Source of the DNA: Acuticoccus mangrovi
Lineage (GTDB): Bacteria; Pseudomonadota; Alphaproteobacteria; Rhizobiales; Amorphaceae
NCBI RefSeq assembly: GCF_016411865.1
Contig: NZ_JAEKJA010000024.1
Span: 1 to 64,000, forward strand
Length of the DNA stretch: 64,000 nucleotides
Direction of reading: 5' to 3'
A program made the position numbers and the translations under genes. Below, one piece after another: positions 1 to 64,000 of the stretch; position 1 is the stretch's first letter, and each line of letters opens with the position of its first letter. The notes beneath the pieces were generated by a model, which was not told where the DNA came from, searched no databases, and saw only the letters and a list, made by a program, of their open reading frames with translations.

Positions 1-224
1 GTTCAATAGCCGGCATGTCCGGTGAAACGGGGAGCACTCCAACTTCGCTTTGCGTTGAAACCTGCTCAGCCGAATGAGGCCAGAAAGACTGCTCGGAACA
101 TGGATAAGCACCACCTTCTGCGTGAGCCTACTTCGATCGAGTCATCGCCGGATCGTATTCCGGATGGCGGGGTTGGCATTTCCCCCACAGGAGTGCTACA
201 CAACGTCTCGTCCGGGCACGAAAA

Positions 225-370
225 CGCCCGCAGAAACACGGAACTTCTGGCGCGATCAGCGGCAGTCCTCTCCTGGGCACCACCTAAGGGTGGCCGCCGC
301 ACCAGTCCTGAAGTTCAGACATTCTGCGGAGTTTGCGAAGCCCGAGTGCACCACACGGGTGCTCACATGC
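225..370. repeat. Dispersed ~145-bp repeat, copy A
   Basis: This segment resembles 16500-16645 on the same strand. The best part, 276-370 against 16551-16645, aligns without gaps with roughly 80 percent identity by eye. It contains short hairpin-forming arms, for example CCACC/GGTGG around 281-293 and CACC/GGGTG near the end. No gene is recognisable in it. The two copies sit at the outer edges of the island (before the VOC gene, after atzE), so they may be remnants of a mobile or palindromic element, or old recombination borders. Confidence 0.6.
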
Positions 371-603
371 TCCTCCGCATGCCCTCTCCGATGAAGCGTT
401 CGCGGTCCTCTCTCTTCCAGTGCGGACGGCGGGTCTCTTCCGACATCCTGCAGCGCCACGCGGCCAGCGACTTCCGCCTCGACCCCGACGCGGATCGCTT
501 TTCCGTCGCTTCGCTCCCCCTCGGCCATCTCGCCCGTGCAGGCCTGCGTGCCGCTCGCACACGGCTGACCGGCGCGGACCGCGACCGCTCATCCCATGCG
601 GCC

Positions 604-622
604 GGTTCAGAAAGACTGAACC
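604..622. promoter_or_regulatory. Perfect inverted repeat, probable LysR-type operator
   Basis: GGTTCAG and CTGAACC are perfect 7-bp arms around the spacer AAAGA, about 90 bases before the VOC start. The inner part fits the T-N11-A rule of LysR-type boxes. Related TTCAG-N5-CTGA sites occur at 4440-4453 and 13463-13477, both in divergent promoter regions of the same island. The nearby LysR gene at 10656 is the obvious candidate regulator; that link is inference. Confidence 0.6.
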
Positions 623-714
623 AAAGCATCGACCAACGCTCGTTTCTCCGCCCCCGCGGCAACCCTATCGTCACGCAGGGCACACCCGGCTCGCCCCCGT
701 CGACGGAGAAACAC

Positions 715-1137
715 ATGGCCACCATCCCCGCCCGCGTGAAAGGCATCGATCACGTCGTTCTGCGCGTGACCGACATCGATCGGACCATCGCGTTCTACCA
801 GGACATTCTCGGCCTGCCGCTGGAGCGGATCTTCGACCGGATCGGCCTCTACCAGTTTCGCGCCGGCAGCAGCCTCATCGACGTACAGCCCCTCAAGGAG
901 GGCGACACCCTCGCCCCACCCGCCGAGCGCGGCGTCGAGCACGTGTGTCTCAACATCGAGGGCGATCTCGACGAGGTGCTCGCAGCGCTCGCGGCCCAGG
1001 GCATCACCCCAAGCTTCGGCCCCCTCGAGGTCTACGGCGCGCACGGCTTCGGCACCTCCTTCTATCTGCGCGACCCCGATGGCTACGAGATCGAGCTGAA
1101 GGTCGGCTACGCCCGCAACCCTGTCCGCATGCCATGA
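715..1137 (+). CDS. VOC family (glyoxalase/dioxygenase fold) protein
   Basis: A 140-residue protein of the vicinal-oxygen-chelate superfamily. The opening IDHVVLRVTDIDRTIAFYQD carries the first metal-ligand His of the family, and the C-terminal FYLRDPDGYEIEL carries the usual Glu ligand. Members are metal-dependent glyoxalases, isomerases or extradiol dioxygenases, and the substrate cannot be told from sequence. The ATG at 715 is preceded by GGAGAA at the right distance; a much longer upstream open frame is not protein-like. Its stop overlaps the next start as ATGA, so it is co-transcribed with the hydrolase, and the palindrome at 604-622 probably controls both genes. Confidence 0.85.
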   Translation: MATIPARVKGIDHVVLRVTDIDRTIAFYQDILGLPLERIFDRIGLYQFRAGSSLIDVQPLKEGDTLAPPAERGVEHVCLNIEGDLDEVLAALAAQGITPSFGPLEVYGAHGFGTSFYLRDPDGYEIELKVGYARNPVRMP

Positions 1138-1973
1138 CGATCGCCTTCGAGGAGGGGATCGTCGACGGTCCGGTACCGCTGCGCTACGTGCGCACGGGGC
1201 CGAAGGGCGCGCCCGTGCTCGTGTGCTTGCACGGGCTGCGCGCCTACGCGCACTGGTTCGATGAGTTCACCGAAGTGGCCGCCGGCGACTTCGACGTGAT
1301 TGCGCTCGACCAGCGTGGCCGAGGCGGCTCGGGCAAAGCGCCCGACGGCGACTACACCACCGCCGCCTATGTGGCGGACGTGACGCGCCTTCTCGATGCC
1401 CTCGCCATCGACACCGCCACCCTGGTGGGTCATTCCATGGGCGGCACCAACGCGATCAACTTCGCCGCCCGACACCCGGAGCGGATGGACCGGCTCGTGA
1501 TCGTCGACAGCGCGCCGGTGCTCGCCGCGCCGGGCCTTGAGCGCATGCGCTCGGAGATGGGCCGCACGCCCGCCGCCTTCCCCGACCGGGCCGCGGCCGA
1601 AGCGTTTCTCGGCGGTCTTCACGCCCGCGCCACGGCGCGCAGCCTGAAGATTCGCCTTAAGTGGATGGTGGAGGACCTCGCCGACGGGTCGGTCGGCTGG
1701 CGCATCGACAAGGCGATCTTCGACCCGCGCATGACCCCCGACCCGGCCGAAAAGACCTGGGACGCCCTCAAGGCCATCCGTTGCCCGACGCTGATCGTGC
1801 GGGGCGGGATCTCGGACATGATCACCGCCGAGATCGTCGAAGAGATGGCCGCGGTGATGGCCGACGCCCGCGTCGTCGAGGTGGCGGACGCCGGGCACAT
1901 GGTGATCGAGGAAAACCCCGAGGGGTTCAACGCCGCCGTACTGCCGTTCGTGCGCGAAATGATGCTCGCCTGA
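1134..1973 (+). CDS. Alpha/beta hydrolase
   Basis: A 279-residue serine hydrolase of the alpha/beta fold. It shows the oxyanion-hole segment CLHGLRA, the nucleophile elbow GHSMGG, an acid-bearing RGGISD segment and the catalytic-His segment DAGHMVIEENP near the C-terminus. It starts four bases inside the VOC gene (ATGA), so translation is probably coupled. In ring-catabolic operons such enzymes often cleave C-C or ester bonds after ring oxygenation; that role is inferred from the neighbouring Rieske oxygenases. The substrate is unknown. Confidence 0.85.
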   Translation: MTIAFEEGIVDGPVPLRYVRTGPKGAPVLVCLHGLRAYAHWFDEFTEVAAGDFDVIALDQRGRGGSGKAPDGDYTTAAYVADVTRLLDALAIDTATLVGHSMGGTNAINFAARHPERMDRLVIVDSAPVLAAPGLERMRSEMGRTPAAFPDRAAAEAFLGGLHARATARSLKIRLKWMVEDLADGSVGWRIDKAIFDPRMTPDPAEKTWDALKAIRCPTLIVRGGISDMITAEIVEEMAAVMADARVVEVADAGHMVIEENPEGFNAAVLPFVREMMLA

Positions 1974-2078
1974 TCAAGGCCCTGCACCGGGGCACGTTCC
2001 CGGCCGCACTGTTCCCGGCCGCGCCGCAACGCCTCCCGATCCGGCGCGGCGACCGTCGAACCGGGACTCGGCGACAGT

Positions 2079-2735
2079 TCAGGCCGGCTCGACGAGCTCG
2101 GGGATCACCGGGAACACACCCGGCATCACGATGAAGCCCGGCAGATGGCGGAACCGCCCCATCCAGCGCCACACCGCCGGATAGTCTTCGATCATCACCC
2201 CCGCGTCGGGCGCGACGGCCGCGGTGCCGAACACGGCGACATCGGCCACCGTCGGCCGCTCGCCGACGAGCCAGGCGCGCTCCCCGCCCCCTTCGCCGGC
2301 GAGATGATCGTCGAGGATCGCCATCGCGTTCCGGGCAGCCGGCAGCACCGCACCGGGGCCGGCGAGCAGCGTGTCGTCGCTGAACCTTGCGAGCCGCAAG
2401 GCACCGATGGGCGCCATCTCCCGCTCGGCGAACGCCATCCAGTCGAGCACCTTCGCCTGCTCCACCGCATCGTCCGGCAGCCACGTGCGGGCCGGATCGT
2501 ACCGCATCGCGAGATAGCTCAGGACCGCGAGCGGGCCCGTCAGCCTGAGTTCGCCGTCCCGCAGCACCGGCAGGCGCGACTGCGGGGTCACCGAGGCGCG
2601 GAACGCGGCGGTCAGATGCTCGCGCCCCGGATGCATGTCGACCTTGCGCGCGGTGTATTCGAGCCCGAGGAACGACAAGAGAAGCCGGGCCTTATAGGCG
2701 TCGTCGGACAGGATGTAGTCGTAGAGCTCGATCAC
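2079..2735 (-). CDS. Glutathione S-transferase family protein (NdmE-like by context)
   Basis: A 218-residue GST. It has an N-terminal thioredoxin fold with the cis-Pro segment SRLPVLRDGE and a helical C-terminal domain with the conserved ERPTVADVAVFG cap. The start is GTG and overlaps the stop of the Rieske-less oxygenase gene (GTGA), so the two are tightly coupled. GSTs in aromatic catabolism can be maleylpyruvate or maleylacetoacetate isomerases. However, the NdmCDE N-demethylase also contains a GST-like subunit (NdmE) that bridges a Rieske-less oxygenase and its Rieske-bearing reductase. Given its position directly after such an oxygenase, a structural role is a serious alternative. Confidence 0.85.
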   Translation of the reverse strand: MIELYDYILSDDAYKARLLLSFLGLEYTARKVDMHPGREHLTAAFRASVTPQSRLPVLRDGELRLTGPLAVLSYLAMRYDPARTWLPDDAVEQAKVLDWMAFAEREMAPIGALRLARFSDDTLLAGPGAVLPAARNAMAILDDHLAGEGGGERAWLVGERPTVADVAVFGTAAVAPDAGVMIEDYPAVWRWMGRFRHLPGFIVMPGVFPVIPELVEPA

Positions 2736-3667
2736 GCTGCCACTCCCGCGTCGCCGCTACCGGCCACCTGGCCGAGGCGGGTCATCTGATCGCCGGTCCA
2801 GTTGCGCAGAACCGAGAACTCCAGCCCCGACTGGTCCACCCAGCGCCGGTAGGCGACCGAGCTCGCGTCGGAAATCGTCGGCACCTCTCCGAGCGGGCTC
2901 ACCGGCAGTGCCTGGGGGTGCTGGTGGATGAGGATCATCCGGTCCTGGGCGAAGATCTCGTGGTAGAAGTGTAGGATGTCGGTGTCGGTGTTCGTCCGGT
3001 CGAAGATGAACGCGAAGGAGTGCACCACGCAGCTCGTCTCCTCCACCGGCTGAATGAACAGGCCGATGAGGTCCTTGCGCCCCCGCTCCACCAGCGAATC
3101 CTTGTAGATGATCGAGATGAACGGGCGCGGGATGCGATAGTCGTAATAAACGACGGTGTCCTGGGTCGCGACAGCCGCCGAGGCCTTGGGCTGCACGAAG
3201 GAGCAGCCGACGGCCCACAGCTCCGTCCCGTCCTCGCGGAACTCCACATCGTAGCGCGCCACCTCGGCGTTGCCGTAGCCACCGAGGGTGCCGGTGTGGA
3301 CGAAGGAGAAGTGGGAAAGGTCGAAGAAGTTCTCGATCACTCTCAACCCGGAGATCGGCACCGCGATGCGGCCGCGATGGAGGAAGCGCCGGTCGCTCCC
3401 CTCGCTGAACTCGGGAATCGCGATGATGTCCTGCGCGGGCGTGCCGAGGCATACCCACACGAAGCCGTAGCGCTCCTCGACATGGGGGACGGTGCGGCCC
3501 CCGTCCTCGCCGATCTCCCGGCAGGCGAAGCCACCCTGCGGCGCGCGCGAGACCTCGATATCCTGCCCGAGGAGGCGGGTGCGGCGCGGCGCATCGGCGG
3601 TGATGTCGGGGGCGTAGCCCACCACGTACCAGTCGTTGAGCGCGACGGGATCGGTTGTCCGTGTCAT
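2732..3667 (-). CDS. Rieske-type oxygenase catalytic subunit lacking the Rieske cluster site (NdmC-like)
   Basis: A 311-residue non-haem iron oxygenase subunit. Residues about 113-124 give the mononuclear-iron signature NxxDxxHxxxxH (N113, D116, H119, H124), and an acidic residue near 242 is in the usual place for the last ligand. The N-terminal part keeps the start and end of a Rieske fold (about residues 12-75), but both cluster-binding loops, CxH and CxxH, are missing: the chain runs straight from the first strands to YGFVWVCLG. A separate upstream gene in the same operon supplies an intact Rieske domain. Electron transfer must therefore come from another protein, as in NdmC. A 21-base gap separates it from that gene. 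The ATG is preceded by GCAGGAA. Confidence 0.9.
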   Translation of the reverse strand: MTRTTDPVALNDWYVVGYAPDITADAPRRTRLLGQDIEVSRAPQGGFACREIGEDGGRTVPHVEERYGFVWVCLGTPAQDIIAIPEFSEGSDRRFLHRGRIAVPISGLRVIENFFDLSHFSFVHTGTLGGYGNAEVARYDVEFREDGTELWAVGCSFVQPKASAAVATQDTVVYYDYRIPRPFISIIYKDSLVERGRKDLIGLFIQPVEETSCVVHSFAFIFDRTNTDTDILHFYHEIFAQDRMILIHQHPQALPVSPLGEVPTISDASSVAYRRWVDQSGLEFSVLRNWTGDQMTRLGQVAGSGDAGVAA

Positions 3668-3688
3668 GGCGTTCCTGCGCGGTTGGGG

Positions 3689-4354
3689 TCAGGCGGCGGG
3701 CGCGTGGGCGAAGCGGAAGCGGCGGAGCGCGGCGACCAGAGCCGCGCGCTCGTCGGCGGCCATGGCCTCGGACACCGTGAGGTGGACCATGGTGCGGCCG
3801 GGCGCGAGCGGCACCGCGATCACGGCGTGATCGGCGCCGAGCACTGCGCCCCCCTCGGGGTCGAGGGCTAGCGGACCGACGAGCGGGGTCTCGATCAGCG
3901 CGGCGAGGGTCTCGTCGGCGTCCATCCCCACCGACAGGCTGCGCAGAGGCACAAAGCCCGCCGTCGCATCCGGCACGGCCGGCACGTCGCGGCCGCCCGC
4001 CAGCGGCGCACGCGCCCAGATGAAGCCGGCCGCCTCCTCAGCCTCGAACGCTTCGGCCCGGCCCGCCCGCGGCGGCTTCAGCTCCGGATGGGCCGGAATG
4101 AACTTGCACTGGGTGTCGGCCCCGAACGACCAGCCGTGATAGGGGCACAGCACCGTCTCGCCCTGCACCTCGCCGAAGGAGAGGCGCATCCCCCGGTGCG
4201 GACAGCGGTCGCGCCAGACCGACAGCTTGCCCGACGCCGAGCGCCACACCACGATGGGGTATCCGCCGAGCCGCACCGGCTGCAAGCCGCCGGCCCGAAG
4301 CGCGCCCGAGCCCATCAACGGGAACCAGCTGGCGGTCTCATCCACACCGGGCAT
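3689..4354 (-). CDS. Stand-alone Rieske [2Fe-2S] protein
   Basis: A 221-residue protein with a complete Rieske site near the middle: CPHRG (C51, H53) and CPYHGW (C70, H73). A C-terminal tail of about 100 residues has no NxxDxxHxxxxH iron site, so it is not an oxygenase alpha subunit by itself. It is the first gene of the operon with the Rieske-less catalytic subunit and the GST. I placed the start at the ATG at 4354 because GAGGGG lies six bases before it; an in-frame GTG at 4360 has no room for a binding site. In NdmD a Rieske domain is fused to the reductase, whereas here the reductase is a separate divergent gene at 4512. Confidence 0.88.
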   Translation of the reverse strand: MPGVDETASWFPLMGSGALRAGGLQPVRLGGYPIVVWRSASGKLSVWRDRCPHRGMRLSFGEVQGETVLCPYHGWSFGADTQCKFIPAHPELKPPRAGRAEAFEAEEAAGFIWARAPLAGGRDVPAVPDATAGFVPLRSLSVGMDADETLAALIETPLVGPLALDPEGGAVLGADHAVIAVPLAPGRTMVHLTVSEAMAADERAALVAALRRFRFAHAPAA

Positions 4355-4439
4355 ACGCACCCCTCACGGCTTTGATTGTCTCCACTTCAGTTAGCCGGCG
4401 CTTTCGAAGGACTTCAAATCCGAAAGGGCGAGCTTTGCA

Positions 4440-4453
4440 TCAGCTTTTCTGAA
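4440..4453. promoter_or_regulatory. Inverted repeat between divergent Rieske and reductase genes
   Basis: The sequence is TCAG-CTTTT-CTGAA; on the minus strand it reads TTCAG-AAAAG-CTGA. It sits in the 157-base spacer between the divergent stand-alone Rieske gene and the reductase, and matches the palindromes at 604 and 13463. It would allow one regulator to control both directions. A lone TTCAG half-site lies at 4386-4390. Confidence 0.5.
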
Positions 4454-4511
4454 CAAGCGGCCGCGGCCATCGGGGTTAGGGTCCCCCGACGAAGCCGTGA
4501 GGGAGCCCAAA

Positions 4512-5483
4512 ATGATCGAGGTGATCGTGTCGCAGGTGGTGGACGTGGCCAGCGACATCCGGGCGCTGACACTCGAGTCCGCCGACGGCACGCCACTGCC
4601 CGCTTACGAGCCCGGCGCCCATATCGACGTGCACGTTCCCGGCACGTCCAGCCCCACGATCCGCCAGTATTCGCTCTGCCGCGCCCCCGGCGCCGCGCCC
4701 GCCTACGAGATCGCGGTGCAGCGTGCGCCCGATTCGCGGGGCGGCTCGGTGGCGCTCCACGACAACGTGCGCGCCGGCGACCGCATCGCCATCGAGGCGC
4801 CGCGGTGCATGTTCCCCATCGCCGCGGATGCCCGGCGCCATCTGCTCGTGGGGGGCGGCATCGGGGTCACACCACTCCTCTCGATGGCGGAGGCGCTCGC
4901 CGCACGTGGCGCACCGTTCGCGCTCCACTATTGCGCCCGCAACGCCGCTGCGGCCGCCTTCGTGGACCGGCTGGAGGAGGCGCCCTTCGAGGGCCACGCC
5001 CAGCTTCATCTCGACGACCGCGACGGCCGGCCGGACATCGCCGCCCTCCTCGGCCCCTTCGAGGCGGGCACACATGTCTACGTGTGCGGACCGGACGGGT
5101 TCATGCGGGCGGTGATCGACGCGGCGGAGGCGGCGGGGTGGCCGGCAGAACACGTGCACCGGGAGTATTTCACCGTCCCCACCGACACCTCCGCGCCCGA
5201 AGCCGCCGACGCCGACGGCAGCTTCGAGGTGGAGCTGTCGAGTTCGGGCAAGGTCTATGTGATTCCCCCCGGCGCCTCGATCGCCGAGGTGCTGGAGGCG
5301 GACGGGGTGATGCTGCCGCTGTCATGCGAGGCGGGGGTGTGCGGGAGCTGCATGACCAAGGTCCTCGCCGGCATACCCGACCACCGCGACTATGTGCTGA
5401 CGCCGGCAGAGCGGGACTCGGGCACCGTCATGTGCCCCTGCGTGTCGCGGGCGCTGTCGAAGCGTCTCGTCCTCGACGTCTGA
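4512..5483 (+). CDS. Flavin/NADH oxidoreductase with C-terminal [2Fe-2S] ferredoxin domain
   Basis: A 323-residue class IA (VanB/phthalate dioxygenase reductase type) electron-transfer protein. The flavin-binding RQYSL lies near residue 60, the nucleotide-binding segment VGGGIGVTPLLS in the middle with CGPDGF after it, and a plant-type ferredoxin domain at the end with CEAGVCGSC plus a distal Cys in VMCPC. It passes electrons from NADH to an oxygenase, here most likely through the stand-alone Rieske protein and possibly also to the complete Rieske oxygenase at 7143. The ATG at 4512 has GAGGGAG upstream; an in-frame GTG at 4497 is less likely. It is divergent from the Rieske operon across a shared palindrome. 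Confidence 0.92.
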   Translation: MIEVIVSQVVDVASDIRALTLESADGTPLPAYEPGAHIDVHVPGTSSPTIRQYSLCRAPGAAPAYEIAVQRAPDSRGGSVALHDNVRAGDRIAIEAPRCMFPIAADARRHLLVGGGIGVTPLLSMAEALAARGAPFALHYCARNAAAAAFVDRLEEAPFEGHAQLHLDDRDGRPDIAALLGPFEAGTHVYVCGPDGFMRAVIDAAEAAGWPAEHVHREYFTVPTDTSAPEAADADGSFEVELSSSGKVYVIPPGASIAEVLEADGVMLPLSCEAGVCGSCMTKVLAGIPDHRDYVLTPAERDSGTVMCPCVSRALSKRLVLDV

Positions 5484-5513
5484 GGCCCGGCGAAGGGACG
5501 ACGAGGGCCTGAG

Positions 5514-5527
5514 TAAGAAAAGCTGAA
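5514..5527. promoter_or_regulatory. Imperfect copy of the TTCAG/CTGAA operator
   Basis: The sequence around GTAAGAAAGCTGAA resembles the palindrome at 604 with one base lost from the spacer and a degenerate left arm. It lies upstream of the PrpD-Rieske-amidase operon, where a site for the same regulator would be expected. Weak on its own; it is listed because of its position. Confidence 0.3.
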
Positions 5528-5554
5528 TCCTCGGCCGGGAGGATCGTTGTTTTT
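5527..5554 (+). terminator. Possible rho-independent terminator after the reductase
   Basis: The arms ATCCTC (5527-5532) and GAGGAT (5539-5544) form a six-pair stem, followed by a T-rich run ending TTGTTTTT. It lies 43 bases after the reductase stop. The short stem makes this moderate; the same inverted repeat could instead be an operator for the next operon. Confidence 0.4.
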
Positions 5555-5608
5555 CCGAATGCCCAGCCTTTCTAGCCTGCCAATGCGCCCGGAACCCCGC
5601 CTTGCCGA

Positions 5609-7141
5609 GTGGGGCCGGCCGACGACACGAGCAGGAAGGCGCATGCCGAAGACGGACCCCCTCCGGTGAACGGCCCCGTGACCGCAGCACCCCGCCCCGA
5701 GGCGGACGACGCGGTGAGCGCACGCCTCGCCGCCTGGCTGGCGCACGCGAGCCTTTCGGCGCTTCCGGCCGCCGTGCGCGACCAGACCAAGATCGCGCTG
5801 ATCGACACGGTGGGTGCCGCCATCGTCGGGGCCAACCGGGGCGACGGCCACCAGGCCGCCGTGGCCGCCATGAAGGCCGCCTCCGGCAACCCCGAGGCGA
5901 CCATCTGGGCCACCGGCGAGCGCATCGAGGCCCGCCGCGCCGCCTTCTGCAATGCGATCCACGCCCGTGCCCACGACTACGACGACATCATGGTGTTCCC
6001 GCAGGTGCACGTGTCGGTCTGCACGGTGCCCGCGGCGGTGGCGGCCGCCGAGCTTGCCGCCCAGCGCGAAGGGCCGATCAGCGGCCGGCGCCTCATCGAG
6101 GCGATCGCGGCGGGGGCGGAGATGCAGACCCGCCTCACCCTCGCCTATGCGCCCTATCACGACGCCTCGCGCTTTCCGGTGATGCTGCCGACGCAGGTGT
6201 TCGGCTATTTCGGCGCGGCGGCGGCGGCGGGGCGCGCGCTCGCCCTGTCGACGGAGGCGATGGAAAGCGCCATCGGCCTCGCCCAGATGCAGGCCGGCGG
6301 CACCGAGGAGATGGTCGTCCATGCCACCGAGAGCGTCGGCAAATGCATCTATGCCGGCTTCAGCGTCGACGGGGGCCTGCAGGCGGCGCTGTTCGCCGAG
6401 GCGGGCGTCGTCGCCCGCGGCCGCCCGCTCGAAGGCGAGGCCGGCCTCTTCGCCGCCTTCTTCGGCGGCCGGTTCGATGCCGAACGCCTCACCGGCGGGC
6501 TCGGCGAAGAGTTCCTTTCGCTGCAGCGCTGCATCAAGGCGATGCCCGGCACCCTCGTCGCCCACGCCTTCGTGGAGGCGGGGCTCGCGCTGTGCGCCGA
6601 GCACGGGCTGACGGGGGACGACATCGTCGGCGCGCAGATCGTCGTCGGCCCCTGGGGCAAGGCCATGTGCGAGCCGGCCGCGAGCCGCCGTGCGCCGGAA
6701 ACCGCCTCCACCGCCATGAACTCGATCCCCTTCCTCCTCGCCAACGCCCTCGTGAAAGGCCGCGTCGCGCTCTCCGACATGACCCCCGAGGGCCGCACCC
6801 ATCCCGCGACCCTCGCGATGGCCCGGCGCATCACCCACCGGCTCGATCCTGCGATGGCCGCGCCGAGGGGGCTCGAAGCGGCCCGCCTCGTCCTCACCCT
6901 CGCCGACGGGCGCACCCTCGAAGGGGGGCGGGCCGTGCCGCAAGGCCATCCCGACCGCCCCCTCAGCTTCGACGACATCGCCCGGAAATTTCGCTCGAAC
7001 CTCGCCCCGGACGGTGATCCGGCCAGCCTCGCCCGCGCCGACCGCATCCTTCTGATGGTCGAGCGCCTCGAGGAGATGCCCGACATTGCGCCGCTGATTG
7101 CCTTCCTCTCGCCCGATGACCGGGGACGACACGGAGACTGA
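5609..7141 (+). CDS. MmgE/PrpD family protein
   Basis: A protein of up to 510 residues of the MmgE/PrpD superfamily, which includes 2-methylcitrate dehydratase and many catabolic homologues of unknown substrate. The family pattern is clear from RLAAWLAHASLSALP onward (about residue 37), including IDTVGAAIVGANRG and NAIHARAHDYDD near residues 70-125. There is no in-frame ATG near the start: GTG codons at 5609, 5666, 5678 and 5713 are all possible, so the N-terminus is uncertain and the true start may be up to 35 codons later. Its stop lies one base before the proposed start of the Rieske alpha gene, so it opens an operon of oxygenase and amidase genes. The reaction on the island's substrate is unknown; a dehydration or isomerisation is the family norm. 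Confidence 0.85.
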   Translation: MGPADDTSRKAHAEDGPPPVNGPVTAAPRPEADDAVSARLAAWLAHASLSALPAAVRDQTKIALIDTVGAAIVGANRGDGHQAAVAAMKAASGNPEATIWATGERIEARRAAFCNAIHARAHDYDDIMVFPQVHVSVCTVPAAVAAAELAAQREGPISGRRLIEAIAAGAEMQTRLTLAYAPYHDASRFPVMLPTQVFGYFGAAAAAGRALALSTEAMESAIGLAQMQAGGTEEMVVHATESVGKCIYAGFSVDGGLQAALFAEAGVVARGRPLEGEAGLFAAFFGGRFDAERLTGGLGEEFLSLQRCIKAMPGTLVAHAFVEAGLALCAEHGLTGDDIVGAQIVVGPWGKAMCEPAASRRAPETASTAMNSIPFLLANALVKGRVALSDMTPEGRTHPATLAMARRITHRLDPAMAAPRGLEAARLVLTLADGRTLEGGRAVPQGHPDRPLSFDDIARKFRSNLAPDGDPASLARADRILLMVERLEEMPDIAPLIAFLSPDDRGRHGD

Positions 7142-7142
7142 T

Positions 7143-8312
7143 TTGACCCGCCCCATTGAGCAGCTGATCCGCCGCGGCGCGATCCATCGCGACGTCTATT
7201 GCGACCCCGCCGTGTTCGACCGCGAGATGACGCATATCTTCGACCGCACCTGGGTGTTCCTGGCGCACGAGAGCGAGATCCCCTCGCCCGGCGACTACAA
7301 GACCACCACCATCGGTCGCCATCCGGTGATCGTGAACCGCAACGACGAGGGCGAGATCGGCGCCTTCATCAACCGTTGCCGCCATCGCGGCCCGACGGTG
7401 TGCCGCAACGAGCTCGGCAACGCGAAATTCTTCCGCTGCCCCTATCACGCATGGACGTACAACAACGCCGGCGAACTCGTCGGCGTGCCGATGCCGCAAG
7501 GCTATGGGGCGGACTTCGACAAGTCCCGCCTCGGCCTCGTGCACGTCGCGCGGGTCGCAAGCTATGCCGGCTTCATCTTCGGCTCGATGAGCGCCCACGG
7601 CCCGACGCTCGAGGATCACCTCGGCGGGGTGCGCAAGTTCCTCGACGCCTATGTCGCGACCTCGCCCACCGGCGAGATCGGCGTCTACAAGGGCTACCAG
7701 AAGTGCGTCTACAGCGGGAACTGGAAGTTCCAGCTCGAGAACGGCGTCGACCCCTACCACGTGGGCGCGCTGCACGCCTCGGCCGTCACCCCCGAGGCGC
7801 TGGCCATCTACCGCCAGGGCAAGGGCGCGGTGATCGCGATGGACGGCCACGGCGTGACCGACCACACGGACTGGGGCCCGATGCCGGTGGACGCCAGCCT
7901 GTCGGGCGGCTTCAACCTCGTGATCTTCCCCAACCTCATCGTGCTGCGCAGCCAGATCCGCACGGTGCGCCCCATCGCGGTCGATCGCACCGAGATCATC
8001 ACCAGCGTCGTCAAACTGAAGGGCGTCGACGAGGCGGTGAACCTCCAGCGCATGCGCGACCAGGAGTTCGAGTTCGGCGCCGCCGGAACCTTCTTCGCCG
8101 ACGATCTCGACATCTTCGAGCGCACCCAGCAGGGGCTCAACAGCAGCGCCGTCGACTGGCTGGAGTTCTCCCGCGGCCTCGATCGGGAGGAGATGCGCAA
8201 CGGCTACATGCACGGCTTCATGTCCGACGAGACCCAGCACCGGGGCATGTACGCCAACTGGATGGCGATGATGACCGCCGCCACCCCCGGCATCGCCGAG
8301 GCGGCGGAGTGA
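7143..8312 (+). CDS. Aromatic-ring-hydroxylating dioxygenase, Rieske alpha subunit
   Basis: A 389-residue complete Rieske oxygenase alpha subunit. Residues about 79-104 carry both cluster loops, CRHRG and CPYHAW, and the catalytic domain has ENGVDPYHVGALH with the two iron-binding histidines. Unlike the split system at 2732-4354, both domains are in one chain, and a beta subunit gene follows at once. I chose the TTG at 7143 because CGGAGA is correctly placed before it and homologues begin in this area; an in-frame ATG at 7116 inside the PrpD gene lacks a binding site. Electrons could come from the reductase at 4512, as no other reductase is in the operon. Confidence 0.93.
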   Translation: MTRPIEQLIRRGAIHRDVYCDPAVFDREMTHIFDRTWVFLAHESEIPSPGDYKTTTIGRHPVIVNRNDEGEIGAFINRCRHRGPTVCRNELGNAKFFRCPYHAWTYNNAGELVGVPMPQGYGADFDKSRLGLVHVARVASYAGFIFGSMSAHGPTLEDHLGGVRKFLDAYVATSPTGEIGVYKGYQKCVYSGNWKFQLENGVDPYHVGALHASAVTPEALAIYRQGKGAVIAMDGHGVTDHTDWGPMPVDASLSGGFNLVIFPNLIVLRSQIRTVRPIAVDRTEIITSVVKLKGVDEAVNLQRMRDQEFEFGAAGTFFADDLDIFERTQQGLNSSAVDWLEFSRGLDREEMRNGYMHGFMSDETQHRGMYANWMAMMTAATPGIAEAAE

Positions 8313-8317
8313 GCCCC

Positions 8318-8791
8318 ATGGCCGACCTCAGACACGACATCGAGACCGCCCTCTATCGCGAGGCGCACCTTCTCGATAGCGGCGAGTTCAACGCCTGGTA
8401 TGAGCTCTTCCTGCCCGAGGCGATCTACTGGGTGCCCGCCGGCAGCGGCGACTACGACCCCAACGAGCATGTCTCGATCATCCACGACGACATGACGATG
8501 CTGAAGAAGCGCATCGATCGGCTCTATTCGGGCCACGCCTACGCCCAGATCCCCGCCTCACGCACCCATCGGGCGATCACCAACGTCGAGGTCGAGGACG
8601 AGGGGGACGGCGTCGTCAACGTCCGTTGCGTGATGATGCTGGTGGAGCTCGCGCGCCATCGCCAGACGCTCTACCCCGCGCGCGTGACCTACCGTCTCCA
8701 CCGCGCGGGAGACAACTGGCGCATCGGCTACAAGAAGGTGAGCCTCCTCATGAGCGACGAGCCGCTGCCGGCGGCGGCCTTCCTCTTCTGA
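8318..8791 (+). CDS. Aromatic-ring-hydroxylating dioxygenase, beta subunit
   Basis: A 157-residue small subunit with the SnoaL/NTF2-like fold of ring-hydroxylating dioxygenase beta chains. Typical features are EAHLLDSGEFNAWYELF near the start, the tryptophan-rich IYWVPAG segment, SRTHRAITNVEV in the middle and the C-terminal GDNWRIGYKKVSLL. It is structural in alpha3beta3 oxygenases. The ATG at 8318 has GGAG eight bases upstream and lies five bases after the alpha stop. Confidence 0.92.
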   Translation: MADLRHDIETALYREAHLLDSGEFNAWYELFLPEAIYWVPAGSGDYDPNEHVSIIHDDMTMLKKRIDRLYSGHAYAQIPASRTHRAITNVEVEDEGDGVVNVRCVMMLVELARHRQTLYPARVTYRLHRAGDNWRIGYKKVSLLMSDEPLPAAAFLF

Positions 8792-8823
8792 CCGCCCCGC
8801 CCGCCTCTCACCGGACCCCCGTC

Positions 8824-9057
8824 ATGGCATCAGATACCGGCGCCAAGCCGGCCGACACCTGGCTGATCGGCAACGAGTTCGCGGCCGTGCGCGTCTCCGT
8901 CGACCACCAGGGCCACGATCCACGCCTCAAGATCGAGGATGTCGAGCACGGCACCTCGATCCTGCTCGACCCGCTGATCCTCGCCTCGCTCGCCCGCGGG
9001 TGGCTCGACGATCTCTCCGCGCATCTCTTCCCCTTCAACCCGGAGGACCCCCAATGA
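8824..9057 (+). CDS. 77-residue protein of unknown function in oxygenase-amidase operon
   Basis: I do not recognise a family. The small acidic protein begins MASDTGAKPADTWLIGNEFA and contains a strand-rich middle (AAVRVSVDHQGHDPRLKIED) and an amphipathic C-terminal helix around LASLARGWLDDL. No Cys, signal peptide or membrane segment is present. It is 32 bases after the oxygenase beta gene and overlaps the amidase start as ATGA, so it is almost certainly translated with them. Position suggests a partner or regulator of the oxygenase or amidase; that is inference. Confidence 0.7.
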   Translation: MASDTGAKPADTWLIGNEFAAVRVSVDHQGHDPRLKIEDVEHGTSILLDPLILASLARGWLDDLSAHLFPFNPEDPQ

Positions 9058-10430
9058 GCACGCTCACCGACCTCGGCGCCGCCGAAGCAGCCCGCAAGGT
9101 GCGCGCGGGCACGGTGAGCCCGGTGGCGCTCGTGGAGGCGCACCTTGAGCGCATCGGCGAGGTCAACGGCACCATCAACGCCGTCGTCACCCTCACCGCG
9201 GAGGCCGCCCTCGACACCGCCCGTCGTCTCGAGGCGCGCATCGCGGCGGGGGAGCCGGTGGGGCCGCTCGCCGGCGTCACCGTGGGCGTCAAAGACGTGA
9301 CCCCGGTCGCGGGGGTGCGCACGACGTTCGGCTCGCCCCTCTTCGCCGACCATGTGCCCACGACGAGCGCGCTCGTGGTTGAGCGGCTCCTGGCGGCCGA
9401 TGCGATCCTGATCGGCAAGACCAACACGCCCGAATTCGCCGCCGGCGCCAACACCGTCAACCGCGTGTTCGGAGCGACGGTGAACCCGCACGACACGGCC
9501 CTGTCGGCAGGTGGCTCCACCGGCGGGGGCGCTGCAGGGATCGCGTCGGGCATGTTCGCGCTCGCCGAGGGCACCGATTTCGGTGGCTCGCTGCGGGTGC
9601 CGGCCGCCTTCTGCGGGGTGATGGGCCTGCGCCCCACCGCCGGCCTCGTGCCGAGCCACCCCGTCCCCGACCCCTGGGACATGGGCCGCGTCCACGGCGC
9701 CATCGCCCGTTCGGCGGACGATCTGACGCTGGCGCTCTCGGTGATGGCCGGCCCCTCCACGGCCTCGGCCGTGTCCGCCCCCCTCCCCTGGGCCGACCTC
9801 GGCGCAGCGATCGCGGCCATCGACCCGGCGGGTCTCCGCCTCGGTGTGACGGCCGACCTTGCCGGCATCGGGCTCGATCCGGGGCCGCGCACCGCTTTCG
9901 CAGCGGCCTTGGAACGATTGGCCGGCGCCGGGCTCGAGATCGCCCACGAGGGCTTCACCGTTCCGCAAAGCCGCGCCGCCTACCGCGTCATCCGCGGGTT
10001 CTGGATGGCGACCCAATACGCCTCCCTCAGCGGGCAGGAGGACAAGCTCGGCCCCGCACTCGCCGGCAACATCGCTGCGGGCCGCGCGCTGGGCGCCGAA
10101 GACCTCGCCGCCGCCTGCGCCACCCGCGCCGCGCTCTGGCATCGCTGGCGGGCGCTGTTCGAGACGGTCGACGTCCTCCTCACCCCGACCGTGCCCTGCG
10201 ACCCGTTCCCCATCGAGCAGAACTATCCGAGCGAGATCGACGACCACCGCCTCGACGACTATGTCGACTGGATCGCTCCCACCTACGCGGTGACGCTGAT
10301 GGGGTTTCCGGCCATCTCCGTTCCTTTCGGCCGCACGCCAAAGGGGTTGCCGTTCGGGCTGCAGCTCATCGCCCCGCGCTTCGGCGAGCCGCAGCTTCTG
10401 GCGCTCGCGGCACATCTGGCCGCCCTCTAG
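9054..10430 (+). CDS. Amidase (amidase signature family)
   Basis: A 458-residue amidase-signature enzyme with the complete Ser-cisSer-Lys triad: K80 in VGVKDV, S155 in SAGGSTGGG and S179 in DFGGSLRVPA. It hydrolyses an amide bond, giving a carboxylate and ammonia or an amine. CGGAGGA is well placed before the ATG, which overlaps the 77-aa gene. It is the last gene of the PrpD-oxygenase operon and differs clearly from the AtzE-type amidase at 14856, so the island has two amidases. The substrate is unknown, but it suggests that the catabolised molecule or an intermediate is an amide. Confidence 0.9.
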   Translation: MSTLTDLGAAEAARKVRAGTVSPVALVEAHLERIGEVNGTINAVVTLTAEAALDTARRLEARIAAGEPVGPLAGVTVGVKDVTPVAGVRTTFGSPLFADHVPTTSALVVERLLAADAILIGKTNTPEFAAGANTVNRVFGATVNPHDTALSAGGSTGGGAAGIASGMFALAEGTDFGGSLRVPAAFCGVMGLRPTAGLVPSHPVPDPWDMGRVHGAIARSADDLTLALSVMAGPSTASAVSAPLPWADLGAAIAAIDPAGLRLGVTADLAGIGLDPGPRTAFAAALERLAGAGLEIAHEGFTVPQSRAAYRVIRGFWMATQYASLSGQEDKLGPALAGNIAAGRALGAEDLAAACATRAALWHRWRALFETVDVLLTPTVPCDPFPIEQNYPSEIDDHRLDDYVDWIAPTYAVTLMGFPAISVPFGRTPKGLPFGLQLIAPRFGEPQLLALAAHLAAL

Positions 10431-10655
10431 GCAGATCACGCTGGGCAGATCAGACTGGGCGGGTCCGGTCGGCCCACCCAGCTGCCGGGGCCGGCCACGG
10501 TTTCGCGGCGAATTGCCTGCGACCACCTGATCGTGGCCCAACTGCGCCCGATCTTGCATAAGCAGGGCAGGCTCTGCTCTTGACTTCGATCAATTCCAGA
10601 AAATGGTCGAGGCAACGCCCCTTCGCGAATGGCGAGCCATGCAGGAGGGTTCTTC

Positions 10656-11657
10656 ATGAAAAGCATGATGCTGCCGTACAACCTCGCCTTCTCCGAAGAC
10701 GCCGAGGCCCCGCGCAACGACCAGCCCACCGGTATCCCGCGAATCACCATGCGCCAGCTCGTGTATTTCGTGGCCGCCGCGACCAACGAAAGCGCGATCC
10801 GCGCGGCCGAGCAGCTCAACGTGTCGCCGCCGGCGATTTCGGGGGCGATTTCGGCGCTGGAGTCGATCCTGGGCGAGCAGCTTTTCATCCGCCGCCACGC
10901 CCGCGGACTGATGATGACCGAGGCGGGCCGCCATCTCCTGTTCGAGGCGCGGGACATCATCGACCGGGTGAAGGAGATCGAAGCGCTGCGGCTGCGCGGC
11001 GCGGGTCAGGTGAACCGGCGCGTGTTCCTGGGCTGCCTCGGGGACGTGGCGACGCGCGTCGTGCCGCCGCTGATGCGCACCTTCCAGGAGCTCTACCCCA
11101 ACGCGGACCTGCGCATCACCACCGCGGACTACGACCGGCTGATGACGGAGATGGACGACGGCGCCCTCGATATGGTGCTGGCGCTCGATTTCGAGCGCTC
11201 CCCATCGACCCACGTCACGGTGTTGCAGCAGACACCGGCCTATTGCTGCCTCCCCAAATCCCACCCCCTCGCGGGTGGTCCGGTGGACCTCGCCCACCTC
11301 GTCGACGAGCCCTTCATCATGCTCGACATGGCGCGCACCCGGGAATACTTCCTCGCCATCTTCAGCGATCAGAAGCTCACCCCCAAGGTCGCCTACCGCG
11401 CGGCGAGCGCCGACATGGTGCGCAGCCTGGTGGCACACGGCTTCGGCTATTCGCTCTTGAACTTCTCCGCCCCCGGCGACACCGAGATCACCTACCAGCC
11501 GATCCGCGGCGAGACCCGTCCCGCGAACCTCGTCGCGATCCGCCCGCAGCGCCGCCGCTCCAACATCATGACGGACCGGCTGATCGAGACTGCGCGCGAG
11601 GTGGTGGGCAAGATCGGCCTCATCCCTACCCCTGCCGCGCCCGTCGAGGTGGGCTGA
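10656..11657 (+). CDS. LysR-family transcriptional regulator of the island
   Basis: A 333-residue LysR-type regulator. An unusual ~38-residue N-terminal extension precedes the winged helix-turn-helix (about residues 39-95), followed by the periplasmic-binding-protein-like effector domain. The ATG at 10656 has AGGAGGG at good distance; the upstream ATG at 10629 does not. It lies between the oxygenase-amidase operon and the transporter operon and is the only regulator in the island. It therefore probably binds the TTCAG-N5-CTGAA palindromes at 604, 4440 and 13463. A related AT-rich element, TTCCAGAAAATGG, lies at 10594-10606 upstream of its own start and may be an autoregulatory site. Confidence 0.9.
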   Translation: MKSMMLPYNLAFSEDAEAPRNDQPTGIPRITMRQLVYFVAAATNESAIRAAEQLNVSPPAISGAISALESILGEQLFIRRHARGLMMTEAGRHLLFEARDIIDRVKEIEALRLRGAGQVNRRVFLGCLGDVATRVVPPLMRTFQELYPNADLRITTADYDRLMTEMDDGALDMVLALDFERSPSTHVTVLQQTPAYCCLPKSHPLAGGPVDLAHLVDEPFIMLDMARTREYFLAIFSDQKLTPKVAYRAASADMVRSLVAHGFGYSLLNFSAPGDTEITYQPIRGETRPANLVAIRPQRRRSNIMTDRLIETAREVVGKIGLIPTPAAPVEVG

Positions 11658-11685
11658 GCGCGCGCCACCCCGCCGCCGCCCCTCA

Positions 11686-12480
11686 TCACCGCATCCAGCC
11701 GGCCGTGCGCCGCTCGACGAGGGCGATGGCACCGTACATCGTCAGCGACAGGACGATCAGCACGATGAGGCACGCGTAGGCGAGCGGCACCTTGAACATT
11801 GCCGCCGAGTTCAGGAGCAGGTAGCCGAGGCCCGCGCTCGAGGCGACGAATTCGGCCAGCACCGCGCCGATCACCGCCAGGGTCACCGCCACCTTCGCCG
11901 CGCCGAAGATGTAGGGTAGCGCAAAGGGAAAACGGATCTCGAGATATTGCCGGCTGACCGGCGCATCGAGCGAGCGGGAGAGCTCGATGAGCTCCTGCGG
12001 CGTCTCCCTGAGGCCGGTCGTCGCCGCCACGACGATGGGGAAGAAGGTGATCAGCACCGTGATCAGGATGCGCGACCGGCTGCCCGAGCCGAGCGCCACC
12101 ACGATCAGCGGCGCCACCGCCGCGATCGGCGTCGACTGCACCACCACCAGAAGCGGCACCACGGTCCGGTTCAGGAATTTCGAGCCCACCAGAAGGGCCG
12201 CGAGCGGCAGGCTGAAGGCCATCGAGATGGCGAACCCCGCCAAGACGATGCTGAGGGTGTGGTAGATGTTCTCCCACCACTCCGCGAGCCCGAAATCCAT
12301 CGCCGCGCGCCAGATCGCGGTGGGCCGCGGCAGGAGAAAGCTCGGGATCGCGAACACCCGGCACACGATCTCCCACGCAATCACCAGCACCACGAGAGTG
12401 AGCACCGGCGCCACCGCGATCAACGCCTCTCCCAGCATCTGCGCGATGCGCCCGCCGGCGCTTTCGCCGCGCGCGCTCAC
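11686..12480 (-). CDS. ABC transporter permease (nitrate/taurine/sulfonate type)
   Basis: A 264-residue inner-membrane permease of the SsuC/TauC class with about six transmembrane segments. The cytoplasmic EAA loop is around LIELSRSLDAPVSRQYLEIRFPFALPYIF. The GTG start overlaps the ATPase stop (GTGA). With the ATPase at 12477 and the binding protein at 13563 it forms an importer for a small organic solute. The context with amidases and oxygenases suggests that it imports the island's substrate. Confidence 0.9.
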   Translation of the reverse strand: MSARGESAGGRIAQMLGEALIAVAPVLTLVVLVIAWEIVCRVFAIPSFLLPRPTAIWRAAMDFGLAEWWENIYHTLSIVLAGFAISMAFSLPLAALLVGSKFLNRTVVPLLVVVQSTPIAAVAPLIVVALGSGSRSRILITVLITFFPIVVAATTGLRETPQELIELSRSLDAPVSRQYLEIRFPFALPYIFGAAKVAVTLAVIGAVLAEFVASSAGLGYLLLNSAAMFKVPLAYACLIVLIVLSLTMYGAIALVERRTAGWMR

Positions 12481-13376
12481 GCTCGGGCCTCGGCGGAAAA
12501 CACGCCGCGGCGGATGTCGTTGGCCATATTATTGAAAGCCGGGTCTTCCATCGTCGCGAGGCTTCGGGGGCGCGCGAACGGCACGTTGATCTGCCGCACG
12601 ATCCGTCCGGGCCGGGCCGACATCACGATGATCCGGTCCGACAACAAGAGCGCCTCGGGGATCGAGTGGGTGACGAACACCACCGTCTTGGGCCTTTCCG
12701 CCCAGATGCGCAGAAGCTCGAGCGCCATCTCGTCCCGCGTCAGCGCGTCGAGGGCAGAAAACGGCTCGTCCATCAAGAGGATGTCGGGGTTCTGGACGAG
12801 CGCGCGCGCGATCGCCGCCCGCTGCTGCATGCCTCCCGACAATTCCGACGGCCGGCTCTCGGCGAAGTCGGCGAGGCCCACCACCTCGAGGAGCCGGTCC
12901 GCCTCCTGCTTCAGAGCCGGCGTCACCATCCGTCGCTTGTGGCGGATCGGGAACAGCACGTTGTTGCGGATCGACAGCCACGGCAACAGCGTCGGCCGCT
13001 GGAAAACGATGCCGATGTCGTCGCGTGGCTTCTCCATCGGATAGCCGAAGATGGCGGTCGAGCCCGACGTTGCCGGCATCAGCCCCGCCAGAAGCCGCAG
13101 GATCGTCGACTTGCCGCAGCCGGACGGGCCGATCAGCGCCACGAACTCGTGGCGAAGAACCGTCAGGTTGATGTCGTCGAGAGCGACCACCGGCGCTCCG
13201 CGCGCCCGCTCGAAATGCTTGCTGACACCGGCAAGGGACACGGCCACGGGTTCGGCACTCGACCCGGCCGCAGCGACCTCGGATGAACTGTCAGATAAGG
13301 GCAATGGCGAGACTTCTATCCTGTGGGGCGCGGCATCGCTGGACGGCGGCCCACACGAGGATGACGCATCCCGCAA
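12477..13376 (-). CDS. ABC transporter ATP-binding protein (nitrate/taurine/sulfonate type)
   Basis: A 299-residue ATPase. Walker A is GPSGCGKST, the signature is LSGGMQQR, Walker B is ILLMDEP and the switch His lies in VTHSIPEA. The furthest-upstream in-frame start is TTG at 13376 and the first ~43 residues look non-conserved. GTG codons near 13247, just before VSLAGVSKHF, are plausible true starts, so the N-terminus is uncertain. It is divergent from the binding-protein gene across a spacer with two copies of the island palindrome. Confidence 0.88.
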   Translation of the reverse strand: MRDASSSCGPPSSDAAPHRIEVSPLPLSDSSSEVAAAGSSAEPVAVSLAGVSKHFERARGAPVVALDDINLTVLRHEFVALIGPSGCGKSTILRLLAGLMPATSGSTAIFGYPMEKPRDDIGIVFQRPTLLPWLSIRNNVLFPIRHKRRMVTPALKQEADRLLEVVGLADFAESRPSELSGGMQQRAAIARALVQNPDILLMDEPFSALDALTRDEMALELLRIWAERPKTVVFVTHSIPEALLLSDRIIVMSARPGRIVRQINVPFARPRSLATMEDPAFNNMANDIRRGVFSAEARA

Positions 13377-13426
13377 AGCTTAGGAAAGCGGCACAACCGC
13401 GCGAAGTCATCAATTCTCCCCTTTGA

Positions 13427-13441
13427 TTCAGATTTCCTAAA
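13427..13441. promoter_or_regulatory. Imperfect TTCAG-N5-CTAAA operator-like repeat
   Basis: TTCAG at 13427 is followed after five bases by CTAAA, an imperfect version of the palindrome at 13463, with the two sites 36 bases apart. LysR regulators commonly use a strong recognition site plus a weaker activation site, and this pair fits that layout in the divergent transporter promoter. Confidence 0.35.
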
Positions 13442-13462
13442 TTCGCGAACCCCCGGCCCAAA

Positions 13463-13477
13463 TTCAGAAAAACTGAC
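13463..13477. promoter_or_regulatory. TTCAG-AAAAA-CTGA inverted repeat in the divergent transporter promoter
   Basis: TTCAG and CTGA arms flank AAAAA about 100 bases before the binding-protein gene and about 90 bases before the ATPase gene on the other strand. It has the same form as the sites at 604 and 4440, including the A-rich spacer. Confidence 0.5.
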
Positions 13478-13562
13478 CCTGTCGCCGTCGTAAATTTTCT
13501 CACGCCGTCCCGATGCCGTGGCTAGCATCAGGACCGTACAAACCATTCACATCACACGGGGT

Positions 13563-14576
13563 ATGAGCGACATGAAGGCTTACCTGCTGAAAACCGGCCT
13601 CTTCGCCAGCGCGTTCGCGCTCGTGGCCGGCAGTGCCCTTGCTGCCGACAAGGTCGTGTTCGTGGTAGACTGGTACCCGGCAGGCCACACCGGCTTCACC
13701 CATGTCGGTGTGCAGGAAGGCTTCTTCGCCGAGGAAGACCTCGACGTCTCGATCGAGATCGCCCGCGGCAGCGCCGACGCGGTGACGCGTATCGCCTCGG
13801 GCGCGGCCGACGTCGGCAACGCCAGCATGGGCGCTCTGATGGCCGCCGCCGCCGAGAATGGCGGCACGATTCCCGCCAAGGCCGTGATGGCGATCTACAC
13901 CAAGGCGCCCGATTCTATCGTCACCTACGACGGCAGCGGCATCGACAAGATCGCCGATCTCAAGGGCCGCAAGCTCGGCACCGCCACCTTCAACGGCTCC
14001 AACACGATCTGGCCCGGCATCGCCGCCCTCAACGGCATCGACGCCGACGACGTGCCGCTGACGAAGGTGGACTTCAACGCCGTCGGCTCGATCCTCGCCA
14101 CCGGCCAGGTCGATGCGGTGATCGGCTGGCGCACAAGCGCGCTCGCCTATGTCCCGATGCTGGAAGAGACCGGCAAGACCATGAAGGTGCTCCCCTGGTC
14201 GGACTATGGCTATGAGGGCTACAACTGGTCGCTCGTCGCCTCCGACAACTTCATCGAGGAGCGCCCCGAGGTGCTGAAGCGCTTCGTGCGTGCCTACAAG
14301 AAGACGGTGGAGTTCGTGCTCGCCAACCCCGAAAAGGCCGCGGCCGACGTCCACGGGATGGTCAGCACCACCGACGAGGCGACCAACCTGAAGCAGATTC
14401 AGGAAATGACTCCGATGGTGCGGAACGAGATCTCCGAAAAGGACGGCCTCGGCACCCTCACCCCCGAGCTCGTGGCCACCACGTGGCAGTGGGTCGCCAC
14501 CTCGCAGGACTACGCCGACGACCGCATCGATCCCGACAGCGTGGTCGACCGCAGCTTCCTCCCCTCCGCCGAATGA
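13563..14576 (+). CDS. ABC transporter substrate-binding protein (NMT1/THI5-like)
   Basis: A 337-residue periplasmic protein with a cleavable signal peptide (hydrophobic LLKTGLFASAFALVAGSALA, cut after ALA). The mature part begins ADKVVFVVDWYPAGHTGFTH, the pattern of NMT1/THI5-like and TauA-like binding proteins. A second ATG at 13572 is also possible. It pairs with the permease and ATPase on the opposite strand. The small atzG gene overlaps its stop by four bases, so the binding protein is made together with an amidase. This suggests that it binds the amide substrate. Confidence 0.9.
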   Translation: MSDMKAYLLKTGLFASAFALVAGSALAADKVVFVVDWYPAGHTGFTHVGVQEGFFAEEDLDVSIEIARGSADAVTRIASGAADVGNASMGALMAAAAENGGTIPAKAVMAIYTKAPDSIVTYDGSGIDKIADLKGRKLGTATFNGSNTIWPGIAALNGIDADDVPLTKVDFNAVGSILATGQVDAVIGWRTSALAYVPMLEETGKTMKVLPWSDYGYEGYNWSLVASDNFIEERPEVLKRFVRAYKKTVEFVLANPEKAAADVHGMVSTTDEATNLKQIQEMTPMVRNEISEKDGLGTLTPELVATTWQWVATSQDYADDRIDPDSVVDRSFLPSAE

Positions 14577-14812
14577 GCGCGGACGGCTCGGACACGGCGG
14601 GCGCGACGGAGGATCGGTCACCGATCGACGCCGGGCTCACCGCCACCGAAGCGCTGGTCCTCGACCGGCTGAGCGAACTCGGGGTCCAGGTGCACCCCGA
14701 GTGGCTTCCGGCGATCGCGGCCACCTACGAGATCAACAGGCAGATGGCGGCCCTCGTCCTCGCCGAAGATCTCGACGAGGACGACCTCCCCGCCGCGATC
14801 TTCCGGGCCTAG
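14573..14812 (+). CDS. atzG: AtzG-like small subunit (DUF4089 type)
   Basis: A 79-residue acidic protein whose C-terminal part, from LGVQVHPEWLPAIAATYEIN to LAEDLDEDDLPAAIFRA, fits the short AtzG family. AtzG is the GatC-related partner that stabilises the amidase AtzE (1-carboxybiuret hydrolase) in cyanuric acid degradation. It overlaps the binding-protein stop (ATGA) and lies 43 bases before the AtzE-type gene, the arrangement expected of the pair. I am sure of the family by length, pattern and neighbour, but not that the substrate is carboxybiuret. Confidence 0.75.
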   Translation: MSADGSDTAGATEDRSPIDAGLTATEALVLDRLSELGVQVHPEWLPAIAATYEINRQMAALVLAEDLDEDDLPAAIFRA

Positions 14813-14855
14813 CGGCCCGCTCCCTCACGACACCTGCCCACTCCGAGAACCGACG

Positions 14856-16250
14856 ATGGCCGCATCCACCACCGCAACTGCCCTTCTCGACAAGGGCGTG
14901 CGCGCCATTGCCGCCGCGGTGCGGACGGGCACGGTGAGCCGCCGGGCGGTGGTCGAGGCGGCGCTCGAACGCATCGCGGCGCTGAACGGTCCCCTCAACG
15001 CCTTCACCGACATCCTCGCCGAGCGTGCCCTCGCCAAGGCCGACGCGGGCGATCGCGCGAGCGCGCCCGACGCGCCCCTCGCCGGCGTGCCCTTCGCGGT
15101 CAAGAACCTTTACGACGTCGCCGGGATCGTCACCCGCGCCGGCTCCCTCATCAACCGGGACGATCCCCCCGCGAGCTCCGACGCCTTTCTCGTGCGACGC
15201 CTGGAGGCGGCGGGCGCGATCCTGGTGGGCGCGCTCAACATGGGCGAATACGCCTACGACTTCACCGGCGAGAACGCCCACGACGGACACTCCCTGAACC
15301 CGCTCGACCCGACACGCATGTCGGGCGGGTCGTCGGGTGGATCGGGCACGGCGGTGGGGTCGGGCATGGTGCCCGCCGCACTCGGTACCGACACCAACGG
15401 CTCGATCCGGGTGCCCGCCTCGTTCTGCGGCATCTGGGGGCTGAAGCCCACCTTCGGGCGGCTTTCGCGCTCGGGCACCTTCGCATTCGTGCCCGCCCTC
15501 GACCACACGGGCCCCATGGCCCGCAGCGCCGGCGACCTCGCCGCCCTCTACGACGCGATGACCGGCGAGGACCCCGAGGACACCCACCAGACCCCCCACC
15601 CCGCGCCGGCCACCCTGCCCGGTCTCGACGAGGCGCCCGACGGCTTGCGGATCGCGGTCGCCGGGGGCTGGTTCAAGCGGGGCCTGACGCCCGAAGCGCA
15701 ACGGGCGCTCGCTCTCGCGGCCGAGGCGCTCGAGGCGACGCGCGAGGTGGAGCTGCCCGGCACCGCCGCCGCCCGTGCCGCGGCCTACGTGCTGACCAAC
15801 CTCGAGGCGGCCGGGATGCATTTCACCCGGCTCCAGCGGCGCGCGGCCGACTACGATCCCGAAACGCGCGACCGGTTCCTCGCCGGCGTCGCCTCGCCCG
15901 CGGTGTGGCTCACCAACGCCCAGCGCGTGCGGGCGACCTATCGAGCCGCCGTCGCGAAGGTGTTCGAGGAGATCGACGTGCTGATCGCCCCCGCGACACC
16001 CTTCCCCGCCTTGAGATCGGGCCAGCAGGAAATCGAGATCGACGGCAGAACGCTGACGGCGCGGCCCAATATCGGACTGTTGACGCAGCCGATCAGCTTT
16101 GCGGGTCTGCCCGTTACGGTGGCGCCGATGCGGCTTTCGGGGCTGCCGGTGGGCCTCCAGATCATCACCCGGCCTTGGGACGAGGCGACGGGCCTGCGCG
16201 TCGGCCGACATCTCGAGAAGGCGGGGCTGACGCTCTCTTCCGGGATCTGA
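14856..16250 (+). CDS. atzE: AtzE-family amidohydrolase
   Basis: A 464-residue amidase-signature enzyme, closest by pattern to AtzE. Diagnostic stretches are GVPFAVKNLYDVAG, GALNMGEYAYDFTGEN and RLSRSGTFAFVPALDHTGP. The triad is K83, S159 and S183, with the nucleophile in TNGSIRVPASFCG. AtzE hydrolyses 1-carboxybiuret together with AtzG, and many proteobacteria carry AtzEG pairs outside cyanuric acid pathways. No cyanuric acid hydrolase or allophanate hydrolase is seen here, so the substrate is probably another amide of the island's pathway. It is the last gene before the second copy of the dispersed repeat. Confidence 0.85.
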   Translation: MAASTTATALLDKGVRAIAAAVRTGTVSRRAVVEAALERIAALNGPLNAFTDILAERALAKADAGDRASAPDAPLAGVPFAVKNLYDVAGIVTRAGSLINRDDPPASSDAFLVRRLEAAGAILVGALNMGEYAYDFTGENAHDGHSLNPLDPTRMSGGSSGGSGTAVGSGMVPAALGTDTNGSIRVPASFCGIWGLKPTFGRLSRSGTFAFVPALDHTGPMARSAGDLAALYDAMTGEDPEDTHQTPHPAPATLPGLDEAPDGLRIAVAGGWFKRGLTPEAQRALALAAEALEATREVELPGTAAARAAAYVLTNLEAAGMHFTRLQRRAADYDPETRDRFLAGVASPAVWLTNAQRVRATYRAAVAKVFEEIDVLIAPATPFPALRSGQQEIEIDGRTLTARPNIGLLTQPISFAGLPVTVAPMRLSGLPVGLQIITRPWDEATGLRVGRHLEKAGLTLSSGI

Positions 16251-16499
16251 GACGGGCAAGGCTCACCCTCTGGCGGACCGTGCTTCGCGCCGGCGGCCAT
16301 GATCCCGATGGGGAAGCGCGCCATCCGGATGATCCGGCTTGGCGAGCCGATGCTCGAGCCCGCGGGCACGGCGGAGGCCGCCGAAGACGTGCCGACCGAC
16401 GGGTCCGGGTCGATGATGCGCCACCACACCCCGGAACTGGATACCGGTTCCCGACGCCCCACTCGGACGCCGCACAGGATCTCACGTCGGATACTCAGA

Positions 16500-16645
16500 C
16501 GCCCGCAAGAACGCTGACCTTCCGGAGCAGCCGGCGGCAGTCGGCCTCTCGGCACCACCTGAGGGTGGCCGCCGCACCGGTCCTGACGTTCAGACGATCC
16601 GCAGAGTTCGGGAAGCCCGAGCACACCACAGGGGTGTCCGTCTGC
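16500..16645. repeat. Dispersed ~145-bp repeat, copy B
   Basis: Same orientation as copy A at 225-370, with the core 16551-16645 matching 276-370 without gaps. Most differences are single substitutions spread evenly, including within possible codons, which argues for an old non-coding element rather than a gene. It closes the island on the right. Confidence 0.6.
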
Positions 16646-16941
16646 CTCCGCCGTTGAGCGCCCGGCGTCCGCCCTCGTCCCGTTCAGACGACAAATCCTC
16701 GGCGGCGTTGGCGACAAGGTCCGCCGCCACACGATCGCCATACGGATCGGCGACTGCGTGATCGAGAAGGCCATCCGTCCGAAGACGGCGGCACCGAGGT
16801 TCTCCCCCGGCCCCCGCGGTGCGGCGGAAGGTGACGGGATCGGAGAGCAAGCAATCGCGGCGCGGCGCTCCTCCTCGGGGCACCGTCGGATCGAGCCCGG
16901 CGAAGCGCTGCATTCCTATTTGTAATCGCTTGTTGATTTTC

Positions 16942-16953
16942 TGGAAGTTGAGG
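16942..16953 (+). promoter_or_regulatory. Shared 12-mer upstream of the peptide-transporter binding protein
   Basis: TGGAAGTTGAGG lies 135 bases before the binding-protein start. The identical 12-mer occurs at 21703-21714, 125 bases before the first permease gene of the same presumed transporter. The similar spacing suggests a common regulator or a duplicated promoter. Confidence 0.4.
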
Positions 16954-17076
16954 CGCGATGCGGGCCAACCCTAGTGTTGACGCTTGTCCAATACGCAATC
17001 GTCTCGCGTTCTGACCAAATCCAGCATCGTGCCGGTGATCGAACATCGTGGCGCGCCAACCTGAGGCTATCACCGA

Positions 17077-18669
17077 ATGAGATTGAAATCAGCGCTGGCC
17101 AAGACGGCCTTCGTCCTGGGCCTGATCGGAGCACAGTGCGTCTCGGCCCTCCCCGCGGCGGCGGCGCAGGACACCATCCGCCTCGTCCTGACCGCCCAGC
17201 TGACGATCCTCGATCCGATCCTGACGTCGGCGATCTCCACCCGCACCTACGCCTATCTCGTCTACGACACCCTCATCGCCATCGATGCCGACGGCAACTT
17301 CAAGCCGCAGATGCTGGAAGGCTGGGACGTCAGCGACGACGGCCTCACCTACACCTTCACCCTGCGCGACGGACTGTCGTTCAGCGACGGCGCCCCGGTC
17401 GTCGCCGAGGACGCGGTCGCCTCCATCAAGCGGTGGTGGGAGGTGGATTCCTTCGGCAAGCGCCTCAAGGCCGCCACCGCCAGCCTCGAGAGCACCGGCG
17501 ACAGCACCTTCACCCTCACCCTCTCGCGCCCCTTCGGCCACGTGATCCAGGCGCTCGGCAAGCCCAGCAGCGTCGTGCCGGTGATCATGCCCGCCCGCAT
17601 CGCCTCGGCGACCCCCTCCAACAAGGCGGTCACCGAGTACATCGGCTCCGGCCCGTTCGTGTTCGATTCGGAGAACTGGACCCCCGGCAGCAAGGCCACC
17701 TTCCACAAGAACGACCTCTACAAGCCCCGCTCCGAGCCCGCGAGCGGCCTTGCCGGCGGCAAGGACGTGAAGATCGAGACGGTCGAGATCGTCGGCATCC
17801 CCGACTCTTCGACCCAGGTCGCCGCCCTCCAGCGCGGTGAGGTCGACTACCTCCAGTCCGTCCCCCAGGACTTCGTCCCCCTGATGGAGGCCGACCCCAA
17901 CATCACCGTGCAGAACTACACCGGCACCGATCAGTACATCGCCGGCGCGGTGATCAATCACGCGATCCCCCCGTTCGACAATCCGAAGGTCCGCCGCGCG
18001 CTGCAGGCGATTGCGATCCCCGCCCAGTTCATGGCCGGCCTCGGCCTCGGGGAGGACCAGTGGACGGCGTGCAAGTCGGTCTTCATGTGCGGCTCGCCGC
18101 TCGGCAACGACGCCGGCGTCGCCGACCTTCCCGAAGGCAGCGTCGAGACCGCGAAAAAGCTGCTCGCCGAATCCGGCTACAACGGCGAGCCCGTCACCCT
18201 CCTGGTCGCCTCGGCCGTCCACGACCACAACCGTCTCGGCCTCGTTCTCGAGGGGCTGATGAAGGAGGCCGGCTTCAACGTCACCGTCACCGGCGGCGAC
18301 TGGCCGACGGTCGCCAAGATGCGCTGGTCGAAGGAAACCACCGAGAACGGCGGCTGGAACATCATGCCCATCACCTGGTCCGGCCACGACCTCGCCTCGC
18401 CCTTCACCAACTACGCGATCGTCAACAACTGCACCGACGCCTATCCGGGCTGGAGCTGCAAGCCGGAGATCACCGACCTGATCGCCCAGTTCGAGGAGGC
18501 AACCGCCCCCGACGACCAGATGGCCCTCGCCCGCAAGATCCAGGAGCTCACCTTCGAGGACGTCAAGTTCCTGATCCTCGGCCAGTACAGCCGCTCGTCG
18601 GCCTACCGCTCCGACCTCAAGGACTTCGTGAACGTGGTCATGCCCGCGATGTGGAGCGTTCACCGCTGA
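17077..18669 (+). CDS. ABC transporter substrate-binding protein, family 5 (peptide/nickel type)
   Basis: A 530-residue periplasmic solute-binding protein of the DppA/OppA class. The signal peptide covers about residues 1-30, ending in LPAAAAQD. Typical family pieces are the GWDVSDDGLTYTFTLRDGL and YIGSGPFVF segments and the C-terminal lobe near SGYNGEPVTLLVAS. It ends in two hairpin terminators, so it is transcribed alone. Its likely membrane partners are the permeases and ATPases at 21828-25705, separated from it by acdR, acdS and a LysR gene. Confidence 0.9.
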   Translation: MRLKSALAKTAFVLGLIGAQCVSALPAAAAQDTIRLVLTAQLTILDPILTSAISTRTYAYLVYDTLIAIDADGNFKPQMLEGWDVSDDGLTYTFTLRDGLSFSDGAPVVAEDAVASIKRWWEVDSFGKRLKAATASLESTGDSTFTLTLSRPFGHVIQALGKPSSVVPVIMPARIASATPSNKAVTEYIGSGPFVFDSENWTPGSKATFHKNDLYKPRSEPASGLAGGKDVKIETVEIVGIPDSSTQVAALQRGEVDYLQSVPQDFVPLMEADPNITVQNYTGTDQYIAGAVINHAIPPFDNPKVRRALQAIAIPAQFMAGLGLGEDQWTACKSVFMCGSPLGNDAGVADLPEGSVETAKKLLAESGYNGEPVTLLVASAVHDHNRLGLVLEGLMKEAGFNVTVTGGDWPTVAKMRWSKETTENGGWNIMPITWSGHDLASPFTNYAIVNNCTDAYPGWSCKPEITDLIAQFEEATAPDDQMALARKIQELTFEDVKFLILGQYSRSSAYRSDLKDFVNVVMPAMWSVHR

Positions 18670-18675
18670 CGCGCC

Positions 18676-18699
18676 GCCTCGGGGCCCCGCCCCCGAGGC
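18676..18699 (+). terminator. Hairpin after the binding-protein gene (first of two)
   Basis: GCCTCGGGG (18676-18684) and CCCCGAGGC (18691-18699) form a perfect nine-pair stem with a six-base loop. It lacks a T-run and probably assists the strong terminator that follows. Confidence 0.5.
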
Positions 18700-18711
18700 A
18701 CCCAACCGACG

Positions 18712-18745
18712 AAAAGGCGTGCCGGGCCTCCCGGCACGCCTTTTT
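18712..18745 (+). terminator. Strong rho-independent terminator
   Basis: AAAAGGCGTGCCGG (18712-18725) pairs with CCGGCACGCCTTTT (18731-18744), and the stem ends in a T-run. It ends transcription of the binding-protein gene and, read from the other side, could also stop acdR transcripts. Confidence 0.9.
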
Positions 18746-18746
18746 C

Positions 18747-18770
18747 ATGTCCGCTCGCATGTCCGCTCGC
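18747..18770 (+). repeat. Two tandem copies of a 12-bp unit
   Basis: ATGTCCGCTCGC occurs twice back to back directly after the terminator. Non-coding, with no evident role. Confidence 0.6.
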
Positions 18771-18815
18771 AAGTCAGCCAGGGTGCCGGGTTCGGATCGG
18801 GCCCCGGTGCGGCGG

Positions 18816-19295
18816 TCAGAAGCGCAGCTCCTTGTCGTTCGTCACCTCCTTCATGACGAAGAAGGTGCGGGTCTGGCGCACCCCGGGCAGCGCGATCAAC
18901 TTCTCGCCGTGCAGACGGTTGAAGTCGGAGATGTCGCGCACGCGGATCTTCAGAAAGTAGTCGAAGTCGCCCGCCACCAGATGGCAGTCGAGCACGAACG
19001 GCAGCTCCGTGATCGCCGCCTCGAACATCGCGAAGCTCGTCGGCGTCGAGCGGTCGAGCACCACGCCCACGATGACGAGCGCGCCGAGCGCGACCCGGTC
19101 CGGGGCGATCTGGGCCCGCACGCCGGTGATGATGCCCTCTTCGAACAGGCGCTGCGTTCTGCGGTGGCAGGTGGCGGGGCTGACGTTGATCCGCTGGGCG
19201 AGCTCGGCGTTGCTGAGCCGGCCGTCCTTCTGGAGCTCACGCAAGATCGCCCGGTCGGTCCGATCGAGCCCAGGCGTGTCGTCGTAATCTTCCAT
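18816..19295 (-). CDS. acdR: Lrp/AsnC-family regulator, probable AcdR
   Basis: A 159-residue Lrp-type regulator with an N-terminal helix-turn-helix (LDRTDRAILRELQKDGRLSN, then INVSPATCHRRTQRLFEEG) and a C-terminal RAM ligand-binding/oligomerisation domain. It is divergent from acdS across 136 bases, the usual place of AcdR, the leucine-responsive-type activator of ACC deaminase. The spacer carries three repeats at 31-base steps that would suit an Lrp multimer. The family is certain; the name AcdR rests on position. Confidence 0.88.
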   Translation of the reverse strand: MEDYDDTPGLDRTDRAILRELQKDGRLSNAELAQRINVSPATCHRRTQRLFEEGIITGVRAQIAPDRVALGALVIVGVVLDRSTPTSFAMFEAAITELPFVLDCHLVAGDFDYFLKIRVRDISDFNRLHGEKLIALPGVRQTRTFFVMKEVTNDKELRF

Positions 19296-19309
19296 AAATT
19301 CCGAGATTC

Positions 19310-19379
19310 TTGAGAGCTTTCACCAGTTATTTGGAATTCTTCAAGAGCTACTCTCATTCCTACGCGTCATTTTGAGAGC
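19310..19379. promoter_or_regulatory. Three 31-bp-phased repeats in the acdR-acdS spacer
   Basis: TTGAGAGC at 19310-19317, TCAAGAGC at 19341-19348 and TTGAGAGC at 19372-19379 start exactly 31 bases apart, about three helical turns, so all face the same side of the DNA. The flanks also repeat: ATTCT precedes the first two. The surroundings are distinctly AT-rich. This is a probable binding array for the divergently encoded Lrp-type regulator, and the last repeat lies about 50 bases before acdS. Confidence 0.6.
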
Positions 19380-19431
19380 ACATTTCACCGCATGAAAGCT
19401 AGGTTTATCGCGCTCCGCGAAAGGACCTACG

Positions 19432-20445
19432 ATGCTAGAAAAATTCGAGCGCTACCCCCTGACCTTTGGCCCGACCCCGATCGAATTCCTGCCCCGGATG
19501 ACCGAGGCGCTGGGCAACAAGGTCGAGATCTGGGCCAAGCGCGACGACTGTAACTCAGGTCTCGCCTTGGGTGGCAACAAGCTTCGCAAGCTCGAATACA
19601 TCGTCCCGGACGCGATCCGCTCCAACGCCGACACGCTGGTGTCGATCGGCGGCGTGCAATCCAACCACACCCGCATGGTCGCCGCCACCGCCGCGAAGCT
19701 CGGCATGAAGTGCGTCGTCGTCCAGGAGAGCTGGGTGCCGCACGAGGACGCCGTCTACGACCGGGTCGGCAACATCATGCTCACCCGCCTGATGGGCGCC
19801 GACAGCCGCATCGTCGAAGAAGGGTTCGACATCGGCATCCGCAAGAGCTGGGAAGACGCGATCCAGTCCGTGAAGGACGCCGGCGGCAAGCCCTACGGCA
19901 TCCCGGCGGGCGCTTCGGTGCATCCGCTCGGAGGGCTCGGCTATGTGGGCTTTGCCGAGGAGGTCCGCGCACAGGAAGCCGAGATGGGCGTGCGCTTCGA
20001 CTACATCATCGTGTGCGTCGTCACCGGCTCGACGCAGGCGGGCATGATCGTGGGGTTCGCGAAGGACGGGCGCGCCCAGAACGTCATCGGCATCGACGCC
20101 TCGGCGACCGTCGACCAGACCCGCGCCCAGGTGCGGCAGATTGTCGACAGCACCGCCGAGCTGGTGGAGCTCGGCCGCACGATCAGCGACGACGAGATCC
20201 ACATCAACCCCGACTACGCTTATCCCGCCTACGGTGTGCCGTCTGCTGCGACCAGCGACGCCATCCGCTTCGCGGCGCGGACGGAGGCGATGATCACCGA
20301 CCCCGTCTACGAGGGGAAGAGCATGCAGGGCATGATCGACCTCGTGCGCAAGGGCTTCTTCCCGGAAGGCTCGAAGGTGCTCTACGCCCATCTCGGTGGT
20401 GCCCCGGCCCTCAACGGATACGCCTATACGTACAGAAACGGCTAG
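19432..20445 (+). CDS. acdS: 1-aminocyclopropane-1-carboxylate deaminase
   Basis: A 337-residue PLP enzyme that splits ACC, the plant ethylene precursor, into 2-oxobutyrate and ammonia. It matches AcdS over its whole length. The PLP lysine is K50 in [11 protein letters not shown]77 in GGVQSNHTR is the conserved catalytic Ser, and YEGKSMQG holds the Tyr-Glu pair (about 293-294). These residues separate true deaminases from D-cysteine desulfhydrases. AGGACC precedes the ATG. It suggests contact with plants or ACC-producing algae and fungi, though ACC could also be just a nitrogen source. Confidence 0.93.
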
Positions 20446-20695
20446 CGCCGGACCGCGACGCGGATGGGGACGCCCGACCGGCAAGAGGGCACGGGACCCC
20501 GCCCCCAGCCCTCGACCGCCAGGACTTCGAAGCCTGGTCCGGCGGTCCCCGAGGCAATCCTCCCGCAACGGCGGACCGCGAAGGATCTTCAGAAGCGCCG
20601 CGACGGCCTATCGGCGCGTCGCTTCTCGCCTAAACCGACGCCAACGAGGGTCGTTGCTCAAATAGGACGCCGATCCGCAACGTGAGGGTGAGTGC

Positions 20696-21628
20696 TTGGC
20701 CAAACGAACGTCGCTGCCACCCCTGAACCCGCTTCACGTGTTCGAAGCGGCGGCGCGCCTTGAGAGCTTCACCAAGGCCGCGCGCGTTCTGAACATCACC
20801 CAGTCGGCGGTGAGCCGGCAGATCGCCGCGCTCGAGGCGAGCCTCAACGTCATGCTGTTCACCCGCGGCAAGGAGGGGACCGCCCTCACCGAGGCGGGGC
20901 GTTATTATCGCGACGAGGTGACGGCCGCCTTCAGCCGCATCCAGTCCGCCACCGACGAGATCCGCAACCAGCGCGAGGCGAGCCCCTTGCGCGTCAGGGT
21001 CTACACCACCTTCGCCGCGCAGTGGCTGATCCCCCGCCTGCCGGACTTCCAAGCCAAGCATCCCGAGATCAAGGTGCAGGTCAGCACCGCCACCGCCCCC
21101 GTGGTCTTCTCCCGCGACCGGGTCGATCTCGCGATCCAGCTCGGCGACGGGATGTGGCCGGGCGTCAACGCGCGCCCCGTCTTCCCCGACGTCATCCAGC
21201 CGGTGTGCAGCAAGGAGGTCGTGCGGCGGGTGGGCTCGGCGAAGGTGTCGGACATCCTCAGAGAGGTGCCGATGATCGAAACCGGACTGCGCAGCCGCGA
21301 CTGGCCCGACTGGCTCGCCCACAACCACATCGCCGTCGACGACTGTGAATACATGCGCTTTCCGAATTCGCTGCTCGCCTATCAGGCCGCCCTCGCCGGG
21401 CTCGGCGTCGCGATGGGGCAGATGATGTTCCTGTCGCGCGAGCTCGAGGAGGGCCGGCTCGTGCGCCTCGGCACCCAGCCTCTCAAGCGGGACGTCGGCT
21501 ACTTCGCGCTGTGGCCGGAGGCGATCCCCATGAACCGCAAGATCCGCGCCTTCCTCGCCTGGGTCACCGCGACCGCGGAGCGGGATACCCAGACGATGTT
21601 CCGCTCGATGCTGTCGGAAGTGGCGTGA
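20696..21628 (+). CDS. LysR-family transcriptional regulator (GcvA-like)
   Basis: A 310-residue LysR regulator with the PPLNPLHVFEAAARLESFTK opening and ITQSAVSRQIAALE recognition helix of the GcvA/AmpR branch, then an effector-binding domain. The start is TTG, preceded by GAGGGTG. It lies between acdS and the permease genes and is a candidate regulator of the peptide-type transporter operon, perhaps through the shared 12-mer at 16942 and 21703; that link is inference. Confidence 0.9.
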   Translation: MAKRTSLPPLNPLHVFEAAARLESFTKAARVLNITQSAVSRQIAALEASLNVMLFTRGKEGTALTEAGRYYRDEVTAAFSRIQSATDEIRNQREASPLRVRVYTTFAAQWLIPRLPDFQAKHPEIKVQVSTATAPVVFSRDRVDLAIQLGDGMWPGVNARPVFPDVIQPVCSKEVVRRVGSAKVSDILREVPMIETGLRSRDWPDWLAHNHIAVDDCEYMRFPNSLLAYQAALAGLGVAMGQMMFLSRELEEGRLVRLGTQPLKRDVGYFALWPEAIPMNRKIRAFLAWVTATAERDTQTMFRSMLSEVA

Positions 21629-21702
21629 GAAGGCCCGACCCACTCCCCCGCGCGGCGCGCCCCCGGCGACGCATTCCCGTTGCGAAGCCCTCCTTGCGCC
21701 CT

Positions 21703-21714
21703 TGGAAGTTGAGG
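21703..21714 (+). promoter_or_regulatory. Shared 12-mer upstream of the transporter operon
   Basis: TGGAAGTTGAGG, identical to 16942-16953, lies 125 bases before the first permease gene. It is followed by a less GC-rich spacer that could hold the operon promoter. Confidence 0.4.
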
Positions 21715-21827
21715 AGACGCATCTCGTGCGCCTAACCTTCAATGACCCGCCAAGGCTTCCAGCCTCTCAGCCCTTCGCCGCATGGAACCATGCGACCAAC
21801 GCCGACACCCGCAAGAGGATCGACTGA

Positions 21828-22769
21828 ATGGGAACGTATATCGTCAAGCGGATATTGGCGACCATTCCGGTCATGGCGCTCGTTGCCGTCGTCGTGTTTG
21901 CGCTTCTTTATTTCGCGCCGGGTGATCCGGCCGAAGTGATCGCCGGCGACCATGCGAGCCCGGAAACGATTGCGGCGATCCGCCAATCCCTCGGGCTCGA
22001 CCAGCCGCTGCCGATCCGCTTCGCCGCCTGGGCGGGGCAGCTCCTGCAGGGCGATCTCGGGGTGTCGGTGTTCTCCAACATCCCGGTGGTGACGCTGATC
22101 CTCCAGCGGCTCGAGCCCACCATGTCGCTGATGGTGCTGACCACCCTCATCGCCGTCGTCGTCGCCGTGCCCATGGGGGTGTTCGCGGCGAGCCGCTCGG
22201 GCACGTGGCTCGACCGGGCGCTGATGGGGGGCGCCGTCCTCGGCTTCTCCGTGCCGGTGTTTGCGACGTCCTACCTCCTCGCCTGGATCTTCTCCATGAA
22301 GCTCCAGTGGCTGCCGGTGCAGGGCTATGCGCCGCTCGCGAACGGGGTCGGCACCTGGTTCGTGCACCTGATCCTGCCCTCGCTGGCGCTCGCCAGCGTC
22401 TATATCGCGCTGATCGCCCGCATCACCCGCACCGCGGTGCTCGAGGTCCTGCACCAGGACTATATCCGCACCGCCAAGGCCAAGGGCCAGGGGCACCGCA
22501 CGATCCTGTTCGTGCACGCGCTCAAGAACGCGGCGGTTCCGATCCTCACCGTGATCGGTCTCGGCGTCGCGCTCCTGATCGGCGGCGCCGTCGTCACCGA
22601 AAGCGTGTTCGCCATTCCCGGCATCGGCATGCTCACGGTCGACGCTATTCTTCAGCGCGACTATCCGGTGATCCAGGGCGTCGTTCTGTTCTTCAGCTTC
22701 ATGTACGTCCTCGTGAACCTCCTCGTGGATATCGCCTACACCTTCTTTGACCCGAGGATTGAGTATTGA
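21828..22769 (+). CDS. ABC transporter permease (DppB/OppB type)
   Basis: A 313-residue inner-membrane permease. The family start MGTYIVKRILATIPVMALVA, the LGLDQPLPIRFAAW segment and the EAA loop around DYIRTAKAKGQ identify the DppB/GsiC class with about six membrane helices. It opens a run of at least four overlapping transporter genes; the next gene starts four bases inside it (TTGA). Confidence 0.92.
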   Translation: MGTYIVKRILATIPVMALVAVVVFALLYFAPGDPAEVIAGDHASPETIAAIRQSLGLDQPLPIRFAAWAGQLLQGDLGVSVFSNIPVVTLILQRLEPTMSLMVLTTLIAVVVAVPMGVFAASRSGTWLDRALMGGAVLGFSVPVFATSYLLAWIFSMKLQWLPVQGYAPLANGVGTWFVHLILPSLALASVYIALIARITRTAVLEVLHQDYIRTAKAKGQGHRTILFVHALKNAAVPILTVIGLGVALLIGGAVVTESVFAIPGIGMLTVDAILQRDYPVIQGVVLFFSFMYVLVNLLVDIAYTFFDPRIEY

Positions 22770-23692
22770 GCACTGGATCGTATCGGGAGAGCGTCGCCGT
22801 GGGCGACGGTGAGGTGCTGGTCGCCCCCGCCTTGCCCGACCTCTTCGAAGACCGCGGCCGGCGAAGCGCCCTTGCCGCCGTCCTCGCCCACAAGGCCATC
22901 GTCATCGGTGCCGCGATCGTCCTCGTCATCACGCTGATGGCGGTGTGCGCGCCGTGGCTGACGCCCATCGACCCGACCGCCATCGCCCCCCTCGAACGCC
23001 TCAAGGGGCCGAGCCTCGCCCACCCGTTCGGCACCGACATGCTGGGGCGCGACCTCTTCTCGCGCGTTCTCTACGGCGCCCGCATCTCGCTGTTCGTCGG
23101 GTTCGTGATCGCCGCCCTCTCCTCCATCATCGGGCTCGTGATCGGGCTCGTCGCCGGCTACTGGCGCCGCCTCGACGGCATCGTCATGCGGCTGATGGAT
23201 GCGCTGATGTCGATCCCCGGCATCCTCCTCGCCATCGCGTTCATGGCGATCTCGGGCGGGTCGATGGGCAACGTCATCCTCGCCATCACCATCGTGGAGG
23301 TGCCGCGCGTCGCCCGCCTCGTGCGCGGCACGGTCCTGTCGGTGCGCCGGCAGGCCTATGTGGAGGCCGCGGTCGCCTCCGGCAGCCGCTCGCTCACCAT
23401 CCTCCTCAGCCACATCCTGCCGAACACCATCGCCCCGATCATCATCCAGGCCACCTATGTGTGCGCCTCGGCGATGCTGCTCGAATCGGTGCTCTCCTTC
23501 ATCGGCGCCGGCATTCCCCCGAGCATCCCCACCTGGGGCAACATCATGGCCGACGGCCGCTCCATCTGGCAGCTCAAGCCGAGCATGATCTTCCTGCCCG
23601 CGCTGTTCCTCTCCCTGACCATCCTCGCGATCAACCTCGTCGGCGACGGCCTCAGGGACCTTCTCGACCCTCGACAGGCGGGGAACGGCTGA
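22766..23692 (+). CDS. ABC transporter permease (DppC/OppC type)
   Basis: A 308-residue permease with the long cytoplasmic N-terminus typical of DppC, the HPFGTDMLGRDLFSRVLYGA family hallmark and an EAA loop at AYVEAAVASGSRSLTILLSH. The start is TTG, overlapping the DppB-type stop. It pairs with the preceding permease in the membrane complex. Confidence 0.92.
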   Translation: MSTGSYRESVAVGDGEVLVAPALPDLFEDRGRRSALAAVLAHKAIVIGAAIVLVITLMAVCAPWLTPIDPTAIAPLERLKGPSLAHPFGTDMLGRDLFSRVLYGARISLFVGFVIAALSSIIGLVIGLVAGYWRRLDGIVMRLMDALMSIPGILLAIAFMAISGGSMGNVILAITIVEVPRVARLVRGTVLSVRRQAYVEAAVASGSRSLTILLSHILPNTIAPIIIQATYVCASAMLLESVLSFIGAGIPPSIPTWGNIMADGRSIWQLKPSMIFLPALFLSLTILAINLVGDGLRDLLDPRQAGNG

Positions 23693-24690
23693 TGGCACCG
23701 CTCCTGAGCATCACCGATCTGCAGGTTCATTTCCGCACGCCCCGCGGCGTCAGCCGGGCGGTGGAGGGCGTCTCCTTCGACGTGAACGCCGGCGAGACCC
23801 TCGCCATCGTCGGCGAATCGGGGAGCGGCAAGTCCGTCACCTCGATGGCGGTCCTGCGCCTCCTGCCCACCAAGACCACGAGGGTCAGCGGCTCCATCCG
23901 CTTCGAGGACCGCGAGCTCCTCGACCTTTCCGAAGACGAGATGCGCGGCATTCGCGGCAACGCCATCAGCATGATCTTCCAGGAGCCGATGACGGCGCTG
24001 AACCCGGTCCTGACCATCGGGTCCCAGATCGCCGAAGCGCTGATGCTCCACCAGGGGCTCGGCAAGCGCCAGGCGCTCGCCCGCGGGACCGAGATGCTCG
24101 ACCTCGTCGGCATCCCCGCCGCCGCGCGCCGCATGTCGGACTATCCGCACAAATTGTCCGGCGGGATGCGGCAGCGGGTGATGATCGCGATGGCGCTCGC
24201 CTGCGAGCCGCGCCTCCTCATCGCCGACGAGCCGACCACCGCCCTCGACGTGTCGATCCAGGCGCAGATCCTCGAGCTGATGCGCTCGCTGAAGGCGCGC
24301 ACGGGCGCCGCCGTCGTCATCGTGACCCACGATCTCGGCGTCGTCGCCGAAGTCGCCGACCGGGTCGCGGTCATGTATGCGGGGCAGAAGATCGAGGAGG
24401 CGAGCGCGACCCAGCTCTTCGCCCGCCCGCATCACCCCTATACGAGCGGCCTCCTGCGGGCGATGCCGCGCCTCGGCACCTCGCTCCACGACCCGGACTG
24501 GACCCTCGCCTCGATCCCCGGCCAGGTGCCGAGCCCGTTCTCGCGCCAGGAGGGCTGCGCCTTCGCCCCCCGCTGCGCCAAGGCGAAGGACGTATGCCGC
24601 CGGCACCGCCCGGCCCTGCGCCCGGCCGAAGACGGCCACTCCCACGCCTGCCATTTCCCCGACAATGCGACAGGTGCCGACCATGTCTGA
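23692..24690 (+). CDS. ABC transporter ATP-binding protein (DppD/OppD type)
   Basis: A 332-residue ATPase with Walker A GESGSGKS, signature [10 protein letters not shown], Walker [13 protein letters not shown] and switch His in VTHDLGVV. The C-terminal oligopeptide-transporter tail with three to four cysteines ([14 protein letters not shown]) is the iron-sulfur-type extension common in DppD. The ATG shares one base with the preceding stop. Works as a heterodimer with the next ATPase. Confidence 0.93.
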
Positions 24691-25705
24691 CGCCCTCCTT
24701 TGCGTGAACGATCTGAAGAAGCGCTTCGTTCTCGGCGGCGGCATTCTCGGCCTCGGGACCACCCAGGAGGTCGACGCGGTGTCGGGCGTGTCGTTCACCA
24801 TCGCGGCGGGGGAAACGCTGGCGCTCGTTGGCGAATCGGGCTGCGGCAAGTCCACCGTCGGCCGCTGCATCCTGCGCCTCGAGACCCCGACGGACGGCCA
24901 GGTGGTGCTCGACGGGGAGCGCATCGACGACCTCTCCCCCGAGACCTTCCGCAAGCTGCGCAAGCGCATCCAGGTGGTGTTTCAGGACCCGTTCAGCAGC
25001 CTCAACCCACGCCGCAAGATCCGCGACATCCTCGCCGAGCCGCTGCGCAATTTCGGCCTCGTGCGCACCCGCGCCGAGTGCGACCGCAAGGTGGCCGAGC
25101 TGCTGCAGATCGTGGGGCTGTCGGAGGACGTCGCCCACCGCTGGCCGCACGAGTTCTCCGGTGGCCAGCGCCAGCGCATCGGCATCGCCCGCGCGCTCGC
25201 CTCGGATCCGGACCTCATCGTGTGCGACGAGGCGGTGTCGGCGCTCGACGTGTCGGTGAAGGCGCAGATCGTCAACCTTCTGAAGGACATCCAGAAGAAG
25301 ACCGGCACGGCCTTCCTGTTCATCTCCCACGACCTCGCGATCGTCGAGAACATCTCCCACCGGGTGGCGGTGATGTATCTCGGCAAGCTCGCCGAGATCG
25401 CCCCGCGCGAGGCGATCCTGCGCCGGCCGCGCCATCCCTACACCCGCGCCCTGATGTCGGCGGTGCCGATCCCGGACCCCGCGATGCGCCGCACCGAGCC
25501 CCTCCTCAAGGGCGACGTGCCGAGCCCCATCGCCCCGCCCTCGGGGTGCCGGTTCCACACCCGCTGCCCCTTCGTCGAAGAGCGCTGCCGCACGGAGGTG
25601 CCGGAGCTGCGCCCCGTCGCCGCCGGCCATCTCGCCGCCTGCCACCTCAACGACCTCGCCGACGGCGAGAACCCCCTCCTCAGCGCCCCGCCGGTGGTCG
25701 CATGA
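24683..25705 (+). CDS. ABC transporter ATP-binding protein (DppF/OppF type)
   Basis: A 340-residue ATPase with Walker A GESGCGKST, signature FSGGQRQRI, Walker B LIVCDEAVSALD and a C-terminal cysteine-bearing tail (CRFHTRCPFVEERC). The Walker B has Ala for the usual Pro after DE (DEAVSALD), as is common in DppF. It overlaps the DppD-type gene by eight bases. Confidence 0.93.
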   Translation: MSDALLCVNDLKKRFVLGGGILGLGTTQEVDAVSGVSFTIAAGETLALVGESGCGKSTVGRCILRLETPTDGQVVLDGERIDDLSPETFRKLRKRIQVVFQDPFSSLNPRRKIRDILAEPLRNFGLVRTRAECDRKVAELLQIVGLSEDVAHRWPHEFSGGQRQRIGIARALASDPDLIVCDEAVSALDVSVKAQIVNLLKDIQKKTGTAFLFISHDLAIVENISHRVAVMYLGKLAEIAPREAILRRPRHPYTRALMSAVPIPDPAMRRTEPLLKGDVPSPIAPPSGCRFHTRCPFVEERCRTEVPELRPVAAGHLAACHLNDLADGENPLLSAPPVVA

Positions 25706-25787
25706 CCCGCCGAACGCTGCACCGGACGCCGCACCGCACAGGGGGGCGAACCCCCGCCATCCACCCGCAACACGCTCGGAGGGCCTC

Positions 25788-26906
25788 GTGACCTCGCGCC
25801 TCTTCTCCCCCTTCGAAGTCCGCGGGCAGACCTATGCCAACCGCATCGCGATCTCGCCGATGGCCCAGTACAACGGCGACGACGGCGCGGTGACGCCCTG
25901 GCACGACCAGCACCTCGGCGGCTTCGCGGTGTCGGGCCCCGGCGTCGTGATGATCGAGTCCACCTCGGTGGAGCGGGAGGGCTGGGGCTCGGCCACCTGC
26001 CTCGCCCTCCACACCGACCGGCAGGAAGCGGCGCTGCGCGAACTTCTGACGCGCATCCGCACCTATTCGGCGACCCCTTTCGGCATCCAGTTCGGCCATT
26101 CCGGCCGCAAGGGGTCGGGCCGCCTTCCGACCGCCGGCCGCGGCCCCCTTCCCCTCGACGAGGGCGGGTGGCGCACCTGGGGCCCGTCGCCGGTCTCCTT
26201 CGGCGGCGAGTGGCCCGTCCCCGAAGCGCTCGACGACGCGGGCCTCGCCCGGGTGCGCGAAGCCTACCGGCAGGCCGCCGGGCGGGTGAACCGGGTCGAT
26301 CTCGGCCTCGTCGAGCTCCACGGCGCGCACGGCTATCTGCTGCACACCTTCCTGTCGCCGGTGTCGAACCACCGCGAGGACCGCTATGGCGGCTCCCTCG
26401 CCGCCCGCACCGCCTTCGTCGCCGAGATCATCGCCGACGTGCGCCGGACCCTCACCGACGACCGCGCCCTCGGCATCCGCCTCAACGCCCACGACTACGT
26501 GGACGGTGGCCTCACCTTCGAGGACACCATCGCCATCACCGGCCTCCTGCGTGAGGCGGGGGCGGACTATGTGTGCGTCTCCGCCGGCGCCATCTCGGCC
26601 GAGGCGCGGATCGAAGCCTCCCCCGGCTACCTCGTCCCCTATGCCTCGAAGCTGCGCGCGGCGACGGGGATCGCGACCTTCGTCACCGGCCTGATCCTGA
26701 CGCCCGAGCAGGGCGAAGAGATCATCGCCGACGGCCACGCCGACATGGTGGCGCTCGCCCGCGGGGTTCTCGACGATCCGCGCTGGAGCTGGCACGCGGC
26801 CGAGCGCCTCGGCGTCGAGGCGGACTACCCGATGCCCTACCTGATGGCGAAGCCCGGCCGCTGGCCCGGTGCCGCGCTGCTGCGCCCGGCGGACGAGGCG
26901 GCCTGA
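25788..26906 (+). CDS. NADH:flavin oxidoreductase (old yellow enzyme family)
   Basis: A 372-residue FMN TIM-barrel enzyme of the YqjM/OYE class. FSPFEVRGQTYANRIAISPM starts the barrel, HGAHGYLLHTFLSPVSNHRE holds the active-site His pair, and DRYGGSL is the family signature. Such enzymes reduce activated C=C bonds or act as N-demethylases (dimethylamine, trimethylamine, stachydrine relatives). The GTG start has CGGAGG upstream. It follows the transporter ATPase by 82 bases and probably acts on the imported compound. Confidence 0.92.
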   Translation: MTSRLFSPFEVRGQTYANRIAISPMAQYNGDDGAVTPWHDQHLGGFAVSGPGVVMIESTSVEREGWGSATCLALHTDRQEAALRELLTRIRTYSATPFGIQFGHSGRKGSGRLPTAGRGPLPLDEGGWRTWGPSPVSFGGEWPVPEALDDAGLARVREAYRQAAGRVNRVDLGLVELHGAHGYLLHTFLSPVSNHREDRYGGSLAARTAFVAEIIADVRRTLTDDRALGIRLNAHDYVDGGLTFEDTIAITGLLREAGADYVCVSAGAISAEARIEASPGYLVPYASKLRAATGIATFVTGLILTPEQGEEIIADGHADMVALARGVLDDPRWSWHAAERLGVEADYPMPYLMAKPGRWPGAALLRPADEAA

Positions 26907-26949
26907 TGAGCACCCCCGCGCCCCCCGCCCGTCGACAGGACGCCGGCCG

Positions 26950-27954
26950 ATGAAAGCGGCCTGGTACGAGCGCACGGGGCCCGCCCACGAGGTCCTGACC
27001 GTGGGTGAGATCCCGGCCCCGACGCTCGCCGCCCACGAGGTGCTGGTGCGGGTGCGCGCGTCCGCGGTGAACCCGGCCGACCATAAGCGCCGCTCCGGCT
27101 GGCTCGGCACTGCGCTCGGGCATCGGCGGATCGTGCCGCACATGGACGGCGCGGGCGAGATCGTCGCCGTCGGGGCCGAGGTTGCGCCGGGCCGGGTCGG
27201 CGAACGGGTGTTCGTCTACGGCGCCCAGGGCGGCTACGACGGCGACGCCGGCCGCGCCTTCGGAACCGCCGCCCAATATTGCGCGCTTCCCGCGGCCCAG
27301 GCCCTCGCCCTGCCGGACACGGTCGGCTTCGCCGAGGCGGCCGGCCTCCCCGTCCCCGCCTTCACCGCGTTTCGCGCCGTGTTCGGCGACGGGTCGGTGG
27401 CGGGCAAGGCCGTCCTCGTCGCCGGCGGCGCGGGCGCCGTCGCCCAATATGCGATCAACTTCGCCAAGACCGACGGGGCGCGGCTCGTCCTCGCCACCGT
27501 CAGCTCGGCGCAAAAGGGCGCGCTCGCGCTCGAAGCGGGCGCGGACGCCGTCATCGACTACCGCACCGAGGACGTCGCCCGGCGCGTCCTGGCGCTCGCC
27601 GGCGGGCCGGTGGAGCGCATCGTCGAGGTCGATTTCGCCGCGAACCTCGCCCTCGACGTCGAGGTGATCGCGAACAACGGCACCATCGCCACCTACTCCT
27701 CCTCGAGCGAGCGGGAGCCGGCGATCCCTTACTATCCGCTGCAATGGAAGGGGGTGACGGTGCGCTTCGTGCGCGGCTCCCTCCTCACCGAGACGATGCT
27801 GCGCGAGGCGGTCGAGCGGATCGGCCGGATGGCGACCGCCGGCACCTTGCACCATCCCCCTCGCCTCACCTTCCCGCTCGAGCGCATCGCCGACGCCCAC
27901 GTGGCCGCCGAAACCGGCGCGTTCGCGGGGAAAATCATTCTGGAGATCGATTAG
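26950..27954 (+). CDS. NADPH:quinone reductase-like alcohol dehydrogenase (MDR superfamily)
   Basis: A 334-residue medium-chain reductase without the structural zinc site. AWYERTGPAHEVLTVGEIP opens the GroES-like domain, and a nucleotide-binding segment VLVAGGAGAVAQYAINFAK follows near the middle, with the more common AxGGVG replaced by AGGAGAV. It probably reduces a quinone or enone with NADPH. It starts 43 bases after the OYE gene, so the two reductases are likely co-expressed. Confidence 0.88.
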   Translation: MKAAWYERTGPAHEVLTVGEIPAPTLAAHEVLVRVRASAVNPADHKRRSGWLGTALGHRRIVPHMDGAGEIVAVGAEVAPGRVGERVFVYGAQGGYDGDAGRAFGTAAQYCALPAAQALALPDTVGFAEAAGLPVPAFTAFRAVFGDGSVAGKAVLVAGGAGAVAQYAINFAKTDGARLVLATVSSAQKGALALEAGADAVIDYRTEDVARRVLALAGGPVERIVEVDFAANLALDVEVIANNGTIATYSSSSEREPAIPYYPLQWKGVTVRFVRGSLLTETMLREAVERIGRMATAGTLHHPPRLTFPLERIADAHVAAETGAFAGKIILEID

Positions 27955-28068
27955 CCCGCCCCCAGTGCCTCCCAGTGCCTCCGGTGTTTGGGCCGCTCCG
28001 CCCGGAGGCCATCGAGATCAGCCCGCGCCGGCCCCGCCCCCGCGGCCCCTCTGAAAGACGAACAGCGC

Positions 28069-29586
28069 ATGACACGTATCGCGATCGCCGGCTTCCGGCA
28101 CGAAAGCCACTCCTTCGCCTCGCACCGGGCGGGCTGGGAGGAGTTCAAGACCCCCGGCAGCCAGATCGAGATGCAGCGCGCGCCGACGATGATCGAGGCG
28201 CTGCGCCCCACCAACGCCTCCTGCACGGCGATGATCGAACTGTCGGAGGCCGAGGGCTTCGACCTCGCGCCCCTGATCTGGGCCTACGCCGTTCCCTCCG
28301 CCCCGGTCACGCCGGAGGCGTTCGAGCGGATCGTGGCGCTCCTCGTCGCGCAGCTCTCCGACGCGCTCGAGGAGGGGCCGGTCGACGGGATCTTCCTCGA
28401 GCTCCACGGCGCGATGATGACGGACGCCTTCCCCGACGCCGAAAGCGAGCTCGTGCGGCGCCTCAGGTGTGTCGTCGGGGCGGATCTGCCGATCGTCGCG
28501 ACCCTCGACCCCCACGCCAACCTCACCGAGCGGCTGGTGGAGCTCACCGACCTCCTCGTCCCCTACCGGACCTATCCGCACGTCGACCACAAGCCCTGCG
28601 GCGATCACGCCGGTCGCCTGCTCCTCGAAATGATCCGCTCGGGCAAGCGCCCGGCGAAGGCCTACCGCGCCCTCGACTTCCTCACCCCGCTGCCGGCCCA
28701 ATGCACCATTTCGGGGCCGATGGCCGAGGTGATGGCCGAGCGCGCCCGCCTGCAGGAGACCGCCGGCGTCGCCGAGGTCGGCTTCTGCTACGGCTTCCCC
28801 TACGCCGATTTCCCCGGCTGCGGCATGGCCGCCACCGCCTACGCCGACACCCAGGACCTCGCCGACATCATGGCCGAGGCGATGGCCGCCGACGTCGCCG
28901 GCCGCGAGATGGCCTTCTCCTCCATGGTCCAGCAGGTGGAGGACGGCGTCGCCGAGGCGATCCGCATCGCCGCCGGCGCGACCCGCCCCGTCGTCCTCGC
29001 CGACACCCAGGACAACCCCGGCGGCGGCGGCTACGGCGACACCATGGGCCTCCTCGCCGCGCTGATCGCGCAGAACGCCGACGGGGCGGTCCTCGGCTCC
29101 ATCAACGATGCGGCGAGCGCTGCCGCCTGCCACGCCGCCGGCGTCGGCGCGACGGTGACGCTGGAGCTCGGCGGCGTCAGCGACGGCCACCCCCTTGCCG
29201 TCACCGCGGTGGTGGAGCGGCTCGCCGACGGCAACTTCGTCGGCAGCGGCCCCAACGCCAAGGGCAACGCCCGCAAGGTCGGCCCGACGGCCCTCATCCG
29301 CATCGGCGGCGTGCGCGCCATCGTGTGCAGCCGCAAGATGCAGGCGGTGGACCAGGCGCTGTTCCGCCACGTCGGCATCGAGCCGGCGCGCGAGAAGATC
29401 GTCGCCCTGAAGTCCAGCGTCCACTTCCGCGCCGACTACCAGCCCATCGCCGAGACGATCATCGTGATCGTGGCGCCGGGGCCGGTGGTGGTGGACCCAG
29501 CGGGCCTTCCCTTCCAGCACCTGCGCGACGGCTTGCGCCTGCGCCCCGGCGACAACCGCCGCGTCCGGGGCGGATCCCTCGCATGA
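28069..29586 (+). CDS. M81 family metallopeptidase (MlrC-like)
   Basis: A 505-residue enzyme of the MlrC (microcystin LR degradation protein C) family. The conserved start IAIAGFRHESHSF, DPHAN (D147, H149) and YPHVDHK (H171) match the zinc ligands of MlrC in identity and spacing. Outside toxin degradation, members cluster with peptide-type transporters and hydantoinase genes and are thought to hydrolyse cyclic or modified amides; the natural substrate is usually unknown. It overlaps or nearly overlaps the HyuB-type gene, forming an amide-hydrolysing operon. Confidence 0.9.
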   Translation: MTRIAIAGFRHESHSFASHRAGWEEFKTPGSQIEMQRAPTMIEALRPTNASCTAMIELSEAEGFDLAPLIWAYAVPSAPVTPEAFERIVALLVAQLSDALEEGPVDGIFLELHGAMMTDAFPDAESELVRRLRCVVGADLPIVATLDPHANLTERLVELTDLLVPYRTYPHVDHKPCGDHAGRLLLEMIRSGKRPAKAYRALDFLTPLPAQCTISGPMAEVMAERARLQETAGVAEVGFCYGFPYADFPGCGMAATAYADTQDLADIMAEAMAADVAGREMAFSSMVQQVEDGVAEAIRIAAGATRPVVLADTQDNPGGGGYGDTMGLLAALIAQNADGAVLGSINDAASAAACHAAGVGATVTLELGGVSDGHPLAVTAVVERLADGNFVGSGPNAKGNARKVGPTALIRIGGVRAIVCSRKMQAVDQALFRHVGIEPAREKIVALKSSVHFRADYQPIAETIIVIVAPGPVVVDPAGLPFQHLRDGLRLRPGDNRRVRGGSLA

Positions 29587-29630
29587 CCCTCTCCCCCACC
29601 CTCAAGACACCGAACGAGGGACATCCTCAC

Positions 29631-31442
29631 ATGCCCAAAAAGGACCTCCGCGCCATGGCGTCCGACGCCACGCCGGCCGACATCGACCCGGTCACGCTGG
29701 AGATCGTGCGCGGCGCCCTGCGCGCGATCCAGTCGGAAATGGAAATGCTGATCGAACGCACCGCGATGTCGGCGTTCATCCGCGAAAAGAAGGACTACGC
29801 CTCCGGCCTCTACGACCCCGCGGGGCGGATGATCGCCGGCAAGGCGCTGCCCTTCACCTCCGACCTCGTCACCCCGGTGTTCAAATACTACCCGCCGGAG
29901 ACGATGCAGCCGGGCGACGTCTACTGGTACAACGACTGCTACGATTCCCACGGCGCGGTGACCCACACCCCCGACCAGGTGCTGGTGGCGCCGGTATTCT
30001 TCGAGGGCCGGCTCATCGGCTTCTCCCAGACCTGGGCCCACTTCACCGACATCGGCGGCATGCGCCCCGGCTCCCTCTCCCCCGACTGCACCGACCTCTT
30101 CCAGGAGGGCACCATCGTGCCGCCCGTGCGCCTCGTCGCCGCGGGCCGCATGCAGGACGAGCTGATGCGCCTCTTCGTGCGCAACTCCCGCCAGCCCGCC
30201 AACGTGCGCGGCGACATGCGGGCGCTGATGGCGGCGGTCACCCTCGGCAGCACCCGCCTCACCGAGCTCGCCCGGCGCTTCGGCGGCGACGAGCTCGCCG
30301 GCGCCTTCGACGCGCTCCTCGAGCGCACCGCGACGGTCCTGCGCGAGCGTCTCGCCGCCCTCGTGAAGCCGGGCACCTACGCCTTCACCGAATGGGTCGA
30401 CAGCGACGGCCACGGCAACGGCCCCATCGCCCTGCGCTACACGCTCACCGCCACCGAGGACGGCCGCTTCATCCTCGACCATTCGAAGACCGACGATCAG
30501 ACCAAAGGCCCCATCAACCTGATCCTGAACCCCAAATCGGCGGGCATGCTGGTGGGCGCCTATCTCCTGGGCGACAGCCACGATCTATCGCTGAACGCGG
30601 GCGCCGAGCGGCTCTTCGACGAGGTGATTCTGCGCGAAGGCTCGATCCTGCAGCCGCGCCTTCCCGCCCCCCTCGGCCAGCGCGGCGTGACGATGCTGCG
30701 CAACCTGTCGGGCTATCTTGGGCTGTTGAACGCGGCCTCGAAGGGGGGCGCGTCGGCCTCCCACAGCCCCTACGCCATCTGGACCTTCCGCGGCACCGAC
30801 GCGGGCGGCGAGCGCTTCCTGATGTCCGACGGCGTCGCCTGCGGCTACGGCGCCCGCCCCTTCGCCGACGGCCACGACGCCGTCTACCTGGTGGCGCAGG
30901 AGAACTACCCGGCCGAGTTCGTCGACAATTTCTACCCGATGCGCATCCTCAGCTACGCGATGAACCCCGATTCGGGCGGCCCCGGCCGCTGGCGCGGCGG
31001 TTGCGGCGTCATCCGCGAGATCGAGGTGCTCGCCGAGGAGGCGACCCTCCTCGTGCGCCTCGACGCCATCGAGCATCCCCCCTGGGGCGCCGGCGGGGGC
31101 CAGTGCGCCGGCACCGGCCGCTGCATCATCAATCCGGGCACGGAACGCGAGGTGCACGTCCCCCCGCTCAGCGACGGCACCCTGGTGCGGCGCGGCGACA
31201 TCCTGCGCCTCGAAACCGGCGGCGGGGGCGGCTGGGGCCACCCCTTCGACCGCGAGCCCGAGCGGGTGCTCGCCGACGTGAAGGGCGGCTTCGTCTCCGC
31301 CCGCAGCGCCGAGGCCGACTACGGCGTCGTCCTCACCGCGGGCGGGCGGGCCGTCGACACGGCCGCCACCGAAGCCCGGCGCGCGACGCGCCCGGCGACC
31401 CAAACCTTCCACACCGGCCACTACAGGGACAGCATCCAATGA
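29631..31442 (+). CDS. Hydantoinase B/oxoprolinase family protein
   Basis: A 603-residue HyuB-type subunit; DIDPVTLEIVRGALRAIQSE and MEMLIERTAMSAFIREKKDY are the family start. The C-terminal glycine-rich GGGGGWGHPFDREPERVL is also typical. HyuA and HyuB together perform ATP-dependent hydrolysis of cyclic amides (N-methylhydantoin, 5-oxoproline) or carboxylation of ketones. I chose the ATG at 29631 because GAGGG lies before it; an ATG at 29583 overlapping the M81 stop (ATGA) is equally in frame and would add 16 residues. Confidence 0.92.
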   Translation: MPKKDLRAMASDATPADIDPVTLEIVRGALRAIQSEMEMLIERTAMSAFIREKKDYASGLYDPAGRMIAGKALPFTSDLVTPVFKYYPPETMQPGDVYWYNDCYDSHGAVTHTPDQVLVAPVFFEGRLIGFSQTWAHFTDIGGMRPGSLSPDCTDLFQEGTIVPPVRLVAAGRMQDELMRLFVRNSRQPANVRGDMRALMAAVTLGSTRLTELARRFGGDELAGAFDALLERTATVLRERLAALVKPGTYAFTEWVDSDGHGNGPIALRYTLTATEDGRFILDHSKTDDQTKGPINLILNPKSAGMLVGAYLLGDSHDLSLNAGAERLFDEVILREGSILQPRLPAPLGQRGVTMLRNLSGYLGLLNAASKGGASASHSPYAIWTFRGTDAGGERFLMSDGVACGYGARPFADGHDAVYLVAQENYPAEFVDNFYPMRILSYAMNPDSGGPGRWRGGCGVIREIEVLAEEATLLVRLDAIEHPPWGAGGGQCAGTGRCIINPGTEREVHVPPLSDGTLVRRGDILRLETGGGGGWGHPFDREPERVLADVKGGFVSARSAEADYGVVLTAGGRAVDTAATEARRATRPATQTFHTGHYRDSIQ

Positions 31443-33484
31443 CCGGCCCGATCATCGGCGTCGACACCGGCGGCACCTTCACCGACATCGTTCTGTTCGA
31501 TCCGCGCTCGGGCCGGCTTCACCTCGCCAAGACCCCGTCGACGCCGCACGACGCGTCCGAAGGCTTCGGCAACGGGATTTCCGAGGTCCTCGAGGTCGCC
31601 GCCCTCGGCGGGCCCGACATCGACCGCGTGCTCCACGCGACCACCGTCGCCACCAACCTGATCCTCGAGCAGAAGGGCCCGCCGACGGCGCTGATCGTCA
31701 ATCGCGGCTTCCGCTTCCTCCTCGAGATCGGCCGCCATTCGATCCCCCGGCGGGCCAACCTCTTCGCCTGGTGCAAGCCGCAGCGGCCCATCGCGCCGGA
31801 CCAGATCTTCGAGATCGGCGGGCGCATCGACCCCGACGGCAGCGAGGTGGAGGCGCTCGACGAGGCGGCTCTGCGCGCCGCCGCCGAGGCCATCGCCGAG
31901 GTCGGCATCGGGACCGTCGCCGTCGTCTTCCTGCACAGCTACGCCAACCCCGCCCACGAGCGCCGCGCCCGCGAGATCATCGCGGAGGTGACGCCGGCCG
32001 CCCTCACCTCGATCTCGGCCGAGGTGCTGCCGGTGATGCGCGAATACGAGCGCGGCCTCGCCACCGCCCTCAACGCCTATGTGAAGCCCGTCGTCTCGCG
32101 CTATGTGGGCCGGCTCGAGGAGCGGGTCGACGACCGCAAGATCGCCGCCCCCCTTCTCCTGATGAAGTCCAACGGCGGCGTCGCGGGCACCGACACGGTC
32201 CGCGCCAAGCCCGTCGAAACGGCGCTGTCGGGCCCGGCGGCCGGCATCGTCGGCGCCAACATCGTGGCGGCCGCGGCCGGGATCGGCGACATCATCACCG
32301 TCGACATCGGCGGCACCTCCGCCGACATCGCGCTGATCCGGGGCGGGGCGCTCGGCCTCACCACCCGCTCCGTCATCGGCAACTGGCCGATCCCGCTGCC
32401 GATGGTGGACCTCACCACGATCGGGGCGGGCGGCGGCTCCATCGCCAAGGTCGACAAGGGCGGCGTGCTGACGGTCGGCCCCGACAGCGCCGGCGCCAAT
32501 CCCGGCCCCGTGTGCTATCGTCGCGGCGGCACCGAGCCCACCGTGACCGACGCCCACCTCGTCCTCGGCCACCTTCCCGAAGCCCTCCTCGACGGCGACT
32601 ACCGTCTCGACCGCGCGCTCGCCGAAGACGCGATCCGCACCCGCATCGCCGAGCCTCTGGGTCTCAGCGTCGACGCCGCCGCGCGCGGGATCCTCGAGAT
32701 CATCGACAACACGATGGTGGGTGCGATCCGGGTGGTGTCGGTGGAGCGCGGGCACGATCCGGCCGACTTCACGCTGCTGCCCTTCGGCGGGGCGGGGCCG
32801 CTTCACGGCGGACCGCTGGCGCGGCTCGCGGGCTGCCGGCGGGTGCTGGTGCCGCCGGCGCCGGGCGTCCTGTCGGCGTTCGGGCTCCTGGCGTCGGACC
32901 TCAGGGCGGAGTTCTCCCGCAGCTGTCTCCAGCGCGACGACGCCTTCGATTTCGAGGACGTCGCGGGCGTGTTCGCCGCCCTCTCGGCGCAGGCCGAAGC
33001 GTGGCTCGAGAGCGAGGGGGTGCCAGCGCAAAGCCGCCGCATGACGCGCCAGGTGAGCCTGCGCTACGAGGGGCAGGGCTCCGAGCTCACCGTGCCGTGG
33101 CCCGGCGATGTCGACGCGGCCGCGCTCGCCGAGGTCGTCGCCGCCTTCCACACCGCGCACGAAGCCCTCTACAGCTTCCGCCTCGACGAGGTGCGCATCG
33201 AGGCGATGACCTTGCGCGTCGACGCGGTCGGCAAGCTGCCGCCCCTGACCCTGCCCGAGATCCCCTCCCACACCGACGTCGCCTCGGCACGGGTCGGCGA
33301 TCAGCCCGTCTCCTTTGCCGAGGGGGTGGTGTCGGCGCCGATCTACGACCGCGCCCGGCTCGGTGCGGGAAGCGTGCTCGAGGGGCCGGCGATCATCACC
33401 CAGCTCGACAGCACCACCCTCCTCCTCCCCGGCCAGCGCGCCACCGTCCACCCGACCGGCTCGCTGCTGATCGAGGAGGAATGA
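31439..33484 (+). CDS. Hydantoinase A/oxoprolinase family protein
   Basis: A 681-residue HyuA-type ATP-binding subunit. GVDTGGTFTDIV at the start and DIGGTSADIAL near residue 290 are the two actin-fold nucleotide-binding motifs, and the C-terminal domain follows FGGAGPLHGGPLA. It overlaps the HyuB stop (ATGA), so the subunits are made in step. Which of the known reactions (N-methylhydantoin, 5-oxoproline, acetone/acetophenone) applies cannot be read from sequence. Confidence 0.93.
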   Translation: MTGPIIGVDTGGTFTDIVLFDPRSGRLHLAKTPSTPHDASEGFGNGISEVLEVAALGGPDIDRVLHATTVATNLILEQKGPPTALIVNRGFRFLLEIGRHSIPRRANLFAWCKPQRPIAPDQIFEIGGRIDPDGSEVEALDEAALRAAAEAIAEVGIGTVAVVFLHSYANPAHERRAREIIAEVTPAALTSISAEVLPVMREYERGLATALNAYVKPVVSRYVGRLEERVDDRKIAAPLLLMKSNGGVAGTDTVRAKPVETALSGPAAGIVGANIVAAAAGIGDIITVDIGGTSADIALIRGGALGLTTRSVIGNWPIPLPMVDLTTIGAGGGSIAKVDKGGVLTVGPDSAGANPGPVCYRRGGTEPTVTDAHLVLGHLPEALLDGDYRLDRALAEDAIRTRIAEPLGLSVDAAARGILEIIDNTMVGAIRVVSVERGHDPADFTLLPFGGAGPLHGGPLARLAGCRRVLVPPAPGVLSAFGLLASDLRAEFSRSCLQRDDAFDFEDVAGVFAALSAQAEAWLESEGVPAQSRRMTRQVSLRYEGQGSELTVPWPGDVDAAALAEVVAAFHTAHEALYSFRLDEVRIEAMTLRVDAVGKLPPLTLPEIPSHTDVASARVGDQPVSFAEGVVSAPIYDRARLGAGSVLEGPAIITQLDSTTLLLPGQRATVHPTGSLLIEEE

Positions 33485-33679
33485 TCGTACCCCCGAGAGT
33501 GTGGACGGGGTCATGCCGCCATTGCCGCCGCATCGGCTGATGATCCGTAGCCGAGAGCGGAGTGGGAGCCGGACGTTCGCGCGCTTCGAGGCGGGGAGAG
33601 CTGATCTGGAGAAGCCCTCACCGCCCGTGCGGCGTCTGCCCCGACACGGCGGGCTCCTCGTCATGTGCGACGCTCCCTC

Positions 33680-35227
33680 TCAGGCGCTGTCGTTCGGCGA
33701 GGTCGCTCCGAGGCTGTGGATCAGGGCGGCGGCGCGGTCCGGGTCGGTGACGAGCAGCTGGTCCTTGATGTCGCCGAGGCGCATCCCCTCGCCCATGTGG
33801 AAGCGCTGGAGGCGGGCGGAGAGATGCGGCACCGAGCGAGCGCGAAGCGGCTCGAGTTGGCCGAGACGACGCGCCGCCCGGTAGTGGACCGCCGCCGACA
33901 GCGCCCCTTCGAGGCGGTCGGCGAGGAGCGTCGCCTCGTCCGGCGAGGCATCGACGAGGAGGTGGTAGGCGCCTCCGTTCGCGGTGCGCACCGGCACCAC
34001 CACGAGCGGTGGCGAAGGCACGTCGGCGAGAATCCCGTCGAGCGCCGCGCGTAGGAAGTCGGCGCTCAGTTTCTCACCCACGAGGTCGGCGACCTCGCCG
34101 GCGCGGCCGAGGAAGACGAGGCTCGGCGTCGCCCCGATGCGCTCGCACGCCCTGACCCTGTCGCCCAGCCGGTATCGCGGAAGGCCTCCGGGAATGGTGG
34201 TGACGACGTCGTAGTCTCCCCCCGCATCGAGACGGTGGACGGGGTGGGAGCGGCCGTCGTCGTCGAGGAATTCCAGGAGGACGGTGTCGACGAGGGGCAC
34301 CGGCTCGACCGCGCCATAGGCGCGCAGCGGCACCGTCACCGGTCCCTCGGTTGCGAGCAGCCCCTTCGGCGCAATGGTGACGCCGGGGAGCCGGTCGGCG
34401 AGCGCCGCGGCCAGCCGTGCGGCGGCGCCGTGCGTCCAGCACGACAGGAGGCTGAGAAAGGGCCAGATCGCCGTCCAGTCCGGCTCGGCGCGGGCGAGGA
34501 GGGCCGCGCGGTCCGGGTCGAGCGCGTGCGCCAGCGCGTCGCGCCGGCGCACGATGTGATCGAGGAGCGCGAGAAGGTAGCTCGGGCTCCAGACCGAGAC
34601 CACCTCGAGGTCGCGCGCCGACAGGAGCGTCAGCGCGAGGCTGTCGCGGAACGCCTCGACGGTCTGCGCCGTGCCGTAGTCGGGCGGCAGCACCATGATG
34701 TGCCGCGCGATCGGCCGCAGGAGACCGGTGAGGTAGCCGGTGTCGTCGCTGGTGGCGTCGTCCGGCCGGCCGGCGGGTGGGGAGATGCTGGCGAACAGGC
34801 GGCCGGTGCGCAGAGTGAGGCCCGCCCCCAGCGCGTCGGCGAACATGAGCCGCGCCGTGCGGGAGAAGGCGGCGATCAGCGGCGCCGTCATCGGTACGGG
34901 CTTTGCGGCGCCGCTGCTGCCGGAGGTGTATTCCACGCGCTGCACGGGGTGGGTGGTGAGGACGGCGCGTTCGCCGGCGATCTGCCGGGCGACGAGGGGG
35001 CGGAGGTCCTCATATTGCGCCACCGGGAGCTTATCGAGGAGCGTCTGCCGTCCGTCCGTCGACGACACGCCGTGGCGCCGGCCATATTCGGTCCGGGCGA
35101 GGTCGCGCGCGACGGCCTGCGCGACGCGCGCCTGCGCCGCTTCGGGTGCATCGAGCGCCCGGCGCAGGCGGGCGAGGTCCGGCCCGCACAACACCCTTAT
35201 CGTCCGCTCCAGAGCGGCCGCCGACAT
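33680..35227 (-). CDS. GH3-family acyl-acid-amido synthetase-like protein
   Basis: A 515-residue member of the GH3 branch of adenylating enzymes, best known from plants, where it joins auxin or jasmonate to amino acids. The three nucleotide-binding motifs are visible: EYTSGSSGAAKPVP (about 99-112), LLATEGPVTVP in the place of the YASSE motif, and YRLGDRVRA for the YRVGD motif. It would activate a carboxylic acid as acyl-AMP and join it to an amine or other acceptor. The ATG at 35227 starts the recognisable domain; longer in-frame upstream extensions are arginine-rich and unlikely. It is divergent from the acyltransferase gene and belongs to a probable biosynthetic cluster. Confidence 0.8.
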   Translation of the reverse strand: MSAAALERTIRVLCGPDLARLRRALDAPEAAQARVAQAVARDLARTEYGRRHGVSSTDGRQTLLDKLPVAQYEDLRPLVARQIAGERAVLTTHPVQRVEYTSGSSGAAKPVPMTAPLIAAFSRTARLMFADALGAGLTLRTGRLFASISPPAGRPDDATSDDTGYLTGLLRPIARHIMVLPPDYGTAQTVEAFRDSLALTLLSARDLEVVSVWSPSYLLALLDHIVRRRDALAHALDPDRAALLARAEPDWTAIWPFLSLLSCWTHGAAARLAAALADRLPGVTIAPKGLLATEGPVTVPLRAYGAVEPVPLVDTVLLEFLDDDGRSHPVHRLDAGGDYDVVTTIPGGLPRYRLGDRVRACERIGATPSLVFLGRAGEVADLVGEKLSADFLRAALDGILADVPSPPLVVVPVRTANGGAYHLLVDASPDEATLLADRLEGALSAAVHYRAARRLGQLEPLRARSVPHLSARLQRFHMGEGMRLGDIKDQLLVTDPDRAAALIHSLGATSPNDSA

Positions 35228-35591
35228 CGTGCGCCAAGGGCCGACACGGGGGCGCGCCGTCACGACCCGCCACCGAGGTGAGAGCCCGCGTCGCGATCCC
35301 ACGACGCTCCCTCGCTGCACGGTTGCAATTTGCGACTTCTCTCGCCGCACGCGGGCGCTATCATGCCGGCCCGTGCGTTGCGTCGCGGTGGTCGGTGAAA
35401 CAGTCGAATGCCGGGAGATGCGGATTGGTTGGGCTTGCGGCCGTCGTCTTCGACCCGATCCGGTCGACCACCGGCGCTCTTCGGACCCGCCGGAGGCGGC
35501 ATCCCGACACCCGCCATCAGATATATCCCGCTTCGGCCCGGCCCGGCCGCCTGGTGATGAGCCGACCCGGCGCCGCCGCCGCCATCCGGCG
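35228..35591. other. 364-base divergent spacer between GH3 and acyltransferase genes
   Basis: No gene is seen. The only less GC-rich part, around 35320-35355 (GGTTGCAATTTGCGACTTCT), may hold promoters for one or both divergent genes, but I cannot fit a convincing -35/-10 pair. Confidence 0.4.
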
Positions 35592-36383
35592 ATGTCGCAG
35601 CAACTGGGCCCCACGGAGGCGCGCTCGGCCGTGACGCTCCTCTACCGTGTGACCGCCTGCCTCCCGGCCCTTCACGTGGGGCTCATGCTGGCCGCCCTCG
35701 CTTGGACGCTCGCGACGCCGTTCGGCGTGAGGCTGCTTCTGCCGCTCGCAGCGCTCCTCGCCGCGGCCTACGTCGTGCCGCCCGCGGCGCACCGGCTGCT
35801 CGCCGCTTCGGGTCGCCTCGACGAGCGCCGCGCAAACCTCTCCGAGCCCGTGTTCGAGCCGTGGATGGCGAGTCTCCTCCTGCAGATGAGCTACAGCTAT
35901 CTGCCGTTTCTGGAGGCGCTCCTGCGCGTGGTCCCCGGCCTCTACAGCGTGTGGCTGCGAGGCTGGGGCAGCCGCATCGGGACGCGCGTGTTCTGGGCGC
36001 CGGGCGTGCGCATCCTCGACCGCAGCCTCATGGAGGTCGGGGACAGGACCGTGTTCGGGACCGACTGCATGGTGTCGAGCCATCTGATCTTCAAACGCGA
36101 CGGGGTGGAGTGGATCCACGTGAAGCGGGTCAAGATCGGGGCGGACTGTCTCATCGGGGCGGGCTCGATGATCGCGCACGGCGTGCGGATAGGCGAGCGT
36201 GTGGAGGTGGGAACCGGCGTCCTGATGGGACCGCTCGTCCGCATCGGGTCCGGGGCGGTGATCGGGCCGGCCGCGGGGATCGAGACCGGCGGGCGCGTCG
36301 CCGCCGGCGCGGTGATCCCTCCCGGCCTCATCACCAAAGGCGCGATCCCGGCGTCCCCGGCGCAGGCCAGGACGCCGGGTTGA
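35592..36383 (+). CDS. Membrane-associated hexapeptide-repeat acyltransferase-like protein
   Basis: A 263-residue protein. Two hydrophobic segments near the N-terminus (about residues 20-60, around LMLAALAWTLATPFGVRLLLP) are followed by a left-handed beta-helix region of imperfect hexapeptide repeats from IGTRVFWAPGVRILDRSLME to VAAGAVIPPGL. The strand pattern VKIGADCLIGAGSMIAHGVRIGERV is characteristic. Such proteins transfer acetyl or acyl groups. The catalytic His usual in these enzymes may be the His in MIAHGVRI. It is convergent with the P450 gene and divergent from GH3. Confidence 0.75.
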   Translation: MSQQLGPTEARSAVTLLYRVTACLPALHVGLMLAALAWTLATPFGVRLLLPLAALLAAAYVVPPAAHRLLAASGRLDERRANLSEPVFEPWMASLLLQMSYSYLPFLEALLRVVPGLYSVWLRGWGSRIGTRVFWAPGVRILDRSLMEVGDRTVFGTDCMVSSHLIFKRDGVEWIHVKRVKIGADCLIGAGSMIAHGVRIGERVEVGTGVLMGPLVRIGSGAVIGPAAGIETGGRVAAGAVIPPGLITKGAIPASPAQARTPG

Positions 36384-36415
36384 CGGGCCGGAGTGCACTC
36401 TAGGCTCGGACATGG

Positions 36416-37840
36416 CTACGCTCGGACACGGGGACGAGCCCGCACCGGCATCCCGTGCGAGGGAACGACGACGAGGCCTGCCCGCATCGGCCGGGTGCGG
36501 CGCACGGGCGTCAGATCGCGCTGACGCACGAGCTCGGCGAGCAGGAGGCGCATCTCGAGCGTGGCGAGCCACAGGCCGGGGCACAGGCGCAGCCCGCCGC
36601 CGAACGCGGGCTGCTCGTGCGGCGGTGGGCTCAGCGCGAGGAAGCGGGAGGGGTCGAACCGCTCCGGATCGCGGTAGAGGCCCGCGTCGCGGCCGACGAG
36701 GACCGGCGAGACGGTGACGCGCGTGCCAGCCGGAAGCACGTGGTCGCCGAGATCGAGCGGGCGCCTGAGGCGGCGGTTCTCGACCGACCACGTCGGCGGC
36801 GAGAGCCGCAGCGTCTCGGCGCACACCGCCTGGAGGAGGGGCACCGCGGCGAGCGCGTCGGCGGACGGCTCGGGTCCCAGCGCGTCGAGCGCATCGCGCA
36901 GCGCCTCCAGAATGGGCCGGTTCATCAACAGCCAGCGAACCGCGAAGGCGACCACCGACGCCGTCGTCTCGTTGCCGGCGACGATGAGCGCCAGGATCTG
37001 GGAGGCCACCTCCTCGTCGTCGAGCGGGCGCCCGTCGCTCCAGCGCGCGAGGAGGAGGCGGTCGAGGACGGGCCCATCCGCAGAAGGCCCCTCGGCCCGA
37101 CGCGCAGCGACACGCTCGGCGATGACGGTGGCGAAACGGCCGGCCTCGTCGGCATGCCGTGCCTTGTACGGGTTGAGCCACGCCAGCCGCTGCAGCGGCG
37201 GCACCAGCACGGAGAGCCGCTCGAGGAAGCTGCCCGAGCGCTCGAGACCCGCGACGGCGAGGTCGGCGAGAGCCTCGTTCCGCGGGTCGTCCGCAGCGCC
37301 CCCGAAGATGAGCGCGACGACGACGCAGGTCGCCAGCCGCTCGCCGAACGGGACGAGCGCGACCGGCCCCCTCTCCGGCAGCTTTGCGACCGCCCGGCGG
37401 ATCAGGTCGTGTAGGGGCGCCGCGTCGCCGGCGACGTGCCGGCGGCTGAACGGCACCGCAAGGGCTCTGCGGATCGCCTGGTGGTCCGCCCGATCGATGA
37501 AGAAGATGCTGCGCCCATCCATCGCGCCTTCGAGCGAGGAGGTCGCGTTGGCGTGCGTGAAATCATCCCGCGTCAGCGCGAACACACGCCGCGCCGTCTC
37601 GGGACTGGAGACAACGACGACCGGCTCGTGAAAGGCCGCCGTCATCGTGAACACCGGGCCGAAGCGCCGTCTGAGCAACTGCAGATAGCGCCAATTGACC
37701 CCGGTCTCGCACAAAAGCTGGATGATCCCCGGCAGCCGCGGCCCCGGCGGCAGCAGATGGCGGGGCCGCGATCGAGGAGAACGGTCTTCAGCACCGGTCA
37801 TGGCCAACCAAAATGTAACAAATTCTCTCTCACCGAACAT
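36416..37840 (-). CDS. Cytochrome P450
   Basis: A 474-residue P450. The I-helix oxygen-binding motif is AGNETTAS, the K-helix ExxR is ETLRLSPP, and the haem ligand is C420 in FGGGLRLCPG. The proline-rich RHLLPPGPRLPGI start resembles the membrane-hinge region of eukaryotic-like bacterial P450s (CYP102/CYP110-like), though no clear anchor helix is seen. An internal ATG at 37801 could be the true start. No ferredoxin or reductase gene is adjacent. It probably hydroxylates an acyl or lipid-like product of this cluster; that is inference. Confidence 0.92.
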   Translation of the reverse strand: MFGEREFVTFWLAMTGAEDRSPRSRPRHLLPPGPRLPGIIQLLCETGVNWRYLQLLRRRFGPVFTMTAAFHEPVVVVSSPETARRVFALTRDDFTHANATSSLEGAMDGRSIFFIDRADHQAIRRALAVPFSRRHVAGDAAPLHDLIRRAVAKLPERGPVALVPFGERLATCVVVALIFGGAADDPRNEALADLAVAGLERSGSFLERLSVLVPPLQRLAWLNPYKARHADEAGRFATVIAERVAARRAEGPSADGPVLDRLLLARWSDGRPLDDEEVASQILALIVAGNETTASVVAFAVRWLLMNRPILEALRDALDALGPEPSADALAAVPLLQAVCAETLRLSPPTWSVENRRLRRPLDLGDHVLPAGTRVTVSPVLVGRDAGLYRDPERFDPSRFLALSPPPHEQPAFGGGLRLCPGLWLATLEMRLLLAELVRQRDLTPVRRTRPMRAGLVVVPSHGMPVRARPRVRA

Positions 37841-37866
37841 TCATTCCACGCCATGCGGAATATCAT

Positions 37867-37872
37867 TATAAT
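37867..37872 (+). promoter_or_regulatory. Perfect -10 box (TATAAT) before the GNAT-like gene
   Basis: TATAAT lies in a locally AT-rich stretch 41 bases upstream of the ATG at 37913, within the spacer divergent from the P450. The -35 side is weak (TTCCAC at 37844). Its position inside the longer reading frame argues for the ATG at 37913 over the one at 37853. Confidence 0.4.
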
Positions 37873-37912
37873 AACCGAGCCTCGGCCTTCCAAGGTGCAA
37901 TCAGAGAAAGTG

Positions 37913-38725
37913 ATGTCGAAGTTTAAATCTCTGTCAGTTGCCGCGATCGACAATTCACTGGAACGCGAGATGTTCGCGCTATATGCGCGGCATTACAGTG
38001 GTGCGCGGGAAGACGTCTTTGCGAGCGATCTGGCTGACCGGACCGACGTCGTCGTCGTCCATGACGATTGCGGTCCCCTTCTGGGTTTCATGGCGCTCAA
38101 GGTGTTCCAGCATCCTTGGATTGAGGGGCCGGGCGGCAAAGCGCGGATCATCTACAGCGGCGACACCGTGGTCGACCAGGCCTACTGGGGCCGCAATCTG
38201 ATGGCTCCGGCGGTCATGCGCTTTCTCGGCAACGTCTGGTCCCGTGCACCGTCGATGCCGCATTTCCACTTCACGCTGATGGGCGGCTACCGCACCTTCC
38301 GGATCTTCTGCGGAGCGTATCGGACCATCTATCCGAACCGGAAGGAAGCGACGCCTCCCGAGATCGCGTCGCTCGTCGATGGCCTGGGCCGCACCCTGTT
38401 CGGCGCGGTCTGGGACCCGAGCGGGCTCGTGCGGCTGCCGGAGGAGCAGGGCCGTCTCCGGGCCGACATTGCGGGGATCGCGCCACAGGCGATCGAGACG
38501 AAGCCCGATCTCGCCTTCTTCCTCGAGCGCAATCCCCGGTTTCAGGAAGGCTTTGAGCTCGCCTGCATCGCCCCGCTCCATCCGCAGGCGCCCTCGCGCG
38601 TGATGCGCGGCGCCTTCGAGGCGGGAACACGGGCGCCCCGCTCCGCCGACGGGACGATCGACCTCTCCGACCCCGGCGGACGCACCCGTTCGGACGAGCC
38701 CGCGAGCCTGGCGCCGTCGTCATGA
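37913..38725 (+). CDS. Uncharacterised GNAT-like protein
   Basis: A 270-residue protein I cannot assign beyond a likely GNAT fold in its first ~150 residues. GDTVVDQAYWGRNLMAPAVM resembles the acetyl-CoA-binding motif A (VDPxxRGxGxA), after a strand AHVVVVHDDCGPLLGFMALK-like region. The C-terminal ~100 residues have no recognisable domain and end in a low-complexity polar tail. GAGAAAG precedes the ATG at 37913. It may acylate an amine in the cluster's pathway. Confidence in a real gene is high, in the fold moderate. Confidence 0.65.
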   Translation: MSKFKSLSVAAIDNSLEREMFALYARHYSGAREDVFASDLADRTDVVVVHDDCGPLLGFMALKVFQHPWIEGPGGKARIIYSGDTVVDQAYWGRNLMAPAVMRFLGNVWSRAPSMPHFHFTLMGGYRTFRIFCGAYRTIYPNRKEATPPEIASLVDGLGRTLFGAVWDPSGLVRLPEEQGRLRADIAGIAPQAIETKPDLAFFLERNPRFQEGFELACIAPLHPQAPSRVMRGAFEAGTRAPRSADGTIDLSDPGGRTRSDEPASLAPSS

Positions 38726-38729
38726 GGCG

Positions 38730-39275
38730 CCGCGTCGGCCTCGGCGCTGGTCGGGCCGAGAAACTTGTCCTCCAGGCATTGCAGGATGCTCGCGAAGTCC
38801 CCGATCCCGTCGAGGTTCGGCGGGTCGCCGAACAACCTCCAGCGGATCCTGAAGAACGCCCGCCGTGTCGATGACACGGTCGGCCAGATCCACCGCCTCA
38901 TTGACGACGTCGACGGTGTTGCCCAGCGGTTTGTTGCCGGTCTTGACGGCGTTGAAGATCTCCTGTCCGGGCGGTGAGTTGGGGTGCTCGATGAGCGTCT
39001 GCCGCGCCTCGCCGCTGTAGTCGAACGTTACGGCGAACGACTGAAGCTGACGCAACACCCCGGTCCGCCGATGGCCTCATCGACAACGCTTTGGATGCGG
39101 CTCGTCCCATCGACGATGCGGTCGAGGCCGTCCCGGACCTCGTTAGTGGCCTGTTCGACCATGGCCCCTGATGTCGCCTCCGTCGCCATCGATGAACGGG
39201 ATCGAGGCTGATCACGACAACACCGCTCGTGCCGATCATCCCGCTCTCGCCGAAGAGCGCCAACATGGCCGACGT
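38730..39275 (-). pseudogene. Decayed gene with several frameshifts, unknown family
   Basis: Reading the minus strand from about 39270, protein-like segments follow one another in different frames. First comes a membrane-like stretch MLALFGESGMIGTSGVVVIS (near 39266-39205), then EQATNEVRDGLDRIVDGTSR (near 39160-39100), then RQTLIEHPNSPPGQEIFNAV and NTVDVVNEAVDLADRVIDTA (39030-38880), then FFRIRWRLFGDPPNLDGIGD onward (38850-38760). At least two, probably three, frameshifts would be needed to join them. I do not recognise the family; a small membrane-anchored helical protein is likely. Sequencing error in the assembly is an alternative. Confidence 0.4.
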
Positions 39276-39544
39276 ACAAGGCCGAAGCACGACATGAGAC
39301 GGCTAGATGTCGTCGCCGGCGAACAGGCCGCCGCGCCACTTGTTCGGCCACATCGCCGTTCGCAACGCGGAACTGACGGCGCGACGACGGAGCCTTATCG
39401 CCGAACGTCTCCCATTTGCGGCTCCGACATCGAGCAGGCCTCTCCAACGCTCCACACGACAGGACAAATATCCTGTCTGTACTTTGCAAAATAATGCTGA
39501 AGTGGTCTACTTTCGGTATGTGATTACAAACCGATGGGGCTCAT

Positions 39545-40681
39545 ATGGAGATGGCCTACGCCGCATTGCCGGCGATCTATGACGTGTCACCGAACGAACA
39601 GCATTGGCTTCCCACTCTCGACGCGATCGTCTCGGCGTCAACAGCCAGCGGCGCTCTCATCTTCGGCGTCGATCAGACTGATCTCGAATACTCGATGACA
39701 AAATCCAGTACATTTTGGATCGATAACGCCGACTTGGTCATTCAGTTCATGGAACGATTTGGACAATACGATAATGTCGGGCGTGATTTTTTGTTTAGAA
39801 CGCCACGATATAGCGTCATCAGTGATTTCGATATCTGGCCTAATGAAAACTTGTTCGAACGTGAGGATTTTGTCTTTTCGAGAGAGAAGAGCGGCATCTT
39901 CCTGCGGGCCGGGGTCAATCTGTCGCCGGATCATGGCTGGAACGCCGGCCTCATCGTCCACTTCCCCGACACCGTCCGGCAGGTGCCGCAGTCCTCGCGG
40001 GAGCCGTTGGCGTTCCTCGCCCCTCATCTTGCGAAGTCGCTCGAGCTGCGCCGCTTTGTGTCGCAGCTCATCGCTCGCTACAAGCTCGTCCTGTCCGTGC
40101 TCGACAAGGTCCACATCGGCCTCTGCGTCACCAATGCGAGCGCCGAGATCCTGATCGCCAACGAAGAGGCGCAGCGCATCCTGGAAGACAGCGCCGGCCT
40201 CGTCGTGAACCGGGCCAAGCGCCTCGTGGCCAAGGATCCGGGGGTGGGCGTCATGCTGAACGCGGCGATCGACAGCGCCGTCGCGACGGCCCGGCAGATC
40301 CACGGCCGCGCCGGCACCAGCCTGCACGTCCCGGATCCGAGGGGCGGAGAGCCGCTGTTTCTGGAGGTGTCGCCGCTGCGCGACAGCGCGGGCGAGTTCG
40401 AGACCGCCTTCGGCGGCGCTCTCCTGACGCTGATCGACCCCAACAAGCCGCCGAACCTGCCGTCGGGAACGTTGTCGCTCCTGTGCGGCTTCACCGAAGC
40501 GGAGGACGCCGTCGCCGCACTCCTCCTCGAAGGCCACCCGCTCGACACCATCGCCGAGATGCGCGCCGTATCCATCAACACCGTGAAGACCCAGACCCGC
40601 TCGATCTACGCCAAGGCCCACGTGGCCTCCCGCGGCGAGCTCGTCCGCAAGACAGCCCACCTCAACCCACCGATTTCGTAG
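39545..40681 (+). CDS. LuxR-type helix-turn-helix regulator
   Basis: A 378-residue regulator. A C-terminal LuxR/FixJ-type helix-turn-helix (LCGFTEAEDAVAALLLEGHP, then DTIAEMRAVSINTVKTQTRS) follows a PAS-like middle region near residues 175-300. The N-terminal ~175 residues are not an AHL-binding domain I can recognise. The first ~350 bases are clearly AT-richer, with different codon choice, than the remaining two-thirds, a mosaic suggesting transfer or domain replacement. It lies just before the alpha-oxoamine synthase and may control the cluster. Confidence 0.85.
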   Translation: MEMAYAALPAIYDVSPNEQHWLPTLDAIVSASTASGALIFGVDQTDLEYSMTKSSTFWIDNADLVIQFMERFGQYDNVGRDFLFRTPRYSVISDFDIWPNENLFEREDFVFSREKSGIFLRAGVNLSPDHGWNAGLIVHFPDTVRQVPQSSREPLAFLAPHLAKSLELRRFVSQLIARYKLVLSVLDKVHIGLCVTNASAEILIANEEAQRILEDSAGLVVNRAKRLVAKDPGVGVMLNAAIDSAVATARQIHGRAGTSLHVPDPRGGEPLFLEVSPLRDSAGEFETAFGGALLTLIDPNKPPNLPSGTLSLLCGFTEAEDAVAALLLEGHPLDTIAEMRAVSINTVKTQTRSIYAKAHVASRGELVRKTAHLNPPIS

Positions 40682-40879
40682 CGACCTGGCAGGAAATGAA
40701 GGGCCTCGCATCACCCGTTCAGGTGATGCTGAGCCCCCTACGGAGGTGCTCTTCTGTCCGAGAGTGCAGGACAGGTACCGACGCCCCATGCCATGGAAAC
40801 TCCCCCTCTCCCGGGATGCCTCGACGCCGTCAGATGACGGACCCCGACACGACGTCACCCGAACGCCTTCAGCGGCCCG

Positions 40880-42190
40880 ATGACCGCGACGAACCCCTTG
40901 TCAGGCTCCGAGCGGGCATTGGGCGGTGTGACGACCGACTTTGTCGCCGATTCGCCCGATCTGCTTGCCCGCTGGGACGAACACCAAGCGTGGTGGGACG
41001 AGCGGCTACAGCATCGGGTCGACCCGTTCGCGCGCACCACGCTCGGTCCAATCAGCACCGAGTGCGAGACCCGCACGCGGGATGGGGCGACCTATGCCGG
41101 CGTGAACTTCGCTTCGCAGGACTACTTGAACCTTGCGTCGCACGACGCCGTCCGCGCCGCGGCCAAAGCAACGATCGATCGCTTCGGCGTCCACAGTGCC
41201 GGCTCCGCCGCCTTGATGGGAAACACCTCCGCATCCGTCCTATTGGAGAGCGCGCTCGCCAACTTCCTCGGCTATCGCGACTGCATCGTCTTTCCGACCG
41301 GTTGGGGAGCCGGTTACGGCACGGTGAAGACGCTCGTCCGTCCGACAGACCACATCGTCATCGATGTCCTCGCTCATGCGTGCCTGCAGGAAGGCGCACA
41401 CAATGCCACCCGCAACGTGCACACGTTCCCACACCTCTCCAATGCGGCCGTCGAACGGCGGCTGAGGCGGCTGCGGCAGGCGGATACCGAGGCCGGCATT
41501 CTCGTCGTGACGGAATCCGTCTTCTCGATGGACAGTGACGTGCCCGATCTTGCTGAGCTGCAAGCGATCTGCACCAAGTACGGCGCCACGCTGCTTGTCG
41601 ACGTCGCTCACGACCTCGGCGCCATCGGGGCGGCCGGCGGAGGCTACCTGGAACGCCAGGGAATGGTCGGAAGCGTCGACCTCGTCATGGGCAGCTTCTC
41701 CAAGACGTTCGCCTCGAACGGCGGCTTCGTCGCCACCAATCAACCGGCGCTGCGGCGCGCGCTCCTGTGCCGATGCGGGCCGTTGATGTTCACCAACGCC
41801 ATATCGCCAGTGCAGGCGACGATCGTTTCGACCGCACTCGACATCATCCGGTCGTCAGAGGGGGCCGAACTGCGCGAGCGGCTCATGCGCAACATCCTCT
41901 ACATGCGGAAGCGGCTCGAAGAAGAGAGCTTCGAAGTGATGGGAGCGCCGAGTGCCATCGTTCCCGTTCTGCTTGGCACGAGCCGCTTCGCCCGCCTGAT
42001 CACGCGCTTTGCGCTGGAGGGCGGCGCGCTGGTCAACTCGGTGGAATACCCCGGCGTATCGCGAAACTCCTGCCGCTGGCGAATTCAAATGATGGCCAAC
42101 CACACGATCGATCAGATCGAGCGGTTCATCGACATCGCGAAGAACGCGCGGGAGAGGGTGGAGCGAGACGACGTCCTCGAGCCGACATAG
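40880..42190 (+). CDS. Alpha-oxoamine synthase family PLP enzyme
   Basis: A 436-residue PLP enzyme of the family of serine palmitoyltransferase, 8-amino-7-oxononanoate synthase, 5-aminolevulinate synthase and CqsA/LqsA. ESVFSMDSD, DVAHDLG (D241, H244) and GSFSKTFASNGG with PLP lysine K275 are the hallmarks. These enzymes condense an amino acid with an acyl thioester and release CO2, giving an alpha-aminoketone. No biotin, haem or sphingolipid pathway genes are adjacent, so a CqsA-like signalling aminoketone or a sphingolipid-like base are both possible. A long N-terminal extension (~60 residues) precedes the core, as in SPT-like and CqsA-like members. Confidence 0.88.
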   Translation: MTATNPLSGSERALGGVTTDFVADSPDLLARWDEHQAWWDERLQHRVDPFARTTLGPISTECETRTRDGATYAGVNFASQDYLNLASHDAVRAAAKATIDRFGVHSAGSAALMGNTSASVLLESALANFLGYRDCIVFPTGWGAGYGTVKTLVRPTDHIVIDVLAHACLQEGAHNATRNVHTFPHLSNAAVERRLRRLRQADTEAGILVVTESVFSMDSDVPDLAELQAICTKYGATLLVDVAHDLGAIGAAGGGYLERQGMVGSVDLVMGSFSKTFASNGGFVATNQPALRRALLCRCGPLMFTNAISPVQATIVSTALDIIRSSEGAELRERLMRNILYMRKRLEEESFEVMGAPSAIVPVLLGTSRFARLITRFALEGGALVNSVEYPGVSRNSCRWRIQMMANHTIDQIERFIDIAKNARERVERDDVLEPT

Positions 42191-42244
42191 CGCACGGTCG
42201 GCTCGAATGAGCCCGGCTCTGCCGCATTCCTCCGTCGAGTATAG

Positions 42245-43396
42245 ATGTTGACCGGCTGGTCCGCCTCATCCGTCCGCTTCGCGTGGCGCAACCTTGTCGC
42301 CCATCCGCCGCGCTTCGCCATCGCCTGCGTCGGGATCGGCTTTGCGGCGTTTCTCATGGCGCTGCAGGTGAGCCTTCTCTACGGCTTCACCATGGCGGCA
42401 AGCCGGATCGTCGACGCGGTCGAGGCGGACATCTGGATCGTCGGCCGGGCCGTTCCCGCCTTCGAGTTCGTGTCGCCGATCGCCGAGCGCATCGCCTGGC
42501 TCACCGAGGGAACGCCGGGGGTGGCGCACGCCGGCACCGGCATCGCCGGCTGGGTCCCCTTCGAAAAGCCGGACGGGGACCTCACCACGGTGTTTCTCGT
42601 CGGCGTCGACGACCGCTTCGCCGGCCGCCTTCCGCGCGTGCGGCCCACGGTGATGGCAGCGGCCGCGGTCGAAACGCCCATCGCGGTCGACAGCACCGAC
42701 GCGGCGGTGCTGCGCGGCGGCGAGGGTCGTGCACCCGCAGAGGTGGAGGTGAACGGCCTCAGGGCCGACATCGCTCTCGTCACCGACGGCCTCGCCTCCT
42801 TCCTCGGAACACCCTACGTCATCGCCGACCTGCGCGACGCCCGGCGGCTGTCGCGCTACGCGGCGGAAAGGGTCAGCTTCGCGGTCGTGTCGGTCGCGGC
42901 GGGCGAGGATCCGGAGGCCGTCGCGTCGGCGCTCGCGGCGCGCTTTCCCAATGTGTCGGTCTTCACCCGACACGCGCTGTCGCGGCGCTCGCGCGTCTTC
43001 TGGCTGCTCAAGACGGGCGCGGGCGGCGCGCTGTCTCTCGCCGCCGTCCTCGGCTTCCTGATCGGCCTCTCGGTCGTGGCGCAGACGATCTACAGCGCGA
43101 CGTCGGAGCAGGTCGAAGCCTACGCCACGATCAAGGCGCTCGGTGGCACCGACGGCTTCGTCTTCCGGATCGTCGCGCTGCAATCCCTTCTCTGCGGCAC
43201 GATCGGCGCGCTGTGCGGCCTCTCCCTCGTCGGCCCCAGCGCGGAGCTCGCGCAGAACATCGTGACCTGGGCCGTCGCCCCCCGTTGGATCTATCCGGCC
43301 GTCTTCCTGACGATCCTTCTCCTGTGCCTCCTCGCCGCCATGATCGCGGCGCGTCCGGCACTCGATGCGGAGCCCGCCCGTGTCTTCCGCGCCTAG
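42245..43396 (+). CDS. ABC exporter permease (FtsX/DevC-like)
   Basis: A 383-residue permease of the MacB/FtsX fold. There is one membrane helix near residues 25-50, a large periplasmic domain (about 55-255) and three helices at the end (about 260-380). It resembles DevC, which together with an ATPase and an adaptor exports glycolipids or small hydrophobic products. It begins 54 bases after the alpha-oxoamine synthase, so it may export that enzyme's product. It overlaps the ATPase gene by 32 bases. Confidence 0.88.
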   Translation: MLTGWSASSVRFAWRNLVAHPPRFAIACVGIGFAAFLMALQVSLLYGFTMAASRIVDAVEADIWIVGRAVPAFEFVSPIAERIAWLTEGTPGVAHAGTGIAGWVPFEKPDGDLTTVFLVGVDDRFAGRLPRVRPTVMAAAAVETPIAVDSTDAAVLRGGEGRAPAEVEVNGLRADIALVTDGLASFLGTPYVIADLRDARRLSRYAAERVSFAVVSVAAGEDPEAVASALAARFPNVSVFTRHALSRRSRVFWLLKTGAGGALSLAAVLGFLIGLSVVAQTIYSATSEQVEAYATIKALGGTDGFVFRIVALQSLLCGTIGALCGLSLVGPSAELAQNIVTWAVAPRWIYPAVFLTILLLCLLAAMIAARPALDAEPARVFRA

Positions 43397-44054
43397 CATA
43401 TCGGTGCGGGGCGTCAGCCTGTCGTTCGGCAAGAGCCGCGCGCGCACGATGGCGCTGCAAGGCGTCTTCGCCGAGTTCCAGGCCGGTCAGTTCACCATCG
43501 TGGGCGGCCCCTCGGGCAGCGGCAAGACCAGCCTCCTTTCGGTGATCGGCGGCCTCCTGAGCCCCGACGAGGGTGCCGTCGTCACCTCGGCCGGGGAGAT
43601 CTCGGGGATGGACAAGGGCGCTCTCGCCGCCTTCCGTCGGCAGCACTGCGGCTTCGTCTTCCAGGGGTTCCGGCTGTTCGACGCGCTCTCGGCGGCCGAG
43701 AATCTGGCGATGTCCCTCGCCTTGAGGCAGATGCATCTGCCGCGTCGCGCGATCGACGCCGCGCTCGACGCCGTCGGTCTGTCGGGCAAGGCGAGGCTGC
43801 GTCCGAACGAGATGTCGGGCGGCGAGAAGCAGCGGGTCGCGGTGGCTCGAGCACTGCTGCACGAGCCGGCCTACGTCTTCGCCGACGAGCCGACGGCCAG
43901 CCTCGATCGGGAGAGCGGCCTTCGCGTCGCCGAGCTGCTGCGCGATCTGGTGGTGCGCAAGGGGCGCCTCCTCGTCCTCGTCAGCCACGACGAGCGACTG
44001 ACACCCTTCGCCGACCGCGTCCTGTCCATGGAAGACGGACGGATCGTCTCCTGA
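43365..44054 (+). CDS. ABC exporter ATP-binding protein (DevA/LolD-like)
   Basis: A 229-residue ATPase. Walker A is GGPSGSGKTS, the signature MSGGEKQRVAVARAL, Walker B YVFADEPTASLD and the switch His lies in LVSHDERL. LolD/MacB-type ATPases with the SGGEKQ signature power FtsX-fold exporters. It overlaps the permease gene by 32 bases and shares one base with the adaptor start, so all three are co-translated. Confidence 0.92.
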   Translation: MRSPPVSSAPSISVRGVSLSFGKSRARTMALQGVFAEFQAGQFTIVGGPSGSGKTSLLSVIGGLLSPDEGAVVTSAGEISGMDKGALAAFRRQHCGFVFQGFRLFDALSAAENLAMSLALRQMHLPRRAIDAALDAVGLSGKARLRPNEMSGGEKQRVAVARALLHEPAYVFADEPTASLDRESGLRVAELLRDLVVRKGRLLVLVSHDERLTPFADRVLSMEDGRIVS

Positions 44055-45139
44055 TGAGAGCCTCCCGCCTCCTTCTCGCGGCGGCGCTCGCCCTCGCACC
44101 GTCGCTCTCCCTCGGGGCGGACGGGCCGTTCGTCGCCGCGGCGCCGGGGCGGGTGGCAAGATCGGCCGACGCCGTGCGGGTGGGCGCGGGCACGACGGCG
44201 ATCGTCGCGCGGATCGTCGTCGACGAGGGCGACCGGGTCGATGTCGGCGCCGAGCTCGCCACGCTGTCGTGCGAGCCCGAGGCATACGCGCTCGAGGAGG
44301 CGAGGCATCGCCACGCCGAGCTTCAGGCGGACCTGCAGCGGCTGCGCAACGGGCCTCGCGTCGAAGAGCGTCGGGAGGCGGAGGCCAACGTGGCACGGGC
44401 GACGGCCGTCCTGCGCGAGGCCGAGGAGCAAGCGGACCGCTTCGGCCGCCTCACCTCGGGGCGCAGCGTGAGCCGGGCGCGGCTGTCCGGCAGTCTCAAC
44501 GAGCTCGCCGCCCGCCGTGCCGAGCTCGCGATCGCCACGCATGCGTCGGAGCGGCTGCACAACGGCGAGCGGCCGGAAGTGATCGCGGCCGCCGAAGCGC
44601 GCACCGCGGCCGCCGCCGCGCAGATCGGACGCCTCGAGGCCGCGCTCGACCTCTGCACCATCCGCAGCCCCATCGCCGGCATGGTGCTGCGCAAGCACGT
44701 GACGGTGGGCGAGCTCGTCAGCACCGTCGCGCCGCGCACCCTCTTCGAGATCACGGGGCTTGGGCGCACGCGGGTGATCGCCGAGGTGGACGAGAGAGAC
44801 CTCGGCGCGATCTGCCTCCATCAGGGTGCGGTGGTGACGGCGGAGGGCTACCCCGGCGTCGCCGCCGAGGCCTCGGTCACGGAGCTGAAGCCCGTGATGG
44901 GGCGCCGCACGGTCCTCAGCGACGACCCGGCCGAAAAGAGCGACCGGGACGTGCGGGAAGTGGTGCTGAGCACGCGCACGCCGCTCAGCTGGCCCATCGG
45001 CCTGCGCGTCGTGATCCGCTTTCACCCCTGTGCCGGCACGACCGACGAGGTGCCGACCGCGTCCGCCCGCGGCGCCCCTGCGCAACCGACCGCCGTCGCC
45101 GCCGGAAATCGCCCTGTCGGCGGGCGGTCCCGTCGATAG
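44054..45139 (+). CDS. HlyD/DevB-type membrane fusion protein
   Basis: A 361-residue periplasmic adaptor with an N-terminal signal or anchor (LLLAAALALAPSLSLGAD). It has a lipoyl-like half (IVARIVVDEGDRVDVGAEL), a long coiled-coil hairpin about residues 80-195 (alanine, arginine and glutamate-rich), the returning half DLCTIRSPIAGMVLRKHV and a beta-barrel end. It completes a three-part exporter, but the order permease-ATPase-adaptor differs from the usual devB-devC-devA. No outer-membrane channel gene is present. Confidence 0.88.
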   Translation: MRASRLLLAAALALAPSLSLGADGPFVAAAPGRVARSADAVRVGAGTTAIVARIVVDEGDRVDVGAELATLSCEPEAYALEEARHRHAELQADLQRLRNGPRVEERREAEANVARATAVLREAEEQADRFGRLTSGRSVSRARLSGSLNELAARRAELAIATHASERLHNGERPEVIAAAEARTAAAAAQIGRLEAALDLCTIRSPIAGMVLRKHVTVGELVSTVAPRTLFEITGLGRTRVIAEVDERDLGAICLHQGAVVTAEGYPGVAAEASVTELKPVMGRRTVLSDDPAEKSDRDVREVVLSTRTPLSWPIGLRVVIRFHPCAGTTDEVPTASARGAPAQPTAVAAGNRPVGGRSRR

Positions 45140-45325
45140 TCGCGAGGCTCGCCGAGCCACCCCATGACGTGGACGGAAGGCAGGGCCCCTCCCCTGCGTT
45201 CGCTCGCGCCCCCGCGAGACATCGCGCACCGCGGCAGGCCGACGAGGGAACGGCGATGGGAAGGCCAGCCACGCGCGAGCCATTGAGGCGAGAATGAGCC
45301 GAGGCGTGTGAACAAGGCTTCGACG

Positions 45326-47014
45326 ATGATCAATCGACTTTCCCTCTCTGCGCGGATGATCGTGATGGCGGCCTGCGCGCTCGTTGCGCTCAGTGCCTTC
45401 TGCGTCATCCAGGTGCTTCAGGCGCGCTCGGTCGTCGAGGCGACGGACGTCAGCCACGCGCTGCAGGAGAACATCGACATCGTCGCCAACATGCAGCTCG
45501 CCAACACCGAGCTGGTGCTCGCGGCGATGGACTCCATCATCGACAAGGATGAAGGCGCCGTTCAGCCCGAGCGGGTCAAGATCATCGCAGACTCCATCGC
45601 GACCGTCCGCGCCGGCGTTCCCGCCCTGCGTCGCGTGGCGGAGCTGACGGGATTGGCAAGGCTCGCCGAAGGCTTCCTCGCCGACTTCAACGCGGTCGCC
45701 CGCGGCGTCGAGGTGGACCTCGCGCACGCGATCGTGACGCGCGCCGGCCCGGAGGCCTTCGCAAAGCTCGACGACGTCATCGACGATAGCGGCGAACGGG
45801 TCTCCGAAGCGCTGAGCAAGATCCGGGAGGCCGGCAACACGGCGCTCAGCAATGCCCTGGAGCGGATGCAGGAGACCGCCAAGTTCGGCGTGACCACGGT
45901 TCTCGCGACCTTCGCCGTGTCCATCGCGTTGCTGATGCCGCTTCTCTACTTCGTGACGCGCAGCATCGTGTCCGCCCTCGCCCGCATGGTGGACACGGTG
46001 GACACCATCGCGCACGGCGATCTCGACGTCACCGTTCCGAACATGGACCGCACGGACGGGATCGGTCGCATGGCCCGCGCGCTGGAGGTGCTCCGGCAGA
46101 ACGGCGTCGAGGCGGAACGGGTGCGCAAGGAGAATGACGGGCTCGCTGCCCGCGCCGAGGAGGAGAAGCGCAAGGGGCTCGCAGAAGTCGCCGGACGCTT
46201 CCGCGCCGACATCGGCGACGTGGTGGGCGCGGTGCTCGCGGCGAGCTCGGAGCTCGAGGCGACGGCCCGGGCACTCGTGGAAATCTCCGAGCGGACGCGA
46301 GGGCGCAGCGCGAACTTCGCGTCGACGGCACAGCAGTCCATCGCCAACGTCGGCACCGTCGCCTCGGCGACCGAGCAGCTCTCGAGCAGCGCCTCGGAGA
46401 TCGGCGCGCAGGTGTCGGACTCGACCACCATGGCCCGCTCCGCCGTCGACGAGGTCGGGCGCGCGAACAATCAGGTGCAGGGCCTCGCCGAAGCGGCCAA
46501 GCAGATCGGCAGCGTGGTCGATATGATCCGCGGCATCGCCGAGCAGACCAACCTGTTGGCTCTCAACGCCACCATCGAGGCCGCGCGTGCGGGAGAGGCC
46601 GGCAAGGGCTTCGCCGTCGTGGCGCATGAGGTGAAGTCCCTCGCCGAGCAGACGTCCAACGCCACCGGAGAGATCAGCGAGCAGATCCTGCGCGTCCAGT
46701 CCGAGACGAAGGACGCCGTCAGCGCCATCGAGGTCATCCGCGGCACCATCGCGCGGATCGACGAGACCGCCACCTCCATCGCCGCCGCCGTGCGTCAGCA
46801 GTCGGCGGCGACGAGCGAGATCTCACGCAACATCCAGCAGGCCGAGCAGGGTTCGCGCTCGATGACGCAGGACATCTCCAGCGTCAGCGACGACGCCGAG
46901 GAAACCGAGCGCGCCGCCCAGCGCCTCCTCCTCTCGGTCCAGAGCCTGTCGACCCAGGCCGGCGCGATGAACGCCCGGATCGACAACTTCCTCACCGCGG
47001 TCTGCGCCGCCTGA
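45326..47014 (+). CDS. Methyl-accepting chemotaxis protein
   Basis: A ~562-residue chemoreceptor. The first membrane helix lies near residues 8-30, a mainly helical periplasmic sensor domain about 35-185 and a second helix about 190-215 ([20 protein letters not shown]). A HAMP domain follows, then the signalling hairpin whose tip is [20 protein letters not shown]. The C-terminus has no visible CheB/CheR-binding pentapeptide. A GTG at 45308 would add six residues; the ATG has AAGG upstream. The ligand is unknown. It is a single gene after the exporter and need not belong to it. Confidence 0.92.
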
Positions 47015-47305
47015 CCATCCGCCATCGGGTCGGAGCGCGACCCGATCCGCCCGACAAGGCATCCGCACCGAGCCGATGGGTCCGCGGCCGATCGCAACGT
47101 CCGTCGGCCGCGCGACGACGGCGTGGCGACGATTGGCAACAACGCGACGTCATAGTCTCATGCGGCGCGTCTCGGTGCCGGCATCAGCCACCACGCCGGC
47201 CCGGCGCCATGCCGGGTGGGAATGAAACCTAGTCCCACAGCCTCGGTTCCGGGGTCGGGAGGCTCGACGCATCTTCGGCGGCATCAACCCCGGAGGACAC
47301 CTTCG

Positions 47306-47980
47306 ATGTCACTGCAAACGAAACTCGACGCCTTCAAAGCGGACTTCGAGGCGGGCAAGCCGCCCTACAACGTACCCCCGAGCGTCATCGAGACGATGCA
47401 CCGTGCCACCGCCGAGCTGATCGCGTCCGGGCAAGCGGAGAGCGCCAAGACGGTGGGTGACACGGCGCCCCCTTTCACCCTCAAGGACGCGGAGGGCAAC
47501 GCCGTCTCTTCCGTCGCCCTCCTCGCAAAGGGCCCGCTGGTCGTCAACTTCTACCGCGGCGTCTGGTGCCCCTACTGCAACATGGACCTCGCGGCGCTGC
47601 AGGCGGCACTGCCGGACATCGAAGCGCGCGGCGGCAGCCTCGTGGCGATCTCGCCGCAGACCGCTCCCAACAGCCGCAAGTCGGTGCGCCAGAACCAGCT
47701 CGACTTCCCGATCCTGTCCGACCCGAACAACGCCGTCGCCGACGCCTTCGGTCTGCGCTTCGCGCTGCCGGACTATCTGGTCGAGCTCTACAAGAGCCTG
47801 AAGAACGACCTGCCGACCTTCAACGGCGATCCGAGCTGGACGCTGCCGATGCCCGCCCGCTACGTGATCGCCCCGGACGGTACGATCCTCTACGCCGAGG
47901 TCAACCCGGACTATACGCAGCGGCCGGATCCGCAGGAGATGCTTCCGACCCTCGACCGCGCCGCCTCGGTGCGCGCCTGA
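47306..47980 (+). CDS. Peroxiredoxin-like protein (AhpC/TSA family)
   Basis: A 224-residue thioredoxin-fold protein. An N-terminal helical extension of ~55 residues precedes the domain, whose active site FYRGVWCPYCNMDL carries a CxxC pair in the peroxidatic position. This is the peroxiredoxin-like group that takes electrons from thioredoxin-type partners to reduce peroxides. CGGAGGA precedes the ATG. It is convergent with the LysR gene across a perfect hairpin. Confidence 0.9.
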   Translation: MSLQTKLDAFKADFEAGKPPYNVPPSVIETMHRATAELIASGQAESAKTVGDTAPPFTLKDAEGNAVSSVALLAKGPLVVNFYRGVWCPYCNMDLAALQAALPDIEARGGSLVAISPQTAPNSRKSVRQNQLDFPILSDPNNAVADAFGLRFALPDYLVELYKSLKNDLPTFNGDPSWTLPMPARYVIAPDGTILYAEVNPDYTQRPDPQEMLPTLDRAASVRA

Positions 47981-47998
47981 CCCCACCGCCGCGCAAGA

Positions 47999-48033
47999 CA
48001 CGGAGCCGCCGTGATGCGCACGGCGGCTCCGTG
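47999..48033. terminator. 15-bp perfect hairpin between convergent genes
   Basis: CACGGAGCCGCCGTG (47999-48013) and CACGGCGGCTCCGTG (48019-48033) pair perfectly over 15 bases with a five-base loop. It lies between the convergent peroxiredoxin and LysR genes and would stop both. No T-run follows on either side. Confidence 0.6.
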
Positions 48034-48053
48034 CCGTGGCTCACTGCGGCCCG

Positions 48054-48977
48054 CTATTCGGCCAACGGCGCGACGGGGGACGCCGACCGCGGCTCTTGCG
48101 CCATGACCTCCTCCACGAAGCGTACGAACGCCCGCGCCTTGGCCGTCGCCGTGCGGCCGGCCGGAAACATCGCCCAGAGGTCGAGCCGCGGCAGCTCCCA
48201 GTCGGTCAGCACCGAGCGCACCGTTCCGTCCGCGAGCTCCGGCGTGAACATCCATTCCGACGCCACGGCGAGCCCGGCATCAGACAGCACCGCCGCCCGC
48301 ACCCCTTCGGCCGCGGTGACACGCAACCGGCTCCGCACCGTCACCGAGAGCTCCGCGTCGTCGCGACGGAAGGTCCAGACCGCACCGCCGCCGCGCTGGG
48401 CATAGACGACGGCGTCGTGGGCGACGAGATCGCCGGGGGTCGCGGGCACGCCGCGGCGCTCGAAATAGGCCTGCGTCCCCAACACAGCGATCCGACTGCT
48501 CGCGATCTTGCGGGCGGTGAGCGCCGAATCGACCAAGCGCCCCATGCGCAGCCCGACGTCGATCCCCTCGTGCAGCAGGTCGATGTTCCGGTCGTCGAGC
48601 ACGACCTCGATGTCGAGCTCGGGATGCTGTTCCAGGAAGCGCGGAACATGCGGCATCAGATGGATGCGGGCGAACGTCACGGCCGCGCACACGCGCAGCT
48701 TCCCGCTCAGCCCGGCGCCGGCCCCGCGGGCGGCAAGGTCCGCCTCGTCCGCCTCCTCGATCGAGCGGCAGGCCCGCTCGTAGAAGCCGAGCCCCGCCTC
48801 GGTGGGAGCCAGGCCGCGCGTCGAGCGGACGAGCAGCTTGACGCCCAGCCGGTTCTCCAGCTGCGCGACGGTCTTCGACACCGCCGGCTGGCCCACATTG
48901 AGGCTGCGCCCCGCAGCGGAGAACGAGCCGGCCTCGACCACCCGAACGAAGACCTCCATCGCCGCCATGCGGTCCAT
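48054..48977 (-). CDS. LysR-family transcriptional regulator
   Basis: A 307-residue LysR regulator of the large CrgA/DmlR-like group: MEVFVRVVEAGSFSAAGRSL and VGQPAVSKTVAQLENRLGVK form the helix-turn-helix. A longer open frame upstream is arginine-rich and not part of the protein; the ATG at 48977 has GGAAGG before it. It is divergent from the cysteine-less peroxiredoxin-like gene and convergent with the true peroxiredoxin, so it may regulate one or both. Confidence 0.9.
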   Translation of the reverse strand: MDRMAAMEVFVRVVEAGSFSAAGRSLNVGQPAVSKTVAQLENRLGVKLLVRSTRGLAPTEAGLGFYERACRSIEEADEADLAARGAGAGLSGKLRVCAAVTFARIHLMPHVPRFLEQHPELDIEVVLDDRNIDLLHEGIDVGLRMGRLVDSALTARKIASSRIAVLGTQAYFERRGVPATPGDLVAHDAVVYAQRGGGAVWTFRRDDAELSVTVRSRLRVTAAEGVRAAVLSDAGLAVASEWMFTPELADGTVRSVLTDWELPRLDLWAMFPAGRTATAKARAFVRFVEEVMAQEPRSASPVAPLAE

Positions 48978-49078
48978 GCCCCATGCCTTCCGGGAATGAT
49001 GAGTATGGTGATCAGCATACTGCCCTAGGGTCTTGGGAATGGCCATCGTTTTCGCGATCGAAGCCAGGGGCGAGCGCG

Positions 49079-49627
49079 ATGCGTAGAACCCGAGACAGCG
49101 AGCGCCGTCGCGCCGCAGGCGAGAGCTGGGAGCGGCAGGGTCTTGCGGACGACGTGCGCCGGCAGCGGTCGCCGCGCGCCGGCGATCGCGCCCCACCGTC
49201 CGGTCTCGACGATGCTTCGGGGGCGGTGGTGACGCTGTCGGGCGCGCTCCAGCGGGGCCCGGTCGTCCTGGCGTTCGTCGGCTCCCGGCACACCTTCGAG
49301 GCGGACCGCGCGCTCGGCCGCTGGGCGGCCCGCATCGCCGAGGCCGGAGCCTCGCTCCTGGTCCTGTCGCCAACCTTCCCGACCGACGGCGCGGTGCTGC
49401 CGGGGGCAGCGGTGCTCCACGACGCCGGATCGCGCGTCGCGGCGGCCTACGGCCTGTTCGGCGACGGGCCGGCGTCCATCACTCCCATGCCGGCGACGTT
49501 CGTCATCAGCCAGAACGCGCAGATCGCGATGTCGCTGACCGAGGCTTCGTTCGGCGACGAGTTCGTCGCCGTCAATATCCTCAGCGCGCTCGCGGCGCTG
49601 CGCCGAAGCACGCCCGCGACACCGTGA
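49079..49627 (+). CDS. Cysteine-less peroxiredoxin-like protein
   Basis: A 182-residue protein whose residues ~55-170 align with the peroxiredoxin at 47306. GPVVLAFVGSRHTFEADRAL corresponds to its active-site strand, ASLLVLSPT to SLVAISPQ, and both keep DAG/VAAAYGLFGDG-type segments. The CxxC site is replaced by GSRHTF, and the whole protein has no cysteine, so it cannot be a peroxidase of the usual kind. The first ~50 residues are arginine-rich and may be mis-started. It may be a binding or regulatory relative, or a decaying copy. LysR is encoded divergently 101 bases away. Confidence 0.7.
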   Translation: MRRTRDSERRRAAGESWERQGLADDVRRQRSPRAGDRAPPSGLDDASGAVVTLSGALQRGPVVLAFVGSRHTFEADRALGRWAARIAEAGASLLVLSPTFPTDGAVLPGAAVLHDAGSRVAAAYGLFGDGPASITPMPATFVISQNAQIAMSLTEASFGDEFVAVNILSALAALRRSTPATP

Positions 49628-49932
49628 GTCGCGGCGGCGACGCCTCCCCCGACCGTCGCGCCGGCCCGCCGTCGCGGCCTCGCATCGCCGTGCCGGGCGA
49701 TCGACGACGGCGAAGCGCTTTCGTGCGCTTGGCCGCCGTTGGGGTATAGTCTCGCCGACCATGGCACTCTCCCAGCACCGCCCGCAGAACTCGGCTGCTC
49801 CTCGACGATCGGTCCATACCTTTGCGGAATAGACATCATGTGGACGCGCCACGTTCTCGCTCCGGCGGGGATGAATATCTTGCGTCTCGCGACGGACGTA
49901 CCGCCGCCCGTTCCGCGAGAGGAGTGACCTCC
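49628..49932. other. 305-base gap before the EamA gene
   Basis: No convincing gene. A TATAGT box at 49745-49750 could be a -10 element. A 29-codon frame from ATG 49838 to the stop at 49927 ends five bases before the EamA start and could be a leader peptide, but nothing else supports it. Confidence 0.4.
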
Positions 49933-50874
49933 ATGCCCATTGCCACGACCGCGCGCGCGCAGACCGCGGCGCCCGACGCCAGCCTCATGCGCGGGGTCGG
50001 CTACGGCCTCGCCGCGGTCGTCATGTGGGCGGGCTACTTGAGCTTCGCCCGCGCCGGGATCAGAATCGGCCTCGCGCCGCAGGACATCGTCTTCCTGCGT
50101 TTCGCGCCGGCGGCGGCCCTTACCCTGCCCTGGCTCATCCGCTTCCGCCACGCCTCGCTCCTGCGGATCGGTGTCCCGCGCAGCATACTCCTCGCCCTCA
50201 CCGCGGGACCGCTCTTCATCATCCTCGGCGCCACCGGCTACACTTTCGCCCCCCTCGCCCACGGCGCGGTGGTGCAGCCGGCGACGGTCACCCTCGCCGC
50301 GATGGCCATCGCCTGGCTCTTCCTCGGCGAGAGGCTGACCGCCGGCCGCGCGCTCGGCATCGGCGTCATCATCGTCGGGCTCGTGCTGATCGCCTCCGGC
50401 GATCCGGGCGAGACGGGGGAAGCCACCTGGGTCGGCGACCTCCTCTTCGCCGCCGCGGGGCTGTGCTGGGCGGTCTTCACGGTGCTCCTGAAACGCTGGA
50501 ACGTCGGCGGGCTTGCCGCGACGGCGATCGTCTCGGTGCTCTCCGGCGCACTCGTGGTGCCGAGCTTCATCGCGCTCGACAGCTTCGAGCGCCTCGCCGC
50601 GATCGGTATCGGGACCCTGCTCGTGCAGATCCTCGTGCAAGGCGTCTGCGCGGGCTTCCTCGCCGTCGTCGCCTATGGGCGGGCGGTCGACGCGCTCGGC
50701 GCCTCGCGGGCCGCGCTCTTTCCCGCGCTCGTGCCGGCGGTGGCCCTCGTGATCGGCATCCCGATCACCGGCGAGCTGCCGACCTCGATGGAGCTGGTCG
50801 GCGCCGTTCTCGCAACCTTCGGCCTCACCGTGGCGATCGGGGTGCTGCGGGTGCGCCTTCCCGGCGGGCGCTGA
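49933..50874 (+). CDS. EamA/DMT family transporter
   Basis: A 313-residue inner-membrane protein with ten predicted helices in two EamA repeats (about residues 18-155 and 165-305), the drug/metabolite transporter pattern. ERLTAGRALGIGVIIVGLVL is the typical end of the first repeat. Members usually export amino acids or metabolites. GAGAGGAGTG precedes the ATG. Its 3' end overlaps the convergent epimerase gene by 50 bases. Confidence 0.9.
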   Translation: MPIATTARAQTAAPDASLMRGVGYGLAAVVMWAGYLSFARAGIRIGLAPQDIVFLRFAPAAALTLPWLIRFRHASLLRIGVPRSILLALTAGPLFIILGATGYTFAPLAHGAVVQPATVTLAAMAIAWLFLGERLTAGRALGIGVIIVGLVLIASGDPGETGEATWVGDLLFAAAGLCWAVFTVLLKRWNVGGLAATAIVSVLSGALVVPSFIALDSFERLAAIGIGTLLVQILVQGVCAGFLAVVAYGRAVDALGASRAALFPALVPAVALVIGIPITGELPTSMELVGAVLATFGLTVAIGVLRVRLPGGR

Positions 50875-51772
50875 GCCACGCGGCGTAGGCGGCGATCCCC
50901 TCCTTGAGGTCGACGCTCGGCCGATAGCCGAGATCGCGGGCCGCCGCGCTGATGTCGAAGCGCTCCAAGATGGTGTCTCCGGCACCGATGCCGGGCCCGA
51001 TCTCGGCCTCGAAGGCGGGAACGGCCGCCCGCACCATCTCCACGATCTCCGCCATGGTGTGGCGCGACCCGCCGGTGACGGTGTAGATGCGCGCGCCCGT
51101 GGTCTCGGCCTTCGCGGCGAGGATCAAGGCCCGCGCCGCGTCGTCCACGTGGATGAACTGGCGGTAGAAGTCCGCCCCCGCCGCGCGCCGGTAGGTGCGC
51201 CCGCCGAGGCCCGAGAGGATCATCTCGCGAATGTCGCAGTCGGTGGTGCGTCGCGGGCCGTAGACGAAGCTGATGCGCAGGGCGACGCCGGAAAGGCCGT
51301 GCTCGCTGGCGTAGCCGTGAAGCAGCGCCTCGAGCGCCGCCTTGGTGGCGCCGTAGACGGTGTTGGGGCTGAGCGGCACCGTCTCGGGCACCAGCGGCAG
51401 GCCGGCCGGCGTCGGACCGTAGGCGCTCGTCGAGGAGCACACCACGAAGCGCGGCACCTCGTGGATGCGGGCGAGCTCCAACAGCGCCGCCGTGCCGCCG
51501 AAATTGATGTCGACGATGAGGGTCGGCTCGTCCCGCGCCAGCATCGGCCCCGACAGCGCGCCACAGTGAATGATGGCGTCGAATGGCCCCTCCGCGATCG
51601 CCACGGCGTGGAGACGATGAATGTCCCGCACGTCGGCGCGGACGATCGGCAGGCCGTCCTCGGTCTCCCTCACCACATCGATCGGCACGACGCGGTCGCC
51701 GGCCGCCTCGAGCATTGTGCGCACGCGATTGCCGATGAGGCCGAAGGCCCCCGTCACCAGATAGTTCGCCAC
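50825..51772 (-). CDS. NAD-dependent epimerase/dehydratase family protein
   Basis: A 315-residue short-chain (extended) dehydrogenase. The N-terminal VTGAFGLIGNRVR gives the GxxGxxG NAD-binding motif, and YGATKAALEALLHGY gives the catalytic YxxxK. Members act on nucleotide sugars or small hydroxy acids; the substrate is not evident. The last ~17 codons overlap the convergent EamA gene. Confidence 0.88.
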   Translation of the reverse strand: MANYLVTGAFGLIGNRVRTMLEAAGDRVVPIDVVRETEDGLPIVRADVRDIHRLHAVAIAEGPFDAIIHCGALSGPMLARDEPTLIVDINFGGTAALLELARIHEVPRFVVCSSTSAYGPTPAGLPLVPETVPLSPNTVYGATKAALEALLHGYASEHGLSGVALRISFVYGPRRTTDCDIREMILSGLGGRTYRRAAGADFYRQFIHVDDAARALILAAKAETTGARIYTVTGGSRHTMAEIVEMVRAAVPAFEAEIGPGIGAGDTILERFDISAAARDLGYRPSVDLKEGIAAYAAWLSARREGAPAAPRSPR

Positions 51773-51794
51773 GCCGGACGGACCTCCCCTCGCG

Positions 51795-51821
51795 AAAAGC
51801 GCCGCCCGGTGGGCGGCGCTT
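51795..51821 (-). terminator. Rho-independent terminator of hppA
   Basis: On the minus strand AGCGCCGCC pairs with GGCGGCGCT (nine pairs, 51798-51806 with 51812-51820) and is followed by TTTTCGCG. It lies 30 bases past the hppA stop. Confidence 0.75.
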
Positions 51822-51850
51822 CCATCCCAGCAATTTCCGCGCCGGCCGCC

Positions 51851-53998
51851 TTAATGGGCGAGCACGGCGAGGAGGAGCAGGGCCACGATGTTGGTGATCT
51901 TGATCATCGGGTTCACGGCGGGGCCGGCGGTGTCCTTGTAAGGGTCGCCCACCGTGTCGCCCGTCACCGAGGCCTTGTGAGCCTCAGAGCCCTTGAGGTG
52001 CCGCGTCCCGTCGCGGTCGACGAAGCCGTCCTCGAACGACTTCTTGGCGTTGTCCCAGGCGCCGCCGCCGGCGGTCATGGAGATCGCCACGAAGAGGCCC
52101 GTCACGATCACGCCGAGAAGCATCGCGCCGGTCGCGGCGAAGGCCTCGCCCTTTCCGGCGATGGCGAAGATGACGAAGTAGACGACGATGGGCGACAGCA
52201 CCGGCAACAGCGAGGGGATGATCATCTCGCGGATCGCCGCTCGGGTGAGCATGTCCACCGCCCGGCCGTAGTCGGGCCGGTCCTTGCCCTCCATGATGCC
52301 GGGCTTCTCGCGGAACTGGCGGCGCACCTCCTCCACCACGGAGCCCGCGGCGCGGCCGACCGCCGTCATCGCGATGCCGCCGAAGAGGAAGGGCAGCAGG
52401 CCGCCGAAGAAGAGGCCCACCACCACGTAGGGATTGGCGAGGGAGAAGTTCAGCGTCTCGGCCGTCACCCCGGCGAAGTAGGGATATTGCTCCGGATGGC
52501 TGATGAAATATTGGAGGTCTTCGGTGTAGGCGGCGAAGAGCACCAGGGCGCCGAGGCCGGCGGAGCCGATGGCGTAGCCCTTCGTCACCGCCTTGGTGGT
52601 GTTGCCGACGGCGTCGAGGGCGTCGGTGGTCGAGCGCACCTCGGCCGGAAGGTCGGCCATCTCGGCGATGCCGCCGGCGTTGTCGGTCACCGGGCCGAAG
52701 GCGTCGAGGGCGACGACCATGCCGGCGAGCGCCAGCATCGTGGTGACGGCGATGGCGATGCCGTAGAGGCCGGCGAAGGAGTAGGTGAAGAGGATGCCCG
52801 CGATGATCACGATGGCGGGCAGGGCCGTCGCCTCCAGCGACACGGCGAGACCCTGGATCACGTTGGTGCCGTGACCGGTCACCGAAGCCTGGCTGATCGA
52901 GCGCACCGGGCGATAGCCGACGCCGGTATAATATTCGGTGATCCAGATGATGAGGCCGGTGATCACGAGCCCCGCGACGCCGCAGAGATAGAGGTCGAAC
53001 GGGGTGAAGGAGGTGCCGCCCGCGGTGGTCATGACCGCACCGAAGGAGCCGAAGACCAGGTAGGTGACCGGCAAGAGCACGATGAGCGACAGCACCGCCG
53101 TGACGACGAAGCCGCGGTAGAGGGCGCCCATGATGTTTTGCGAGGCGCCGAGCTTCACGAAGAAGGTGCCGGCGATGGAGGTGAGCACGCACGCGCCGCC
53201 GATGGTGAGCGGATAAAGCATCGCCGAGCCGAGGAACTCGGACGTCGCGAAGTAGATCGCCCCGAGCACCATCGTGGCGACGACGGTCACGGCGTAGGTC
53301 TCGAAGAGGTCGGCCGCCATGCCGGCGCAGTCGCCGACATTGTCGCCCACGTTGTCGGCGATGGTGGCGGGGTTGCGCGGATCGTCCTCCGGAATGCCGG
53401 CCTCCACCTTGCCCACGAGGTCGCCGCCGACGTCGGCGCCCTTCGTGAAGATGCCGCCGCCGAGACGGGCGAAGATCGAGATCAGCGACGCGCCGAAGCC
53501 GAGCGCCACCAGCGCGTCGACCACCGTGCGCGAGGTGGCGTCGTAGCCGAGCACCGTGGTGAGGATGAAGAAGTAGACCGACACGCCGAGGAGCGCGAGG
53601 CCGGCGACGAGGAGACCGGTGACGGCGCCGGACTTGAAGGCGATGTCGAGCCCGCCCTGCAGGCTGACGGACGCCGCCTGCGCGGTGCGCACGTTGGCGC
53701 GGACCGAGACGAGCATGCCGATGTAGCCCGCGACGCCCGACAGGGTCGCGCCGATGGCGAAGCCGATCGCGACCAAGCCGCCCAGGAGCCAGAAGACGAC
53801 CATGAAGATCACCACCCCGACGACGGCGATGGTGAGATACTGGCGCGCCAGATAGGCGGATGCGCCCTCCTGAATGGCCCCGGCAATCTCCTGCATGCGC
53901 GCCGAGCCGCTCGGTGCGGCCAGAACGCTCCGGACGGCCCACCCTCCGTAGAGCAATGAGACCAATCCACAGGCGATGACGATCAGCGTCGCAGTCAT
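51851..53998 (-). CDS. hppA: K+-independent membrane-bound H+-translocating pyrophosphatase
   Basis: A 715-residue polytopic membrane protein (about 16 helices) that couples pyrophosphate hydrolysis to proton pumping. The catalytic loops are intact: [40 protein letters not shown] and the C-terminal DAxGPxxDNAGG-type segments. The GNTTKA motif has Lys at the position that marks the K+-independent class (Ala in K+-dependent enzymes). Typical of photosynthetic and soil alphaproteobacteria. It has its own terminator. Confidence 0.96.
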
Positions 53999-54102
53999 TC
54001 GTTTTCCTCCAGCGCGTCGTGTTTATTATTGAAGCGCGTTGTTATTTGTTTTTGGCTGAGCCATGCAGTGCAGCAAACTTGTGCCGCGCCTGCAATATGG
54101 CG

Positions 54103-55317
54103 TCAAGCAACCCGGTCGTGCGGGCGACGGTTTGTCGTGAGAAGAACCACGGCGATCAGGACGAGAGGGACGGTGAGCACCGGGAACACCGCCCAATTGA
54201 TGCTCGCCCAGCCCACCGACGAGAACAGGACGCCCGAGGACAGCGAGGCGCAGGCGACGCAGCCGAACACGATGAAATCGTTGGCGGCCTGGGCGCGCGC
54301 CTTGTCCTCCGGGCGGAGCGCGGCCGTCAGCATGGCAGTGCCGCCGATGAAGCCGAAATTCCAGCCGACGCCGAGGAGGATGAGCGCCACGTAGAAGTGG
54401 CCGAGCGTGATCCCCGACAGCGCCGTCGCGGCGCAGAGGGCGAGAAGGAGAAGGCCGCACGCGGAGATCGTCTGCGCCCCGAAGCGCGTGATCAGCGTGC
54501 CGGTGAAGAAGCTCGGCGCGAACATCGCGATGACGTGCCACTGGATGCCGAGCGCCGCGTTGGCGGTGGTGAAGCCGCAATCGCGCATGGCGAGGGGCGC
54601 CGCCGTCATCACCAGGCTCATCACCGCGTAGGAGGTGAGCGCGCACAGGATCGCGAGCGCCACCGCCGGCTGCGTCAACACCTTGTGGAGCGGCCGGCCA
54701 CGGGGCGCATCCGCGGCTTTGAGCGTCGGCGAGGGCGGGCGGTAGAGGAAGAACAGGATGGCGATGGTGATGAGCGATAGACCCGCCTGGGCGAGATAGG
54801 CGCCGGCGTAGGCGACGGGGAGGAACAGATCCTTGGTGGCGATCACCGTCTGCGGCCCGATGACGCCGGCGAAGATGCCGCCTGCGAGCACCATCGAGAT
54901 CGCCTTGGGACGGAAGGCATCGCTCGCCCCTTCGGCCGCGGCGAAGCGATATTGCTGGGTGAAGGCGAAGGACGAGCCGCTCAGGAACGTGCCGGCGCAA
55001 TAGAGGGCGAAGCTGCCGAGGTGGATCGCCAGGAAGGCGACCAGGCCGCCGAGCGTCGCGAGGAAGGCACCGAGGACGAAGCCCGGCCGCTTGCCGATTT
55101 TCGCGAGCAGGATACCGGCGGGAATGGTGCCGCAGGCGGTGCCGACGACCATCGTCGTGACCGGCAGCGTCGCCAATTTGCCGGTTTGCGATAACAGATA
55201 GACGCCGACGAGACCGCCGAGGGAGATGGTGATCGACGTGAGCGCGCCGCCCATGGCCTGGGCCATGGCGAGGACGACGGCATTCTTGCGGGCGAGGCGG
55301 TCGGACGGCTGGTTCAT
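54103..55317 (-). CDS. MFS transporter
   Basis: A 404-residue permease with 12 predicted helices in two halves and a central loop around residues 195-215. The repeat-A loop reads GTIPAGILLAKIGKRPGFVLGA, in place of the usual GxLaDrxGRR signature. I cannot name the substrate. It lies between thiL and hppA on the same strand, with a 48-base gap after thiL. Confidence 0.88.
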   Translation of the reverse strand: MNQPSDRLARKNAVVLAMAQAMGGALTSITISLGGLVGVYLLSQTGKLATLPVTTMVVGTACGTIPAGILLAKIGKRPGFVLGAFLATLGGLVAFLAIHLGSFALYCAGTFLSGSSFAFTQQYRFAAAEGASDAFRPKAISMVLAGGIFAGVIGPQTVIATKDLFLPVAYAGAYLAQAGLSLITIAILFFLYRPPSPTLKAADAPRGRPLHKVLTQPAVALAILCALTSYAVMSLVMTAAPLAMRDCGFTTANAALGIQWHVIAMFAPSFFTGTLITRFGAQTISACGLLLLALCAATALSGITLGHFYVALILLGVGWNFGFIGGTAMLTAALRPEDKARAQAANDFIVFGCVACASLSSGVLFSSVGWASINWAVFPVLTVPLVLIAVVLLTTNRRPHDRVA

Positions 55318-55365
55318 CGTTCAGTGATATCCTTCGGCGCCGTCTCTCACCAGTCCGTACTTGCC

Positions 55366-56358
55366 TTAGAAGTGCTGAAAGCGACCGTCGGTAATGTCGA
55401 TCGGTACGCCGCGGCGACGGATGGACAAACCCGGCGTTTCCACGATCTCGCCGATGACGGTCGCCGACAGCCCGAGCTCGGCGAGTTCCGCCATGTAGGC
55501 TTCCACCTTGCTGGGCCGCAACGTCGCGAGGATCTGATAGTCGTCGCCGCCGGTGAGCGCCTTGTCGAAGGCGGCGGGATGGTTCTCCACCGCCGCCCGC
55601 ACGGCCGGCGAGAGCGGCACGCTGTCGGCCTCGATCCGGGCACCGATAGCGGCGGTGCGGCAAAGCTTGCGCAAATCGCCGACGAGCCCGTCCGACACGT
55701 CCATCGCCGCCATCGCATGGCGCTGGACGGCCCGCCACGCCTCAACCGGCGGGTCGGGCCACAGATAGGCCTCGCGCAGGGCCGCGACATTCTCGGCGTC
55801 GAGGCCGAAGGGCGCGCCGTCGGTGCCGAGGCGGCAGAGCAGGCCGAGCGCGGCGTCGCCGATGGTGCCGGTGACGGTGATGATCTCGCCCGGCCGCGCC
55901 GACCGGCGCCGCACGATCCGCCCGTGCGGTACGCGCCCGAGCGCGGTGATCGCGATGGTCGTCCCGCCGCCGGGGGAGGCACGCAGCGTGTCGCCGCCCA
56001 GAAGCGTCACGCCGTAGCGGGCATGATCGCTGCGCAGGCTCGCCGCGAACCGCTCCGCCCAGCTCGCCGACCACCCTTCCCCGAGCGCCAGCGCCAAGAG
56101 GTAGGCGAACGGCTCGGCCCCCTTCGCCGCGAGGTCGGAGAGGTTCACCCTCAGCGCCTTGGCGGCGATCGCCTCGGGCGGATCGTCGGCAAAGAAGTGC
56201 ACGCCGGCCGCGAGAGCATCGGACGTCACCACGATGTCCTCCGACCCGGCGAGGAAGGTGGCGGCATCGTCGCCCAGCGCGTCGGCGCCGGCAGCGGTGG
56301 CGAGCGGCGCGAAGACGCGCGCGATGAGGCCGTCTTCGTCGAGCGCCGGCTCGTCCAT
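55366..56358 (-). CDS. thiL: Thiamine-monophosphate kinase
   Basis: A 330-residue enzyme that phosphorylates thiamine monophosphate to thiamine diphosphate. GDDAATF, TSDALAAGVHF, MAAMDVSDGLVGDLRKL and TGGDDYQIL are family motifs for metal and ATP binding. AAGGAG sits seven bases before the ATG at 56358; an ATG at 56373 overlapping the hydrolase stop (ATGA) would add five residues. Confidence 0.95.
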   Translation of the reverse strand: MDEPALDEDGLIARVFAPLATAAGADALGDDAATFLAGSEDIVVTSDALAAGVHFFADDPPEAIAAKALRVNLSDLAAKGAEPFAYLLALALGEGWSASWAERFAASLRSDHARYGVTLLGGDTLRASPGGGTTIAITALGRVPHGRIVRRRSARPGEIITVTGTIGDAALGLLCRLGTDGAPFGLDAENVAALREAYLWPDPPVEAWRAVQRHAMAAMDVSDGLVGDLRKLCRTAAIGARIEADSVPLSPAVRAAVENHPAAFDKALTGGDDYQILATLRPSKVEAYMAELAELGLSATVIGEIVETPGLSIRRRGVPIDITDGRFQHF

Positions 56359-56369
56359 CGCGGGCTCCT

Positions 56370-57260
56370 TCATCGGATGAACGCGAGCACCTCGCGCGCC
56401 GTGTCGGCGGGCGCTTCGCGCTGGGGAAAGTGGCCGAGCCCCTCCATCACGCGCCGCTCGTAGCCGGCGCAGAAGAGGTGCTCCTTGTTCAGCGACGTCT
56501 CGGGCAGGTTGCAGGGATCGGCCCCGCCGTGGAGAGTGAGGGTCGGCACCCGGATCACCGGATCGGCCGTCTGGGCGGCGCGCAGATCGTCGTAGGCGGG
56601 GTCGGGCGCGGCGTGCCCCCAGCGGACGCGGTAGCTGTGGAGCACGATGGCCACCCAGTCGGGATTGTCGAAGGCGGCGGCCGTCGCCTCGAAGGTGGCA
56701 TCGGAGAACGGCCAGTCCGGCGCCCAGAGCGACCAGATGAACCGCGTCAGCCCCCGCCGATCGTCGGCGAGGATGCGGGCGCCGCGCGGCGTCGCGAACA
56801 GCCAATGGTACCAATAATTGTGGTGCATCTCGTAGGAGAGCGGCTGGTCGGGGGTGTTGGTGCCCCAGCCCACCGAGATGCCGACACACGCCTTGACCCG
56901 CTCCGGCGCCGCATGACTCGCGACGTACGCGGCGCGGGCGCCCCAATCGTGACCGACGAGCGTCGCCGCGGCAATGCCCATCCCGTCCATCAGGTCGAGG
57001 ACGTCCTGACCGAGGCTTTCGAGGTCGCCGGCGCGCTGCGTCGCGACATCGCGGAACACCGTGGGGCCGAAGCCGCGCAGCCACGGGACGATGGTGCGGA
57101 AGCCCGCGGCGTGGCAGTCGGCGAGGATGCCGTCCCAGGTGCGCACGTCGTCCGGCCAGCCGTGCAGCAGGAAGAGCGGCGCCCCGTCCTGCGGCCCCGA
57201 CACCTCCGCGGCAATGGACAGGCGCGGGGTATCGACGCTGATCCGCATCGGCTCAGCCAT
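56370..57260 (-). CDS. Alpha/beta hydrolase, epoxide hydrolase/dehalogenase type
   Basis: A 296-residue alpha/beta hydrolase with an aspartate nucleophile: LVGHDWGARAAYVAS in place of the GxSxG elbow, and oxyanion segment HGWPDDVRTW. Asp-nucleophile members are epoxide hydrolases and haloalkane or haloacetate dehalogenases; the HGWPD loop is also typical of the epoxide hydrolases. The catalytic His lies in GLGHFPQRE. It overlaps nusB by eight bases and precedes thiL, within the conserved core block where I would not expect it. Confidence 0.88.
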   Translation of the reverse strand: MAEPMRISVDTPRLSIAAEVSGPQDGAPLFLLHGWPDDVRTWDGILADCHAAGFRTIVPWLRGFGPTVFRDVATQRAGDLESLGQDVLDLMDGMGIAAATLVGHDWGARAAYVASHAAPERVKACVGISVGWGTNTPDQPLSYEMHHNYWYHWLFATPRGARILADDRRGLTRFIWSLWAPDWPFSDATFEATAAAFDNPDWVAIVLHSYRVRWGHAAPDPAYDDLRAAQTADPVIRVPTLTLHGGADPCNLPETSLNKEHLFCAGYERRVMEGLGHFPQREAPADTAREVLAFIR

Positions 57261-57768
57261 CGGACGGCGTCCCCGCCACCTTCTGCGCGACTTCGGAGGG
57301 GCGCACCCGGCGCGCGATGGTGTCGAGCACGCCGTTGACGAGGCGTGGCTCGTCCTCGCCGAAGAAGGCCTTCGCCACCTCCACATATTCGGCGATGATC
57401 GCCCGCACCGGCACGTCCTCGCGGAACAGCAGCTCGAACGCGCCGGCGCGCAGCACCGCCCGCAGCGTGAGGTCGATGCGATTGAGCGGCCAGCCCGCCT
57501 TCAACGTCTCGTCCACGGCGCTGTCGATCTTGCGCTGGTGGGCGACGACGCCCGACACGGTGGCCTCGAACCAGTTGAGGTCGATCGCCCGCAGGGTCTC
57601 CCCTTCCACCTCCTGGCGCAGGCGAAACAGCTCGAACTCCTTGATGATGTCCCGCGCGCCGGCTCCCGTCACGTCCATCTGATAGAGCGCCTGCACGGCG
57701 GCGAGCCGAGCGACGGCCCGCTTGTTGGCCGGTTTCGGACGCGCGCCGTGTTTCGCCGCGGGTTTCAT
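57253..57768 (-). CDS. nusB: Transcription antitermination factor NusB
   Basis: A 171-residue all-helical RNA-binding factor of rRNA antitermination (with NusE/S10). The start ARLAAVQALYQMDVTGAG and the C-terminal VPVRAIIAEYVEVAKAFFGE with DEPRLVNGVLDTIAR are typical. It overlaps the ribH stop by four bases. Confidence 0.95.
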   Translation of the reverse strand: MKPAAKHGARPKPANKRAVARLAAVQALYQMDVTGAGARDIIKEFELFRLRQEVEGETLRAIDLNWFEATVSGVVAHQRKIDSAVDETLKAGWPLNRIDLTLRAVLRAGAFELLFREDVPVRAIIAEYVEVAKAFFGEDEPRLVNGVLDTIARRVRPSEVAQKVAGTPSDG

Positions 57769-58208
57769 TGGTTGAGCTGCGCGCGCAGATCGAAGAGGGC
57801 GATGGCGGCTTCGGCCGCGTCGCCGCCCTTGTTCTTGCGGGCGGGGTCGGCACGCACGTAGGCCTGCTCACCGTTCTCCACCGTCAGGATGCCGTTGCCG
57901 AGCGCCAGGCGGTTCGCCACCACGAGGTCGACGAGGGCGCGGTTCCCCTCCCCCGCCACGATGTCGTAGTGCCCCGTCTCGCCGCGGATGACGCAGCCGA
58001 GCGCCACGTAGAGCTCGTAGGACATGTCCTTGCGGCGGGCCGAGCTCATGGCGATGGCGAGCGCCGGCGCGATCTCCAGGACGCCGGGAACGGTGATGAT
58101 CTCGTAGGCGAAGCGGCGCTTTTGCAAGGCAGCCGTGGCACCGGCGAGCAGCATGTCGGCGATGTCGTCGTAGAAGCGGCTTTCGATGATCAGCGCGCGT
58201 GCGGTCAT
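57765..58208 (-). CDS. ribH: 6,7-dimethyl-8-ribityllumazine synthase
   Basis: A 147-residue lumazine synthase. It condenses the ribityl-pyrimidine with dihydroxybutanone phosphate, the penultimate riboflavin step. The catalytic His lies in CVIRGETGHYDIVAGE, and the VPGVLEIAPALA segment binds the substrate. It lies 62 bases after ribE and overlaps nusB by four bases. Confidence 0.95.
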   Translation of the reverse strand: MTARALIIESRFYDDIADMLLAGATAALQKRRFAYEIITVPGVLEIAPALAIAMSSARRKDMSYELYVALGCVIRGETGHYDIVAGEGNRALVDLVVANRLALGNGILTVENGEQAYVRADPARKNKGGDAAEAAIALFDLRAQLNQ

Positions 58209-58270
58209 TCAATCCAATCCCAGCGGAACCGGCGGACCATAGACGATGGCACGCGCCGAGTGAAAGCAGA

Positions 58271-58882
58271 TCAGTTCCCCGTCTCGCGCATGGCAACGAG
58301 GCGGGCGACATAGCGGGCGATGGTATCGATCTCGATGTTCACGAGATCGCCGACCCGACGCCGGTGCCAGGTGGTCACCGCGAGGGTGTGGGGGATCATC
58401 GCGACGGTGAACGTGTCGGACGCCTCCACCACGGTGAGCGACGTGCCGTCGAGGGCCACCGAGCCCTTCTCGGCGATGAGCGACAGGAGGCGGGACGGCG
58501 GGGCGAAGCGGAAGAGGCTCATGTCCTCCTCGTCCTCGCGGGCGACGATCTCGGCGCGCCCGTCCACGTGACCGGAGACGATGTGGCCGCCGAGCTCGTC
58601 GCCGGCCTTCAGTGAGCGCTCGAGGTTGATCGGGTCGCCCACCGCCCAGCCGCCGATGGTCGTCTTGTCCATCGATTCGGCCGACACGTCGACGGTGAAG
58701 CGCGCGCCCGAGGCGGTCGCCGAGACGGTGGTCGCCGTGAGGCAGCAGCCGCCGCAGGCGATGGAGGCCCCGATGGCGATCCCGTCCGCCGGATAGGTGC
58801 ACTCGATCGCAAGGCGCGCGCCATCGCCGAAGGGGATCTTGTCGACGATGCGGCCGACGTCGGTGACTATGCCTGTGAACAT
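58271..58882 (-). CDS. ribE: Riboflavin synthase
   Basis: A 203-residue enzyme that dismutates two lumazines to riboflavin. It has two tandem lumazine-binding repeats; the first starts [10 protein letters not shown] and the second LGGHIVSGHVDGRAEI. The ATG at 58882 (MFTGIV) is the standard start; an in-frame codon eight residues earlier is not. It overlaps ribD by 16 bases. Confidence 0.95.
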   Translation of the reverse strand: MFTGIVTDVGRIVDKIPFGDGARLAIECTYPADGIAIGASIACGGCCLTATTVSATASGARFTVDVSAESMDKTTIGGWAVGDPINLERSLKAGDELGGHIVSGHVDGRAEIVAREDEEDMSLFRFAPPSRLLSLIAEKGSVALDGTSLTVVEASDTFTVAMIPHTLAVTTWHRRRVGDLVNIEIDTIARYVARLVAMRETGN

Positions 58883-59985
58883 GGGTCTCGCCAGTATTCG
58901 GTCCAATGGTCGTCGCCGTAGCGCCGCGAGAGGATGGGCTCGAAGCGCTCGGCGAGGGAGGCGGCGTCGATGGGGGCCATCACGTCGCCGTCGATCGTGG
59001 TCGGCGCGGCGATGCGGTGCACGGCGTCGACGAGGTCGGCGACGAGAAGCGCCGACTGCAGCACCGGCCCTCCCTCCACCAGAAGTGTGGTGATGCCGCG
59101 TGCCGCCAGCAAGGCGAGCGCGGCGGCGAGATCGATGCGCCCGTCGGCGCCGCGCCCGACGCGCTCGACCTCAGCGCCGGCGGCGTCGAGGCCGGCGATG
59201 CGCCCGGCGTCCGCCCCCTCCCCCACGAAGACGATCACCGGGATCGTCGCCGCGTCGGCGAAGAGGCGGGCGGTGGGGGGCACGTTGGCGTCGCTGTCGA
59301 ACACCACGCGCACGGGCGACCAGCGCGCGAGCCCCGGCAGGCGGCAGGTGAGCACCGGATCGTCCGCGACCACGGTGCCGACGCCCACCGCGATGGCGTC
59401 GCACTCGGCACGCAGCAGGTGGGTGCGGGTGTTGGCGAGCGCCCCGGTGATCGCCACCTGGCCGGCGCCGCGCCGTCCCACCGCCCCTTCGGCGTCCACC
59501 GCCATCTTGAGGCGGACATGGGGGCGTCCGAGCGTCATGCGGGTGATGTGGCCGGCGAGGTCGCGCCGCGCCTCGTCCGCCCGCACGCCGAACGTCAGCG
59601 GAATACCCGCCTCGCGCAGCTTCTCGGTGCCCTTGCCGGACACCATCGGATTGGGGTCCTCGATGGCGATCACCGCCCGGCCGATCCGCGCCCCGACGAG
59701 GGCGTCGGCGCACGGCGGGGTGCGGCCGAAATGGGAGCACGGCTCGAGCGAGACGTAGAGCGTCGCCCCTTCCGCCTCGCCGCCGGCCTCGGCGAGGGCG
59801 TAGCGCTCGGCATGCGGGCGGCCACCGTCGCCGGAGCGGCCCGCGCCGACGATCACCGGCCCGAGCGGGCCCTGACGGACGAGAACTGCGCCGACGGGCG
59901 GGTTCGGCGCCGTCCTGCCCTGTCCCTGACGCCCGATCGCCAACGCGGCGGCCATGAAGCGCCGGTCTTCCGCCTCCGATGTCAC
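58867..59985 (-). CDS. ribD: Bifunctional pyrimidine deaminase/reductase
   Basis: A 372-residue RibD. The N-terminal deaminase carries zinc motifs PHAERYAL and [12 protein letters not shown], and the C-terminal reductase includes the NADPH-binding region around [14 protein letters not shown]. The GTG start at 59985 overlaps the nrdR stop (GTGA), with the recognisable domain beginning [14 protein letters not shown]. It makes the ribitylamino-pyrimidine precursor of riboflavin. Confidence 0.94.
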
Positions 59986-60485
59986 GCGCCGCTCGCTCCG
60001 TCGTCCGGCGGAGCCGCGGTGCTTCGCCCGCTCACCGTCTGCGCGAGGTCGGCCACGAACTCCTCGAAGTCGCGCGCTTCGGAGAAGTTCTTGTAGACGG
60101 AGGCGAAGCGCACATAGGCGACGTCGTCGATCGCCTTCAGCGCGTCCATCACCAATTCGCCGATGTGGTTGGCCGACACCTCGCTCTCGCCACTGCTTTC
60201 GAGCTGGCGGACGATGCCGGAGATCATGCGGTCGATGACCTCCTCGTCGATCCGCCGCTTGCGTGTCGCGATGGCGATGGAGCGATGCAGCTTGTCTCGA
60301 TCGAAAGGCTCGCGCTTGCCGGAGCGCTTCAGCACCACGAGCTCGCGCAACTGCACGCGCTCGAAGGTGGTGAAGCGGCCACCGCAGACGATGCAACTGC
60401 GCCGCCGGCGGATCGCGACCCCGTCTTCCGTGGGTCGCGAATCCTTAACCTGCGTATTCTCGGCGGCGCAGTAAGGGCACCTCAC
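59982..60485 (-). CDS. nrdR: Transcriptional repressor NrdR
   Basis: A 167-residue repressor of ribonucleotide reductase genes. An N-terminal zinc ribbon (CPYC and [13 protein letters not shown]) is followed by an ATP-cone ([20 protein letters not shown]). The GTG start overlaps the glyA stop (GTGA). In alphaproteobacteria nrdR between glyA and ribD is the standard order. Confidence 0.96.
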
Positions 60486-61777
60486 TCGGCGTAGATCGGG
60501 AAGCGGCCGGTGAGGTCGTGCGCCTGCGCGCGCACCTTGGCGACCACGTCGTCGTCCGGGTTGCCGCCTTGGTCCATGGAATCGACCACCTCGGCGATCA
60601 TGCGGGCGACGTCCTGGAACTCCTTCACCCCGAAGCCGCGCGTGGTGCAGGCGGGCGTGCCGACGCGGATGCCCGACGTCACCATCGGCTTCTCCGGATC
60701 GTTCGGCACGCCGTTCTTGTTGCAGGTGATCGCCGCCTTGCCGAGGGCTTTCTCGGCGTCGCGGCCGGTCACCCGCTTGGGACGCAGGTCGACGAGGCCG
60801 ACATGGGTGTCGGTGCCGCCGGACACGACGTCGAAGCCGTGGTTCTTCAGCGCCTCGCAGAAGGCCTTGGAGTTCTCCACCACCGCCTTGGCGTAGGTCT
60901 TGAACTCCGGCTGCAGCGCCTCGCCGAAGGCGACGGCCTTCGCCGCGATCACGTGCATCAGCGGGCCGCCCTGCAGGCCGGGGAACACCGCGGAGTTGAT
61001 CTTCTTGGCGATGTCCGGATCGTTGGTGAGCACCACGCCGCCGCGCGGGCCGCGCAGCGTCTTGTGGGTGGTGGAGGTGACGACGTGCGCATCCTCCATC
61101 GGGCTCGGGATCACGCCACCGGCCACGAGACCGGCGAAGTGGGCCATGTCCACGTGGAAGACGGCGCCCACCTTGTCGGCGATCGCGCGGAAGCGCTTGA
61201 AGTCGATGAGGCGCGAGTAGGCCGAGCCGCCGGCGATGATCACGGCCGGCTTGTTCTCCACGGCGAGGCGCTCGACCTCGTCGTAGTCGATGAGCCCGGT
61301 CTCGGCGTCGACGCCGTAGGTGACGGCGTTGAACCACTTGCCCGACAGGTTGGGCTTCGCGCCGTGGGTGAGGTGACCGCCCGCATCGAGGCTCATGCCG
61401 AGGATGGTGTCGCCGGCCTTGGCGAGGGCGAGAAGCACGGCCTGGTTCGCCTGGCTGCCGGAGTTCGGCTGCACGTTGGCAAAGCCCGCCCCGAAGAGAC
61501 GCTTCAGCCGCTCGATGGCGAGCTCCTCGGCGATGTCGACGAACTCGCAGCCGCCATAGTAGCGGCGGCCGGGATAACCCTCGGCATATTTGTTGGTGAG
61601 CACCGTGCCCTGCGCGTCCAGGACGGCGCGCGAGACGATGTTCTCGGAAGCGATCAGCTCGATGTCGTTCTGCTGCCGCTCCAGCTCGAGCGCCACGGCA
61701 CGGGCGATCTCGGGGTCGGAATCAGCGAGCGAACGATCGAAAAACGGACGGGTCTCCACCGCGTCACGCAGGCTCAT
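60482..61777 (-). CDS. glyA: Serine hydroxymethyltransferase
   Basis: A 431-residue PLP enzyme that interconverts serine and glycine with tetrahydrofolate, the main source of one-carbon units. The PLP lysine is in [36 protein letters not shown] is the folate and PLP-binding start. It opens the glyA-nrdR-ribD-ribE run, whose overlapping stops suggest one transcript. No glycine riboswitch is visible upstream. Confidence 0.97.
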
Positions 61778-61841
61778 ACGCCATTCTCCTTGGATTGGGC
61801 CGCGACCCTATCGGGCGCGGCCGACCCAGTGCAACGACGAA

Positions 61842-61861
61842 CGGCCCGCCGAAGCGGGCCG
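61842..61861 (-). terminator. Hairpin terminator of the L,D-transpeptidase gene
   Basis: CGGCCCGC (61842-61849) and GCGGGCCG (61854-61861) pair perfectly around a four-base loop. On the minus strand the stem is followed by TTCGTCGTTG, a weak T-rich tail. It lies between the ldtP stop and the glyA start. Confidence 0.55.
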
Positions 61862-61912
61862 CTCATCGACCATGTCGCCGTCCCGCCGGCAGGCGGCGGT
61901 CGGCGCCTCACG

Positions 61913-63151
61913 CTAGCGAAGGGCCAGCGTCTCCACTCCGTCCTTGCGATAGATGTCATCGCGGAAGTGCACAACCCCGTCCGCGTTCACCCACGCGGTG
62001 ATGTAGGCGAACATCACCTGCGTCGGCCGCTTGAGCTGCACGTCGAGGCGCTGGCCGGACCGGATCGCGGCGTCGACCTGCGCACGGTCCCAACCGTTGC
62101 CCTGGACGAGCCAGGTGATCAGCTCGCGTACGTTCTGCACCCGCACGCAGCCCGACGAGTGGAACCGCGCGTCCTCGCCGAAGAGGCTCTTCTGCGGCGT
62201 GTCGTGCATGTAGACCTGGTGCATGTTGTGGAAGTTGATCTTCACCGTCCCCAACGAGTTCAGCTCACCCGGCTCCTGGCGGAACATGTACTGGGTCGCC
62301 TCGTCGGTGTTCCAGTCGATCTCGGTGTAGTCGTACTCGCGGGTCTCGTCGCCCCAGCGATAGATGTGGATCTTCTGATCCTTCAGATAGGAGGGGTTCT
62401 CCTTCATCTTCGGGATCAGATCGCGCCGCACGATGGAGACGGGCACGGTCCAGTAGGGGTTGAAGTTGATCTCGTAGATCTTGGAGGTGAGGATCGGGCT
62501 CTGCCGGTCGATGCGGCCGACGACGGCGGTGTGGCGGGAGCGCACGCGCCCGTGCTCCACGGCCTCGATCTCCGCCGCCGGGATGTTCACCAGCACGTAG
62601 CGATCGTCGAGCTTGCCGGAATATTCGGCGATGCGGCCGAGGTTGGTCTCGAGCTGGCCCAGGCGCACATAGACCGGCACGTTCATGGCGTCGAGCGTCG
62701 CCTGGTCGACGATCCCCGTCGGCGCGAGGCCGTGGCGCATCTGGAAGCGGCGCACGGCGGCGGCGACGTAACTGTCGAACACGTCGTCCCGGCCGCCGAT
62801 CTGCACGAGGTCGCCGCTGATCGTCAGCCGGCGGCGCAGCGTGCGCACCGCATTGTCGCGCGTGCCGAGGCGCATCGCCTTTTGCGGCGAGTTCACCGTG
62901 GGCCAGCCGCCCGTCGCCGCGATGGTACGATATTGCTCGATGGCGATCTGCATGCGCCCGAGCGTCGCGGGCGACAGCGTGGGGGCGGTGGAGTTGACCG
63001 CCCGCACCTCCGGCAGCGTCGCGTCAAACCGGTCGGACCACTCGGCCTGACGCTCGAACGAACGCAACGCTTCGAGCGGGCTCTCATGCTGGGCCATGGC
63101 CGGCACCGGCACAGCCGCAATCACCACCAAGGCACATCGCATGATGGCCAT
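61913..63151 (-). CDS. ldtP: L,D-transpeptidase (YkuD domain) with peptidoglycan-binding domain
   Basis: A 412-residue secreted enzyme. A signal peptide (MRCALVVIAAVPVPAMAQ) is followed by a helical region, a peptidoglycan-binding-1 domain (about residues 110-150, RRFQMRHGLAPTGIVDQATL) and a YkuD catalytic domain with the active-site SSGCVRV near residue 330. It forms 3-3 cross-links or attaches proteins to peptidoglycan. I start at the ATG at 63151; an in-frame GTG at 63205 would lengthen the signal region. The neighbour ldtR and the pairing match the LdtR-LdtP system described in Liberibacter. Confidence 0.9.
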   Translation of the reverse strand: MAIMRCALVVIAAVPVPAMAQHESPLEALRSFERQAEWSDRFDATLPEVRAVNSTAPTLSPATLGRMQIAIEQYRTIAATGGWPTVNSPQKAMRLGTRDNAVRTLRRRLTISGDLVQIGGRDDVFDSYVAAAVRRFQMRHGLAPTGIVDQATLDAMNVPVYVRLGQLETNLGRIAEYSGKLDDRYVLVNIPAAEIEAVEHGRVRSRHTAVVGRIDRQSPILTSKIYEINFNPYWTVPVSIVRRDLIPKMKENPSYLKDQKIHIYRWGDETREYDYTEIDWNTDEATQYMFRQEPGELNSLGTVKINFHNMHQVYMHDTPQKSLFGEDARFHSSGCVRVQNVRELITWLVQGNGWDRAQVDAAIRSGQRLDVQLKRPTQVMFAYITAWVNADGVVHFRDDIYRKDGVETLALR

Positions 63152-63349
63152 ACGAAGCAAACGACCAGCACCCCTGCCGATCGACGGAACACCATCGCTC
63201 GTCACAGCCACGCCAACCCCCGACACACATACATGAACCCCCAAGGCGGTAACACGCTTTGGGGGTTCGGAACAACGCAGGATCGATCAAATTGATTTGG
63301 TCGCCGCGCGGCGAGCCTCGCTTGCACCCTTCCGACGAATCGGAAAACC

Positions 63350-63868
63350 TCAGAGCCGATAGAGGACCTGATCCTTCCAGAAACGGTCGAGACGGCGCAA
63401 GGTTTGGGTCGCTCCATCGAGGCTGTCGGCTTCGACCCCGCCGATCGGCCCGAGCGAGCGCATGTGGCGGTCGAGCAGACCTTCGACGATGTTGGCGATC
63501 TCCGCCCCCTTGTCGGTGACGGCGATGCGCACCGTGCGGCGGTCCCGCGTCGAGCGGCGCTGCGTCAGATAGCCGAGTTCGCCGAGCTTCTTCAGGTTGT
63601 AGGAGACGTTGGAGCCGAGATAGTAGCCGCGCGACTTCAGCTCGCTCGGCGTCAGCTCCTCGCAGCCCACATTGTGCAAGAGCACGGCCTGCACGTTGTT
63701 GACCTCCTCTCGACCGAGCCGGTCGAGCTCGTCTTTCACGACGTCCAGGAAGCGGCGGTGGGCGCGCTCGATGAGACGGATCGTCTCAAGGTAGGCCTCC
63801 CGCGCTTCCGTTGCGACGGGCGCCCCCGTGGCCCCGTCCCGATCCGCCTGCCGCACCGCTAAATTCAT
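63350..63868 (-). CDS. ldtR: MarR-family regulator LdtR
   Basis: A 172-residue winged-helix regulator with a helical N-terminus and LTPSELKSRGYYLGSNVSYN as recognition region, then the wing YLTQRRSTRDRRTVRIAVTD. It matches LdtR, which in Liberibacter and relatives activates the adjacent L,D-transpeptidase and responds to small phenolic ligands. GAGG before the ATG at 63868 decides the start over an ATG at 63880. The 198-base gap to ldtP would hold the promoter it controls. Confidence 0.9.
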   Translation of the reverse strand: MNLAVRQADRDGATGAPVATEAREAYLETIRLIERAHRRFLDVVKDELDRLGREEVNNVQAVLLHNVGCEELTPSELKSRGYYLGSNVSYNLKKLGELGYLTQRRSTRDRRTVRIAVTDKGAEIANIVEGLLDRHMRSLGPIGGVEADSLDGATQTLRRLDRFWKDQVLYRL

Positions 63869-64000
63869 TGTCTGCCTCATTAATCTTTGCCCGCTTTTGC
63901 AGGCGCGTTTTGAGGCAGGGTCCGCTTCTGCACTAAAGCGGTGCTTAAGCGTCAGCGTGAACAGAGGGTTAACGAGCGCTTCGTGGCATTTGCGTCACAA

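Follow-up and report, generated by a model that had tools for sequence, protein, structure and literature searches.

A probable Rieske-type oxygenase with its Rieske and catalytic halves on separate proteins in Acuticoccus mangrovi

The locus at positions 2079-5483 in a 64,000-nucleotide stretch of DNA from Acuticoccus mangrovi (hereafter the window) quite probably specifies an oxygenase of the Rieske type with its two halves made as distinct proteins, a reading favored by the complementary cofactor sites of the two. We infer the electron route, the complex and the scaffold, and the chemistry is speculative. Electrons from NADH would enter a PDR-type reductase, probably the divergently encoded one at 4512-5483, and would pass to a free Rieske protein and from there to the iron of a Rieske-less catalytic protein, which would activate O2 and, speculatively, oxidize a small N-heterocycle. 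A GST-like protein is the candidate scaffold that would hold the Rieske protein against the catalytic protein.

Three of the genes lie on the reverse strand: the GST-like (NdmE-like) protein (2079-2735; 218 aa, GTG start; Pfam GST_N/GST_C), the Rieske-less catalytic (NdmC-like) subunit with a non-heme iron site (2732-3667; 311 aa; Pfam VanA_C) and the free Rieske [2Fe-2S] protein with a C-terminal domain (3689-4354; 221 aa; Pfam Rieske). The forward strand carries a PDR/VanB-type reductase with a C-terminal plant-type [2Fe-2S] domain (4512-5483; Pfam Fer2 and NAD/FAD domains). The coordinates and frames given for these genes in an earlier sequence-only reading proved correct. With the starts as given, the GST-like gene shares 4 bp with the catalytic gene, which lies 21 bp from the Rieske gene, and the divergent Rieske and reductase genes start 157 bp apart; a scan for promoters and terminators over 4300-4600 found none. 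It should be borne in mind that the window begins where its contig (C17) begins.

The catalytic protein has VanA_C as its sole Pfam match above the cut-off, with no Pfam match to a Rieske domain, and its residues N113, D116, H119, H124 and D242 are invariant in all 23 aligned catalytic proteins. Its alignment to SxtDIOX (GxtA) covers chain residues 3-40, weakly (4.4 bits), and then 107-333; the Rieske cluster loops are absent, with the flanking strands seemingly still present. The predicted model (mean pLDDT 70, falling below 50 at 119-139, the stretch that holds two ligand histidines) gives TM scores of 0.69-0.75 against GxtA and SxtT. Conversely, in the free Rieske protein the Rieske domain is the sole Pfam domain, and C51, H53, C70 and H73 are invariant in 12 of 12 sequences. 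Its model matches GxtA with a TM of 0.66 of the query (rmsd 5.8), a score to which the Rieske fold alone would contribute. In a motif census, the iron motif was present in all 87 catalytic proteins, including that of the window, and the Rieske motif in none, and among 45 free Rieske proteins the corresponding counts were 0 and 44, the zeros being partly a matter of construction, since eight frames matched by both profiles (catalytic-profile E of 8e-68 or weaker, as against better than 1e-80 for all 87 catalytic proteins) had been set apart as two-domain oxygenases. The original assignment of an iron site without a Rieske cluster to one protein and of an intact Rieske site without an iron site to the other is confirmed.

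The closest characterized parallel is NdmCDE of Pseudomonas putida CBB5, a 7-methylxanthine N7-demethylase (PMC4408171, in the part available), which we compared via the plasmid cluster of P. putida MT178. The proposed part-by-part correspondence holds at 34-41% identity: the catalytic protein to the NdmC-type subunit (40% over 286 columns), the free Rieske protein to the NdmD-type N-terminus (34% over 157 columns), the GST-like protein to the NdmE-type protein (41% over 222 columns) and the reductase to the NdmD-type C-terminal part (37% over 310 columns). The MT178 plasmid also bears NdmA (92% identical, 207 aa compared). As in NdmCDE, the catalytic subunit has an iron site and lacks a Rieske cluster, the Rieske module resides outside the catalytic chain, a GST-like third protein is encoded in the operon, and the reductase is of the PDR type. 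In contrast, NdmD is a single chain comprising Rieske domain, linker and reductase, whereas here the Rieske module and the reductase are two proteins, encoded on opposite strands (3689-4354 and 4512-5483). In hhalign, 44 free Rieske proteins match the NdmD-type linkers with their C-terminal domains (97%, E about 1e-11, against at most 0.1% for the reversed control); the free proteins correspond to the entire N-terminal module of NdmD, including the linker. Moreover, the split systems form a clade of their own, their neighborhood differs from that of NdmCDE, and the substrate probably does too. The best solved relatives of both halves are SxtT and GxtA, whose fold is matched by both predicted models. 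In these, unlike at this locus, the Rieske and catalytic domains share one chain, as in a canonical Rieske oxygenase alpha subunit, and they are not known to have a GST partner. NdmA and NdmB, N-demethylases of the same superfamily, are weaker matches of both halves; they have their own Rieske cluster and depend on NdmD as reductase, according to the available part of PMC4408171.

The split arrangement is not rare. Among 79 loci examined, the three-gene Rieske/catalytic/GST operon recurs at 33 and fused NdmD-like homologs occur at 25; at five the arrangement is divergent, at four the Rieske gene lies elsewhere within the 15-kb region, and at 12 there is none within the region. The Rieske and catalytic proteins thus do co-occur in other genomes, and an NdmC-like gene, split or fused, is found in 61 of 397 genomes of the order to which the window belongs. 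All eight genomes searched on account of catalytic genes that stand apart hold one full-profile Rieske gene with a GST-like gene beside it; moreover, each of the six checked genomes with two catalytic genes has one Rieske gene of the family (full-profile match) with a GST-like neighbor, and for this reason one Rieske-GST pair may serve several catalytic subunits. A plasmid of Komagataeibacter from kombucha carries an intact Rieske-catalytic-GST set adjoining a PDR/VanB reductase, together with an NdmA-like enzyme (74.5%) and formaldehyde-detoxification genes. A further split set on this Komagataeibacter plasmid (L056:2996-4347) was not counted as support: a ligand cysteine is missing from its Rieske protein, its catalytic protein is very divergent (28%) and its position in the tree is unsure. 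A Cupriavidus locus (L062) with the catalytic gene in two overlapping frames was excluded. The sequence-only reading had called the gene set with a free Rieske protein undescribed as far as known. No description appears among the matches listed in the mostly open-access literature, as far as its available text goes; public annotation already carries genes of this kind under the name 'Rieske (2Fe-2S) protein'.

Electron transfer in ordinary Rieske oxygenases runs between subunits, from the cluster in one to the iron in its neighbor. With the two centers on separate natural proteins, electron transfer could be studied in trans, with either partner omitted, titrated or swapped, and the apparent combination of a Rieske-GST pair with more than one catalytic subunit in nature would make partner exchange directly approachable. 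A 2025 review, in the part available, anticipates engineered fusions and redox-partner libraries (PMC12445004). Furthermore, because the family is not rare, a sizeable group of catabolic loci would gain a testable role.

With respect to the reaction, N-demethylation is plausible and is, tentatively, the single most likely one. A purine-type importer (BMP protein) is encoded nearby at 22 of 33 split-operon loci, 11 of 25 fused loci and none of 35 control loci; in the five-member subfamily of the window there is no purine importer or 8-oxoguanine-deaminase-like neighbor, and the neighborhood of the window itself is not purine-like. No formaldehyde-handling gene was identified by Pfam among the 18 window proteins scanned. 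Conceivably, the same complex hydroxylates or otherwise oxidizes a C-H bond of a non-methylated heterocycle, with no N-methyl group being removed, a real possibility to be held only loosely. The importers and 8-oxoguanine-deaminase-like proteins adjoining the relatives point to ordinary purines no less than to methylated ones; SxtT and GxtA, the best solved relatives of the catalytic subunit, are hydroxylases; and Rieske enzymes catalyze many reactions (PMC12445004, in the part available). Against C-H oxidation stand the N7-demethylase activity of the characterized relative NdmCDE and the N-demethylation context of the Komagataeibacter set. Literature on homarine, 8-oxoguanine deaminase and 7-methylguanine yielded nothing on the locus among the matches listed. 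The amidohydrolase of one relative (L014) gave no substrate, its nearest models being purine/triazine deaminases at 192 bits against a cut-off of 522.

As for the origin of the split form, the catalytic tree was built from 95 frames reduced to 87 rows: both frames of L061, which duplicates the L056 record, were removed, as were six others that were weak or short (one from L056, two from L147, one from L159 and two from L062). The split and unlinked systems, the window included, form one clade (SH-aLRT 98-99) that excludes L054, L059 and L060, with the fused ones apart, and the catalytic subunit does not group with NdmC; the split form resembles the caffeine-demethylating enzyme but constitutes a separate branch. 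The window subfamily comprises five rows on a long branch (1.66) inside this single clade, and an independent origin of its split form is accordingly unsupported. The outgroup root falls among the fused rows, the outgroup branches being very long, and a tree constrained to unite the fused rows in a single clade withstands the test (p-AU 0.648) and has the higher likelihood. The earlier description of an NdmD broken in two implies a fused-to-split direction, which the trees do not settle. The tree of the Rieske proteins is congruent with that of the catalytic proteins (r = 0.80 for 59 loci, 0.75 for 41 with a free Rieske gene and 0.97 for 18 fused), with 0 of 999 permutations as high, in a test that does not remove shared species history.

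Possibly, although we would not lean toward it, the Rieske and catalytic proteins go back to the duplication of a two-domain subunit, the copies having decayed in complementary fashion so that each retains one cofactor, with a single Rieske-GST pair serving several interchangeable catalytic subunits; the C-terminal domain of the free Rieske protein would then be what is left of a catalytic domain. Such an origin is consistent with the single Rieske gene in all six two-catalytic-gene genomes, with the hhalign match of the NdmD linker to the NdmC-like catalytic domain (77-85%; reversed controls below 1%) and, subject to the share of the Rieske fold, with the similarity of the Rieske model to GxtA. 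However, the C-terminal domain of the free proteins themselves reaches only 14% and the combined set 37-39%, the linker scores 1.1% or less against two-domain oxygenases, and 0 of 74 single sequences are significant at E 0.01 or better.

The reductase matches phthalate dioxygenase reductase (2pia, E 3e-58) and has the FAD/FMN- and NAD-binding domains and C-terminal plant-type [2Fe-2S] domain of the PDR/VanB family. Its gene has the split set on one side and, on the other, a complete two-subunit ring hydroxylase (alpha, 7098-8312, Pfam Rieske and Ring_hydroxyl_A, 72% to L014 and L016; beta, 8309-8791, Pfam Ring_hydroxyl_B, 48% to L014 and 56% over 82 of 160 residues to L016; both forward strand), and it may serve the split set, the ring hydroxylase or both. 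The locus had been presented as a four-gene unit, yet a reductase was found at only four of 33 split operons and not in the DNA examined of the four closest relatives (L013-L016), weakly so for L015 and L016, where the sequence is short or truncated at the end of a contig; the conserved unit is the three genes Rieske-catalytic-GST. It is possible, if rather doubtful, that the reductase belongs to the alpha/beta ring hydroxylase and that the split set is fed by an unlinked one. The reductase shares its strand with the alpha and beta genes, opposite to the split set, and 29 of 33 split operons lack a reductase in the region examined, but L014 and L016 keep the alpha/beta genes also without a reductase in the DNA examined, and L053 and L159 carry Rieske, catalytic, GST and reductase genes as one run.

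It is unlikely that the GST-like protein is a glutathione-dependent pathway enzyme rather than a scaffold. It has GST N- and C-terminal domains and is distantly similar to maleylacetoacetate isomerase (61.9 bits, cut-off 171). ESxAI is a conserved glutathione-binding motif of glutathione transferases. The protein has 'TGPLAV' in place of the 'ESNAI' of the two best solved GSTs and so departs from catalytically active members, and ESxAI is absent at that position from the 14 family rows except for near-forms such as D-S/A-x-A-I and, in L058, ESSAM. Moreover, NdmE has no known catalytic activity in the available text of PMC8055839 and is needed for solubility and activity according to that of PMC4408171.

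Local assembly deletion or gene decay as the cause of the missing Rieske loops, which the position of the window at a contig start might suggest, is highly improbable and was rejected, because the arrangement recurs across loci (an argument against chance as well), the four closest relatives (61-66% identity, from named genomes) likewise lack the Rieske cluster, and the iron ligands are kept in 23 of 23 proteins.

Several further neighbors, all assigned by Pfam, are conserved around the relatives: a VOC protein (715-1137, forward; 61-66% to L013, L014 and L016), an alpha/beta hydrolase (1134-1973, forward; 52-55% to the same three), an MmgE/PrpD-family protein (5609-7141, forward; 47% to L014 and L016), and a LysR regulator with an NMT1/SsuA-type ABC importer consisting of permease, ATPase and binding protein (10659-14576; 54-65% to L013 and L014).

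Three tightly packed genes on the minus strand of the window make up an operon: Rieske, catalytic and GST-like, in that order. The first product (3689-4354) has Rieske, and the second (2732-3667) a vanillate-demethylase-type catalytic domain, as its sole Pfam domain above cut-off, and the third (2079-2735) has Pfam GST domains; the Rieske-to-catalytic spacing is 21 bp and the catalytic and GST-like genes overlap by 4 bp. Divergent from the operon is a reductase gene (4512-5483, plus strand) with Pfam FAD/NAD/[2Fe-2S] domains. Together with the invariance of N113, D116, H119, H124 and D242 of the catalytic protein in an alignment of 23 sequences, these domain assignments bear out the sequence-only reading, which had placed the iron site and the Rieske site on separate proteins.

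Comparison with NdmCDE, the 7-methylxanthine N7-demethylase complex of Pseudomonas putida CBB5, was made via a P. putida plasmid cluster, located from an NdmA stretch and serving as a stand-in for the CBB5 sequences, in which NdmC-, NdmD- and NdmE-type genes adjoin a 92%-identical NdmA. The window catalytic protein is 40% identical to the NdmC-type protein (286 columns), the Rieske protein 34% to the NdmD-type N-terminus (157 columns), the GST-like protein 41% to the NdmE-type protein (222 columns) and the reductase 37% to the NdmD-type C-terminus (310 columns). Moreover, hhalign gives a probability of 97% (reversed control at most 0.1%) for the match between the C-terminal domains of 44 free Rieske proteins and 25 NdmD-type linker sequences; thus, the free Rieske protein is the counterpart of the whole N-terminal module of NdmD, beyond the Rieske fold. 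According to one study (PMC4408171), NdmC lacks a Rieske cluster, the GST-like NdmE is postulated to align the extra Rieske cluster of NdmD with NdmC, NdmD is the sole reported reductase with such an extra cluster, and ndmCDE homologues of unknown function occur in 18 further organisms. The fused reductase is the defining feature of that family, whereas the window set is without the fusion, and the two belong to separate clades. The window system is a genuine and recurrent relative of NdmCDE in split form and, judged by its parts, should work in an NdmCDE-like mode. Among the matches listed from the open-access literature (PMC4408171, PMC12445004 and PMC8055839 included), a scope mostly excluding subscription papers, none was seen to describe a Rieske-less catalytic subunit partnered by a Rieske protein that stands free.

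With respect to distribution, the search profile was built from 23 catalytic proteins, among them the window's own and eight that come from same-order or same-genus genomes. At a cut-off of E 1e-30, it matched 65 genomes among 397 from the window's order, the window's own genome included; in four (G046, G086, G120 and G149) the matching protein is a full-length two-domain oxygenase, leaving 61. In a phylum sample of 398 genomes, 15 matched at E 1e-70; six of these lie outside the window's order and contain seven matches, which, viewed with 1.5-kb flanks, comprised one in split order, three with a fused gene, two with neither, and one whose long Rieske frame was unclear. The locus set combined 70 regions, mostly of 15 kb, from the order survey with L013-L016, the plasmid loci L052-L060 and L062, and the window; frames were dropped from L061 (2), which belongs to the same record as L056, and, as weak or short, from L056 (1), L147 (2), L159 (1) and L062 (2), taking 95 to 87, and eight frames matching both profiles were classed apart as two-domain oxygenases. 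Among the final 87 catalytic proteins, 33 belong to split operons, 32 to the fused class, in which Rieske domain, linker and reductase form one NdmD-like gene, 12 have no Rieske gene in the region, and in five each it is divergent or elsewhere in the region; by locus (79), the figures are 33, 25, 12, 5 and 4. Hence both the Rieske/catalytic/GST operon and the fused homologues sought by the earlier reading do recur. A GST-like gene is present at all 33 split operons and was not seen at one fused locus, L149. Seven fused-type operons (L055, on Sinorhizobium pSymA, L135 and L150-L154) carry two tandem NdmC-like genes followed by one NdmD-like gene.

In quick catalytic trees, built without bootstrap, all 55 split and unlinked rows form one clade (SH-aLRT 98-99), and the window lies in a starred five-member subclade with loci from Beijerinckia (L013), Bradyrhizobium (L014), Xanthobacteraceae (L015) and Pigmentiphaga (L016). 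The fused rows may form a single clade (p-AU 0.648) or fall into several. The Rieske tree, with 119 columns and 12 of 77 inner branches starred, needs just three changes among free, fused and two-domain labels. Between the Rieske and catalytic trees, path distances give correlation coefficients of 0.80 over 59 loci, of 0.75 over the 41 whose Rieske gene is free, and of 0.97 over the 18 fused loci; in 999 permutations no value was as high. Shared species history contributes to these correlations.

GST and Rieske profiles were also searched in eight genomes where at least some of the catalytic genes are separated from the Rieske and GST-like genes. Each has one full-profile Rieske gene (E 1e-57 or better) immediately adjoined by a GST-like gene; the remaining Rieske matches reach 2.7e-26 at best and cover the Rieske part only, and G238 has an additional, weaker GST match. 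In five genomes (G333, G238, G382, G346 and G292), some 7-8 kb separate the pair from a catalytic gene, which puts the pair just beyond the cut region, so that the class lacking a Rieske gene in the region is partly an edge effect. Six of the eight genomes have two catalytic genes, with the pair between them in G333 and G238, and the second far off or on a different contig in G106, G277, G346 and G292. The occurrence of one full-profile pair in genomes with two catalytic genes suggests that several catalytic subunits are fed by a single Rieske-GST pair.

The proposal of a four-part oxygenase including the reductase finds less backing in gene order. Within the regions examined, a PDR-type reductase accompanies only four of the 33 split operons (L053, L056, L109 and the window), several regions being short or ending at contig ends, and the window reductase had no tblastn match in the examined DNA of L013-L016; this absence is clearer in L013 and L014, since L015 spans only 4.7 kb and L016 starts some 270 bases ahead of its Rieske gene. 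Given that linkage is kept at so few loci, the four-part reading draws on adjacency in the window genome and similarity to NdmD, and conserved linkage does not support it. L159, outside the tree owing to its short catalytic frame, also has a reductase, in the order Rieske-catalytic-GST-reductase; there (G335:C1:1011813-1026466, 6238-9257) the frame matches profile positions 69-286 only, and the protein may, from its sequence, be devoid of any N-terminal Rieske-fold stub. At L109:6352-10639, two-domain and split systems adjoin: in one gene run, a reductase gene stands between that of a complete Rieske oxygenase and those of the free Rieske, catalytic and GST proteins.

As for origin, the Rieske and catalytic proteins could be decayed copies of a duplicated two-domain subunit, each keeping one cofactor. 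Both have SxtT and GxtA as best solved relatives, and the alignment of their profiles (96.6%) spans a large part of each and takes in a C-terminal 'QP....C..H' stretch. With the Rieske domain removed, the match of the NdmD linker to the NdmC-like catalytic domain stands at 77% globally and 83-85% locally (reversed controls below 1%), and that to two-domain oxygenases at 1.1% or less; the C-terminal domain of the free Rieske proteins alone gives 14% against the catalytic domain, and the combined set of linkers and free domains 37-39%. No single-sequence comparison was significant. Over 262 columns, the Rieske model (mean pLDDT 79.7) aligns to GxtA at an rmsd of 5.8 and a query-based TM of 0.66. 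These data are suggestive of such complementary decay, and no more.

Neighbour families (tblastn, E 1e-15) offer hints on the substrate. A BMP-type (PnrA-like) importer protein and an 8-oxoguanine-deaminase-like amidohydrolase occur at 22 and 12 of 33 split-operon loci, 11 and 2 of 25 fused loci, 5 and 8 of 12 loci with no Rieske gene in the region, 1 and 3 of 4 with one elsewhere, and none of 5 divergent loci; neither was found at the 35 control loci (L017-L051), an unmatched control of mostly two-domain oxygenases from other taxa. By looser single-linkage clustering, the importer family is present at 30 and the deaminase-like family at 34 of the 79 loci. At 372 bits, the representative of the latter stays below the cut-off of 532, so its name is a family hint only. 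The window's subfamily had no tblastn match to either family (the window's first 11 kb being scanned), and a C-terminal fragment of a deaminase-like protein lies at the edge of L015. Other neighbours are shared instead: an NMT1-type importer and LysR regulator (window, L013, L014), a VOC protein and alpha/beta hydrolase (window, L013, L014, L016), and an MmgE/PrpD protein with an alpha/beta ring hydroxylase (window, L014, L016). Accordingly, the substrate of this subfamily is probably another heterocycle. The best methylxanthine link for split sets is the Komagataeibacter nataicola plasmid (L056), where an intact Rieske-catalytic-GST set adjoins a PDR/VanB reductase, with an NdmA-like protein (74.5%), frmR, glutathione-dependent formaldehyde dehydrogenase and fghA also encoded.

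The same plasmid carries a second, divergent catalytic and free Rieske pair (L056:2996-4347), whose Rieske protein is minus one ligand cysteine; the pair is possibly decayed or redox-inactive. At L015:3538-4655 (minus strand), a second Rieske-less catalytic gene, whose product falls in the unlinked/divergent group of the tree, apart from the window, and the deaminase-like fragment adjoin the window-type split operon. The MmgE/PrpD and ring-hydroxylase block (window 5609-8791, L014:11341-14894, L016:4067-6900; alpha subunits 72% identical) stands beside the split oxygenase in three genomes. After the beta gene, the window encodes a small protein (about 77 aa; about 8824-9057, plus strand); L014:11102-11416 (minus strand) encodes one similar by eye, without a Pfam match. 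Amidase-family genes (window 9054-10430 and 14856-16250) lie on both sides of the LysR gene and ABC importer.
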